Source: Agrocybe praecox (lineage: Eukaryota; Basidiomycota; Agaricomycetes; Agaricales; Agrocybaceae). Taken from it: a DNA stretch of 64,000 bases. Below the pieces are notes generated by a model that had not been told where the DNA came from, did no database searches, and saw only the letters and a program-made list of their open reading frames with translations. The position numbers and the translations under genes were made by a program. Shown here in pieces: positions 1-64,000 of the stretch (position 1 is its first letter; each line of letters opens with the position of its first letter). The stretch spans positions 4,154,001-4,218,000 of the forward strand of contig OZ024842.1 in the NCBI GenBank assembly GCA_964017145.1, given 5' to 3'.

Positions 1-719
1 CCGGCACGGTCTTCTCACCAGGTCAAAGTTAGATGTGCCGATGTGCCGATTCCCCTGCGAGAGCGTAACGGTAATGTAGGACTTCAGTATTTGTTTTGAA
101 TAACAAATTGCAAGTCAATATGTACTTTTATGTATGTACTAAGCATATATATATTATGTTTCGTAAAATATATAGTCGATGAAAATAATACTCATTTAGA
201 AGTGAACGACAACAAGTTCAGAGTTGGCTCGCAAAATGTGTCGGGGCGCTCGAGCATAACCAAAAAATGAGTCGCGTTCAATTGATGACGATCCTAACGC
301 GCACTTTTTCTCTTCAATTTAGTGCAGTTCTTGTGATTTTTATACATCTGGTAGCTTAATTTCCTATTCACCTCTTAGAGCTCCTCTTAATATTGGAGTT
401 CCTCCTTGGTTGCTTCAAGTTTAGTCGACAAATAAATGTGGGGGGCCATTAAGCTACTATTTATACTGTTATGTTTTTATTATGTTTATGCATATTTTAT
501 ATTAACTTTTAGGCTGCTGTTCTACTTTGTTTTATGTTTTATAGTGTATGATTTGCCTTTCTACAACAATTATGGGCCCACGGCGTGTCCTCGGCATCGT
601 TGCTACGCCAGGACTCAGCTGGCCTTGAAGAAGAACTATGCCGGTGTTCCGAAAGCTTATTTATACTCAAGAAGCTTTGCGGTAATTTCCGACTGTATTA
701 GATCCATATCTGAGTTGTA
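1..719. other. AT-rich intergenic DNA
   Basis: No gene is supported here. The sequence is AT-rich, and the only open frame (436-720) is short, leucine/phenylalanine/tyrosine-rich and low in complexity, which is typical of chance frames in AT-rich DNA. Similarity to the second duplicated block (34.95 kb) begins only near position 720. Confidence 0.5.
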
Positions 720-864
720 GCAATCGAAGTAAGACTCGGCATTCACCGAAATACCAAATACACAATAGAACCAAAGAAAGAAATCCCACGGTTGGCCCTT
801 GTCCCTTATCTGCGTGGATGTGGAAATCGTCCAGCTTTTGCGCTCTATCCGTCACTTATTCATC

Positions 865-2740
865 ATGGACGATGAGCCTCGGAAGGTATGTCTCATCCAG
901 CCTTGACTTGGGTGTATTACAAACGTTTTATAACATACTGATAGGTGAAATCAACCGTTTTGGAGAAAGGCCTCTCCAAAATATTCGAATATTCCGATGA
1001 AACAAAAGCACCTATACCGTAGCTGTGGCTAAAGCGGTTTCGGTGGCCAAGCAATGACGTAACGATTTGATCAAATGTTAACACAAATTACCCCACGGTT
1101 CCACTGGCAAGAAAGTTCCTATATCGTCTCGAACCCAGCAGCAGATTTCCCTCCTCGATAATTCTCGAATATCTCCCTCGCCCATTCTTAGCTTACCAGT
1201 CGAAGTACTTCAAGAAATATTCAAGGACATGACTGACTCATCGGCCACAGAGAAACGTGATATCCATCATTGGGGACGTTTACGAGAACACCCAAGTATC
1301 ATGACTTCTTACCTTCCATGGAATGTCTCTCGCGTATGCCGTGAATGGAGGGCCGTTGCACTATCCACACCGTATCTGTGGCAAACACTGCCGGTCGTCA
1401 ATTTCTCGAACCCAGTCTGGTGTCGCTCTCAATTTCTGAGCCTCCTTCAAGAGCTCCTTCAGCGTAGACGGGGGACTCCAATCGACATCAAGGTGGAAAC
1501 TGGGAGGACCAAAAGCATCTCGCATCCAGCGTTGAGCTTAATCGCAGAACATTCCGATAGATGGGGTATTTAGCGCATCGTAGTGGATGGCCGCAGCATG
1601 GCGCATGGACTGGAGGTTATCGATCACCTTTGTACTGTCCAAAGCAAATTTCCTTTGTTGCGTATTACGGATATATCGACTCGCTATAGTCGAGGACCAT
1701 TGGGAACTCCTCCAGACCCCCCCGGCACCCTTTTCAGAGTCGTTGCACCTCTTCTGGAAGAGGTAGTATTGCATGACACTTCTGTCGCCTTCGCTCTTCC
1801 GTCATCTACACTAAAACACCTCAGGTTCACGGGCGTATATACCGTCTCTGAGATTGAACGAAGCCTCCGTTGTGTGCGTGAATCTTTTACCACGTTGACA
1901 AGCCTTCGTTTCAAGACCACACTCGCTGGGCATATATCTTCGGGAACATTGTTTCAGCCGAATTTGTTAAAGCTCGAGTTTGACTTGCACAATGAGCCAA
2001 GTCATTGGTTTCTTGATCATCTCATCGCGCCTTCACTCAACTCTCTTACTTTGTCATCGGTGGCTTGGGAAGAAGACCTTTGTGCGATGGCCTGCAGCTT
2101 GATCCACCGATAGCACGCATCTAACATAACTGACCTTTTCATCTCCCAGCTCAACAACCATATATTAGGACTATCCAGTCTCCTTTCAGCAACACCGCTC
2201 CTTCTGTATCTCAAGATTACATTACCAAGCTACGAGGATATCTTGGAACTGTGTACATCCCGCGATGGTGGCTTTATTTTGGTGCCCTTCCTTTGTACGT
2301 ACATATTCATAGCCAAAAACTTTATACCACCCAGTTCAATCCAAGCTCTGAGCGCCATGGCATCAAAACGATTTGCACCTTCCACCCACCTGCCACCACA
2401 TCTTAATTCTACCAGAAACGATGTTGATTCGCATCCACAGATGCTGCTCATCAATTTTAGCTGGAAGCCTTATTTATTTATCAACAGTTCACAATGCGCC
2501 ATCCATGCCTGGTCAGAATCAGAGAAATATTCAACTTTGAAAATCGAGAACAATCATCTCAGTCGCCTTTTGTACGATATCATGTCTCCATTCGCCTTTG
2601 TGCCAGTGTCAGGTCCCATCAATAGCAGCAAGAAAAAGTCGAAAGAGGTGGTCATTATCTTGCGCCGCATTTTGCATGAGAAGATTGATAATATCGCTGA
2701 TATATTGGTGCGTGTTAAGAGTGTATTTCTGTCTTTATGA
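865..2740 (+). pseudogene. F-box protein pseudogene (copy 1 of the intact gene at 35,073)
   Basis: This is the broken paralogue of the intact F-box gene at 35,073-37,015. It keeps the 7-codon first exon (865-885), its GTATGT intron and an exon 2 from 945. A deletion after about 1010 removes part of the N-terminal region and shifts the frame, bringing TAG at 1020 into the exon-2 frame. TGA at 1055, TAA at 1079, TAG at 1571 and TAG at 2111 interrupt the downstream frame. The intact copy reads CAA-CGA, TTG and TCG at the comparable places I checked. The F-box core (LPVEVLQEIF, then SRVCREWRAVAL) is still legible near 1200-1390. Apart from the stops, the frame stays open to 2740, so decay by point mutation looks fairly recent. 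Confidence 0.9.
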
Positions 2741-2884
2741 ATATGCATCTGATGAAGACATCATTAGGGGTCGGGTATACATTGTACCCTTGCCCAAATT
2801 TCGCATTTCTATTGCGCAGACAAGAAATTGTACGGATGTGCAGAGCTCGCCGACCAGATTCTGCACAGTTGGCTCACAATTTGT

Positions 2885-3674
2885 CGGAAATATCTAGATT
2901 GCCTGATCCGATTAGGGCCTGATCAGCTTTACATTTTGCGTGATCAGGCCGACTGATCAGGAATGGACGGCATGATCAGAAAGACCCGGCATGATCAGAA
3001 AAACCCGGCATGAATCAGACAAGGCCGGCGATGATCAGACAAGGCCGGCGATGATCAGACAGTGCCGGCGATGATCAGGCAATATAAACATGATCATGCC
3101 GGTGGGACTTAGTCATTTTCATTGATTGCGCTGAGCAGCAACAAGAACTTATGTCTCCTATGCCTACCTACATGCCACACAGTGGTAATTTCCATTATTT
3201 TGACTGAACCAGAGTCCACATTTAATAAACAAAACTTATATCCCCCTTCCAGCGTGCTATACCCCAAAATTCGAATGAAAAACTGACAAAACAAGATTGG
3301 TGAAAACGCATGACACCGTTGATGTGCTTGTGGGCGTTAACTGTTATTACAACGGTGTTCTGGCATAGTGGTAAGGTTTGTGTTAGGTTTGCATGGCTGT
3401 GCTGTGCTAGTATGAACAGGTCGTGGGTTCGATTCTCGCCTGTGCAGGTTTCAATCTGGTGGTATTATTGTTAGTCTGGCCATGTCTACCGTTTTTCTGT
3501 TCTCAATTTTGATTTGTGATCAGGGCCACTAAGCGAGCTCTGATCAGATTTCACCCTAGCCTGATCAAGTTTACCTATGGCCTGATCATCATTACTTGAA
3601 TCTGAACTAGCTTGATCATATTACGAGTACCTGGACGGCCAGGACGGCATGATCAGGCTATATGGTATTTTCCG
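2885..3674. mobile_element. Non-autonomous inverted-repeat element, GATCAG word type, 790 bp
   Basis: The paralogous block at about 37,157 lacks this DNA and reads straight through. The ends are short inverted repeats (CGGAAAT... and ...ATTTTCCG, followed inward by GCCTGATC on both sides). The flanks are ACAATTTGT on the left and ACAATTTTTTGT on the right, which I read as a 9-bp target duplication with a T-run expansion. The inside is filled with GATCAG/CTGATC words, including about six tandem units of roughly 20 bp (GATGATCAGACAAGGCCGGC) at 2960-3080. It holds a tRNA-like segment at 3361-3448 and has no coding capacity. A Mutator-like origin would fit the 9-bp duplication but is inference. 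Confidence 0.75.
3361..3448 (+). ncRNA. Degenerate tRNA-like segment (SINE head?)
   Basis: TGGCATAGTGGTAAGG resembles a pol III A box. GGGTTCGATTCTCG, about 60 nt downstream, resembles a B box with a plausible T-arm. The 5' and 3' acceptor strands do not pair and no clean anticodon arm can be drawn, so this is not a functional tRNA. It could be the promoter head of a tRNA-derived SINE or a captured tRNA fragment inside the element at 2885-3674. Confidence 0.4.
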
Positions 3675-4387
3675 ACAATTTTTTGTGAGAAGAATCTTGG
3701 GAACGTACGATGGCATAGTACTGAGAGTTTTAGCCTGCGATATATAAATGACGGTATGTGATTATACTCAATAATTACAACAATATCCATGTCCTGATAC
3801 CTTGCAGGTACAATAAGAATAAGCAGCGATCTGACGCACGCCCTGCATCTTGAAAGATGGAAAAAAACTAATTGGATTCTATTCCTCTGAGTAATAAGCG
3901 TCGAGCTGGACGCCGTACCCGGACTCGAAGTCGGCGCTGGTGAGCTCGAGTTCGCGTGCGCGTGCGAAGATGGATCTGAGTGGTTATGAATATGGGAACG
4001 CGGTGCGCGGTGGCGGTGGCGCGTAGGTCGACGCGGGGTATAACTTTCGGGGATGGGGGATGTGAAGATGCATATGAAGATGGTAGATGGTGTGGATGGA
4101 GACGAGGATGATGCCCGCGTGCGTATGGGAAGAGGGAAGGGGGAGGAAGAAGAGGGCGATGAATAGATATACCGATTACATTAATTATATTTCCTGGATA
4201 TACGCTACACAAATATACTCCACCGGTTCTCGACTTTGCGACTTGAGGAAAAACGCGAGGAATCGGAGCTACGTTTGAGGTTGCATTGGATTCCGAGCCC
4301 TCGGAGTGTTATATGATGGATGGTACTGGAGGGGAATTTAGTGGTCTTTCTGCTCTGCTTGAATTTCTATCGTGAAGGCCCTCCGAG

Positions 4388-5670
4388 TTACAGTTCCAAT
4401 TCCCCCGGCTGGGTTTCTGAAATGATATCTGTCGATAAATCCGCCATTGCCTTGTCCTTTGCCAGCGTTAAGCGAGCAACCATTAGGGTAGGTGCAAATG
4501 CCTAATTGAATCATGAAAATCATGAGTGTTAAAATGGACTTTGAACGAAAAAGAGGTAGCATAGGGGAGGGTATAAAGGGACACTAAACTTACAGTGATT
4601 ACACTCGAAAGTGCGAATGCATATCCTGTTGCGACGAAAGTTCCTACCTGTGTCGTAGAAGTGTCTCCGGTATCTAGAAATGCCAAAATTGCAATAGCAA
4701 AATTTACAAGAGAGTACAACGCCGAGGATTGCATCATTATTTCTATAATGTGGGAATACCGTCGTCTGGCTCGAGTATTCCGCATCGTGTATACATACAC
4801 CTGAGTGCCAATCACACATGTCGCTATAATACTTGTTGTGGCCGTTACGCAGGAGGAGGCTCCTTCTAAGATATCGAATTGTCTTGCAAATTTGATTGTA
4901 AAATCGCTTTGGTCTAATATAGCAAATCCATTCATGATGATAGCTGTGATAATCAATGCTGCGTTTTCACCATAATACGTCAGCAATTTGTGAATTTCCG
5001 GGTGTATCGAAGAAATTTTGGCCACATACCTATTTCCGTTATGAAGAAAAGGATAAGTGCTATTCTTAGATATCTGTGTGGCGCTAAAAAATGCCAACAG
5101 CGCCAAATCTGCAGAACTGATAAGTGCCGTGGTATGATGATGAGAAGGATGAAATCACATACCAGCAGGCCATCCGCCAATGTTTGCCCTATTCCTTCGG
5201 TCACTGTCTGTACAATAGTTGTAATAGGAGCAAATCCGGAGCCCAGACTTATGAGGAACATGTCTATTCTATTATTGCCTGTCCCGAAGCAAGTGTACGT
5301 ATAGTACCATTGCAAGATTAGCTGTCCGACCGTTGTAAGGAAGAGAAGTGTGAGAATTTTGGATATGAATCGTTGCTTTGAGGGTGATTTGAATGCTACA
5401 TGAGCTCATGTTAATAAACTCGGGTCAGTAATCACAAGTCGGGCACTATTAACTCACCATAAACTCGGACTGTGTAGAAATAGAAAGCAAAATATCCTCC
5501 TGTACATGCGTGATCAGTATCAAGTTAATGTTTACTCTTACGAGCAGGACAAGTAGTACAAAACTGTACACACCTAATAGAAATAGGAACATGAGAATGG
5601 AGTTTAAATTTCCACTAATCATCGCCTTTTGATACGATATGGAAGGTAGACCAGTATCCTGCGAAGACAT
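4388..5670 (-). CDS. Multi-pass membrane protein A (paralogue family, 6 exons)
   Basis: Exons run 5670-5574, 5499-5458, 5395-5163, 5108-5030, 4958-4594 and 4501-4388; the phases join to 309 codons plus stop. Successive hydrophobic stretches suggest about seven membrane spans, with a DGLLIWRCW motif after the third exon and a basic NTRARRRYSHI loop before the last pair. This layout is common in large agaric families of unknown function with a receptor-like topology. Genes B (28.7 kb) and C (56.1 kb) are close paralogues with identical exon lengths up to the last exon. Gene A differs by one extra G in a GGGGG run near 4400, which shifts the last exon and ends the protein about 26 residues early. 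The function and ligand are unknown. Confidence 0.85.
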
Positions 5671-8600
5671 GACGATGCTCTGTTTATGGTAGTAGCTCTT
5701 GAGAGGCGAAGTTCTACGTCTTTAAGTACCTTTTGTCTTTCTCTTTATCCGGATCTCTATCAAATGGTTGCCTCTACCATTAACTCATTGCATCTGCAAC
5801 ACAGCTAAACGGAAGATTAACACTTCCGATAGAAGTGATGGTATCCACGGATATTGATGACAGGTTAAAGGTTCGTTCTTCCAAGTACAAATTTCATTAA
5901 TTTAATCGTGGATATAAGAAAGTTCGAGATGCTCTGATCCAATTACAACAATTGACCTGTCAGCATGACTATAACTGGATATATGACCAAGTGAAATCAA
6001 TCGTACCCCCGAAGACTCGTGTCGTATCACTTACCCAATGATGTACATCATAGGAACTGGTCTTACGTGTTTGCTACGAGATACGATGTAAACACGAAGA
6101 TCTTATCAATTTCAATGTAAGAGGCACTGAGAGCTATGTAGACGTTAACTGTATCCTCGGCGTATCTGAACCCTGTCGTCCTGCTTTTTCCCTTCTTTTT
6201 TGGGATGCGTATCATACGTCTCGTACCCACATCATCTGCATCTTCATCAAGGAAGGGATAAGCATGATCCCCATCAAATCCAAATCCCAACGCCGCACCT
6301 TGACTGCTCAGCGCTCAGCGCTCATGATCATGCCTGAGCTCCTCCCTCCTCTCGAGCGCATCTTCGTGTGGGTTTGCTGCTCATACCCAACACAGCCTTC
6401 GGGTTCGAGTTCGAGTTCGAGTTTGGGTTCGGGTTCGCCGTCGTTGGTGCAGACACCCTAACAGACATCTCGGCTCATTTTCGTCTCCCCTTCGCCTCAG
6501 TGAGCTCTCCCACCGCTGGATGACTTCTCTCATCGGATGGACTTGAGGCTCCTTATCGGGGGCAAACACGTCTCAGTCTCATTCGAGTTCGAGGGGAAAA
6601 GGACAGAAATAACACTTCTTGCTATTAACGCGTCCGCACCTCCTCCTGCTTTGGCTCCTTGGTTCATTACCATCACCATCATGATTCATCATCCCGAGAT
6701 CCACATCCGCATCCGCATCGTCCAATCTTAGCGTGTCTTTCTCTTTCCCCCTTCCCGTTAAGTTTTTCCCCCTCGTCTTCCCCTTCCCCTCGTCCCCGTC
6801 TTCTTTCCCCTCGTCCCCATCCTCTCAATCAGCAGAGCGCGGAAACATCACCAGTGTCGATATCGATAAGTCGAACTGGACGCCGCTCCCGGACTCGGCG
6901 CTGGTGAGTTCGCGTGTGCGTGTGCGTGTGCGTACGAATGCGTATCGGAGCGAGTACGGGTATGGATGTAGGGACGCGATGCATTCCGATGGTGTGTACT
7001 TATGTGCGGCGTGGTGTGATGTGGTTGATTAAACACGAATTTTTTCGCGTCGCGTTCCGAGTTCAGATGAAATATGAAGGCGTTAGCGTTGTTGTGTGAT
7101 GTTTCCATGCGATGAGATGAGCTGGACGTGCGGGCGTGCGTCCAGATAGTGCGTCCAATACGATGGAAAGTAAAACCAACGGAAAGTCAAAGCTCATCAC
7201 GATCGACCGCCAAGAACGACGCAGACGAAAAGCGAAAAGCGAATGTATAAGAAAGAGAAAAGAGGTCAGGACGATGGATGTGGCTGAGTTCGTACGATCA
7301 AGTGCCCCGAATGAAAAGGTCTTCTTTCCTATGACGCGTTGATGACTTCTCTCTTCCAAGCCCACTGGCACTCCCAACACATTACGAGTCTGCGTTGTCG
7401 TCTGTCCCATTTGCATCGGGGGCGCACACCATCGGCACCACCTCCCACCGCCGGGATCAACGTTCAACCCGCATCCCCCTCCTCCACATCCTCTCCTTTC
7501 CCCTCCATCGATCCCTCTCCCTCTCAACCACCCCAGTTCGAGACTTCATCCGCACACGCACACACATATACCTCGGCAAATGGGGCTGTACGAATCCTCT
7601 CGGGCTTCGCGCTGCTGTTACTGTTCCGATCGCTGTTAATGATTTTAGTTGCGAGGCCCTGTCGGGAGTGCGTACATGCTGAATTCGATCTTCGTGAGCC
7701 CAAGCCCTAGCTCATGTATCTCGTGAGTCGATGTGTGTTTGGGATTGGGAATGGATTAATTATTATATGCATAAATACAAAGTATGTATGTGTAATGGTG
7801 TGGTGTGGTGTGGTTTAGTGTAAAGTCAGAAGTTCAGCGCGGAATGAATTGGATTTTTTCTTTTCTTTTCTTTTCTTTTCGAGTTTCCGGATGTACGATG
7901 AATACTAATGTTTAGTCTTCTGATCCAGGAACGAGAGAGACAAGGAGCTCTCATACCGGCCTTCCTTGCCTTCCTTGAAGTGATCCATGAGTAGAGCTTT
8001 CGTTGCTCGTGCCTCGTCGTTCACAAACACATCCCCGTCCATCATCCTCATTGCACGATCTGCTCTCACCAATCTGTACATCCCGAGGAGTCTGCATAAG
8101 ACAAAGAATACGGATACCAACGTGCTCCTCCTCACAGCTGTCGGTGTACCTTTTTCTGTTTCACCTTCCCTGCCCCGTATCATGCTTGGGTTTGGATCCA
8201 CTCGCACTCGCCTTTGCGCCTGACGATGACGAGGAAGACGAGCTAAACCTCGACCACTCCAGGAGTCTTTGGCTTCCGTCTAAGCAAGCTCAGGGTTCGG
8301 GTTCGAGTTTACCATAACCATCGCCGTCGCCATCGCCGTCGTCGTCGGTGAACAGGAATCTCCTCATCGGATAGACTTGGGGTGCTCCCTCTTCCTCTTC
8401 CTCTTCCCTCCCCTCTAGTAGCCGCTAGTGAAGCCCAACACCCTTGGTAATGAGCCTTTATTGTTTTCAAAATAAAAATTTATATGGTACTCGTTTCAGA
8501 AGGGCAACTTGAATGTCCGCAAAAATGTCTTCAATGTTTTCGCCAGAACTATAACGTGCGGGTGAGGCGGCCAGTGCTGACGCATGGCGAATACGAGACC

Positions 8601-9193
8601 TCAAAAAAGTTGGGCACCCTTGATCCGATAGAAAATATTATAGCATCTTGTTATCTTATCTATAAATTACCCAAATATGTCAATCACGTTCGATTGGCGC
8701 CCTAACGTCAACTCATGCATTCCAACGCTCATCGAATGGCCTTGTATGGCTCCTCAAACTCTTATCCTTCCTTGGTATTGATGAAAGCGTCCGATGCTAC
8801 TGGTAGCGCTCGGCACCTATCGACGTTTCATTCACACAAAATCATCACCGCTTCGTTTCCGTTTCGGCTCCATGGTTTGCTTTCAATACTCGTCCTCTGT
8901 TCTGCTCGCTCACGTTTACTTGATATTTTCATTTACATACTGCATGATTACCACCACATTCATATTTATCCATGTTCCACCCTGTTTCTCTCTCCGTCGC
9001 CAACTTTAATACATCCCACCCACGCATCGTTTCTCTTACGTAGCGCTCTCAAATTTCTATCAAGATACGGTCGCCTTCGTTGTCTTCGATGTACGTTGAA
9101 AAATATGAATAAAAAAACACGAAACCAGTACGTTCAGCTTGTGTTCAGCGCTTAGTTAAGACCAGGGGAAATATGTTAGCGCATCGGCTCGAT
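5671..9193. repeat. Non-coding interspersed repeats flanking membrane gene A
   Basis: I see no convincing gene. The stretch is made of segments that recur elsewhere. 6000-6560 recurs at about 31,165-31,930 and 57,540-57,960. 6680-7110 recurs at about 58,010-58,470. 7490-7690 recurs at about 27,960-28,140 and 32,890-33,070. 8150-8340 recurs at about 32,640-32,860. A (GTGCGT)n-like tract lies at 6914-6940, TGGTGTGG repeats at about 7798-7816 and TTTTC repeats at 7858-7880. The open frames are arginine/serine/proline-rich, in several overlapping frames, and not conserved as protein between copies. Confidence 0.6.
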
Positions 9194-9201
9194 GACATTT
9201 C

Positions 9202-9255
9202 GAGAACATCGGATCGACTGGGAGGGAGCCTGGAGCCTGTAGCCTTGAGCCTCGG
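9202..9255 (+). repeat. Left terminal inverted repeat of the KDZ element
   Basis: It begins GAGAACATCGGATCGACTGG just after the direct repeat GACATTTC. It pairs with the reverse complement of 14897-14950, with roughly 80% of positions matching by eye over 54 bp. Confidence 0.85.
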
Positions 9256-9407
9256 CACAGCCCGGCAATCACCCACGTGCGCTTTCGTCCCGCACAGGAG
9301 TTGATCAGTGAAGTTCTTCGTCGTCGTCGTCGTCGTCGTCAGTGTTCCCTCCGTCGTCGGTGTACTCACTAGAGTGAGACTCCGAACTATACATTATACT
9401 GCACGTA

Positions 9408-11632
9408 ATGGGCCACCTTGATTTCAACCTGCCATCAGGCGAGCCGGTCAACTTCAAAACTCTGGCCAACTTCATGAAATACGGCCTGCTTGCAAAAGAA
9501 ACCATCAAGATGTCGGTTGGCGGTGATGGCCAACAGCCCCCCGACGAGCTACCATTTCGTATAAGTCTCCTGCTTTCCATCATTTTGAAGGAAGACCTTG
9601 GCATCATTGGGGAGTGCTGGAAAATGCTCCGGACTAACATATGGGATGATAGAGATGGAGTTTCACCCTCAGACGAGGAAATTAGGCTGTATAACAAGTA
9701 CGGCCTTCCTTTGGGCATATGTATGTCGTATTTTTCGTCTGTTAAAGAATATTCACCAATTTTGTAGCATACCGCCAGTTCTATCCTCCTACGCGTGTGT
9801 GCCAGGCGTTGTACTGTAAACATTTTGGAAAGGTCCTGAAGGAGCCGTTGACTCACAAAGCAACATTATTCACGCTTCGCAAGGGTGCCCTTCCTGTCTA
9901 TACAACCTCATTATATTGTAGAGGTGCGTTATTCCTTTCGGTTCCGACAAAAATTGACTGACGACTTTGCCAGGCTGTAAGAAAAGATATTATCACAACT
10001 ACACTGTTCACAAGCACAGTAGTCTCCGTGAATACTATGGTGGAGTCCCTGAGTATGTACAGGTTACTCAGCACTTCTTTATGGAAGCCGCGCTTTTGGA
10101 GTTTTTTGTGGTTTGCATGGTATTCGGATGGTATGTATGTCTACTTTCTTCAATTACATTCTTAGAAGGCTAACGACAATGATTCGCAACATAGGCTTTC
10201 AGCCTTAAACTTGGCACGCATCTATAACGAGTGTCTGGCATACGCCCATGCTCATATCTTGGGAAATAAATTAGCTTATCTTTCAACCTATCATCTTTAC
10301 GACGGACCACAGCTTGAATGGCAAACATCACTTGAGCTTCGTGATGAATACGTTATGAATGGCTTTTTCTTATATTCTCTACTGCTCGATACTGCGGAAC
10401 GTGGCATTATTCTTCAACTTCCGCACGATGAGCTGTCACAAAAAGACCGGTTGCAGCCTGCATTAGATCATCGTAACAAGCTGATGGAGGGTATTGGTCA
10501 AGAGCAGTACCTACATGCATGTGATCTATGCTTCCAAGTTTCTCATAATGAAGGTGGCGAGCTTGGTTTGTACTTTATCTTCCAAGGGTATTTTCTTTGT
10601 GCTTACTCTCGAACTAGTTAAAATACAGGCCACCGTTTGTGACGGCAAGACTATTGGACGGCCCTGCTGCACAGTTCATGACTGTCCAAACCCATTAATC
10701 AATAACCGACACCGTTTCTGTCAAGATCACTTCGAACGACACAACCTTTGTGCAGTAGTTGATTGTCAATGTGTATGCGAAGAAGGTTTTCGTACATGTC
10801 ATGATTCAGTGCATCGGGCACTCGAAAAGTCCTATTTCGAAAGGGGCAAGTCACTGTCTCAGCTTCGCAAGCTCTCGATAAAGGCACTCTCCACCCTTGA
10901 TGGTGAGAATGGAGAACGCGAGATCAGTGATATTGATGATGATGAAGATACCACTGAATGTAGCGGGAAATCAGACGCGGGAAATTTGAAGAAGAAGACC
11001 TATTTTGGCCGTCGAAGAACACATAACGAGCAGCTTATCATGAGACCATGTGGAGTTATTCTTTCACGAGCAACATTTTATGGGTCAGAATCTGTTTCGG
11101 CAGTGAATGTATGTCAATTTTTGTCTCTTATGATATTTTGAGGACCTCTATTGACAATTTAATTCTTCAGGCATTTGCAAGGGCAACCTTTCCTACGCCT
11201 CAGTCATCACCTGAGCTATGGATCTTTGATAACAACTGCCAGCTCGACAAATATCTTAGGAGCAACCCTCATGAGGCCGAACATTTCAAAGACACAGGTC
11301 GGCCTGTCGATGTCTTCCATTTTAAGTCAAAGCACAAAACTACCGACACTCACTGCCAACGCTATTGCAATCCAGCCTCATTCCCGGAGCTGATAAAAGA
11401 TGATAAATGGGCCATAAACATGAGTGTTTGTGAGCAAACTAATGGGTGGCTAGGTGGTTACCAAGCGATTGTTCGTGATATGGAGTGCACACGCTACAGC
11501 TTTTATCTCGATGAGATGATTAAGCGAAAAAACCGATATGTTGTGAAGCAGTCTGAGAAAAATGGTCATAACCCTTGGACAATTCCTTATGACTGTGTTT
11601 TCCCAGATGTTTCACAACCGGAGAACAAGTAA
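9408..11632 (+). CDS. KDZ-family transposase with two cysteine clusters
   Basis: Six exons (9408-9720, 9768-9923, 9974-10130, 10195-10565, 10618-11108, 11171-11632) join in phase to 649 residues. An N-terminal cluster (C116, C121, C155, C158, in the contexts RVCQALYC and LYCRGC) resembles the CxC5-type module found in KDZ proteins. A second cysteine-rich cluster (about residues 340-400, starting VCDGKTIGRPCC) resembles CxC6. Candidate catalytic acids of the RNase H-like fold are D341 (VCDGKTIG), D516 (WIFDNNC) and E584 (CEQTNGWLGGY). An acidic, serine-rich linker lies between the second cluster and the last exon. The ATG at 9408 is the first one in frame; an unseen upstream exon is possible. 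The gene lies inside inverted repeats and converges on the kinase gene, so it is the likely mobilising enzyme. Confidence 0.87.
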
Positions 11633-11734
11633 TTACTTATATTTTCATGATAGTGTTCTAAAATATATACTTCCCATAAATACTATTTGCTACGTTTGAC
11701 AACCTTTCGGCTAGTTGCAGGACAGTCCAGAACC

Positions 11735-14527
11735 TTAGAAAAGCTTAGGAAGACGCATTGAATTGCAAATGCGGTTGCAGATGTGCACGCCCTTGAAGTC
11801 TTCGATGCCGGTAAGCCCCTGGTCTCCGATGTATTTTTCCTGGTCTTCATTGGAAGAGTGAATTCGTGCGCTGAACAGGTTGAGGAGCCCATCTCTATCA
11901 ATATGGCCTGCAGGTGCGTCACGGTAAAGTTTATGAGCTTGATCAACACTTCTCTATGTACAAGTAGACTATACTCACCTTCAATATCAGTGATGATGAG
12001 CTGCTGGTCAAAATATTCGTACGAAAAATGAGAAAATGCGGCCAGAGCTTCTTCGAGTGAACCTTCTTCCACGAAAATCCCCTTTGTGGTAACAAGTGAT
12101 GATTGCGTGTCAAGTCTAGTTGACCAAGGCTGGCCCAAGGCTATCCAGCGAGTAGTCCTATCATTTCGGAAGGTCAAAACTTGGAATGTCTCCAGAAACG
12201 TAAACTCTAATTCAACGTATACATTAGCAGACGCAGTATCTCAAGTTATCATGACATTAATAACTTACTTGGGACATCAACGGGTACTTGCGCAGCAGCT
12301 CGATGAAATGCGAAGGCACAAAAGCCGCACCTAGCCAACCTTTCCGCCTCATGAATCGTCGCATCGATAAATTCAGCATACGTAGGATACTTGATGTTGA
12401 GGGTTTTCAAAGCAAAAAGCTTTTGTCCCTGCCCTGGCTTATTAATGAACATCTAACGTAATTCTCAGCAGATGGTAATAAATCTTATTAGATATATATA
12501 TTACATACCATGTATACACTCTTATGAGTGCCGGTGTATGAGGCTGTCTCGATGCATATGACATGGTGGATAGTTTTGTCCACATGAAGACCTAGTTCGC
12601 CATCGATATATTGATATTCGCCAAACTGAACCTCCCGTGCTGACCAAACCTCATCCTGATCAGAATCGGACTCCAAATCAACCCCCATCCTTGATCTTTT
12701 CTGAGTCACGTCAATATCAACTGAACGGTTAACGGTAGTAGGATCAGAAGACACCAGTTCAACCTCGTTTTCAGAGTCTGAACTGATCTCAATGATTTCT
12801 CCACCATTCCTTACTGCCACAGCATCATCGAGCGGCTCAAGTTTTACCACAACCTTTTTATCTACTTTTCCATGTGGCGGATTAACATCTGCAAAACTTT
12901 AAAGTATCGGTATTTATAAGAATATGTTACATTACTTACCATTTACCGCCTTTCGTAACTTGCTCCATTGGCCTTCATCTTTTCGCCCGAACGAGACAAA
13001 CTTGTCTAAGAGATTGACTTCTATTGCTCGCATATACAGATTTCGTGCCTTGTTGAAAGTGGACTTGACGTAGGTGCACTTAGGAAAGTGTCTGGAAAAT
13101 GCTTCCTTGACCGTCTGCTCGCCACTGAGGTTAACCATGTGGCAAAGGCCGGTGTGCATGTCCGAGGTGTATGTCAACGGGAAGGCAATAGAATTTATGG
13201 TTCGATGAAATGGTAAAACAGACTTAGCGGCGTCGGTAGCCATGGAAATTCCAGATGTTGTCTTCTCCCGTAGCACTGAGGATTGAACGGATTTGGAGCA
13301 AGAGGCGGTCGGGATAGGGACATCCTGTCGTAAAACCTGTGACACAGTATTGCTGGTACTGCCATCATTCGAGGGCGCAGAAAAAAGATTGATGCCCAAG
13401 GCAAGGTCTTTCTCGTGTTCGAGACGAAGACAGTCAGATTCCTTGATATTTCCCACACGGACAAGGATGGTACCACCAGGCGTGATCTTGAGAGGGTGAT
13501 CTAGTTCTTGAGCTACCCAACGTGTCACTGGCTCAGTGTGAAGCACACTGATGTGTGAATGGCCTTGAAGATAGTCGACAAGCATTGATGAGCTGCTAGG
13601 AACAAAATATCCACCATCAGACGTGATAACATTGAAGGACTGAGGTTCAATGTTTGGCTGGGTAATTAATATCACGATTTGAACATGAGTGATATGTAAG
13701 TTGGTTGACAGCGTACCTTTGCCCATAAGACAACCTGCAATCTCTTTTTATAATTGCTCTCCATACACTGCCTTCGATGTAACTCTTCATTTCGTTCTTG
13801 GACGCGGCGCTGAGCTTGTGTATATGCATTTGCATAGTTCCCGATAGCTCGTCCATAGTGTGTTCGTGGCTTCTCGGTCCCACTATTGACATCAGAACGA
13901 GTCGCTTGACCCTAAGGTGAAAAACGGATTGGTAAGTAACATTATCCTGAAAGACATACCATCTCATACTTACCATTGAAGACTCGGGTAAGTCTGGAGA
14001 ATTATCACGCTCGTCTTGAGGCCATTGCGAGGAACCAGGTCCCATAACGTGAAACTTACAGCCTCCTCGAGACTTACAGTATTGAGCACACAGAGGGTTT
14101 GGTGCATGTTGGCAGAGTATGTTTGCCCTTCGAGGCTGTCCACTCCCATTGCGACAGTCTGAGTTACTGCAGGACACACCCGCTTTCTTGCCCTTCTCGG
14201 GCGTGGTTTTCATGCTTTGGCGTGAAGCAAGATATGCCTGTACCTCCTCGGGAATCATGCGAAGTGGTGTTGGCTCGCTTTCATACCAGTGAAAGTGGGC
14301 ACAGTACTTGCACTAATTCGAAACACAAGGTTAGTATTTGAGATGTTCGTAAAGCTATATTAAAGGCTGGAACTCACACGATGAAAATGATGGCCATAAT
14401 TTCCAAGAATAGGGCTTTCCGTGCACAGTGAAGGCTTCCCATCTATCGCCCTATGGCACTTTGGACAAAACCGAATCAACACCTGAGGGAAAGCATTGAA
14501 TGTGGGCTTCGAAAAGAGGTTAGGCAT
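11735..14527 (-). CDS. Zinc-cluster protein with C-terminal alpha-kinase domain
   Basis: Eight exons (14527-14378, 14312-13974, 13911-13717, 13657-12940, 12888-12509, 12452-12269, 12206-11979, 11907-11735) join in phase to 788 residues. At the N-terminus, C21-x2-C24 ... NYGHHFHRC51-x2-C54-AHFHW resembles a GRF-type zinc finger. A second Cys/His cluster spans about 98-137, followed by a Q/R/E-rich helix and an acidic SDSEN stretch. The C-terminal third carries alpha-kinase hallmarks: a candidate lysine at 610 (KLFALKTL), AFSHFSYEYF (H715), a metal-binding D729 in ITDIEG, GDQGLTGIEDF, and H773-x-C775-x3-C779, which matches the zinc site of alpha-kinases. A serine/threonine kinase activity is expected; substrates are unknown. 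It lies wholly within the KDZ inverted repeats. Confidence 0.88.
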
Positions 14528-14896
14528 TTTCAAGTGGACTTGAGGAGTTGCAAGAAGAAAGAAACTGTCGCCAGCAAAGGAGAAATAGGAAGTGACGGAT
14601 AAAGGATGTTGAAAAAAAATTCATTCTGGTGCGGAAGGGAATATACATGATCATTAGTACGAAAAGAGCTGCCTCGAGTGACTACAAGTTCAAATTATGC
14701 GATATTAGGACACTACTGTCTGATAAATCATTAGCAGGTAGAAAATTAACATCCTACACAAGTAGACTTACATATTTTACAGGTATAGGCGTTGATAGAG
14801 AAGATGAAGGGATGAAGAAAGAATGCGAGCGGCCACATCATCGACGTCAGACATGCCGACAAAGTGCCGGAGCGTCACATGCTGTGACGGGAAAAA

Positions 14897-14950
14897 CCGA
14901 GGCTCTTGACTACGGGCTCCAGGCTCTGTCCCAGCCGATCCGAACTTCTG
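14897..14950 (-). repeat. Right terminal inverted repeat of the KDZ element
   Basis: The reverse complement begins CAGAAGTTCGGATCGGCTGG and matches the left end. It is followed by the second copy of GACATTTC at 14951-14958. Confidence 0.85.
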
Positions 14951-14958
14951 GACATTTC

Positions 14959-15433
14959 AGTGTAAATTATATTGCAATCTTTTCATATGTACAGTATACG
15001 TAAACCGAGTCAACTTATGTTCTTAAAATATCTGAATTTCGTGGTACATGACCAGCCCCCGATTTGTCCTCCAGCTTCATATTCGCCCAGTTTGCCTTGC
15101 TCGACGGTTTCTTGGCGAATCGGATCGTCGGGGCCTGATCTTCGAAGATGTGAAGACCGGCGGCATACTGGCCACTGGACGAAAACAGCCGTGCTGTGAG
15201 ATGCTCCATCTTGCAGCGACGCGACTTGTGCCGGCCAGAGCTTGACGGAAAGGAGCTCAAAAAAAAGCGTCTCGAAAAAGAGGGTACGAAAGAAGACGGA
15301 CCTGGGCCTGATGATTGATCACCAGCACTTGGTTGACGCTCGACTATCCTAAAAGCCAACGTGACCGGTTCGGGATGTTTATAACCGGAAAAAACCAATC
15401 ATCAGCAAACAAAACCGGGTAATGAACAATGCT
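14959..15433. other. Intergenic, no supported gene
   Basis: A 127-codon minus-strand frame (15,398-15,015) is open and rich in serine/arginine/proline, but it shows no recognisable motif, intron or flanking support. I do not call it a gene. Confidence 0.4.
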
Positions 15434-15441
15434 ATTTCCCA

Positions 15442-16084
15442 TAGTGTTGTGCTAAATAGGCTGACCTAATTAGCACGTGCTAATTAGCCCACCCGTCGGT
15501 GAGCCCAGAAATCTGGCTGCTAAATAGGGCTAATTAGCTCTTTTTCTTCGCGCTTGAGAGACCCTGTAATTTCTCTGAACTATATCTCAGACTGTCCAGG
15601 AGTGTCCAAGATGGACAAATTTTAATACAAAATAATTAGAAAAAGTAGTATACTAAGTACAGTTACTCGATTCTCGAAGTACTAATACGAAATATTATTC
15701 CAAATTCAAGTTTGTAATGTGAGGACCGCCAGGCTTCAGCGCATGTATGTACTATGGCCAGAAGGATTTTGACCTGGCTTTACAGTAACATCCAACTTTA
15801 TGCCGCGGATGCCGCTGCATTTACTTTATTGCCTCAGAAAAATAAGCGGGAGACATGGTAGTGGGAATAGAAGTTGAAGGTTCAGAGTCGCCGAAGGCCC
15901 CAGCTCTAGTAGACCCTATTTCACTCAGCTAATTAGCAAATTTTATTTATTTATTCGGCTAATTAGCGCCAAATAGCGGCACAGCTAATTAGCGCTATTT
16001 AACATATGTTAATTTGACCCTCCGACGGGCTTGCGCTAATTAGCCGGGGCTAATTAGGACTCCGACCTATTTAGCACAACACTA
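15442..16084. mobile_element. hAT-type non-autonomous element, CTAATTAGC word type, 643 bp
   Basis: The terminal inverted repeat TAGTGTTGTGCTAAATAGG is perfect over 19 bp at both ends. An 8-bp direct repeat, ATTTCCCA, flanks it (15434-15441 and 16085-16092). The TAGTGTTG ends and 8-bp duplication are hallmarks of the hAT superfamily. The interior is packed near both ends with the near-palindromic word GCTAATTAGC and variants, and the middle (15,600-15,900) is unrelated filler. There is no coding capacity. Confidence 0.9.
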
Positions 16085-16112
16085 ATTTCCCACATTTCTT
16101 TCACCAGGTTAA

Positions 16113-16140
16113 ACGAGACCTTATTGTAATAAGGTCTCGT
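16113..16140. repeat. Perfect 13-bp hairpin
   Basis: ACGAGACCTTATT, a GT loop, then AATAAGGTCTCGT form a perfect inverted repeat about 20 bp beyond the hAT element. No promoter, gene end or T-run accompanies it, so its role is unknown. Confidence 0.7.
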
Positions 16141-16859
16141 AAAGCACGTGATTGCGGTATCTGATCACCAGCACGGCGGGACGGGGAATTAGCATAACGC
16201 GACGTGACTCCGCAGCAGATGTGGACGAGGCCTTTGACTGGAATTCATTGAAAATAAATTGGAAGGAAAACGTGAACGATGTCTTTCTATTATTATGGCA
16301 AACTTGCACAAAATTTAATCCTACAATATGATAAAATGCTGGAGTGTTTTTGGCCCTATCTTACAACTATCTTATTCATACAATTCAGAACAAATTCAGA
16401 ATTCAACAAAAGAATGATCTTTTTTCCCTTTGACGTTACTTCTGCTCAAACAATGTATAGATCCTTGTCGTTATATTTACGGTATGCTCACCGATGGTAA
16501 GCCATTGAGATCACCTTGATCGTCTTACACGGCTTAAGAAAGGATACCGGGATCCAGACCTTCCAAACCCTGATTAATCTCGGTAATATTTTGCCAGTTC
16601 AGACTGTGTTTTCTTGGGCGCGTAAAACCACAGATCAGAAAATATATGTGCGTTTAAGTAGACACTTTGGGTTTAGTGCTAATGTGTCCTTAGAGCAACC
16701 GCTGCTCTACTTCCTTGATCGTCGGAGAACTCCATGAGCAGTGATGCCATGGTGCTGTTGAGGATAGATTACGTATAAATATCAGGCACATGCATGCTAC
16801 GGTCACCAAAATAATTATTTTGCCACACACATGTTATCTATATAAGGTACTCCTTCTCA
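16141..16859. other. Intergenic, nothing recognised
   Basis: The sequence is AT-rich. Two 73-codon frames (16,279 and 16,516) are the longest open stretches and show no motif or repeat. I see no gene. Confidence 0.45.
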
Positions 16860-17907
16860 TGAACGATCACCCAATGACCTAGCAGCAGCAGCGTCCAACA
16901 TGCCACGCTCACATACTTCCCGAAGACGTCCTCGAAACGATATTTCTTGAAATGACAACAGATCCAGGGATTCCAACTTGGAGTCGACTCCGACTAGCGA
17001 TAACAAGCACTCACATCTGTAGCCGTTGGCGGATCTAATCATGGAGACCTCGACGATATGGGCCAGGAATATCGTTCTTGATGTAACAGCTTACACTAAA
17101 ATGCGACGCAACATGTTGTCAGTAGTTCACAAAAAAGCGAAATCCCGGTCTCTTTGGGTGGAAGGCAAACTCAATGACCTCGTACCGCAAAACGTACTGA
17201 GTGATGCCCAGAAGGACTTAGCGAAGTTCTCGTTGGACCTGTTTAAATTCGAAACAAACAGTCCATTTATCGTTGACAGACTGAGAGAAAGTATGCAACA
17301 TCCTGCCCCACGCCTCCTGTATTTTGTTGTAAACAGCTCGTCTTTTCCCATCATCCGTGGTATCAGGACAGATTCAGTCGATGAAAGTCCGTACAGAGCT
17401 CTGTTTTACAATTCAGCACCACTACTTCATCTATTCGACGCGGACATCTCACCGTTCGCTAACCTGACCTGTCTCTCCAATCTGCGAGTTTTCCACGCAT
17501 GTACTGAAATGCGATTTCAGACCTCCATCAAAAATCTTTTCAACATATTGTGATCGATGAGGAGTTTGGAAGAGGTTAAAAATGATGCAGATATAAGTCC
17601 TGGAGGTGCGGATGACTTGGCAAGGCTTCCAGTATTCGAACTTCCGTTGCTCATCAGTATGTCGCTCCACACATCCATCGAATCTTGCATTGCAATTTTA
17701 AAACGCATCTCGCTGTCTCCCTCTGGATGCTCGATAAACTGCCAGGCATTAGTCTCCTCAATCAACCCACCTTCCGCAGGAACGTACCGGGATTTACACA
17801 CAATATTCCCAGATATTGAGCGCCCATATGTCCCATCACCATTCGGTACAGGGCATGACATCCGTTTCATTCGCGATAACTCCCCGCTAGATTCAGAGAG
17901 TCAATGA
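16860..17907 (+). pseudogene. F-box protein pseudogene (short-type)
   Basis: An F-box is legible in frame from about 16,910 (LPEDVLETIFLEMTTDPG, then THICSRWR). It runs into a TAA at about 17,036 where one base appears to be missing (CGGATCTAATC). The rest continues in another frame from 17,026, with motifs usual for agaric F-box proteins such as SRSLWVEGKL and ESMQHPAPRLLYF, until an in-frame TGA at 17,551. The frame then reopens to 17,907. One frameshift plus one stop make it a broken gene. It is not a copy of the F-box gene at 35 kb; the motif order resembles the relic at 25.9-27.5 kb. Confidence 0.75.
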
Positions 17908-18117
17908 CGCGTGTAAAATATTCTCATATTCCGACGAACGATTTAGGCTGGCGGTCGGTTCTGGAAAGATAGTGAATCATCAGCATCCTCTAGTGTTTTT
18001 ATATTGGGTATGAATGACCGAATGTGATATTGGGGTAGGCGCGCGCGCTGTGAATCGGTGAATCTTGGAAAATTTTCTGGAAAATAAATCTTTTTAAAGA
18101 ACATAAAGTGTATAATA

Positions 18118-18133
18118 CAGATGACCTTTTCTC
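18118..18133. repeat. LINE target-site duplication, poly(A) side
   Basis: CAGATGACCTTTTCTC, identical to 25,293-25,308. It is followed at once by 16 T (18,134-18,149), which is the poly(A) tail of the minus-strand LINE. Confidence 0.93.
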
Positions 18134-18295
18134 TTTTTTTTTTTTTTTTGCGGAGCTAGAAATCTACGCGCCGCTTCGCGGCACGTTTCGATCAGGCTAA
18201 ATATATGGAATTCCACCACGTCATACACGCAACGAGGAAATGCACTTTCATTCTGCACATTCTTTCGAATAGTGTGGGGCTCGGAGCCTTGACAT

Positions 18296-21012
18296 TCACC
18301 TGTTCCTTCCAGGAGGTCTTCTCTCCGTACCCACTAAAACCCCGGTTCGTTGCCTGATCCAATCGTCGTCAAGGGCTTGTTTATCCTTGAGGACATCCCA
18401 CCATGTATTTTCCACTATCACGGAGGACACCACTTTCGCGCGATATTTTGCTGTGTTTGTATGCAGCATGTCGATCATGAGTCTATCGTTTAGTGTCCGC
18501 AGCCAGGACTGTGCCAGCTCGTCATCGGACCTCATTTTTCGTGGGTCTTCCTCTCCTTCTATTTTCCATCGACATCTGTTGTTCCAGATCATATGCGCTG
18601 ACTCAGCAATTAGTATAGTGAGGAGACGACTCGCGCCTCTGTCCACGGCGCCGTTGGGTTTATGTATTTTCAGGAGTGCGCACCCTAGAATAGTACCTAG
18701 GCAAGGTTTTCTCCACGGTCTAACCTTGGCTTCCCACAATTTTGCAGCGGCATTCCATATGGCTTCCTGTCCGGAGGCTCTGCATTCGGTGAGTGTGTGT
18801 ATTAGGGTTTCCTCAGTGTTGCATACATGGCAATCAGCTCTCTGTTCAAAGCCTGGGATATCCCGCCAGTAGTTTCCTACACGGTACGCCCCGTGCATGG
18901 CCTTCCATAGGAAGGCTCGTGTCTTCTGCGAGAGCACCTTGTCTCTCAGGGATAACCATATTTGCTCGTCGGTTGGTGAGAAACCAGAGAAATCGCTAAC
19001 TGCGTCTCTTGTCATTTCTAGATGTAGTGCAGTCGTCCTCCTCTCAGGTGCGTCTTTTGCCATGCCTTTGTAGAGGGAGGACTGGGTCATGGTCTGTAGT
19101 CGTGCTCCGGCAGGCAGCAATACCATGTGGGATGGGATGGGGCGTTGGTCCAGAATAGGGTGGTAGGTTAGCCGGATTCCTCTCAGCGAAAGCGCCTGTG
19201 CCTGCTGGGTCGTGTTCACGTCCGACTTTGTTACAGGGAGGAGAACATGTCCTCGTCGTTGGATAGCCCTGCATGCTATGTGACGTAGGGAGCGTTGTAC
19301 GTCGTTGTTTCCTGTTTGCCCCTGATTCATTATATTCTGAATACCTGTTGTTAGCAATGGGGTAGTGCTGTCAGATATGTTCATGATTACCACATCATCG
19401 TTCTCGGGTACGTTTTCCAGTATGTACTTAACGGCTTCAAGTTCACATAGGATACCTGTTTTAGGGCCAGTTGGTCCACGGAGGGCTTGGTTACGCCCGT
19501 CATCTGGTCCAAACCATACCCCGCCTCCACTTATGGCTCGTGCTGAGCGGTGGTGCCTGATCGTAGTTGCGATTGTGACTACTACCCTATTTACAGGTCT
19601 CTGGGCGGGTAGGGTAATTCGGGGAGGTGTGGACACCTCAGTGTCATGGTGGAAGACTCTTATGTCTTCCCAAAGGGTAGCGGGTGTGTAAGGGTCTGCT
19701 GGTATCATCTTGCAGTGCTCGTTTCGGTAGGGGCGTGGTTCCCTTGCATCGTTATCCAAGTTTTCTATGTTACGTGGGTCCCATCTTCTTAGAAGGGCGT
19801 CAAGGGTTTGAGTTCCCCTGATTTTGCATTTGGGGGGGTTTCTACACCCATGTTGTCTTTGTGTACGACATTCCTCACACTGGCAGAATTGGATGGGTCT
19901 GTGGTCCGGTGGTAGTGGGGTTAGTACATAATCTACCATCTGCCCTACAGTGATAATATTATGTACCGTTCTCTGGCAATCAGCCCAGACTGAATTATTT
20001 TGCGCTCGCTTTGCGGGGTTCAGGCCTTTGTGGTGCCACATGGGCATAGCTTTCAGGTGAGCTGAACTAGGATTTGGCGGGTCCAATTTGACACCATGCT
20101 TCGTTGCAGCTTTCAGCATACGTTTTAAGGAGGCCGGGAGACCTGATCCCCTTTGCATTTTCGGTTTCCAGGATTGCAGGAAGGTGTTAACCTTTGCTCG
20201 CTCATCAACCTTTACCTGGGTTTGTAGTGCATTCTTACCAATCAGTTTGTCTGCGATTATCGTCCACTTTGGACGGCGGTCAGGGGGGGCAAGGTAGGCC
20301 TTGGTTTTCATAAGTTCTATAGCTTCGTTTCTGTGGTGGAGGTCAAGGATACCCTTTCCTCCTTGGTATAGCGGGCTGGACATAACCTCTCCATTGATTC
20401 TGGCTGCGGAGTCGTCCCATAGGAATTTGGACGTTAGCTTTTTTAGCTGGGTCTCAATCTCTTCTGGCATACCCTGTACCCTTGCAAGGTATTGCGTCAT
20501 TCCTCCAACAACCATATTTATAATTAAACGCTTGCCTTCCACTGTTGGGAAGCTCTTCTTCCACTGGTTGAGTGAGTTCTCAATTTTATCGAGTACAAGT
20601 GACCAGACGCCTGGCTGATCTACTTTATTTCCGACATAGGCCCCTAGTACTCGTACCGCCTCTCCGTCTGGGGTTATTTTAATGTTTTCAGGTATTCCTG
20701 TCATATCTTGGGTGGACAACTTACGTGTTTCCAGCACTTGTTGTCGATATTCCGGTGTTCCAGCAGGGACTACTACTGTCTTTGGGACGTTGAATTTCGC
20801 CCCAGATTCCTTGCACCAGTTCTCCAGGATCTGCTGTAGCTCGCTAAAAGAGTCTCCCTCGGAGAGGTATATGGTGGTGTCATCCGCGAACAAGGTAGTA
20901 ATTAGTCGTTCTAAGTTTTCTCTTAGTGTAAAGCCACGGAGGTTAGAGTCACGTAGCATGCACGCTAGTGATTCAATGGCTAGGTTGAAGATTAGGCAGG
21001 AGAGTGGATCTC
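18296..21012 (-). CDS. LINE ORF2, 3' half: reverse transcriptase end, RNase H-like and zinc domain
   Basis: It starts inside the reverse transcriptase at RDPLSCLIFN, with the catalytic box LITTLFADDTTIYL shortly after. A thumb-like region follows, then an RNase H-like segment near residues 510-620 (GGGVWFG, LCELEAVKYIL, NISDSTTPL). A zinc motif C-x2-C-x7-H-x4-C (CHVCNTEETLIHTLTEC) lies further on, with the C-terminus ending at 18,296. The open frame on this strand begins 46 bases earlier in inverted 5'-half DNA, so its first residues are an artefact of the junction. It is not a functional gene on its own, because the N-terminal half is on the other strand. Confidence 0.9.
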
Positions 21013-22383
21013 GCCCCACCAGACTCTGCGGGGGCGAGCTATGAACGTGAACAGCCAACTACGTCCGCTGCGCGTCGCCCTGCTCCTGCCCATAGCCAGC
21101 CCTTCCTCTTCACGGCTAGGCTTCCCTCCACCGCGGGTGGCTCTGGCTCATCGTCCACCGCCCACCAGCCATCCCTGGAGAGGACTACGAGAACCCAGAA
21201 TGCCGGAATGCGATCGTTCCAGGATGTAGGACGAAGGACCGTTTCCCAGCCATCCGCTGCCACTAGCCAACCTCCACTCCACAACCCTCCCTCCGCTATT
21301 AGCCAACCCCCACCCTACAACCCCCCTCCGCCTGCTGCCGCAAACATCCCCCAGACTACTCCCTTCCGTGTGGGAGGGAATTTTGTGTTGGCTACGGCCC
21401 CCGTTGGCGGCTGGAAGTACCCTGCAGGAGTAACCTCCGCCAAACTCTTCAAGGCCCTAACCCCTGAGAGCCGAAGGGTCCAGCTGAACACAGGAGGCCT
21501 CCTCCTGGCTGTGCATGTGATCAGAGTCTCTCCGAGCACGACTCTCAGCGCTGTCTCCCTCTTACTCCAAAATATCCTCGTCTCCCACCCTGACAACGCC
21601 CACGAGCACCCAGTAGTGGGTTTCCCGGCTTATGTCAAGGATGCGCATAGGATCCCTGAGGCAATGTACACCGGTATGGTTTCCAACCTGTCTCCACGCC
21701 TATACCGGGCCCTCCTCCAACAAATCTGTGTCAGTACCGTCGACATTACCGCCTTCTTCTACCCGATGGAGGACAATCGGGTGGTTACCGATTATGGATT
21801 CGCTCTCCAAGGCCTAGGTCTTCCCGCCACCGACCAAGGTGCAGACTTCTGCCGTAGGATGGTGAGGGCGGTTCTTGTGGAAGATATAGCTACGCAGCGG
21901 GTGATCCTAAACGAGCACGAAAACATCCCACACAACTACGAAGCCCACCAGATGGTCGCGTTCATCCTAGACACCATCCGTGTAGTCCCTGTCGAGCTCG
22001 ACCTACCCAAAAGTACCTTCAAAGCTGTTCACTTTAACGTACACATCTTGTCCCCTACCAAGTCCTCAGAAGGTCATCGAAGGTGGATCGACTACATCTC
22101 CTCCAAGCAGTACCAACATAAGGATTACCCCTATGGATGTGGCACCCAACGCAAGAGCCACAAATGCCTGATCTGTGCTGGATACGACCACCCCCTGGGC
22201 TTGTGCCCACTTCCCTCCCTAACTGGCAAAGTCCCTATCGACGGCACCACCAATATCATGCCCGAGGATCTGTTGGAAAGCAGCTTCAATCCCGTAAAAG
22301 GAGGCCGGAACGGAGGTAGCTATCGCAATGGAGGCTTCCGAAGGAATGGAATGGATAATCGTATGAATAGTCAACGCAGATAG
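21013..22383 (+). CDS. LINE ORF1 (gag-like, 5'-truncated), CCHC knuckle
   Basis: About 455 residues. A proline/serine/alanine-rich N-terminal third is followed by a globular region. A C-terminal nucleic-acid-binding motif, HKCLICAGYDHPLGLCPLP, contains a C-x2-C-x4-H-x4-C knuckle, and the tail is rich in glycine, arginine and asparagine. The apparent ATG at 21,004 straddles the inversion junction (ATGGATCTC comes mainly from the other half), so the true start is missing or lies downstream. The role expected from the family is RNA binding in the retrotransposition particle. Confidence 0.85.
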   Translation, partial: APPDSAGASYEREQPTTSAARRPAPAHSQPFLFTARLPSTAGGSGSSSTAHQPSLERTTRTQNAGMRSFQDVGRRTVSQPSAATSQPPLHNPPSAISQPPPYNPPPPAAANIPQTTPFRVGGNFVLATAPVGGWKYPAGVTSAKLFKALTPESRRVQLNTGGLLLAVHVIRVSPSTTLSAVSLLLQNILVSHPDNAHEHPVVGFPAYVKDAHRIPEAMYTGMVSNLSPRLYRALLQQICVSTVDITAFFYPMEDNRVVTDYGFALQGLGLPATDQGADFCRRMVRAVLVEDIATQRVILNEHENIPHNYEAHQMVAFILDTIRVVPVELDLPKSTFKAVHFNVHILSPTKSSEGHRRWIDYISSKQYQHKDYPYGCGTQRKSHKCLICAGYDHPLGLCPLPSLTGKVPIDGTTNIMPEDLLESSFNPVKGGRNGGSYRNGGFRRNGMDNRMNSQRR

Positions 22384-22828
22384 AAGTAGTTTTGTTTGTT
22401 GCCCTAAAATTGTAGAACCCTTTTTCCGCAACCCCGCGCTTCTCCCAGACCCATCCCCCCCATGTTAGATCTCTTCCAAAACTGACGTTGTACCATGCAA
22501 CAGCTTATCTAGGGTTCCAGGAGCACCTCGTATCGTGGGCCCACATTTACTGACCGTACGCGGGACAGGAAAGCCCATGGTGTGCATAGGAATGCCATAG
22601 TTTCCTAAAAACGGTGACCTATTTAGGTCTCTGAGCTTCACACCGTGCCGAGAGGCTGAAGTCATGATGAACGGCCCAGCCTAGTAATCCTCTGACAACG
22701 AAGCTCCTGATTGGCGCTATACCAGAGTAAGCGTCTAGGTACTTGCAGAGGTAGGAGCTTGTACGACACCTTACTGACCAACCAACCACCTTTACGCGCC
22801 GCTTTCGACGGCGACCGACAATATCGAA

Positions 22829-25292
22829 GTGGGGGAGGCTTGTGATGCCCCAACTCCTTTAGGCGTAGCCGCGACGACTGAGGAGGGTATTACAAGTAAT
22901 AGTGGACGAGTGGATGAGATTTACCTGGGGGGTGCTGGCAGTGGTAGATGCCAGCGTGCCTCAGAGATACCGCAAGGTACATCTCTAAGACCCGATAGCA
23001 ACGAACCACAATCACACCCCCCACCCAGTGGGCTACCCAATATGATGGGCTCGCAGGTGCAACCCACTCGTGCAAACACACGTATGTCACAACCGACGCA
23101 AGCACCACTAGAAAATAACAATAATCGCGAGCATAACGAGGAAAACCAGAACCCTCTACATACACGAAACCGACCCGAAGTGGAAACACAATCAAAAGAA
23201 TCCCTCAAAATAGCAACATTAAATATGCGTGGCGGGGGCTCTCAAGCCACAAGGCAGAAATGGCAGCAGGTAAACTACCTACTACGAGAGGAGCGAATTG
23301 GTATACTCGCACTACAGGAAACTCACCTGCGTGACGAACAGATTGATTCTCTTCAAACACAATTCCACACCAGACTACATATAATGAACTGCCCAAATCC
23401 CGAAAACCCTAATGCTGGAGGAGTCGCCTTTGTACTGAACAAACAACTTATAAATTGGGGTCAAGCTACTACGACCCAGATTGTACCAGGACGTGCACTC
23501 CTCCTAAAGGTACCTTGGCAGGGACAAGATTCCCTAAATATTCTGAGTGTATATGCCCCTAACCAACCAAATGAGAATACTGGCTTCTGGGACAAAATCC
23601 ATGAGCACTTAAGTGACGATACAACAGACATACCAGACATCATGCTCGGGGACTTCAATTTCGTTGAAGACTCGATAGACCGACTCCCTGCGCATCCTGA
23701 TAATGCAAATACAACAACTGCCTTTAGCAGACTAAAGAATAAACTGAGCCTGAGAGACGGGTGGAGAGTACGTCACCCAACAGAGACCTCTTACACATAT
23801 ACGCAAGCCTCAACCGTGAATGGCAACAACCCCAGTCGCTCAAGATTAGACCGCATCTACTGCTCTGAACTTTTAACACAATCTAGTAGATTCTGGACGA
23901 GCAAAACCACGCCCTTGCTCACTGACCACAAACTTGTAAGTGCTGAATTTGTGAACCCAACCGCGCCATATGTTGGCCGAGGGAGATGGAGTATCCCTCT
24001 ACATGCACTATCAAATAGAAAAATCATTCAAGAAATTGAGAAACTTGGGATTGACCTACAGGATGAGTTAGAACATCCGGAAATCTGCTACACAACGCAA
24101 CCACAGAAATTATTCTCAGACTTCAAGAAAGCAATTACTACCCTTATTCGCAACCACATGAAAAAAGAGATCCCAAAATTAGAGAAGAAAATCAAAGAAG
24201 CCAAGACTCAACTGAGGAGACTCGAGAATAATGTAGACGGCATAACCTTAGACGAACAACAACTCCTCCTAACTGAGATTGAAGAACGAATATTGAGACT
24301 TGAATGCACTAAACACACTGATATCAAACACAACATTGCTGCCAACCACCGTCTACGAGCCGAGACTCTAGATAAGTACTGGATAGTAATGAGCAAAGCA
24401 AAAAAGCCCCGAAACACAATTATGTCCCTGAGGAGGGTGGGAACCCCCCCAGAAAACCCACAGTTCGAACAAGACAGTATTAAAATGGCCGAGATTGCTC
24501 GCTCATACCATGAGCACCTACAAACAGAAGGACTGTCTGCTGCCAACACACCCAACTTGAGGGAGGAGGTACTCTCCCATATACGCACCAGGCTTGAAGG
24601 AGCGAACAAGGCAAAAATGGCAGAATACCTTACCCAGGTGGAAGTACGGAATGCGATACTTACATTACCCAATGGAAAAGCGCCCGGAGTCGATGGCATC
24701 CCACACGAACTATGGAAATCTCTAATGCAACGACACACAAACCTGAAAAACGCAAATAAACCAGCCTTCGACATTGTGAAGACCCTAACGATCATCTTCA
24801 AAAATATAGAGAGACATGGAGTTGATGAGCAATTGGAATTTGCGAAGGGGTGGATGTGTCCAATTTACAAAAAAGGAGAGTTCACTGAAATAAGTAACTA
24901 CAGGCCCATAACGGTCCTCAACTCTGACTACAAAATAATGACCAGGGCACTTACTACCAAACTCTCGACAGTCGCAGGAGACCTTATCCACCCTGACCAG
25001 GCAGGGTTCATGAAAGGCCGGAGAATTGAAGACCACACTGAGCTCGTAAGACTAATGCTAGACCAGTGTGAAGTCTTCGAAGAAAATGGAATAATCGTTT
25101 GCCTTGACCAGGAGAAAGCCTACAATAAAATACGACACGACTTCATCTGGGACACCCTACATGCCTTTAACTTCCCTGAACATTTTATTAAAACCCTAAA
25201 ATCCCTGTATGGCGGTGGATCAACTACAATTATGATCAATGGTGTTCTGAGCAATACCTACAGAGTAACAAGGGGAGTACGCCAAGGAGATC
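22829..25292 (+). CDS. LINE ORF2, 5' half: APE endonuclease and start of reverse transcriptase
   Basis: The N-terminal endonuclease domain has ATLNMRGG, ILALQETHL, GGVAFVLNK, MLGDFNFVEDSIDR and the LLTDHKLVSAEF end motif. A coiled, charged linker follows, then the RT fingers and palm: LPNGKAPGVDGIPHELW, SNYRPITVLNSDYKI, DQAGFMKGRRI, IVCLDQEKAYNKI and RGVRQGDP. The LINE sequence ends at 25,292. The open frame continues 29 codons into flanking DNA (stop 25,379-25,381), so that tail is not LINE. The frame opens at 22,829, but the first in-frame ATG is at 23,041-23,043, and the start may lie between. Confidence 0.9.
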
Positions 25293-25308
25293 CAGATGAC
25301 CTTTTCTC
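25293..25308. repeat. LINE target-site duplication, inverted-5' side
   Basis: CAGATGACCTTTTCTC, identical to 18,118-18,133. It abuts the internal reverse transcriptase sequence, as expected when second-strand priming began inside the LINE RNA. Confidence 0.93.
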
Positions 25309-25862
25309 GCTTGTCAATAATTCCGTAGCCTGTCAGGTCCATCATCTTATCTTAATCTTATCATACATACTCACGTGCTAGATTCCTTATATAATTGTCA
25401 GTGACAAGTCACAACCAACGGTTTCCTCCGTACGTGACTACGCACAAAACCATCGTACCCTCATGCTTGCTGCTTCATAGGCGCGTAAAGCAACAGAAAC
25501 AATATGGCAAGTTCTTAGATTTTAACGTTAACCTCAACCTATGTCCAATTGTCTAATACATAGTTTCATTTTCTCGATTATAGGACACCAGTTGGCAGTT
25601 CCATGAATTTAGATTATTTCCAACGTTAGAAGCTCTTGTGACAACGCCACCCCCAGTACACTTGCTGCTTTCTGTGCGACTTGAACTCGGTTCTCGACTC
25701 CAAAGTACCTCCAGGGCACTTTACCATCATTACTCGGTTTGAGTGTACCATAACAGTCAAACGACTCAATGTCGTGCATATAGGTCCCACCTGGTGCGGT
25801 ACTCATATAATGATCCATATTAGACCGCAATTCTGACATTGCTATAGTCATAGAATCTGCTC
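25309..25862. other. Intergenic, nothing recognised
   Basis: No credible gene. An 80-codon minus-strand frame (25,851-25,609) has no recognisable motif. Confidence 0.4.
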
Positions 25863-27546
25863 TTGATCCAGGTGCATTCGTTCACGTACCGGCACTATCT
25901 CACAGGCCCAACCCTCGTCTTCCTCTACGTACCTATGACGTTTAAGTCTGTTCAAGGAGCCAACTATCACGTACTGGACGATGTGCTATGGGCCATCTTT
26001 TTGTCGGAACATTATCCTCGACTCGCCGTCCATCTGGGGACGATTACTGTGGGTCAACAATAGCGAACATAGTCTGAAGTGGCTGCCCGTGTCTTTGGAA
26101 CGGAGTGGGCCATCGTCTCTATGGATTGAAGGAGCGGTGTTTACGGGTGGACGAGAGGAATACGACGACTCTGCGGAGTTTTTTTTCCAGCATGTTGGAC
26201 GAAATTTGGACGAGAATTGAGCCTCTAAAGGTCAGGGTGCACGAGCAGGCGAAGCCAGCATACCATGGAAGCACCAGACAGATTCGTTCCATCCTGCAGC
26301 GCCCAGCTCCTAGGTTGCGTACTTTCATCCTCAATAATCGAACGACGTTTATGGACGTTGACGAAGATATCAGCAGCAAAGCGCTCCTACCTTTATTCGC
26401 CGACTCTGCCATAAATTCGGCACGGATTTCGGTCCTTTCGTCTACCTAACATGTCTATCCAATCTGCGCACCCTTTACACCTCACGCAGATCCACTTTTA
26501 CCTCAACACCCCGCCAGCTGCTGGACATTCTCGCCACCGCTCCTTTCCTCGAGTCACTAGCCTTATATCAGGATATCATAGAAGAAACAGTTGGATCCAC
26601 AAAGCTTCGTCTTCTTCCAGGCGTCAATCTTCCTTTCCTCTCGAAGTTGGTCCTACACACGACAGCGAGAAACTGCATGGGCCTCTTGGGCAGTATCAAA
26701 CCCTCCTCTAGCGGCTTTCTAGTAGCTTGCAACGTCACTATCGATCCTTGGGATACAAATCTCGAATCCACCCTCAAGGACCTCCGAAGTGCGTTCAAGA
26801 AAATCATGGAAGACCACGTCTGCCTCGCCCATTCAAACCGCTCCAATTCGAAGAACAGGCCACTCAAATCGCTCAAGCTACATATCATGGACAGCCTCAT
26901 CTTGCTCACCGACGCATGCAGCATCCTTCCAGGGACAGAAAATTCCGTCAGACTCTCGCTGAGCTGGCAGAACTGGGTACCGACTGCACCGCATGCGTAT
27001 CCGGCTTGGTTCTTCCCCACGATATGCTCGCTCTTCTCATTCGGGCAGCTCAAGGACGTCACTTAGCTTCGCCTCGCACTGTTTGACGAGGACACGATTG
27101 TCGACTACTTAGTGCCTCAATACCCCCCGCTTCTGTAGTTGTTTTCGTCCGTCAAGTACCTCGAGACGGACTTGATTTCGTTCAACTTTCTCTATTAGGC
27201 AATTCAGCCACCCTCTTCCGATGACGTATGAGTCTGTGGCAGCGATGGATGTGACACATCTCGTCCGATCTTGCCAAACCTTGTCGTTCTTCGTTTATTC
27301 GGTCATCGTCATCGTTCCCAGGCGCAAATGACCACAATTTCGAAGACGATCGAAAATATAATTACCTACGTTCGTGCTCGCAATTCAGACGCGGAAGGAA
27401 ACCCCATCAAGGTCCTCGACCTGGCTTTTGATGTTGAAGAGAAAAACATAGGTCGGCTTCTGGAGTCGCTGGAAGCAATGAACCTGGGCGGCTTTCGTGT
27501 GTGTTGGTGGCAGGATGGGAAAGCTGGATTTCGGGTAGTTGGTTAG
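25863..27546 (+). pseudogene. F-box/leucine-rich-type protein relic
   Basis: Successive frames carry pieces of one agaric F-box protein. These are a region near 25,990-26,200 (SIWGRLLWVNN, LWIEGAVF), then QRPAPRLRTFILNN near 26,300, then LSNLRTLYTS and FLESLALY near 26,460-26,570. Next come a long leucine-rich stretch at 26,647-27,066 (LPFLSKLVLHTTARNC, PLKSLKLHIMDSL) and a tail at 27,271-27,546. At least three frame changes and a TAG at about 27,064 break it. The same motif order appears in the relic at 16,860-17,907. Confidence 0.7.
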
Positions 27547-28711
27547 CGACCGTCGCAATAGACTCGCAATTCTAGGTAAGTCATCGAGCTCCTAATATCG
27601 TGAAAACCAAGTCACTAATACGACTCCCACAGAAGCAAATAAATATGTAATATCATAGATACGACAACATGTAGCAGCACTATTATTCAAATAATCTACG
27701 AACTTGGATATTATCCAGCTTGGAACCATCCTGTCGGCTTGACATCCTCAACCATGTCTCAAACGATGTCTTCCATGGTTCGGTACTTCATACCGAGCAA
27801 CTGCTTGCTCCTCTCGGTATTGTAAGTCCATATGATCTTGTTTTCGATTGCTGTATTTCCTCGAGGTAGGGTTCCGTACGCATATAATTCTGGATACAAT
27901 TTGTGTACAATGTTGTCTACGAGTCGTCGTCCCCTTCTCCCTTTCCATGCTCTATTAATTAATCCCCATACACAAGTTCTTCCCCTTTAGAGCGCTTCCT
28001 TCGTCGTCTGCACCCGTCCCCACTCCTTCATCCGCACTCGCACGCACCTCCGCAAATCCAAATAACTTATATGAGGCTACACGAACCCCCTGGAGCTCAA
28101 CTCTCAACCTCAATGCCGCCGTCAAGGATCCAGTTGCTACACCTGTGTCAGTGTGTACACTTGACGAACAGGGCAGTCAAACTGCTCAGCCGCAGCTGAC
28201 GAGAATCGAAATAGGATTAAATTGTCAGGGAGTGAGATCGTGCAAGCCAGACTGATGATTCGATGGACGTATTACTCTTGTTTTTGAGCGCTGGAAGGGG
28301 TGTATGGATCACTTTGTACTGCATTTACGTCGTGTCTTGGCGGCCAGCGTTCATGGTGCAGAACATGCCACAGCTACTGATGAAATCAAAAATTATCAAG
28401 GACTTCTTGCCCGGGGATGCCAATTTGCCGGGCCCACGATCGGACTTGGAGTTGATGTTTTTTGGCGTAATTCTTTTTTCTTTTTGAAATTCTCGTTTCT
28501 CAGGGGACCCTAGTCACTATGTCACAATATACAAGCACAGTATACTTAATTGTAAATACCAACAACGCCCTTCCGGGCCACATCCGCCACCTTCCGTGGA
28601 TAATGCATGTCCAGCGCCGCCAAGTTCAAGTTCAGGATTTGTGACTTGAGGGAAAATGCGAAGAATCGGAGCTACGTTCGATGTTGCATTGGACTCTGGA
28701 GCCTCGTAATG
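27547..28711. repeat. Repeat-derived spacer before membrane gene B
   Basis: 27,960-28,140 matches parts of 7490-7690 and 32,890-33,070. 28,620-28,711 matches the 3' flank of membrane genes A and C (AGAATCGGAGCTACGTTCGA). The 69-74-codon frames at 28,263-28,513 show no motif. No gene is called. Confidence 0.5.
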
Positions 28712-30075
28712 TTATGTGATGGATGGTACTGAGGGGGAATCTACGGGCCCTTGTGCTCTGCTTGAATTTCCATCGTGAAGGCCCTCCGATTTATAGCTCC
28801 AATTCCCTGTCTGCGTCTCCGAAAGAATATCTATCGATGAATCCGCCACTGCCTCGTCTTTTGCCAGCCTCAAGCGAGCAACCATTAGGGTAGGTGCGAA
28901 TGCCTAATTCAATCATAAAAATCATGAGTCTTAAAATAAACTTTAAATGGAAAGGAGGTAGCATAGGGGGGAGTATAACGGGACATTAAACTTACAGTGA
29001 TTACAAACGAAAGTGTGGATGCATATGCTCCTGCGACTATAGTTCCGGCCTGTGTCGTAGAAAGGGCTCCGGTACCTAGAAGTGTCGTAATTGCGAGGGC
29101 AAAATTCACAAGAGAGTACAACGCTGCGGATTGCATCGTTATTTCTACAATGTGGGAATAACGTCGTCTGGCCCGAGTATTCAGCTTCGTGGATACATAC
29201 ACCTCAGTGCCAATCACACATGTCGCTATAATACTTGTTGTGGCCGTTACGCAACAGGAGGCTCCTTCTAAGATATTGAATTTTCTTCCAAATGCGATTG
29301 TCGAATCCCTTGGGTCGAGTACAGAAAATCCATCCATAATAATACCTGCGATAATCAATACTGCAATTTTATCACAATATATCAGCAATTTTTTGTGAGT
29401 TTCCCGGCGTATTGAAGAAATGTTGGCCACATACCTATTTCCGTTATGAAGAAAAAACCCAGTGCTATTCTTAGATAGCTGTGTCGCGCTAAAATATGCC
29501 AACAGCGCCAAATCTGCAGAGGTGATTAGTTCCGTGGTATGGTGATAGTAAGGACGAAGTCACGTACCATCAGGCCATCCGCCAATGTTTGCCCTATTCC
29601 TTGGAGCATTATCCCTACAATACCGGTAATAGGAGCAAATCCGGCGCCCAGACCTATGATGAGTATGTCTAGCCTATTGTTGGCTGTCCCGAACGAAGTG
29701 TACGTGTAGAACCAGGTAATGATTAGCTGCCCGACCGTTGTAAGGAAGAGAATTGCGAGAATAATGGATATGAATCGTTCTTTTGAGGATGATTTGAATG
29801 CTATATAAACTCAGGTTAATAATGTCGAGTCAGTAATCACAAGCCGGGAGCTATTAACTCACAATCAACTCGGAATGTGTAGAAATAAAAAGCAAAATAT
29901 CCTCCTATACATGCGTTATCAGTATCAAGTTAACGTCTACTCTTACTAGTGGAACAAGTAGTACAACACTGTACATACCTGATAGAAATAGGTACATGAG
30001 AGAGGAGTTTAAAATTCCACTAATCAGGGCCTTTTGAAACGATATGGAAAGTATACCAGTACCCTGCGAAGACAT
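28712..30075 (-). CDS. Multi-pass membrane protein B (6 exons)
   Basis: Exons run 30075-29979, 29904-29863, 29800-29568, 29513-29435, 29360-28996 and 28903-28712; the phases join to 335 residues. It is a close paralogue of genes A and C, with identical lengths for exons 1-5 and an intact long last exon. About seven hydrophobic segments and the NTRARRRYSHI loop are present. Some donors differ from gene A (GTACGT after exon 3, GTGAGT after ATT in exon 2) but remain usable. Function is unknown; a small-molecule or lipid-sensing role would be a guess from topology only. Confidence 0.85.
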
Positions 30076-30411
30076 GACGATGCTCTGTTTATGGTAGTAG
30101 CCCTTGAGAGGCAAAGTTCCACGTCTTTAAGTACCTTTCCTCTTTCTCTTTATTTGGATCTCTATCAAATAGTTCCCTCTACAGGATCTTCCACTGCGCA
30201 GCAGACCAGTCACTTATCAGCGTCTGCAAGTCAGGTACACTGAAGACAAATACTCCCGAAAAGTGACGGTATCCACAGATATTAATAGCAGGTTAAAGAT
30301 TCGTTCTTCCAAGCACAAATTTTATTGATTTGATTTTGGATATCAGAGAGTTCGAGATGCTCTGATCCAGTGACAGAAACTGACCTGTCAGCATGAGTAC
30401 AACTGGATATA

Positions 30412-31155
30412 TATGGTTGTCCGTTCATCGAAAAAAGAAAATTTATATAGTTGAACGATGTAAACAGTCATGTTATAATATAAATACATACATCAACAAG
30501 TTGATTGGCCAACATACTTGTTAGCCGGAAGTTGCCGTACAAGCGGACTTTGAGAAATCTGTGTGAACATATTTCAAACTGAGATTGAACAATCCAACAA
30601 GTATGTCGAACAATCCAGCAAGGTATGGAAACCCGCACTGTCAAGCTTCAAAACGTGTAGCCAAAATGACCATATAGGCCATCTATTCTCTCTCTCTAAG
30701 TGCGATTTCCCACAGTTCAAACTCCGACTGATTGATTTGGACGTGCCTTGCACTGCCTTGTAGAAAACCCTTTCTTATCATTAACTTTAATGTCAAATGA
30801 GTGTATGTGTATACTATATACTCTACTACACATTTCTATATTTTTATAAGTAATAAATCCATCTCGTTGTGCGGGAGCGTTGAGGACAATGGGCAAGTGC
30901 ACGCACGCTGATGCACTTTGATGCGCGCCTTATGGACACGCATCAGTGTGCCAAGAGCCAAGATTGTTCGAGAATGCATGCCGGTCATGTTTGGCTACAC
31001 ATTTTGAAGCTTGACAGTCCGGGTTTCCATACTATGTTGAACAATCAAACAAGTATGTCAGACAATCAAGGTGACGTATGTATTTATTACTAAAACATGA
31101 CTGATAACATCATTCAACTATATAATTTTTTACTTTCGGCGAACAGACACTCATA
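30412..31155. mobile_element. Non-autonomous element with about 85-bp inverted repeats, 744 bp
   Basis: The left end (TATGGTTGTCCGTTCATCG) and the reverse complement of the right end (TATGAGTGTCTGTTCGCCG) continue to match for about 85 bp, including TTATATAGTTGAACGATG-like and CAGTCATGTT blocks. The block-1 sequence at about 5,975 lacks it and reads CTGGATATATGACC straight through, so the insertion is certain. GATATA flanks both sides (30,406-30,411 and 31,156-31,161). The words GAACAATC and AACAAGTATGTC recur inside. There is no coding capacity and the superfamily is uncertain. Confidence 0.82.
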
Positions 31156-31161
31156 GATATA

Positions 31162-34100
31162 TGACCAAATAAAGTCAATCGTACCCTTGATGAGTCGTGT
31201 CGTACTATCACTTGCCTGATGATGTACGTGAAAGTAACTGATCTTACGTGCTTGCTATGAGATACGATGTAAACATGAGGATCTTATCGGTTTCAATGCA
31301 AGAGGTACTGAGAGCTATGTACTAGACGTCAACTTTATCATGTTGCAGCCGTCAAGTTGGCTGCTCGCTGATTAGATTAGATCATACGCCATCACATGTT
31401 CCATAGATAACAGTTTGCGCTCGCTTACCGAATGATCATCGCTTCTTCCTCTTCCACCATGTCGAGCAGTTCTGCCGTCTCCAATGTCTTTGTGTCTGTG
31501 TTCACGTTCGTGGTGCGGAACAGACTTAGTGACGCCGCGATCGAAAATTCACACCCATATACGCAGGCTAGAGCGAGTGCTCAAGCTCAAGGCCTCACCC
31601 TCATACTGCCTCCGGCCCTCTCCACGCCAGGTCTCCCTCTTCGTCCCCATCCAGACTAACAAACACCGCACCTTGACTGCTCATGCTGATGTCTGCGCTC
31701 CTCCCTCCTCTCGAGCGCGTCTTGTTGTGGGCTTGGATCCGCTTGCTGATCATACCCAACACAGGCTTCGGGGTCGATTTCTGGTTCGATTTCTGGTTCG
31801 CCGTCGCCGTCGTTAGTGCAGACACCATAACATGCATCTCGACTCGTCTTCGTCTCCCTCCGCCTCAGTGAGCTCTCCCACCGCTGAATGACTTCTCTCA
31901 TCAGATGCACTTGAGGCTCCTTATCGGCGACAACGAGGTTCCAAACCTTTTGGTGATGTGTTTATTGGTAGGGAACGGAAAACATTATTAGAGACGAGGA
32001 TTGAGTTGATTGGATGGCGGTCAAAACATAGCATAGCGTGGTTAGATAACGAGGGTGAGAAAGATGCACTATTTCTGCCAGTGGGGAGTACCAAACAAGT
32101 AGTACTACTCTTATGTAGGTAATCTTACTTCCAAAGGAAATTAAACGAGCGACGGACAACCCCTAAGGATGCCTCGCATGCAAATGAAATCTAAACTAAA
32201 AAGGAATCTAAAATAATGTGTGGTAATGAAAAAAAAAAACTGGAAATGGTCCTATGTTCGAAAATGGTAATTCGAAGAAAAGGGATCTTGAGGGATGTGG
32301 AACGAGGAGGGGAAATGACCACCTCTGCTAAATATATATGACGCATCACGAACGTGGGAACGCGTATTTGGCTGCGTATCGAGACGGTGTGTTTGTGTCG
32401 GATTCGGGCTTAGGAAAGGTGGGTACCTTACAGGAGAGCACAAGGAGGACTCGTTATGCGTTTGAGGTGGATGGTGTGCGGCCCAGATACAAATGAGACT
32501 GACGACGACGCAGACTCGGACGCGTCGCACTCAGGGGGGGACATGTTGGGTTTTATCAACGCGTCATAGGAAAGAAGACGTCTCCATTCGGGGCGCACGA
32601 TTCCTTTCGTTTCTGGGGCCTAGACAACCTTTTCTGTTTCTTTCCCTTCCCCTTCCCCTTGGTGGCGGACACTCCCTGCCTCGCATCATTGGGTTTGATC
32701 TACTTGCACTCGTGTTTGTGCCTGACCAGGACGAGGAAGACAATGACGAGAAAGACGAGCTAAACCTCGACCACTCCAGGAGTCTTCGGCTTTCGTCTAA
32801 GCAAGCTCAGGGTTCGGGTTCGAGTTCACCATAACCGCCGCCATCGTCATCGCCATCGTCGTCGGTGCAGACACGGATGGACTAGGGGTTCTCCTATTGA
32901 TCCCCATACACAATTTCCTCCCATTTTTCATCCCCTGCCCTCGCTCCTTCCCCTTCATCCGCATCCGTATGCGCCTCGGAAAATGACTCGTGAGACTGTA
33001 CGAACCCCCTCGGGCTCAACGCCTCCGTCAAGGATCCAGTCACAAGGCGCGTTTCTAGACCCGTCGGGACTGGGTACGCATGTGGATAGACCTAGCTCCT
33101 CCGACGGCTCTTTCGTTCATCTCCAATCGTGGAGTATCCATTTCTTTCTCTTTCTCTTTCATGTTCTCGTTCCCCCCTTCCCCTTCCCCTTTTCCCTCGT
33201 CCCAGCCATCACCACCATCCTGTAAGGTACGCACCTTGCCTACGCCCGAAACCGACGCAAACACGCCATCTCAACGCGCAGCCAAGTGCGCATTCCCACA
33301 TTAGTGATGTGTCTTATATAACCGACGGAGTTGGTCTTTTCCCCTCATTTTCTCTCATTGTTCCTTTTTCTTATCATCGTACCATATTCACATAACCCCC
33401 TTTTCCTGATATTACCTTTTTAGTTTATTTTTCTTTCTGCCAGCGAAGCATCCTTAGGGGTAGTCCGTCGCTTGTTTAATTTCCCTTGGAAATTTCCTTT
33501 TCGCCTAGATTAACCTTCCCCATTTCAGATTCTGCCTCCTGAGTATCGCTTCAAGTAGAATTACCTATAAAACAGTAGTCCTATTCTTTTTGTACTCCCC
33601 AGCAGAAAATAGTACCTGTCTTACCATTTCTCGTACGCTACGCTATCAAACACAACGAAAACTATGCTTTGACCACTATCCTAGTTACGCACGCACACAC
33701 CACTATCATTTCCCTTCCGTTCCTCACCAACAACCACATCATCAAGAGGTTTAGGACCCTCGAGACGATTCCGCCTCGTCTCACCTCTTTCATACGAACT
33801 CACAACGGTTCGCATCGTTTCAATCCCACCCCCGTCCCCGCAGTGTTGACATCGATAAGCGTCGAGCTAGACGCCGTACTCGGACTCGGACTCGGACTCG
33901 GCGCTGGTGAGTTCGAGTCCAAGCTCGAGTTTGCGTATGCGCGGGCGTGGGCGTGGGAGTGCGAAGGTGGAGATGGATCGGAGTGGGTATGGCTACGTGT
34001 ATGCGTATGCGTATGCGTATGGGGACGCGATGCGGGGTAGCGTAATCGTAATCGTGTTTCGTGTGGGCGTGCGTGTGCAAGTCAGTCGTGCACTGTACTA

Positions 34101-35072
34101 TATCTACATATCCTCTAATCGCGTTCGCATGCCTCAAGTCGTGTTCGTGGCGCAGAATGCAGAACAAAACGATGTGGTGCTATGTAGCGTGATATTATAC
34201 ATACCCACCTTGACTATGGCGGTCATTTAGGGGAAGTATTCCCGCGCACCGGTCATTGGGATTTTTACCCTTTCCACAAAATGTTAGGGTAAAATTAGGT
34301 CCAAGTATGGCTAAGTCAAAATTGTCCCTGAACATGTGCGCGGACAGGAAAGTTGCGCGATATCGCGATTTTGGGTAAATCGCGCGACTTTTTTTTTTTT
34401 TTTTTTTTTGCGCGCAAATCTTTTGATTAATACCTACCTATTATCTAGGCTGCTTTATACAGTACTATATAACCTAGCTCCGTATATGCAGACGTCAGTT
34501 ATTATTCCAACATGCACTGTATTGAAGACCCGTCCGTCCAGGACAGCTAGATCGCCTGTTTCTTGACAACGGCTCAGTAACAGTAGGTAGCGAGGTATTT
34601 ATAATCCATTAGGTATGTCCCACTGGACTCTAGGACTGCTTACAGCGTAAATGATGCAATAATATTAGCAGATGTTTACTACGAGTCATAGTATGTAAGT
34701 AAGTAACCACTGTCAATCAAAATCAAACAGAACTGGAACTGAGGCACTGTCCGTCGATGCCCAGGGAAATAAATGTCAAGACATAAGGAAAATTTGGGGT
34801 GCGACGTGTGACCTTCACCCAAACTCGAGACGGTTCACATATTACTTTCACTGCTCCACCTGTATCATCCATTCATGATGTTCATCGCACCGGTACATAG
34901 AAAAGGACATACCTAGCAATGCTCTTAAAATAACTCCTGAACCAATTTCGGCATTCACCGAATCACCGAATACAATGGAACAAAGGAAATCCCACGGTTG
35001 GCTTTTTTCCCTTACCTGTGTGGACGCGTAAATCGTCCCAGCTTTTACGCTCTGTCGGTCACATATTCCGTC
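31162..35072. repeat. Non-coding repeats shared with the 6-9 kb and 57-58 kb regions
   Basis: 31,165-31,930, 32,640-32,860 and 32,890-33,070 match parts of 6000-8340, and 33,850-34,060 carries the GCGTCGAGCTAGACGCC / GTGCGTATGCG module also found at 3895, 6870, 37,370 and 58,200. Open frames here are arginine- or serine-rich and not conserved between copies. 34,950-35,072 begins the duplicated F-box leader. No gene is supported before 35,073. Confidence 0.6.
34389..34409. repeat. 21-nt T run between GCGCG sequences
   Basis: A pure T tract sits between CGCGCGAC and GCGCGCAAATC. It could be the poly(A) end of a short minus-strand retroelement, but I see no target duplication or coding remnant next to it. 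Confidence 0.5.
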
Positions 35073-37015
35073 ATGAACAATGAGCCTCAGAAGGTATGTC
35101 TCGTCTAGCTTTGACTTGGGTGTATTACAAGCGTTTTATAACTCAATAACAGGTGAAATCAACCGTTCTCGAGAAAGGCCTCTTCAAAATATTCGAATTT
35201 TTCAATGCAACTGTCCCCAAAACACCTATACCTCATTTGTTCTTTTCAAACGAGCCAGCGACGGAAACAGAACTTGTAGCTGTGGCTAAAGCTATTTCTA
35301 TTGCCAAACAACGACGTGAGGATTTGATCAAACGTCAACACAAATTACCCAATGGTTCCACTGGCAAGAAAGGTTCTATTTGGTCTCGAACTCAGCAGCA
35401 GGTTGCCCTCCTCGACGAATTCATAAGCACACATAACGCTCGCGTATCTCCTGCGCCCATCCTAAGCTTACCAGTCGAACTACTTCAAGAAATATTCAAG
35501 GACATGACTGACTCATCAGTCATGGAGAAACGTGATATTCCTCATTGGGGACGTTTCCGAAGCCGCACGAGTGTCATCACTTCTTACCTTCCATGGAATG
35601 TCTCTCACGTATGCCGGGAATGGAGGGCCATTGCACTATCCACGCTGTATCTGTGGCACACGCTCCCAGTCGTTACTTTGTCGAACCCGGTCTGCCGCCG
35701 CTCTCAATTTTTGAGCCTCCTTCAAGAGCTCCTTCAGCGCTCACAGGGGACTCCAATCGACATCAAGGTGGAAAACGGGAGGATGGGAAACATCCTGCAT
35801 CCAGCGTTGAGGTTAATCGCAGAACATTCCGATAGATGCGGTATTTTGCGCATCGTAGTGGACGGCCTCAGCATGGAGCATGGACTGGAGGTTATCGAGC
35901 AAATTTTTACTGTCCAACGTAAATTTCCTTTGTTGCGGATTGTGGATATATCAGCTCGCTATGGTCGAGGACCACTAGGAGTTCCACCAGACTCCCACGG
36001 CACCGTTCTCAGAGTTGTCGCACCTCTTCTGGAGGAGGTAGTATTGCATGACACTTCTGTCTCTCTCGTTCTTCCGTCGTCTACACTAAAACGTCTCAGG
36101 TTCACGGGCGTAGAGACCGTCTCTGAGCTTGAACGAAGCCTTTTTTGGATACGTGAATCTTCCACCACGTTGACAAGTCTTTGCTTCAAGACCACACTTG
36201 TTGGGCATATACCTTCGGGAACATTATTTCTGCCGAATTTGTTAAAGCTCGAGTATGACTCTGACAATGAGCCAAGTCATTGGTTTCTTGATCGCCTCAT
36301 AGTGCCTTCCCTCAACTCCCTTACTTTGACATCGTCGGCTGGGGACGAAGACCTTTGTGCGATGGCCTGCAACATGATCCACCGATCGCACGCATCTAAC
36401 ATAATTGACCTTTCCATCTCCCAGCTCAACAGCCCTATAGGGCTATCCGACCTCCTTTCAACAACGCCGCTCGTTCTGTATCTCAAGATTACATTGCCAA
36501 GCTACGAGGATATCTTGGAACTGTGTATATCCCGCGATGGTGGCTTTATTTTTGTGCCCTTCCTTTGTACGTGCACATTTATAACCAAAGGCTTTATACC
36601 ACCCAATTCAATCCAAGCTCTGAGCACCATGGCGTCAAAACGATTTGCACCTTCCACCCAACTACCATCACATCTTAATCCTACCCGAAACGCTGTCGAT
36701 TTGGATCCAAAGAAAAAGAAGCTGTCCATCGATTTTAACTGTGCATCTCATTCATTCATAAACAGTTCACAATGTGCTTTCCATAGCTGGTCGGAATCAC
36801 AGAAATGTTCAACTTTGAAAATCGAGAATGATCATCTCAATCGTCTTTTATACAATATCATGACTCCATTTGCCTTTATGGTGTCAGGTCCCATCAACTG
36901 CAGCAGGCGAAACGCGAAAGAGGTGAATATTATCTTGCGCCGCATTTTGGATGAGAACCTTGATAATATTGGTGATATATTGGTGCGTGATAATAGAATG
37001 TTTCTGTGTTTATGA
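35073..37015 (+). CDS. F-box protein (intact copy 2)
   Basis: Exon 1 is only 7 codons (35,073-35,093, ATGAACAATGAGCCTCAGAAG). A 59-nt intron (GTATGT...ACAG) leads to exon 2 at 35,153-37,015, giving 627 residues. Basic/coiled N-terminal sequence (KAISIAKQRREDLIKRQHKL) precedes the F-box at about residues 110-180 (LSLPVELLQEIF, SHVCREWRAIAL, LYLWHTLPV). The rest is a leucine-rich, repeat-like region typical of agaric F-box proteins, which are thought to act as substrate receptors of SCF ubiquitin ligases. The first in-frame codon of exon 2 is GTG, which supports the spliced start. The target is unknown. Confidence 0.88.
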
Positions 37016-37464
37016 AGACGCAATCTGATCAAGACATCATTAGGAATCGGGTATACATTGTACCCTTGCCAAAATTTCGCATTTCTATAGTGCAGACAAA
37101 AATTTGTACGAATGTGCAGAGCTCGCTGACCAGATTCTGGAAAGTTGGCTTCCAATCTGTGAGAAGAATCTTGGGGAGCTGCGCTGGCATAGTACTGCGT
37201 GTTTTAGCCTGCGATATATAAATGACGGTATGTGATTATACTTGATGATTTACAAAAATACTCATGTCCTGATACCGTGCAGGTACAATAAGAATAAGCG
37301 ATAACCTGACATACGCCCTGCATCTTGAAAGATGGAAAAAAACTGATTGGATTCTATTCCTCTGAGTAATAAGCGTCGAGCTGGACGCCGTACCCGGACT
37401 CGAAGTGGGTATGCGTATGGGAACGCGGTGCGCGGTGGCGGTGGCGCGTATGTCGAAGCTGAGG

Positions 37465-37645
37465 GGCACACATCTTTTAGCGCGAGCGCGAGCGAGACGA
37501 GCGAGCATCGGCGCGACATAAGCGAGCCAAAGTGTGACATAAGCGAGCAAAGTGTGACGTCAGCGACCACAAGCGAGGACTGGCGCGACTTCCGCGACCA
37601 CAAGCGCGACATCAGCGAGTGTGCCAGCAAGCTCATTAACGACCT
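37465..37645. repeat. AGCGAG word array, left end of the 18.3-kb insertion
   Basis: Many copies of AGCGAG/AGCGCGAG, including ACATAAGCGAG and CACAAGCGAG. They match words at 55,180-55,340. Confidence 0.7.
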
Positions 37646-37971
37646 TGAAGACGTAAGTAAGATGGTTATATTAAATGGTAGTGTACTATCACTAAATAAT
37701 TACTACGATATATATTTTGTATAATTTGCTTAATTTCAACTTAATTTACTTTTTACGCGAGTATGATCTTTTTGTCTTTTTTGGCTTGCTGTGTAACAGA
37801 AAGGTTCCCCAACCTCTAAAATACCTCGATAAGGAAAGAGTTTTCTGCCTTTGTTTGTATTTGTTCCGGTCGTGATCGCCAAACATCCCTTGACCGTCCG
37901 CAACCTCTTAATTCAAGAGTTTTCTGCCTTTGTTTATGTTTGTTCGAGTCGTGTTCAAGGCTGCCCTGGAC

Positions 37972-38275
37972 TAGTGTTGCCGAAGTTCGGTTCAGAACCG
38001 CTTCGGAGAACCGGAACCGCCCAAACCGGACCGACAGTTCGGTTCTGTTCAGTTCCGGTTCGGCCATTTTGAAGACGGTTCTGGTTGCATACTATACAGT
38101 AATTTATTACATGTACAAACGGTTCCACGGTTCGAACCGGTTCTAGAACCGACAGAACTGGTTCTCACGGTTCAGTTCTGGTTCTGGTTCGGTTCGGGCA
38201 TGTGCCCGTCGGTTCTGGTTCTCGGTTCTCAAAAAAGGCGTGAGAACCGAACAGAACCGAACTTCAGCAACACTA
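37972..38275. mobile_element. hAT-type non-autonomous element, GAACCG word type, 304 bp
   Basis: The ends TAGTGTTGCCGAAGTTCGG and (reverse complement) TAGTGTTGCTGAAGTTCGG are inverted repeats. They are flanked by the 8-bp direct repeat CCCTGGAC (37,964-37,971 and 38,276-38,283). The interior is almost entirely GGTTCT/GAACCG words in both orientations. It sits at the 3' end of the recombinase remnant of the Ngaro-like element, so it is the younger of the two. Confidence 0.92.
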
Positions 38276-38283
38276 CCCTGGAC

Positions 38284-39060
38284 GGTGAGGAAAACAGATT
38301 GTACCTCACCAGGAGCAGCTGTCTTCGCAGCCGGTAAGTCTAATCTGGCGAATCGTTTCTTGTTTGTATCGAGCCCAATGAACACGTCCGATCTCTTCAG
38401 ATGCTTGGACCCATCAAAGGCAGCCCTCGACTTTACCGAAACTTCACCAAATCGCATCATTCCCCAAAAGGCGCAGCTTGCCATGGCCCACACACAAGCA
38501 TCAAAGGGAAGGGATAGGTTCAGGGATGCCTTCAGGCAATGAAGCATGGCTAGCATGACCGGGGGTCGGACTGGGCGCTTACGAGACCCTTGCAAGTTCT
38601 GGAGGCCCCAAAGAGACCACATGATACGGTCCCTGTCGGCATCTGAAAGAGGTGGGGGCCAACCTTGGGCAATGTGCCACGCATGCAGAGCCGCAAGATA
38701 TTTCTGGACTACAGGCACCGATACTTGTTCGAAAGGAGGGTGGGAGGAACCTGGAGGGGCACCTGGCAGCATAGATGTGTCTGCAGCAGCCCACAAAGCG
38801 AATGAATGGAGGGTCGCGAAGGATGCAGGGAGTCGCTTTTCTTCTGGAATAGAAAAGATATCGCAGAAAATATGAAATTTCTGTAGACCGGACCCATAGC
38901 TGGCAGTGTCCCGCAAGGAGGAGTGCATGGCCAGGTCCGCCAAGAGATGGATTGTCGGATTTGCAATAGTGTTTGCTGGAGGGGTGTTAACCCCCACCCA
39001 TGAAAAAAGTCGGTCCTCTGCACGACACTGGGGCCGCAGTGGAGAAGGTCGAAGGGTCAA
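38284..39060 (-). pseudogene. Tyrosine recombinase remnant of the Ngaro-like element
   Basis: The core-binding half is readable (HSSLRDTASYGSGLQKFHIF, KYLAALHAWHIAQGWPPP). It continues to the first catalytic arginine in FWGMMRFGEV and then to AAPGEVQSVFLTVQG. There the hAT element begins; beyond it comes the terminal repeat rather than the rest of the enzyme. The H-x-x-R box and the tyrosine are therefore absent, and the protein cannot be catalytic. The frame differs from that of the RT/RNase H part upstream. Confidence 0.8.
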
Positions 39061-39095
39061 CGAACCTACCAACGAGCGAGGAATCTGGGAGGAAG

Positions 39096-40575
39096 TCAAC
39101 GCCCAAACCACTGGAGATTGCCGGACAAATGGGGTGGGAGGTCCAGTTGGAAAGGCTCGGTCGCATTGGGAAAGGTTCGAAGAAAGGCTGCTACGTCTCC
39201 CCGGGATAGAGGGTCCACGATATTCTTCCCGCTGGGAACATATTGTGGGCAACAAAGGATTCCCAGTTCTGCCTGCAGGAGATAAACATGTTTGAGAATT
39301 TGATTGGTTTCTCTGCTGCGAGAACGGCCCTTTCTCAGAACTGAAACTACACCAGAATTGTCGGAACGAACTAAAACAGATCCTGGCACTAGCAAGTGCA
39401 GGGCAGCTGCCATCCGCAAACCAAGCTCTACTGCCACTGCTTCCGCCCAGCCAATATCGTAAGCTTTCTTGGGGCCAACTTTGAAACCCGGAGCCCATTT
39501 CCATATGCCCCATCGGGAGCCAATCACTACACCAATGCCAAACAAGGAGCTTGCATCTCCTCACCATCCAATGTCCACTGGAGCACTTGGAGTTAGAGGT
39601 CTGCGGTTGGGCATGGTGCGAAGCAGGAAGGACACCCAAGAAAGATCTGAAGTCACAGCAGATGGTACTCCCAGCTGTGCCCGGGCAGATGTAAAAATTG
39701 ATACAAAGCCAGAAATAGAGCGCAAAAAGGGACGTATCAGAGGAAAAATGCAGGAGGCATGAACCAACTTTCCGTGCAAGCTGGCCGCATCCTTTAGATG
39801 GCACTTCTTCCCATCCACCAACCAGGACTTTACCAACTGGCGCACTGACTCCAACTTGTCGAGCGGAAACATGACAGATTTGGATGACAAGTCCCAATTG
39901 AAGCCAATATACCTTTGCACTGTCCCAAATGGTTGCGTCTTCTCGAGACCCCAAGGGATGCCCAAATCCCCGGTCAACGATATAAAATCCTCCTCCGAGA
40001 ACGACTTGTGGGACAGGCGAATGACAAGAAAATCATCTACCCACTTCAGTATCAGAGAATAACCAGAAGCCTGATATATGGCCACCAACATGTCGGCGAC
40101 ACTGCCGAACACCCCAGCACTGGAAGCCAACCCAAACATAACAGCACGGTCTACATATACCAGGCCCTGCCACTCGATACACAATGAGCTCTGTTGATTG
40201 GGCCTCACTGGGGTGATACGGTAAGCAGCCGAAATGTCGAAAGTAGCTGCAACAGCACCTGGTGGCAAGGACAGGATTAACTCGGAGCATTTTTCGAAGG
40301 TGCCCCAAGCAGTAGGGAAATCGTCAGAGCAGACCCCAGCATTGATAGAGGCAAAGATAGGGTCTTTGCGTGGCCACGACAAGTCCTGGATCACGCAAAC
40401 CTTGTCGGAGTGAGGTTTTGGCACTAGCCCGAGAGGTGATATACGGAACAGCCCAATCAAGGCCTCGAGTTCGGAAGGAACGAACCCACGAGAGTACCGC
40501 CCCGAAGCTTGCTCGGAAAGGATGTAGGAAGAAATGAATTCGGGATTGATGCGGGTAGAGGAATGATTCTCGAAA
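39096..40575 (-). pseudogene. Reverse transcriptase / RNase H of the Ngaro-like element
   Basis: RT motifs: VIQDLSWPRKDP, AATFDISAAYR, VMFGLASSAGVFG and the active-site box LKWVDDFLVIR, followed by IPWGLEKTQ. A DIRS-type RNase H follows (GWAEAVAVELGLR, LVRSDNSGVV, VPSGKNIVDPLSRG). Two lesions are seen: a one-base insertion near 40,575 that shifts the frame before the RT, and an in-frame TGA at 39,561-39,563 where TGG is expected, between RT and RNase H. Confidence 0.82.
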
Positions 40576-40699
40576 GCAATGGGTGGATGCGGGTGCGTGT
40601 TTTATACCCACATCAAAACCATGTGTTAGGCCGTCAATAACATGCTGCCAGGATGGTAGTAAGCCCAGACGATGCAGCAGCAGCGTCGTCTTCTGCACG

Positions 40700-42264
40700 T
40701 CAACTGGAGTGACCACTTGACGGGGATCAGGCTTGGATTGCAGGGCAGGCACCGGCACCATGGCTGCCCGACTGACAAATGCTGCAGGAGTGACAATGGG
40801 CACAGGTATTGCCATAACGGCAGTCTCCATGTCTTGCAAAGGCGAAACAGAATTGACGCCCGTCGAAATTGACGAGCGTGTGCTTTCGGCCGTTATCACC
40901 TGTGGCAATAGATGAAGGTTGCTTCCCTGCAGTAGTTGTGGTTGCTGAGCAGTCAGAAGGGAAATGTTCGACTGCTCCGCATCAAAAGCAATGTGCGCCT
41001 CCGCCCACTGAGGCCTGGCCAAAACGCGGGCGTTTAGGCTGGAATTGTGTATCCGTACTGCGGTATGGGCGCTTGGATGGTGATACAGACGGAGCATATG
41101 CTGACAGAAAGTAGTGAGGCATCCCCGAGGCATTAGATCCGCCAACTGCTTGGGTGAGGGACAGAGGTCGCGTCGCTAGGAGGGCCACCGCGTCTACGCT
41201 CAGGGTGGACAGGTCATGACGGGTGTCCTGGGCCGCGAAATCTCTCTGCTGGATGTCGTATTGAACCGCCAGTGACCATCCATGCGACCTGGCGAGACCT
41301 ACAACAAGGACGTGATGCTTCTCCAGGGCCTTCGCATGCACTTGACTGTGGTACTTGTGAGTGAGACACTCGGCGGTACGGGACACTGCCAGCCAGTCCA
41401 CCATCGAGATCAGGTGCTCTCGGCTGCGGTCTAGTGGCCTGGAAGACAGCGCTCCAGAGGTATCCACTACCAGGTGCTCACCTTCGCGTGAAGCTCGCAG
41501 CTTGGCTTCTGGGGTGAGGGCCGACCTTGTCGACTCGAGGAGGCATGGCTGGACACAGAAATTAAGGCGCGTAAGCAACGGAATGGACGGAGGCGCGGAC
41601 CAGTAAAAACGTGGAAGAAAAAGGGGGGAGAATATGGCGAAAAAGGCGCAGAGGAACGGACGGACGGACATGGGCACGGACATAGGCACGGATACAGACA
41701 AGGAACGGACGCAGACGTGGACATGGACACGGACACGGATGCGGACATAGGATACGGAAAAGACAACGCAAACATGTGCGCAGAAAAAGGACGGACATGG
41801 ACAATGCGGACAGAGGTTCAGAACAAAAACTCACACAGTTCGAGAGGGTCTACTTTGAACCCGGGAACCACTTCATCCACCACCGACGCTTTAGGCGCTG
41901 CCACAGATGCGGCTTTAACTGCATCCACCACCTCCTGCGCGACGAATAGATGTTGGACAGCACCCGACACGTCGACAGCGGATGCGGGCGTAGCTGGTTG
42001 CGCGGGAGCTTGGGCCTGCTGGGCGTCCTGTGCAGGTCTCGACGCGTTCGCGGCTGCGATTCCAGATGCAACAATAGCCGCGGCCGGGCCAGAATTCGCA
42101 GTTGCCACCGCTGGAGGAGCTTGAGTCGACGGCGGGGTAGGCATGGGTGCGCTGGGAGCCCCCAAGGTCGCAGCCTGGGCCGCATGGGGGGCATTTTGAG
42201 GTTGGGTGGGAACATTGGGTGTGTTCCCCCCAGAGAAATTGAGGCCGAGATGAGCACCATCCAT
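40700..42264 (-). pseudogene. Gag-like protein of the Ngaro-like element
   Basis: An alanine/proline/glutamine-rich N-terminal exon (42,264 to about 41,831) probably splices to about 41,551. The intervening 280 nt contains an ACGGACATGG-type minisatellite. The second part runs to a CCHC knuckle, C-F-stop-C-G-x3-H-x4-C, with TGA at 40,982-40,984 where CGA is likely. A CCCH-like cluster follows in the same frame (FARHGDCRYGNTCAHCHSC). Nucleic-acid binding is expected from the family. Splice phases do not join cleanly by eye. Confidence 0.65.
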
Positions 42265-42579
42265 TTTGAGTGAAGAATTAAGGCGAGATAGTGTAGAGAT
42301 TAATAAGGAAAAATGTACTGTAGAGCCGCCGTGTAGGCTTTGTGCAGGCTTCGAGGCTGGTCAAATGGTGGTGATGAGCAATGAGCGTGGCGAAAATTTC
42401 CCATCACTCACCATTTGCTCAGCTGGACGTCGGGGCCGGCCGTTCCATTAGACCCCGTGCTATACCCCTTGACCGTTCAAACTTCACAACCTCTTAATTC
42501 CAGAGTTTTCTGTCTTTGTTTATATTTGTTCGAGTCGCATTCGCCAAGCATCCCTTGACCGAACGGAAATGGCAGGATG

Positions 42580-45500
42580 TTCATGGCGCACGCGGTCTAT
42601 CTGAGTGGTCAAACTACTTTATATTCAGTACATCGTCTGTTTATCCCATGCCTTCGCTGTTTCCCTGTCCAATTCCTCTAACCTTTCCATTTCTATCCTC
42701 AGGTCGTCCGATGGATGATGCTGGAACAAGTTCTCGTCGAAATCTCTGAGAAGACGTATGGTGGATCTTCCTCTACTTCTTGATAGTGCCACATATGTTC
42801 CGAACGGTGACAGGGACCCGGTAGGTGGTTTTCCTATGTCAATGATCACATACTCAATTGTCTGGCCTTGTGCTTTGTAGTCCGTGAATGCGTAGCCGGG
42901 TGTGATTGGGTGTTGCCTCCTTGTTATCTTGAAAGTGCTCCCTCCTCGTCTGTGAGTGGTAAACCTTGCTTCAGATGGAGTCAGTGGGATTAGCCCTTCC
43001 TCGAGTCCGTCGAATTTCAGTGCGGTTGGTCTGTCGGGTCTGAATAGCAATGCTGATGGTGGGTACTTCAGTTCTACGAGTCCTTCTTCATCAGGTTCTT
43101 TGACTTCTTCTCTTTCATCTAGAATGATGTCCTCTATCGTCCCTCTCGTTCCATTTGTGATGTCCGCCTCGACCGCAATGTTAACTTTTACCATTGCTTT
43201 CATCCCTTTCACCAACTGGATTGTATGCTCCAGTTTCCCCGTCTTCTTCTCCGATGTTTTTGCTATGGCCAGTCGTGCTTCCATGGATAGATCGCCCTCT
43301 GCACCGGTCTCAATGTCTTCTGCGTTGACGATATACCGGACATTGTTTGTCAGCTTGCAGTGTTTTGCCAGCGCGTACGTGTTCCATGCTTCGCGTACAC
43401 CGTGTCTTGGGGTGACTAGGATGGTGTCTTTCCACGGTGACGAATTGAAGTCAGGTACGTCGCATTCCCTGTTTGTCAGGACAAGTTTTCTGATTTCGTT
43501 GATGTCTTCTTCAGTGCAAGTTCCTACCCGAAGCCTGTTCAGTATGTTCGTCCAGACTTGGTCTTTGACCCTGATCTGCTCCTTCAATATAACCACGGTG
43601 TCAAATTGTTTGAATATTTCTCTGCCCAGTAATGAGTATTGATCGTTGTCCGCGTTGTCGACGTAAAGGGCCGACGACTTCTTTCCGACGGGTGGGAACT
43701 GGTGGAAGTCCCCTGTCAAGATTACATGCATTGATGCAAAAGGTTCTTCGGCGGTTCCTACTCCCTCCCCTCCCCACGTCTTCACTGTGGTTTCGGAAGT
43801 TTTGTAGAGTGCAATCTTATCTGCCATGGATACTTCGTCTATGATGGCAAATTTCTTTCCTTCGATATTCTTCTGCCTTTTCTTGATCGTGTCCTTGCTG
43901 CTCTTCTCCAGCCAGTCTTCGGATCTTGGCTTTTTAATTGATAGACCTGCCCATGAATGTAAAGTCTGTGCTCCAATGTCGGTAGCTGCTATGCCTGTTG
44001 TTGCACATTTGGCCAATATATCAACCTGTCCATGATACTCAAATGTTTCTGTGATAGCGCCAATCAGGGTGGACTTTCCTGTGCCCCCTTGTCCCAATAT
44101 TAACATGCAAAGCTGTTTGGCTGTGCCTGCATACGAAAAAAATAAATCAGCAAAATTGTGGCACAGGTCAACCGGTCACGAGACATTGTTTACCTGCCAA
44201 CTCCTGCAAGAGCCGTTCTTTGATGATATCGTGTGCTCTCCTCTGCTCCTCATTAAGCATTGCGAGTTTCAGTCTAGCAACTCTAGTGTTCATGTCCGTC
44301 TCGGGGTTGACAGCATCTGTTCTTGGTTTGACATCATTTGGTGTCCTGGTGGCAGTTCCTTCGGAAGTTTTGGGATCAATGGCTGGTGACTCGGGTGCGT
44401 CTGAACCTTTACTTTTCTGTGCTGTGCGTGTAGTTCCTTGCAGTTGTGCTGCCCATGACTCAAATGTGTGTGTCTCAGCTTGTGTCGCGACTCGAGCAAG
44501 AGCTTTAGGCTCTGTGTTGGAGTCGTCCTCATCATCGAATATACCAATGTTGAGTGCTTCGTCTATTGCAGCCAATCCATTTCGCTGTTTGTTTGCGTTT
44601 GCTTGAAGGGCTTTCGCTAATGCAATGTCCATCTCGGTGGGCGGCGAGAAAATGTCTTCATTGTTGTGTGGGAGATTATGGGCGTTAGGTCCACCCTCTT
44701 CCGTTTGCTCGAGTTGATTGTCGAGCATGGCTTTCCAGTTTGCCTCGTCTTCTTTTGCACCGTCCGCACATTCATAGTAATATTGCGCATTACAGACAAA
44801 GTTCTTGATTTGCGGCGTACCATTTATTAGCATGCTGTTAAAGCTTGCTTCGAAAGATGAATCGGGTTCCTTTAATCTGTCCAGGGTTGCCCATGGTTTC
44901 AGTAGCATCAGCATGCTGGCGCAGTATATTTGCCTGTCGATCTCTCTATCGTTCCTGTGGAACCACTGGCCTATAAATCTGGGCAAGGTTTCGTGGCCAC
45001 TGGCTCTGATTATGCGGCACGAGTTTGGTTTTTTTGTGTCTGGGTGGTATGCGACTCGGATACTCCGTGGTCGCCCTCTCTTTGCCTTGCCGTTGTTTGT
45101 TTCGTTGGCCACATTCTCGCCCGTGTCCTCTTCCTGCATTGTCCCTTCATACGTGTTTAACATGAAGTCCAACAAGTTCATGGAGAGTAAGGCGGTGCCT
45201 CTATACTGATAGTCGCGCAACTGGTCTTTCAGTGAGATGTTCCCGTTCATGACTTGAATTGTTTGTGGTTTTTCCACTTGCAGTCTTGCTGGTTCTCTGT
45301 TTTATTTGTTTAAATTATGATCCTCTCGGTCGAATTAACTGATGGCTCACCTTTTACTTCCCAGCTTGGGAAACTTCTTTTTCAGCGCTTGTATCACTGG
45401 ATCCCAAAATATAGTCACGTAGGTGTGTGATTCAAATGTGTCTCCCCATCCCATAAGATAACTTATTATTTCCGGTGCGCTGAACTCTCGGTTTCTTGAT

Positions 45501-48500
45501 AGAGAGTTGGCACAGCGCTGAATCAATCACTTGTTGACTTTCTGAAGATCTTTGTGTAACCGTTTTTCACGCTTGACATGATTGGCGTAACCCTCTGCCA
45601 ACAGTGCTGATAGATTGTGGGATTTCTGCTTCTTTGTGGCGTAGTTGGCAATACAGTAAGTCAATTTTGCTGTATATCTTCCATTCACTATGAGTTTTGC
45701 GTCGTGATTGGATCTTAATGTTCGCATTACAGTAGGGTTCCACCCATTGACATATCCACTTCTCCGCTTGGGACCCCAGTCACCATCCTCGTTGATCCAA
45801 TCCTTTTCGCTCAACGGGAATGGGGCTCTTCGTTTGCATACCAGCCTCCCTTTAGTCATCCGAAGGCATGTTGCTGTCGTACATTGGTGTACTTGAAGTG
45901 CACGTGCCATGGCCTTTTCAGCGTCCGACTGCTCAACATCTGTGGTTGTGTCTGGGTGCAGTGGTCTGGAATAAGACACTGCCGTTGCTTTGGGCAGTGC
46001 TGCTATTTCGCTGGTGTTGAGCCCGTCCAGGTCTGCTCTAATGACTGTTCCAATGTATTTGCTGACCTTCTCCCGAAATGCAGGCGATTTCAATGCGTCT
46101 TGCATCTCCTTGGCTGTTGGCGTGTCTTGTAGCCATATGAGTGTATGTAGATGAAGGGTACCCCTTCCTTGAGCTTCTACTGTGCCGATATAGCTCTGAA
46201 CCTTCCCAAAAATGCCTTCTCGCCTCTCTGGTCCAGCACCGTTTGCTCTCTTCTTAAATCCAAAAAGAGTCTCAATGATTGTCTTGATGATGAAGTGAAA
46301 GTAGTGCGCAGATGCGTAAGGGTCGGCAGCAACATTCGCAGCTCTCTCTGCACTGGTTGGACCAACAGTGTTACAAAATTTGTCGAGGTCTATGTCGACT
46401 CCGGTGAGCACTTGCGCTATTGGATCCTGGGAGTCTGACGGATTTAGAGTTACCCATAGACTTGGCGGGTTGAATATCAAACTTGTTCCCCAGATTTTTG
46501 ACCTGACGTGCTGTCTTGACTCATCGGTGCCTTTGACTCTGGTCCTAACAGCACTCATTTGCTTGCGGAGTGCACGCACCCCTGGATGGCTGAATGGGAT
46601 GTTCCGTGTCTCTTCGTCGCTGGCTTTCAACAGGTCAGCTGGCTTGAGTTGCGATATGATTTGCATCTGCTGATTAAAGTTTGATTTCTTCATCTGCAGC
46701 ACCGACGATCTGCAGATGTCGCGTTTTTGACACACGCCAAACACTATAAATGGGAACTGATAATCCTTTCTGAAGTGTCGGTCGGTGTATGTCAATGCCC
46801 ATCTTACATGTGCTTCGTATGGGACATCAACCTCTCGGTGGATCTCAAATCCTCCCATCCCGTACGGGAAAAGGGTGGGGAAGCTGCCTAAGAGATGATT
46901 GGCGTTACTTGGTCCTCCATCATTGCGTTGTCCGGTAATAGGATCTTTTCGTGAGTACTCATTCACGAAAGCGCTTCCTCGTCTAATAGTGAAGTTGTTG
47001 AAATCTTTTTTTGTGTTTTGCAGACCACTGTTGCTTAGTGCGTGGGCCATAAGCTCTGTCTCGGTGATTTCATCCCCTTCCACGTCTACGACACCTGACG
47101 CTTGTATGCTGATCAAATTGGGCTCTGTTAAAGGTTCGACTTCAACCCTTCCTACAATGTTGTGTTGAGTACAATGCTTGAGATAATTTCGCGCATATAC
47201 CTACCTTCAGCCTCATGTTCGTCATCCGATCCGCCCGCGTCATCGTCCACCATCAATCCAGCTTGTCTCATTGCGTCATCTATCAGTGCTGCTCAAAAGA
47301 GTTAGCATGGGATTGCTGGTTGTCGTCTATCAGACTCACTTGCCACGTCTCCACCATCATCTTCGTCTTCTGGGACATAAGTGTCCCGTTCTCTGTCCAC
47401 TGCTTCAACGTCGGAAGAGTACTTAGCAGTCATTGTGATCTCATCTGGAATCCCATCCTCTGGCAGCTGTTCCAGCTGTTCCTCGCTGATCTCGATATCA
47501 GAGTAAAGGGGGTTGTTGGCTTTCAGCCAAATCAGGGCCTCTCGTACCTTCCACCGTCGGACGCGAAACATTGATGGCATGGTCCCTTCTGGAAGTCCTT
47601 TGGGGCCAACAAAAGTGACTCCAATTGTCGCAGATATAATGGTAGCTGGGTACGGCATCTCATTCCCTGTGATCGTCTTTCCGAGCTGAGCAGGGTCCAT
47701 TTTATAGGTAGAAACATTCCCTCGGAGGCCGCTATGCATCTGGCTCTTATCCCACGATGTCGAGCCTCTCTTTTTCGGATAGAGCTTGATGATGAATGCC
47801 GACGGAAAGTGTTTGGCTATCATGACCCGCTCGGGAAGTGTTAGGTTGCGTAGCGCGAATGGTACTTCTCCTATCCACATCCTATTTGCTAGACTGATCT
47901 TTGGTATGTGGTTCTTATTCAGGCTAGAAACACATTCAGGACAGAGCATAACAATAGCCTTGTCTTCATCCTCCTTTATTACGCCTTCTGGGTGCAGGAC
48001 CATTTCATCGAAAATATCTTGTTTGGGATGGGGAAAAGTTGGTTTCAAGAGATGTTTGTTGGGTACGTCCTTCAAAGTATACTGTGATAACTTGCTAAAG
48101 GTTGTTTCCCTGGCGCACGCAGCACACACGCCCGTCTTCAATGCATCATTTCCTGTGGCAGAAATAAATTCTCTGACAAGATTCTTCAGAGTTTCGGGTG
48201 TTGGTCCACTCATGAATGAGCTGTTGATAATTTCTCGTGTGCGTCTATCGGATTCCTCTTCTTCGCTTGCATGGACTGGGTTGGGTGATGAGTTGGCATT
48301 TAGTTGTGTGTCCTGATGTTTGCCGTGGTCGACAGGGTCTGTTGGTGTAGGAGGGGTTTTTCTCTTTTTAGAATGTTTGGTGAAGCCACTGTCGATGAGC
48401 TTCTGTACTTCGACATTGACCGCGTTCTTAATTTCCGGTGTTTGTGTGTCGAGTGTAGCTAGCAATTTGTTTCTTGTCGAGTAATCGTCCCTTTTCATTT

Positions 48501-48640
48501 TGAAAAGTCTCCTGCATATAGTTTTCAAGTTCTCTAGCGTGATCTTTCCGACAACTTTGTCTGCCATAGTGACTGTGTAATTCGATGTGTCTGAAGAAGG
48601 CCAAGGTAATGTTTGCAGAAAAATACTGAAAGTCGTTACT
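42580..48640 (-). mobile_element. Helitron (autonomous type, broken)
   Basis: It is defined by a single long Rep-helicase gene on the minus strand. The ends were not found: no clear 5'-TC or 3'-CTRR with hairpin could be assigned. The left limit must lie right of the Ngaro repeat (42,565), and the right limit left of coding-like sequence beginning at 48,663. The boundaries given are therefore limits, not measured ends. Confidence 0.75.
42625..48567 (-). pseudogene. Helitron Rep/helicase protein, one premature TGA
   Basis: Five exons (48567-47340, 47288-47205, 47151-45351, 45296-44194, 44126-42625) join in phase to 1,905 codons. An N-terminal lysine-rich region and a cysteine-containing segment lead to the HUH nuclease. 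Its metal-binding pair is in QGRGTLHLHTLIWL, and a tyrosine-containing region follows (KVSKYIGTVIRADLDG). The PIF1-type helicase has Walker A in LGQGGTGKS, Walker B-like FAIIDEVSM and a late motif FGTYVALSRSRG. The only lesion is TGA at 45,527-45,529 in KVNK-stop-LIQRCANSL, where CGA is likely. The enzyme would catalyse rolling-circle transposition; one C-to-T change separates it from an open frame. Confidence 0.88.
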
Positions 48641-48662
48641 ATTGATTTGTTATTGGTTACAG

Positions 48663-49835
48663 CTCCCCTATCGGCCGCAGCCTGTTGGACCCGAAGTTGT
48701 TCGATCTTTGGCCGATACAGGGGTATGTTATTTGCATAAATGTTGGCTGTTTACAACTTGGTCTCTAACATCATTGTGCATAGCTTCTACCACTAACCAT
48801 TATTTAATTCTTCAAGGTCAATGACTGATTCACACGAAGACCTTTACCTCAGACCTTGGGAACAAGTGCACGATGTGAATGTGTGCCGTACTGAATTGGC
48901 TTTGACTGCTGCTCAGATTGTGAGGACTTCATTTTTTTATCTTTCCGTCCATATCTTCATGTCATGGTCTAGCCCGCTCATAGGAAAACAAAGTGTCTTT
49001 TTTATGGTGGTGGATGTACCAAGCCAAAAATTGTAACTGTTCCCGCATTTGACATGGCTGCTGCTATGCGAAGCCATTTGGACCTCAATGTTTTTGTGTG
49101 GCTACCCGGTGTGCCTTCTACGAAGGAATATTTTTCGGATCTCACCGCATTTCGTCCTACAATACGCCATGCCATTCGACGAGGACCTCAGGATGTCTGG
49201 TATACTATTATCCATTTTGACCAGGTGCGTCTTTTAGATTTATTATTATTATTAGTCATTATCTCTGACAGTCTTCAGGATGACGATCGCGAGCGCTCCA
49301 GTTGGACCGATGCATGTAATCTCAATAACCTGATTACTCCTATGCTTGCCGTGGCAGGTAATCTTGTCCAATGGCACGGTGATGTCTTAGTGGTCAAGTC
49401 GGATGGCAATAACTCCTGCTTGTTGCCTATGACCTCACGCGATATTCCGAGGGTAAACGATATGCTGAAAAGGTATTATTTATTTATTTTTGACACATGC
49501 AAGATCTCGATCTGATGTAAATTGTTCAAGGTCGATGCTGGCTGGCAATCTCGCTTGAGTGTCTGTGGACAACCGATGCACTGCCACTGTCTTTACGTTG
49601 GCCATGAATTTTGGAATGAGCTATGACAGCCACAGCCGTGCAATTGACCGTGCTAATGTGTCTCCTCAAAAGGGTATACACTCTTTGCTTCTGTGTACTT
49701 GACCCGTCCTGCTCAACAATTTTCCCAGGTCGTGGTACTAGCCAATCACCACGTAAACGTGCTTTAGCTGAAGTTTCCTCGTCAGACAGTGACAGTGAGC
49801 GCCACATGTATTTTGATTCCTCTTTCAATTGCTGA
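48663..49835 (+). pseudogene. Unrecognised gene 1 of the cluster, 5' end missing
   Basis: Exons 48663-48722, 48817-48919, 48973-49224, 49279-49472, 49531-49673 and 49729-49835 join in phase. They read as one hydrophilic protein with motifs LLDPKLFDLWPIQG, CLFYGGGCTKPKIV, VFVWLPGVPSTKEYF and GPQDVWYTIIHFDQ. A basic, serine-rich tail ends the reading (SPRKRALAEVSSSDSD). TGA at 49,556-49,558 interrupts it (NLA-stop-VSVDNRC). A further lysine-rich stretch to about 49,900 may be another exon. No start codon precedes 48,663: the sequence there looks like a splice acceptor (TTGGTTACAG) abutting the Helitron, so 5' exons were probably displaced. If translation starts at the ATG at 48,821, a short protein would end at the TGA. 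I do not recognise the family. Confidence 0.6.
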
Positions 49836-49949
49836 CTGAGTAGTAGTTGAAACTTCACCTAAGAAGCGAACTGCTCCATCAGCAAAAGCGACAAAAGCAG
49901 GTATTGCATGGACCGCTTTAGACAGCAATCCAAAAAAGGTGTCACATTC

Positions 49950-50745
49950 TCACGTATTGAAATGAGAATAATATATTGGCATGGACTTTGTCATCCAAAA
50001 ATAAAGTTGTTAAGCCTTGCATTTCTCTTCATACAAGTGCATCTATATAAACCTGTGACCTTTATTGTGATATCTGTATATTAATTCCACCTTCATCATA
50101 AGTATCATCCCTTGTCATCACCATTTTTGGCGCTCCTATATATAGCGGCACAAAAATGTTGGTCACGGTAATGTACGAAAAACTAGGTATTCTTAATGCA
50201 GAAAATGCTTCTTTTGATGGTGAGTAGATATATCTACTCTATCTACACTTATACATCTCATATTCACATAAACAACACACACGGAGGGCAGCACACGCAC
50301 AGGGACGGTTATTTAAAAGTAAGTGCCATAAGGTATATAATTACCTATTTGCAGGGACCTACGAACAGCCCAATGGCGTAGTGGTTATATCAGCAGTGCC
50401 GTTTACATGGTGCCGCTGGTTCGATCCTCGCTTAAGGCAAATTTCACGCAGGCCAAACCTCAGGCCGCCGGGCATAGTTCCACCGGTTCGGCCGGCTGGA
50501 GCAGCCCGGCGATGTCATTTTTCATTATTTCCCTTCGACCCAATATAAAGTTCACCTTGTCGGTAAGGCTTTACAATGTTCACCTTGAAGGTCAAGTTGA
50601 CCATCTTGGTAAGCAGTACATTGAAACGATCTTATTAACGGGCAAAGTCTTAGGGGTCACCAAGATTGGGCAAAAGGTGGTCAAGTTGGCCATTACATTA
50701 CGATATATTACGATGTATTAATAATCCGCTTTTGCTGATGTCACT
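49950..50745. repeat. Probable non-autonomous element with tRNA-like segment
   Basis: A segment with A-box and B-box like sequences at 50,373-50,439 (TGGCGTAGTGGTTA and GGTTCGATCC) is followed by word-like repeats GTTCACCTTG, GGTCAAGTTG and GTCACCAAG at 50,545-50,690. GGTAATGTACG near 50,167 and CATTACATTACG near 50,690 might be degenerate ends. No target duplication was found. No gene is supported; the 104-codon frame at 50,407 overlaps the tRNA-like part. Confidence 0.35.
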
Positions 50746-50753
50746 CACGAGCA

Positions 50754-51700
50754 TTGTCACCAAGTCCTCACACAGTTTATAATCGTCCAAACTTCTCTCC
50801 TCCTGTTCCGAACGTGGGCACTCCAATCCATGAATTTTGGGCCAGCGCAGACTTGGAGACCCATTTTGTTAGGCACTGCTCATGGGATGTTCTTGTTGCG
50901 ATGATGCGGCTCAACACTTTCTTTTGCCATTATGCATATCGTGTCATTCACGAAAGGGTACGAAGGTTTATGGGGGTATTCATTCCTGAGGATCTTTTAT
51001 TCCCATTCTTTGACCTGTTGATAGCAACCAAATCTGCTGTAGCAGGGAGCATTGTGCGATGCATCATGTCTGCTGATGTTGAGCACTACAAAACTGTTCA
51101 TCCCAACGTTTTCGAGATTGTTGTTCCTTCGGGTGACCCTATGCCTGTGTTGCGACGCTGGTATATGTTTCTCTTGCGTTGTTCCTACCAGCGGGAATCA
51201 CGGTCATATTTTTCTGTCCAATTTGCGCACTCGTGTATGTCACGATCCGTTTTTGTCAATGTAAGTTCTTTTTATTACGAATTATTGCTGCTCATTAACT
51301 TCTTAGATCATATCTATCTTCGACTCAGTGGGAAGGCTCTTGCGGTTTAGCATGTCCAAATTTGTGGAGGACTACGTTTGAATTGCCTGGTGTTTCTGTA
51401 ACAAGATGGGGTTCTTTTTCTGGAGCAATGGATAGTGGCGCAACCCCCGTATCATCGTCCGACGGGTATGAAGAGTTCCATTACGCGTGGAGGTTGGTTG
51501 GTGTATGCGATAAAACCGATTGTCCATACAGGAGTCGTAGTACAAGTGTCCGTATGGTTTAATGATCAGCATACGGGAATCTCCGTTTTGACAAACTTTG
51601 TGACCCGATTCATCCAAAAAAAAAAGTCCAGGTTTCCGCAGACTCAATCGCTCTCACCTTGCTGTCGCATCATTATTATTGTGGGCAAATAACACCTATG
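50754..51700 (+). pseudogene. Unrecognised gene 2 of the cluster, probably broken
   Basis: The open frame 50,754-51,260 reads as soluble protein (IHEFWASADLETHFVRHC, FFDLLIATKSAVAGS, VPSGDPMPVLRRWYMFLL) but has no in-frame ATG near its start. Around 51,205 the coding sense seems to move to another frame (IFLSNLRTRVCHDPFLS). It then joins, across a 46-nt intron (51,261-51,306), to a cysteine/tryptophan-rich region (SCGLACPNLWRTTF, YAWRLVGVCDKTDC). That pattern suggests a one-base shift. The family is not recognised; paired cysteines near the C-terminus hint at a small zinc fold. Confidence 0.45.
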
Positions 51701-51746
51701 GACAATCCATATCAGTTCGGTTTGTCCACTTCTGTCTTTACTCCGC

Positions 51747-52596
51747 ATGTCGATTGCTTATAGAATATTCTTAGATTCTGGAAGTGTTGAACGGAGTGAT
51801 ATTGTAGCTGAGGAAGGTTACTTGGGATGCGACAGTTTTCTGGTTAATGCTGCATGGCTAGAGAGTACATGAGGTACAGAGGTCCTTCGCACTGGCGAAT
51901 TAAAAACGGAGCTCCAGTGTATTCTTGTTGGCGAGGTTTCAAAGGGTGGAGGCGAGTCATTCCTAAGTATCCAAGGCGACTTCGATCCAGCTGTCAGCAC
52001 AGATTTCTCTCGAGCCTCTCTTCGCTTTTGCATTGTACCATCAAGCAGAGACCCCGAATTTGCACAGGATTACGATGTCGCAGTCAGAAATATCGAGGCT
52101 TTGACCAGTGTGTTACAGCCTCCAAAGTCTGCAGAACCATTGGTGATGTCAGGAAAATTCGTATTCACAAGGTCATTGTTTGAGCGAGAGGTGTGTTATG
52201 CTATAACAGTTTAACTTATTTTGTGGTTAACAATCGTTCTTTACAGGGTCCTTGGATTACACGTGAGTAATATTTATTAATATAGTCCGGTATTATAAGT
52301 ATACTAAAATCCTTGAATACATGACAGGCAGGAATTCCTCGGTAGACGATGATAGGGAGAAGTTGCTGGCAGCGTTCAGGGATGACAATGATTTGATGCC
52401 CTTTGTAGAGCGCGTTGGTCAGAAACATTGGTTCCGCCCATTAAATATTTTTTGTCGTGGACATGACAATCCTGTTCCATTGCAGGATCTGTCAACACTC
52501 CTTCTGGGTCGCTTGGTTAAGATAGTATTCCGTTTAACAAATCATGTTTTGTATGGTCTTGATGCTAGCATTGTCAAGTTTGTTGTACTGGACTAA
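51747..52596 (+). CDS. Unrecognised gene 3, paralogue of gene 4
   Basis: Exons 51747-51816, 51880-52190, 52247-52262 (16 nt) and 52328-52596 join in phase to 221 residues. The central part (RFCIVPSSRDPEFAQDYDVA) aligns by eye with IHFGCPTQPDFEADYGTGVS of gene 4. GRLVKIVFRLTNHVLYG aligns with GAMVEATFILRHWPFYKDG. Both genes have a 16-nt microexon between these parts. Gene 3 lacks the serine/alanine-rich tail and nuclear signal of gene 4. Alternating hydrophobic residues suggest a beta-rich fold (an OB-fold would fit, unproven). The start is uncertain: the first donor is GTTACT, a weak match. Confidence 0.6.
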
Positions 52597-53321
52597 ATTT
52601 TTCCCACTTATTTGTCTGTGTTATCTTCAAAGCTTGTAGCCAAATCACAAAATACTCTTATTCTCGTCAGGCAGACACAACTCTTACTTGTCCCGCCTAC
52701 GTATATTTTGCTGGTGTTTTTTGCCCTGACCCACCAACTGCGCAACTCTATGCCGACAAGTCGGAAATCAGTAGCTCTTGCCAGGCACACATCTCAGGAG
52801 ATTTTTGAAAAGATTTTTCTCTTAGAACGTTCAAGTCGGTGGCTGTAATACAGGATCTCGACCTCACGAGTGAAAGATTGAGCCGGGTCTGTCCAGTAGC
52901 CAAAATGGGGGTTGCCATCGTCAACGGTCGTTGTCTGCCAAGGTTAGCCTTTTTCATTCATCCGTAGGACAGCCGACAGAAATGCACGCTGATGCGCCAA
53001 TACGTTATAGGTATTACACCAAATGTTTCTAGCAAAACATTGACCCACTACTTGGCGCCAATATTTTGGATCTGGTCGGACCTATGTACGACAGGAGCGT
53101 ATGCCAGATGGCATATGATGAAGGATGTTGTTACGTGGTGTGCTATCCATCAGCCTTAAAATCGCGTCATGTTGCTCTGATTCAGCCCCTGTACTGGCCA
53201 TACTTAAACGAGCATGAACTTTGTTCGACATCCTTGCTCGCTCTACGTGAACCTTTCCCTCCTCACATCCAAATTGTTGGCTCAGCTTTTCTTTCCCTTT
53301 ACTTATATCGCAAAGTCCATC
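52597..53321 (+). other. Coding-like remnant between genes 3 and 4
   Basis: 52,671-52,780 reads well as protein after a splice-acceptor-like TCGTCAG (TCPAYVYFAGVFCPDPPTAQ). It hits TGA near 52,808, and a matching continuation appears at 52,820-52,940 (TFKSVAVIQDLDLTSERLSR). It may be a lost exon pair of gene 3 or a decayed relative. The rest, up to gene 4, shows a T/C-rich stretch (TTTTCTTTCCCTTTACTT) just upstream of the gene 4 ATG, as is usual for fungal promoters. Confidence 0.4.
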
Positions 53322-54647
53322 ATGGCACATAACAGGTCCGTACTTCTTGACAACCACGCTTATTCTTATTTGACTTACTGTGATAGAACTACCAATTTCA
53401 GTGGTCCTTTCAAGAGGAATACCTTGTTGGCACTTCCTCAATACATTGCTTCAGAGGGCTTTCCTGAACTTGGTACCTGGGACAAGTCCAACTCCGACAA
53501 TCTCTTTGTGGTGAAGGGATCTGCTGCTTGCTCTGAGCCCGTCCGCATTGTGATGGTTCTTGCCGTTACCAGCGACCGCGCGTATCTTGAGACCCATGGA
53601 TCTCACAACCTCACCTATTCTGCCAACGACAAGGTCACCAAATCGAAGCTCCAGATTCATTTTGGGTGTCCTACTCAACCGGATTTTGAGGCCGACTACG
53701 GGACTGGTGTTTCTCAGCTCAAGAAGGTTATGGCCAGTGTTGCCAACACGGACGTCCGCCAGCATTTCTTGCAGCCAGGGAACAAAATCACCCTTAACTT
53801 TCCGTTGTTTTCTCCAAGGGTGAGTTCTTTCTGTGTTTTATTATGCTTGCCATTGCATTGACTCGTCCATTTTTCCCCTTGTTGGATTTTTCTTTTCTTT
53901 TTGTCGCTCTCAAAAGTCTGCTTTTACCAATCGTATGTTGTTTATATTCTCATGATGAAATTATGCTGATATACTCTACCTTTAAGTCAATGAAGAAATT
54001 GTCACTGCGTCGAAGGAATACACTGTTGCCCCTCCCTACCAGGCCCTGTGGGATGAGGCTCGCAAAACCCATCATTGCTGTGTACTTCCTGTATATGGCC
54101 TTGATGAGGAACCAGTTCCATCAGCGTGTTTTGCTGATGTCTTACGCCCAGGAGCAATGGTGGAAGCCACTTTCATCCTCCGGCACTGGCCATTCTACAA
54201 GGATGGTGCTCCATTGTCTGACACTTTCGGTGGACAGCTCGAAATGCTGTCTATTTTGAAAGAAGCACCCCCTCCTATCATGAGCCCATACAGGGTGAGG
54301 TCTGCTCGCAGGCCTCTGCACGTGCCTCAGGGTATACCTTCGCGTGGTGAGCAGATGAATGCCACAAATGCCTTTGTCGCTCGACCCATCTTCACTGCCG
54401 CCAACTCACCTTTGGGTGCTACTGCTGCCAGTGGTAGTACTGCCGCATCAGCCGGTACCTCGGGTCAAAGCAGCTCTGCCACAACTTCGCGACCTAAAAC
54501 TCGTGCTTCTGCTTCATCGGACAATCAAGGTGTGTTGTGCCGCTACCTTTAAGAAGGTTTTCAAACTCTGACATTTTGTTTTTTGTCTTATCTTTTGTAG
54601 ACGTTGAGACAGGTGGTTCTCGTAAGAAGCCTCGCTTGGAAGAGTAG
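53322..54647 (+). CDS. Unrecognised gene 4 of the cluster, intact, nuclear signal
   Basis: Exons 53322-53819, 53917-53932 (16 nt), 53987-54529 and 54601-54647 join in phase to 367 residues. The ATG sits in CCATCATGG after a pyrimidine-rich stretch. Internal motifs: LQIHFGCPTQPDFEADYG, GQLEMLSILKEAPPP and RPGAMVEATFILRHWPFY. A serine/threonine/alanine-rich linker leads to a C-terminal RKKPRLEE nuclear-signal-like end. The first 51-nt stretch after codon 5 could itself be an in-frame intron (GTCCGT...GTGATAG), giving 350 residues. The family is not recognised; a single-stranded nucleic-acid-binding role would suit a Helitron or transposon neighbourhood but is a guess. Confidence 0.7.
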
Positions 54648-55149
54648 TTATTTTACAGTGGAAAATGTTTTCTGTTCGATCAAAGTTCGATATCTTATAT
54701 GTCTATTAAATGCTGTCCAGCACAAAATTATATTTTTATTTTGGTTCACAATTTGGTTCACATGTTCATCGGAGAATAAAATTATGTTTCCCGACCCCAG
54801 GACAAGCAGCAAGCCATATGACGGCGAAGACGTCCCCTAGTTTAAAACAAGATATAGATAAAATTAATTTTTTTGACATTATCTCGGAGGTGATGGCGCA
54901 CCATGAACATCATATATAGGAACACAGTTATCAAGTGATAGGTTGGCATCTTGAATTCCCTGACCGTCTGGTGGTCGAAAATATTGATAAACATGTTTAA
55001 GAAATCCCTATGAGACGTGGATGGCATGTAATAAACATTGAATAAGCATAATCATATTTTATAAGTGTAGATTTAAAATTTGCCGCCTTGCGCGATAATC
55101 ACCTCAATATGGAACTTCATCAATCTGAGTTGCGTGAAGCTGCGTAGAC
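54648..55149. other. Spacer between gene 4 and the right word array
   Basis: The sequence is AT-rich and I see no supported gene. Gene 4's 3' untranslated region probably occupies the first 100-150 bases. Confidence 0.4.
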
Positions 55150-55765
55150 AACTATAAACCGGCGCGCGCGACTCTAAAGAACAAGCGAGACATTAGCGAG
55201 TACAAGCGCGGCGCGAGCGAGCACAAGCGAGTCACACGCGAGTCACAAGCGAGAGCAAGCGAGACAAGCGAAACACTCGCGCGCATCAGCGAGACATCAG
55301 CGAGACATTAGCAAGGCACTCGCGAGAATCAGCGAGAACTTGGAAAATGTTTAAGACAATTTCGTCTAAAATAGTGTTGTGTTGACCTTTTTGTACGTTC
55401 TAAAAGATATATTCAACATACTTACTACTGCCTGACGGTCTCTGAAACTTGGAAACATCTTTTGGGACCAAAATCAGACTGGGCCGACTGACTTGGTCCA
55501 TATTTGGTGTAATTTGAAGACATAGGTAAGCGCACAAACTGTACCACCCACTCTGCTGCTTCAAAATTTTACATGAAGCTACCTATGATATGACTCTCCA
55601 TTTATAAATTGTTTTTAAGCTAGTATATATCATGAATATTTACAAAAGCGACTCGAAATCGTGCATATCATGTATTCAAACTCCGACACTGGCGCGGATT
55701 AGCGAGGCGCTTGTGAAAAAAGCGAGCGAGCGAGCTCGCTTGGGTCTCGCTGATTTCCTTTTTCC
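55150..55765. repeat. AGCGAG word array, right end of the 18.3-kb insertion
   Basis: Dense AGCGAG words at 55,180-55,340 (ACATCAGCGAGACATCAGCG), a plain AT-rich middle, then AGCGAGCGAGCGAGCTCGCT and the inverted word CTCGCT up to 55,751. The words match those at 37,485-37,640, which supports a single origin for both ends. Confidence 0.7.
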
Positions 55766-56051
55766 CGAAGCTGAGGATAGCGTTCTGGGATGGGGGACGT
55801 GAAGATGCCTATGAAGATGGTGGATGGTGAGGATGGAGACGAGGATGATGATCGCGTGTATATAGGAAGAGGGAAGGGGGAGAGAGAGGAAGAAGAGGGC
55901 GATGAATAGATATACTAATTACATTGATTATACCCCCTGGATATACGCTACATAAATATACTCCACCGGTTCTCGAATTTGCGACTGGTGGCAAATCGCG
56001 AGGAATCGGAGCTACGTTCGATGTTGCCTTGGATTCTGAAGACTCAGAATG

Positions 56052-57397
56052 TTATATGATAGATGGCACTGGGGGGGAATCTACGAGTCTTTCTTCTCTG
56101 CTTGAATTTTTATCATGATGGCCCTCCGAGATACAGCTCATATTCTCCGGTGGGGTTTCTGAAATAATATCTGTCGATACATCCGCCACTCCCTTGTCTT
56201 TTGCCATCCTCAAGCGAACAACCATTAGGGTAGGTGCGAACGCCTAATTAAATCATAAAAATCATGATTGTTAAAACAGACTTTAAACAGAAAGGTAGCA
56301 TAGGGGAGGGTATAAAGGAACATTAAACTTACAGTGATTACAAACGAAAGTCCGATAGCATAGTCTCCTGCGACTATAGTTCCGGCGTGTGTCGTAGCAA
56401 GGTTTCCGGTACCTAGAAGTGTCATAATTGCGAGAGCAAAATTCACAAGAGAGTGCAACGCCGCGGATTGCATCGTTATTTCAATAATGTGGGAATACCG
56501 TCGTCTGGCCCGAGTATCCAGCATCGTGGATACATATACCTGGGCGCCAATCACACATGTCGCTATAATACTTGTTGTGGCTGTCAAGCAGGAGGAGGTT
56601 CCTTGTGAGATATTGATTTGTCTTGCGAATTTGACTGTTAACTCGCTTGGGTCGAGTAAATTCAATCCAGTCATAATGATAACTGCGACAATCAATGCTG
56701 CATTTTTCCCATAAAATTTGTGAGTTTCAGGCGTATCGAAGATATTTTGGCCACATACCTATGTCCGTTACGAAGAAAAAGACCAGTGCTATTCTTAGAT
56801 ATTTGTGTTGCGCTAAAATATGCCAACAGCGCCAAATCTGCAGCTGATAAGTGCCGTGGTACGATGATAATAAGGATGAAGTCACATACCATCAGTCCAT
56901 CCGCCAATGTTTGACCTATTCCTTGGAGCAATAATCCTACAATATTTGTAATAGGAGCAGATCCGGAGCCCAGACTCATGAAGAACATGTCTATTCTGTT
57001 ATCGGCTGTCCCGAAGCAAGTGTATGTAGAGTACCAGATAATGATCAGCTCCCCGACCGTTGTAAGGAAGAGAATTGCGAGAATAGTGAATACGAATCGT
57101 CCCTTTGCGGATGATTTGAATGCTACATGAACTCAAGTTAATAAAGTACGGTCAGCAATCACAAGTCGTGCGTTATTAACTCACAATAAACTCGAACCGT
57201 GTAGAAATAGAAAGCAAAATATGCTCCTGTACATGCGTGATCAGTATCAAGTTAGCGTTTACTCTTACTAGCGGGACAAGGAGTACAAAACTATACATAC
57301 CTGATAGAAATAGGAACATGAGAGTGGAGTTCAAATTTCCACTAATTATCGCCTTTTGAAACGATATGGAAGGTAAACCACTATCCTGCGAAGACAT
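56052..57397 (-). CDS. Multi-pass membrane protein C (6 exons)
   Basis: Exons run 57397-57301, 57226-57185, 57122-56890, 56837-56759, 56697-56333 and 56243-56052, joining in phase to 335 residues. It is a paralogue of A and B with the same exon lengths as B. The MSSQDSGLPSISFQKAI start, about seven hydrophobic segments, an NTRARRRYSHI-type loop (here DTRARRRYSHI) and the long polar C-terminal tail are all present. Its 3' flank continues the spacer of the copy-2 F-box gene once the 18.3-kb insertion is removed, so F-box and membrane gene were neighbours, as in copy 1. Function unknown. Confidence 0.85.
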
Positions 57398-59167
57398 GAC
57401 GTTGCTTTGTTTATGGCAGTAGCCCTTGAGAGGCGAAGTTCTACGTCTTCAAGTACCTTTTCTCTGTCTCTTTATTTGAATCTCTATCAAATGGTTGTCT
57501 CTACCAGTCACTCATTAGCATCTGCAACGGAAGATAAATACTCCCGGTAGAAGTATGCAAGAGGCACTGAGAGCTATGTGGACCATAACTGTATCCTGTG
57601 TTCGTGTCTGTGTTTGCGTTCGTGGCGCCAGGCGCAGAACAGACTTAGTGACGTGATCGAAAATTCACACCCACATACGCAAACCGGAGCGAGTTAACAC
57701 CCGACCCAGCTCTGTCGGTGTATCTGATCCCTGTCGTCCTGCTTTTTCCTTTCTCCTTTTAGGTGCGTATCATACATCCTGTACGCACATCGTCTGCATC
57801 TTAATCAAGGAAAGGATAAGGATCCCCATCAAATTCAAATCCCAACACCGCACCTTGACGGCTAATGATCATTATGCCTGCGCTCCTCCCTTCTCGAGCG
57901 CGTCTTCGTGTGTGTTTGAATCCGCTTGCTGCTCACACCCAGTACAGACTTCGAGTTAGAGTTTGGGTTTGGGTTTGGGTGCTCCAGCTTCTTGGTTCAT
58001 CATCATCCGAATCGAGATCCACATCCACATCCGCATCGTCCAATCGTAGCATGTCTTTCTCTTCCCCCCTTCCTCTTAAGTTTTTTCCCCTCATCTTCCC
58101 CTTCCCTTCGTTCCGGTCTTCTTTCCCCTCGTCCCCACTATCCCCGTCCCCATCCTCCCAATCAGCAGAGCGTGGGAACATCACCACAGTGTCTATATCG
58201 ATAAGTCGAACTGGACGTCGCTCCCGGACCCGGCGCTGGTGAGTTCGCCTGTGCGTGTGCGTCTGTATATGCGTGTGCGTGCGGATGTGTATCGGAGTGG
58301 GTACGGGTATGGGGAGGCGATGCATTCCGATGGTGTGTATGTGCGGCATGGTGTGATGTGGTTAAATTAAACACGGATTTCAAGCCTCGCGTCATGATCC
58401 GAGTTCAGATGAAAGTATGAATGCGTCATTTTAGTTTAGTGTAGTGTAGTGTAATTATGTGTGATTGTTTCAATGCAATGCGATGCGATGCGATGAGACG
58501 GGCATGCGGATGGTGCGCATAGTACGTCCGATGCGACAACGAAAAGCAAAAACCGATGTGGCAGTGCAACCTGCATCAGGCTGATAATTAGATTACATCG
58601 TGTGCAGACTCTATGTGACCCCGACGCGTACACAGCCGAATCAATCCATCCTTTGACCACTACCGCCATCGTGACAGGCTGCTCTACGCGCTTCCGAGCC
58701 CAGCTACGCCTCCCAACCGCATACTGGACTGCTCCACCGAAAGTCACTCCCAGTCAAAAGCCCCACGGTTCGGAGCGGTTGTCAGATGTTTTGAGCGTGA
58801 CGCACGATGGGAACAGACAGCATCCGAAATTCTGGACTGGACCAGATTTCTAAATGGCAGAATCTGTTGTAGGGGGCTTATACATTTTTTACATCAGGAC
58901 TGATCTTCGCTCATCTGTTGTGATATTAGTTAGTTCAATTCTTAAATGACCATACAAGAGCAGATTTAAAATGATTAAAGCAGATCCAATTCTCGTAAAT
59001 ATCATGTACTAGATACTACCACAACCGATTGTACCTGTTCCTGTATGTCTACGAAGCAACCTTATTACTCTTTTTGATTGCAAGCCTTGTTACACGAAGA
59101 TCTTGCCACACCTAATTTCAACTCTAAGTTCTTATGTTTCCGAGTTAGAATAAGGAATGCTACTTAC
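57398..59167. repeat. Repeat-derived spacer, no supported gene
   Basis: 57,540-57,960 and 58,010-58,470 match 6000-6560 and 6680-7110. Short tandem tracts occur at 58,430-58,455 (TTTAGTGTAG) and 58,475-58,500 (GCGATGCGAT). The 83-codon frame at 58,602 has no motif. Confidence 0.5.
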
Positions 59168-60054
59168 CTTCTTCTCGTCATCGGAGAGGCTATTAAAAGC
59201 GACCTGAACTTCGCTTTTTGTAGGATTTGGATGTGTTTTGAGGTATTGTTCACCGAATAGATTCCTGTAAGTTGTAACGAGTGTACAAAATCATTGAATG
59301 ACATCCGTTAGTATGATTTTGCACAATTTGGACATCAGTATGAGTACGTACCATGGTGCACAAGTGTTCTGGAAGCGGTATAAGTCCTTCTTCAAAGGTT
59401 TTGATACACCTGTCACTGATTTCTGTGACTCTGCATTGGTGTCCGTACTCGTTGGTTCATCTATGGTGGTGGCTGTACTAGCCGCGCTCGATAAACCGGG
59501 AGTCGTCGGTGATGTTGAAAGTGTTGTACTTGTTGGTTCATCTGCGGTAGTGGCCGTACTAGCCGCGCTCGATAAACCGGGAGTCGTTGATGATGTTGAA
59601 AATGTTGACATCAGTTGAATGGATTTGTCAGTAGTCGGCGGCGCTGTTTTCGAGTTTGGTTCAGTGGCCAAATTGGTTAGTATGGCCGGGGCTGGGTTCA
59701 ACATTGCAGTTGGTGCCGATGAATTTTCGTGTGTTGCAAGGGGGAGAACCGGTGCTCTGCTATGATCTTCAGTCGAAGTTGAATCGGTCGAATTAACAGC
59801 CGTCGATGCAGTGGCGGCAGCGGGGTTTCTTGTAGTCGATATTGATGTCAAAAGTGGTACAGCCTCAGGGGAACGAGGACAGTCACTGGGTGTTGGACTT
59901 GGAGTTGTTGGAGCGACCAAAGTTGGCACAACAGCTCCGTCATCGACAGTCGGCAGCACCGTATTTTGAAATAATATCGCTGCTCCATGTCTTGATTCAG
60001 CGGCTGTAGCATTCTCGACTGAGGTACTTGCCAGTACTTTACTCTGCCCCACGC
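59168..60054 (-). CDS. Ser/Thr/Ala-rich protein, 3' exons of a probable larger gene
   Basis: Exon 60054-59352 encodes a low-complexity serine/threonine/proline/alanine-rich region with a duplicated unit (TTPGLSSAASTATT-x-DEPTST). It ends in PLKKDLYRFQNTCAPW. After a GTACGT intron, exon 59264-59168 reads NLFGEQYLKTHPNPTKSEVQ and SLSDDEKK. The W...EQYLKTHPNPT...LSDDEKK pattern loosely resembles an HMG-box-like helical fold, at low confidence. The 3' end was not resolved. The exon starts right at the end of the TA-flanked element, at a TAG acceptor, so its 5' exons probably lie beyond 61,802. Confidence 0.5.
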
Positions 60055-60629
60055 CTACCAAGCGGTACTGGTCAGAAACAAGTGGGTCTGACTGAGTCTG
60101 AGCAGAACTGACTGAGTCTGAGCAGAACTGACCATTACCAAGTGTTTCTGACCTGGACTCCATCCAGAATCCTGTGCAACTTAGTAGAAACTTGCTGTTT
60201 GCATGTTTTATGCAATGTTACTTATGTTTAAAAAAACATAACATTCACCAAAAACATAGGAATCACACAAAAAAACATATAAAAAAGCGAAAATCAATTA
60301 ATTAAGAAAATGCATAATATACATGATGTTTATATACTTATATACTTATTTTTAATTGGAGAAAAAGGGGGGAAGGGAGTATGGAAAGGGGAGGATAGAG
60401 GGAAGAGGAGATGGGAGGGGATAGGGAAGAGAAGGGAAGTGGGTGGGGAGGAGAAAGGGGATGGGAGAGGAGGGATAGAGGCCTAGCCTATGGACAGGGG
60501 CGGGGAACGAGAAAACGGAGGGGTACTCACCTGGTCATCGTCCTAAATGCCCCGCCCCTCACCTCGCCACGTCACGCCCTTGCCCCCAAGGCCGCCGCCT
60601 CGTTTGCTGGCGTTCGTCGTTGGCGTTGT

Positions 60630-61090
60630 CGTCACCGTCGTTGCCCCGTCGCTCGTGTCGTTGCCCCGTCGCTCGTGTCGTCGTCGTCGTTCGTGTCGTC
60701 GTCGTCGCTCGTGTCGTCGTCGTCACCGTCGCCGTGTGGTCGTCGTCGTTGTCGCTGACGTGCGTGTCGTCGCCGTGTCGTTCGATGTCGTCGTTGGCGT
60801 TGGCGTGGCGTCGTCGCTCGTGTCGTCGTTGTCACCGTCGTATCGTCGTCGTTGCGTCGTCGTCGTGCGTGTCGTCGTTGACGTGGGTGTCGTCGCCGTG
60901 TCGTCGTTGGCGTCCTCTGCGCTGACGTGTCGTCGTCGCCGTGTCGCTGACGTGTCGTCGTCGTTGTGTCGTCGTCACTGGCGTTGGCGTCGTTGCTGGC
61001 GTCGTTGCTGGCGTCGTCGTTGTCGTTGGCGTCGTCGCTGGCGCCGTCGTTGGCGTTATCGTCGTCGTGGACGTCGTTGTTGGCGTTGCG
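60630..61090. repeat. GTC/GTCGTT low-complexity tract
   Basis: Over 400 bp of imperfect CGTCGTCGT and GTCGCTCGTG repeats. Every frame is open on at least one strand (arginine-, valine- or threonine-rich), so the long frames here are artefacts of the repeat. Confidence 0.85.
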
Positions 61091-61457
61091 GCGTGGTGGC
61101 GACGGAATGTGGTGGTGGCAGAGGGTGGGTGGATGGTGGTAGTGGTCAGGAAGAAAGAAAACATTGATGACGCGGCAAGGGCAGAGGGTTGTGGCTGTGC
61201 CGGCAATTTCCGCAGCGGCACGGACATCTATTTTGGGAATTTTACAAAAATTGTCGTTTGTATGTCACACGGACCTCCTAAAATAATGAAAAAATCACGA
61301 TAATTCCTAAAATATTCGAAATATATTTATCAAACATTTAATGTGACGTAATATGTTACGGTTTTGGCAGAAATGACAAAATAACCACAAAATAAATAAA
61401 ATAAAACATATCAAGGTATATAGCTACCTTTAGATATCTAACTATCAAAGTCTCTAT

Positions 61458-61536
61458 GGTACAGTCGGATGAGTGTCCATAGTTATATCACATGACCTCT
61501 GGCAAGGCTCTGGGTTCGATTCCCGGCGTCTCCACC
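61458..61536 (+). ncRNA. Degenerate tRNA-like segment inside the TA-flanked element
   Basis: TGGTACAGTCGGATGAG resembles an A box. CTGGGTTCGATTCCCGG forms a good T-arm with B box, and the segment ends TCTCCACCA. The 5' acceptor strand does not pair, so this is a tRNA relic or SINE head, not a working tRNA. A CCA end next to the T-arm hints at an origin from a processed tRNA. Confidence 0.45.
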
Positions 61537-62289
61537 ACATTTTCTTTAATTGTAAAGCCTTTGGTCATGTGATCTGACTGTGGGTCTGAGCAGTTCTGAA
61601 CGGTTTCACTCAGTTTTCAGATAGGGATTGGAGCTCGGAAAGCTGAGCTGTCTGACCAGTTCTGATCTGTCTGAGTGATTCTGATCGGAAATGCTTGGAC
61701 ATTTGGGGGGTCTTTTCCAGCCAAATGGCTGGGAGGGAAATCCTAAATTTCCGCTCAGAACTGCTCAGACAAGTCAAAAGTCTGACCAGTACCGCTTGGT
61801 AAATGTGGCTCAGAGTAAAGACCTCGTACTTGCTAAAGGTGAAGATATGAGAGGGCCATGATGGCCGCTACACAAGCTATCGGTCAGTAAAACATGAATT
61901 CACTCGAAAAGATAGGGACGTACAGAGGATTTCGCAGCTATTAGTTACAAATTAGGTATCAATTAATAGTGTTGATAATTTTTGTGTTCGAAAAAGACGT
62001 ACCATGATTTTTCGTGGAGCAGCGGGCATAACAGGATTTTCTGTTTGTCTTCCGGGCATTGGTGTACCTACAGATGCAACAACCTGTTTGTAATGTCAAA
62101 GATATAATCCATGGTGACAAGTTGATAGTATCTTGTCTGCACTTACTTGGAGAATTTCCGAGTCACTGCTGGCGCTTGTTGAATCAACATAGCCAAAGTT
62201 ATCAAAGCTAGATTCTGATTAAAAACGCAGAAAATTGAGTAGAGTCTAGTAGCTCTGTTGGACATTTTAACACAGCTTCGGTATCCAAG

Positions 62290-63419
62290 CCGTTGCTAGA
62301 GGCCTTGTTGTTTGTGCCTGTTGTACGTTTCTTCTTGTCAGGCCTAGCAGATAAGGCTGGCGTACCTTTTCTTTTGAATTCTTGCTTGATTTCTGGCAGA
62401 GAGCTGTCGCTTGCATTACCCAGATCTTGGTTACGAAGCCAGCTGGGGTATGTGTCCTTACAAAGTCGCTCCAGTTTCCAATGAGGATCATCGCCATATT
62501 GGAGTTCGGGGTAATAGGTGTACATAGTTTGGCGGAACCACTGCAAATGCGGTGAGAGTATCTTGTTCCACGTTTTGGGGTGCTTGTTTTCAGATAACAG
62601 CTTCTGCCATAGCCTCCGTACATCAAGACATAATGATTTTGCCCGAACCTCGGTGATTGGGGTACCATGTTCATCCTGAATATACCCCATCGTGCTACGG
62701 TATCCCTCTGGAGATTTTGACTGGTGCATACTTTTTTTTTCAAGCCGAGTGGTCTCTCGACCTTTTAACAGATTCAACCAATCCGCCTCGGTCCATATGC
62801 TGATTAGTGGGAAGTCTTCGTGAAGAAATATTTTCGGTGGTGGGGGTGTAACTGGTAACAAGGAAGTGTGTGCAGAATCCGAGGCGTTTATTTCCAGGAG
62901 AGGGCGCTCATTGATCTTTTCCAAAAGGCTCTGATACATTGACCTGATATAAAGCTGTAAGTTGAGGTTGCCATCTCAAGTCATAAGTTTTACTCACTCG
63001 GTTGCCTTAAATTTAGCTTGAAGCTCAACATTCGTGATAGCAAGCTTATTGAAAACCACGTTTCCTGACCGTCGGAGTGAGTCTTCGGTTGCCGAACCAA
63101 GAATTTGAAGATATCTTGGATCAGCGAGGTTAGACGGTCTGGGAGCGGCTTTCATGGTGGTTGGCATTTGATGGAACAGAGATTGGAGAATAGCGGGAGA
63201 CGGATGCTGTATGATTTTGGTACCAGTGTGTTCGATGTTATCTTCGTTGTATTCTTGCTGAATAAAATTTTCGCTAGCTCCGACGCTCATTTGGTCGAGA
63301 CTGTAAATACCCAGAGTGGGATTGTGCGGAGATGGCGATGAAGACAAAGGTGTATTGAGGTATTGACTGTCCTCGCCCCAGGTAGGCATAGTCAACGCAA
63401 ACGGCTGCTGCTGATTCAT
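62290..63419 (-). CDS. Unrecognised basidiomycete protein, first exons
   Basis: Exon 63419-62998 starts MNQQQPFALTMPTWGEDSQ. A 54-nt intron (GTGAGT...TATATCAG) leads to an exon from 62943 that stays open to 62,208. Its motifs include WTEADWLNLLKGRE, ENKHPKTWNKILSPHLQWF and CKDTYPSWLRNQD, then basic runs (KKKRTT, KRKG). A donor near 62,290 is likely, since hydrophilic coding sense continues at about 62,200 and 62,080-62,005 (GTPMPGRQTENP). The gene probably continues across the inserted element to 59,168. The pattern W...KHPKTW...YPSW recurs in agaric hypothetical proteins, as far as I recall, but I cannot name it. Confidence 0.6.
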
Positions 63420-63621
63420 GAAAGAAGCTAGTTGGTGGTAGTATTGGACCAAGAAGAAAATTGTGCTGGTGCGCACCACGGCCACGATCGATCCTGCTTA
63501 CAGTCGATCAGCCCGCCCAAGACACATATCCAACCCGCTGTGAACAGATTGTGCCATCTTCCGCAACTCACCTTACTCTATGATTGAATTCATCTTACAT
63601 CCATGTTAACGATACCCAAAT

Positions 63622-63978
63622 CTAATCTATTTCCATGGTATCGTCGTCATCATCATCATCCTCTACAAAAACCTTCGCTAACAAGGACATATCAGTTCCC
63701 ATTTTCTCCCATATAAAGTAACGTTGGTCTGCAGAGTTGCTATCGGTATGCAGGCAATGTGGAATAGCTGCTACAACAGCTGTAATAGTCTTCGCGTAGA
63801 TCACCTGTACGTCTAATTTAGTCACCGAAATAACAGTACCATAAGATTCTTCAAGTAAAAGGGGGTGTGGTTCGGAGAACATGGTGACCAGGGCTAATGA
63901 TTCCTGCTTCTCGTTGATAATTGCATTGAAGTAAAAGTGCACTTGTGCATATTCATACAAGCCGCTATTTTGTTCAAT
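63622..63978 (-). CDS. Last exon of a gene running off the window
   Basis: The exon begins after an acceptor-like ATAATTCAG at 63,979-63,987 and ends at a stop at 63,622. Sequence: EYAQVHFYFN, ALVTMFSEPHPLLLEESYGT, KTITAVVAAIP, YFIWEKMGTD, then an aspartate run (DDDDDDD). This is a C-terminal signature I associate with large, repeated agaric proteins of transposon-like distribution, but the family name is uncertain. The rest lies beyond 64,000. Confidence 0.6.
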   Translation of the reverse strand: MEQNSGLYEYAQVHFYFNAIINEKQESLALVTMFSEPHPLLLEESYGTVISVTKLDVQVIYAKTITAVVAAIPHCLHTDSNSADQRYFIWEKMGTDMSLLAKVFVEDDDDDDDTMEID

Positions 63979-64000
63979 CTGAATTATGTGTTAATTTCAC

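Follow-up and report, generated by a model that had tools for sequence, protein, structure and literature searches.

The window, a 64,000-nucleotide stretch of the Agrocybe praecox genome (C3:4154001-4218000; the genome searched was the 59.2-Mb assembly of 347 contigs), harbors a complete cut-and-paste DNA transposon with a second gene for an alpha-kinase. The element occupies window positions 9202-14950 (5749 bp) and lies between two exact copies of the target site duplication (TSD) GACATTTC, the left one at 9194-9201 and the right one at 14951-14958. Its left terminal inverted repeat (9202-9255, plus strand) starts with GAGAACATCGGATCGACTGGGAGG and is identical at 44 of 54 positions to the complement of the right repeat (14897-14950, minus strand), which reads CAGAAGTTCGGATCGGCTGGGACA from the right end. 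Random pairs of 54-mers from the region (n = 200) reached 13.5 matches on average and 21 at most, and the TSD is exact, so that the 54-bp inverted ends and 8-bp duplication described in an earlier, sequence-only reading of this DNA are borne out. An exact 8-bp TSD combined with an inverted match of at least 17 of 24 bases turned up 0.003 times per sequence on average when 7 kb were resampled 300 times with a first-order Markov model. A separate 643-bp element with inverted ends TAGTGTTGTGCTAAATAGG is located at 15442-16084, flanked by exact 8-bp TSDs ATTTCCCA at 15434-15441 and 16085-16092; we take it to resemble short non-autonomous elements of the hAT type.

Two convergent spliced genes, about 100 bp apart, are enclosed by the ends. 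The plus strand encodes a transposase of 649 residues at 9408-11632, in six exons (9408-9720, 9768-9923, 9974-10130, 10195-10565, 10618-11108, 11171-11632). On the minus strand, at 11735-14527, a zinc-cluster/alpha-kinase protein of 788 residues is encoded in eight exons (14527-14378, 14312-13974, 13911-13717, 13657-12940, 12888-12509, 12452-12269, 12206-11979, 11907-11735). The two models contain 12 introns, 47-71 bp long and without exception of the GT..AG type. The models were obtained from a splice search; the 788-residue kinase model is the top-scoring one with intron zones chosen by eye, tighter zones returned no model, and the spliced aligner penalizes stops and may have spliced around some.

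The transposase contains the cysteine clusters CxC5 (residues 105-223, E 1.8e-36) and CxC6 (residues 339-403, E 2.7e-22), both of which Pfam names as KDZ-associated and both of which occur in all five transposases of the complete elements described below. A protein search retrieved 254 public relatives at E ≤ 0.001; among the best 120 of these, the closest belong to Gymnopilus, Hebeloma, Mycena and Agrocybe. Catalytic residues were sought in an alignment of 118 rows, consisting of our five transposases and 113 public proteins; the seven of the best 120 that fell below 500 residues were omitted. Counting rows with a residue at the position, the candidate first catalytic Asp, D341 in VCDG (codon 10641-10643, plus strand), is present in 113 of 113, the candidate second Asp, D516 in FDNNC (11228-11230, plus strand), in 117 of 117, and the candidate catalytic Glu, E584 in CEQTN (11432-11434, plus strand), in 114 of 115; the codon coordinates were derived by hand from the exon list. 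His546 and His551 are each found in 117 of 117 such rows. As judged from this alignment, the nearly invariant D341/D516/E584 set is what one expects of a DDE nuclease, which suggests that the transposase of the element is the CxC5/CxC6 protein. The copy in the window is probably still able to provide it.

The relation of this protein to KDZ transposases is less direct. None of the five transposases matches the KDZ transposase domain PF18758 at E ≤ 1, and a PDB search with the transposase profile gave no match at E ≤ 1. Comparison of the profile with three KDZ-domain proteins of the same genome by hhalign aligned the middle part weakly (E 0.069, probability 0.8%). By eye, the order FDNNCQL..VFHF..H..CEQTN is like the YDIGCQL..VFHAYGH..GCERFW of these KDZ proteins. 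The earlier label "KDZ-type" is thus supported by the KDZ-associated clusters and not by PF18758 or the profile comparison, and because of the latter two we call the transposase KDZ-associated and withhold formal KDZ membership. A CxC5 protein from a more distant lineage of the genome (L030) is clearly related to it (E 6e-20).

The alpha-kinase domain spans residues 587-779 of the partner protein (PF02816, E 5.7e-16; 11765-12532 on the minus strand, introns included, placed by hand) and covers profile positions 3-185 of 185. The N-terminal half has no Pfam match and contains eight cysteines (51, 54, 98, 103, 117, 125, 129 and 135 in window numbering) that are invariant across the kinases of the five elements. 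A four-row kinase profile matches Dictyostelium MHCK-A with E 5.6e-15. The window kinase keeps the FALKTL Lys (located by eye), the DIEG Asp as the first of the two, and the H..C..C at the C-terminal end, and has a Ser aligned to the Asp of MHCK-A TDPQIHT. From its spacing, this Asp is presumed to be Asp766, which is reported to be invariant and catalytically essential (PMC4876393); the columns for Asp766 and the catalytic Lys are our own placement. Both the family alignment and the MHCK-A profile alignment put Ser at this position, and a gap-free match to the kinase of an IS3EU-like element on contig C10, DRDGVMCLIDPQAHT against DRDGLLNLFSARIHS, agrees, whereas in an ungapped single-sequence alignment to TRPM7 the second Asp falls elsewhere. 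Since Ser stands at the presumed essential Asp766, the window kinase is probably catalytically impaired. The sequence-only reading had spoken of two intact genes; both frames are indeed open, and the kinase nevertheless seems to be without one catalytic Asp.

Other copies are better preserved. The kinases of the elements on contigs C4 and C12 retain the presumed ATP-binding Lys, both Asp and the zinc ligands, and that on C8 has an in-frame TGA and an Asn in place of the first Asp, so that two of the four kinase domains read to their end (C4 and C12) look catalytically complete by residues. Judged by these residues, kinase activity would be poorly modeled by the window copy and better by C4 and C12. 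Searches of public proteins with the window kinase and with the five-row kinase alignment found no homologue, which is weak evidence of absence because, by our calculation, the 100 five-residue words used would rarely match at 25-35% identity.

In total, five complete elements of 5.7-6.9 kb carry the transposase and the kinase between similar ends, each within its own exact 8-bp TSD: the window element on C3 (9202-14950 of the window; GACATTTC) and those at C4:225.6-231.3 kb (GCTTATTT), C8:2522.1-2528.6 kb (AGAAATCC), C12:335.5-342.0 kb (CACGATAT) and C7:1510.1-1517.0 kb (GCATTTAT). A sixth copy with stops, at C4:3.08 Mb (C4:3080571-3086627), is decayed; its kinase is split over about 6 kb, and its terminal ends were not found within the 6 kb examined. 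The gene layout is convergent in all six pairs, the decayed copy included. The termini share an asymmetry common to the family, with GAG....GGG on the transposase side in five of five complete elements and CAGAA....GGG on the kinase side in four of five, C8 having CAAGA. These five complete elements with separate TSDs, together with the decayed one, uphold the earlier proposal that the kinase is a standing partner of the transposase. Within the genome analyzed, the kinase is a kept part of the element and not a passenger caught once.

The CxC5 model matched 22 places in the genome, which merged into 17 loci. A kinase is present at all six full-length or nearly full-length transposase loci of the window lineage. 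Nine further CxC5 loci belong to a distant lineage, 25-33% identical to the window transposase, and no alpha-kinase match lies within 30 kb of any of them, or as far as its contig reaches; the nearest alpha-kinase to any of them is about 37 kb away. These misses are no proof, because the model search also missed the C7 kinase, which could be read in part and is absent from the 12 places matched by the alpha-kinase model. The CxC5 loci on C339 and C310 are truncated pieces of the window lineage. Beside the transposase fragments on C339, at C310:10.7-11.7 kb and at C2:281.6 kb no kinase match was found, the kinase-side flank of C339 lying outside the range. Further end fragments of the family occur at C8:2547819-2547877 (59 bp that match the left end at 98% identity) and at C9:3440310-3440360, in a locus that contains 200 N.

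Short loci with the ends of the window element offer a view of its mobility. All seven examined are non-autonomous copies of 638-803 bp, and each lies between exact 8-bp TSDs of its own. What they retain of the element is about 330 bp from its left side and portions of its rightmost 500 bp, so that of each gene just the opening few dozen codons are left. The first 24 bases at the left end of the window element recur unchanged in all seven, and 23 of its 24 right-end bases agree with them. Identity is 99.2-99.6% among three of the copies and at least 94% among six; the seventh and most divergent shares 71-74% with the rest. These gene-less derivatives show mobility, some of it recent. Because copies without genes move, the ends act in cis and the proteins in trans, and the kinase is dispensable in cis.

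Compared with the C12 element (C12:335.5-342 kb), its closest relative, the decayed C4 copy carries 116 substitutions in 2.2 kb of the transposase gene, 88 of which are C>T or G>A and 53 of which are at CpG; the CpG count falls from 75 to 24 if C12 is assumed to represent the older state. These substitutions are as expected from methylation-linked decay.

The two proteins differ in their rate of divergence. Between elements, identity is 48.5-60.7% for the transposase and 20.8-42.9% for the kinase (C7 compared in part), and the kinase is the less alike of the two in all ten element pairs. This faster divergence is also compatible with relaxed constraint. Within the genome analyzed, the kinase is shown to be a fast-evolving, kept gene of the element. 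C8 and C7 are the closest pair by both proteins, and C4 is closest to the window element by both. In Mantel comparisons of the kinase and transposase distances, the Spearman coefficient is 0.76 (8 of 120 permutations as high) and the Pearson coefficient 0.80 (2 of 120). The sequence-only reading had proposed checking whether the two trees match; the distances agree in part, and for five elements the co-divergence is suggestive only.

A quick transposase tree hints at the age of the partnership. It comprises 76 rows, our five transposases and 71 from the best 120 of the 254 public relatives. The window transposase pairs with one of Gymnopilus dilepis, and our transposases are interspersed with transposases from other agaric genera. 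They need at least four label changes, all four forced by well-supported branches; shuffled labels gave a mean of 4.9 changes, with 44 of 500 shuffles as low as four. Because of this scattering, the transposase-kinase partnership is probably old, and if the kinase was gained once, it is predicted to be older than these agaric genera.

Alpha-kinase genes of this genome are found mostly in mobile DNA. The Pfam model marks 12 loci: five belong to window-family elements or the decayed copy, another five to IS3EU-like elements, and two (L069 and L071, on C195 and C13) to shared repeats for which clear element bounds were not found. That places ten of the 12 in transposons or a remnant of one, and none of the 12 could be identified as a host gene. 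Since most loci found lie inside transposons, the apparent host alpha-kinase family of this genome is largely a set of transposon genes, which fits the earlier idea that transposons stand behind its expansion. Five of the seven kinase loci without CxC5 (L070, L072, L073, L074 and L075) have exact 6-bp TSDs and inverted repeats of 31-44 bp, which resembles IS3EU, described with a 6-bp TSD and repeats of more than 30 bp (PMC12730594). The IS3EU termini TAYGG..CCRTA are present in two of them (L070 and L075), and the other three start with TACCG. Integrase-like frames were seen by eye in L072, L074 and L075, on the kinase strand, and five of five candidate pieces from these three loci have no Pfam match. 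L073 (3047-6445) is more than 99.5% identical to L072 (2177-6416) where the two align, has a different TSD, and is without the 1.2 kb that holds the integrase-like frame in L072; this kinase-bearing copy may have moved without that frame.

These observations can be best explained by a two-gene cut-and-paste transposon of a KDZ-associated lineage, which has a CxC5/CxC6 transposase and keeps the kinase as a probable accessory factor acting in trans, a reading in which we have good confidence. The zinc-rich transposase would bind the inverted ends, excise the element and reinsert it with an 8-bp staggered cut; we infer this DDE cut-and-paste chemistry with high confidence because the D..D..E set is nearly invariant. 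The kinase would act in trans and help the element to stay expressed or mobile, possibly by phosphorylating chromatin or silencing proteins of the host, or the transposase. That the arrangement arose from two insertions with no relation to each other, or from a host kinase that happened to fall between transposon ends, has a negligible probability; in this genome it is refuted, as the pair recurs in five complete elements with ends that match and TSDs of their own. The independence of these five complete elements also rules out host-gene capture and nested insertion.

Three other accounts concern what the kinase does. An ancestral element might have picked it up a single time and carried it along as neutral cargo that is now decaying, as would agree with the catalytic residues lost from the window and C8 kinases, the stop in C8, the lower kinase similarity in every element pair and the movement of short copies without it. 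We regard this as unlikely, since the zinc cluster and kinase domain are still readable although the transposases are just 48-61% alike, an age at which loss or many stops would be expected; moreover, C4 and C12 keep the presumed ATP-binding Lys and both Asp, and the same kind of kinase occurs in IS3EU-like elements. In a second account, the kinase is a trans-acting anti-silencing or host-signaling factor comparable to the TET/JBP genes of fungal transposons; its recurrence in IS3EU-like elements speaks for this, and in the accessible text on rust IS3EU elements the alpha-kinase genes adjoin the transposase and TET/JBP (PMC12730594). The decayed kinase-bearing copy is in line with this, as its mostly C>T/G>A substitutions, 53 of 116 at CpG, make silencing by DNA methylation plausible in the host. 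The link to silencing is drawn by analogy, however, and we consider this role possible rather than probable. Direct regulation of the transposase, for example by phosphorylation or by zinc-cluster tethering to the ends, would account for the fixed pairing and convergent layout in six of six pairs, the partial co-divergence and the Cys clusters in both proteins. It is nonetheless quite improbable: no kinase was found near any of the nine loci of the distant CxC5 lineage, and such a role would be unexpected beside the unrelated IS3EU-like transposases. On present evidence, a kept accessory factor acting in trans describes the kinase best.

A protein kinase kept inside a cut-and-paste transposon is unusual, and it would represent a new way for a transposon to act on its host or on its own transposase. 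More broadly and with considerable reserve, we propose that basidiomycete alpha-kinases may be mainly transposon-borne, a recurrent accessory resembling TET/JBP in at least two unrelated superfamilies that acts against silencing or on transposition. This would offer an explanation for the alpha-kinase expansions of basidiomycetes. The family is reported to be highly expanded in rusts and absent from Microbotryomycetes (PMC4469406); if the proposal is true, the kinases of the rust expansion, and of the one suspected in mushrooms, would belong to transposons, and the CxC5/CxC6 proteins, to date labeled just as KDZ-associated and suggested here to be transposases, would form a transposase lineage of their own.

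The individual parts of the element can be set against known systems. Compared with the alpha-kinases MHCK-A, TRPM7, ALPK1 and eEF2K, the window kinase has a C-terminal domain that aligns by profile (with MHCK-A) and the H..C..C, and differs in being transposon-borne, in its N-terminal zinc-cluster half and in the Ser at the presumed Asp766. Among KDZ (Kyakuja-Dileera-Zisupton) elements, Zisupton is described with an 8-bp TSD and terminal inverted repeats, and Kyakuja with 7 bp and no inverted repeats (PMC12730594). Our element is most like Zisupton in its 8-bp TSD and inverted ends, and resembles the KDZ group in its KDZ-associated clusters and, by eye, in the order of its D/H/E motifs; it differs in the missing PF18758 match, the weak profile alignment and a partner that is a kinase and not TET/JBP.

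A further parallel comes from sporeless Pleurotus ostreatus, in which a 6,792-bp multicopy insert with a CxC5/CxC6 frame disrupts poMSH4 (PMC7641404). Its authors tied the insert to Copia because no KDZ-type transposon lay nearby (PMC7641404). The insert shares with our element its multicopy nature, a length of about 7 kb and a CxC5/CxC6 protein; it differs in that the accessible part of that report describes the CxC5/CxC6 frame and repeats and mentions no kinase. A P. ostreatus protein of 658 residues (P0029) and the window transposase share 47% identity over 98%, and the frame beside poMSH4 has 660 residues (PMC7641404), so that this protein and that frame may belong to one gene family. A role of CxC5/CxC6 proteins as transposases would reinterpret the insertion behind this commercial sporeless oyster mushroom.

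In the open-licence literature searched, a scope that leaves most subscription journals outside, we found no mention of kinase carriage by KDZ or CxC5/CxC6 elements, and only one report, as far as its accessible text goes, links alpha-kinase genes to transposons (PMC12730594). That report (Kojima 2025, PMC12730594) concerns IS3EU elements in rust fungi that carry TET/JBP and alpha-kinase genes, so the sequence-only view that a partnership of kinase and transposase was undescribed does not hold; according to it, kinase carriage was known before in one superfamily, IS3EU. In all TET-positive IS3EU families, TET/JBP sits between the transposase and alpha-kinase genes (PMC12730594). The rust transposase is opposite in orientation to the kinase, whereas the integrase-like frames of L072, L074 and L075 share the strand of theirs. 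The window element resembles the rust elements in having an alpha-kinase as accessory gene, oriented opposite to the transposase in both. The rust elements differ in their transposase superfamily, their 6-bp TSD and the TET/JBP gene between the two others, in contrast to the CxC5/CxC6 transposase, the 8-bp TSD and the mere 100 bp or so between the genes of the window element.
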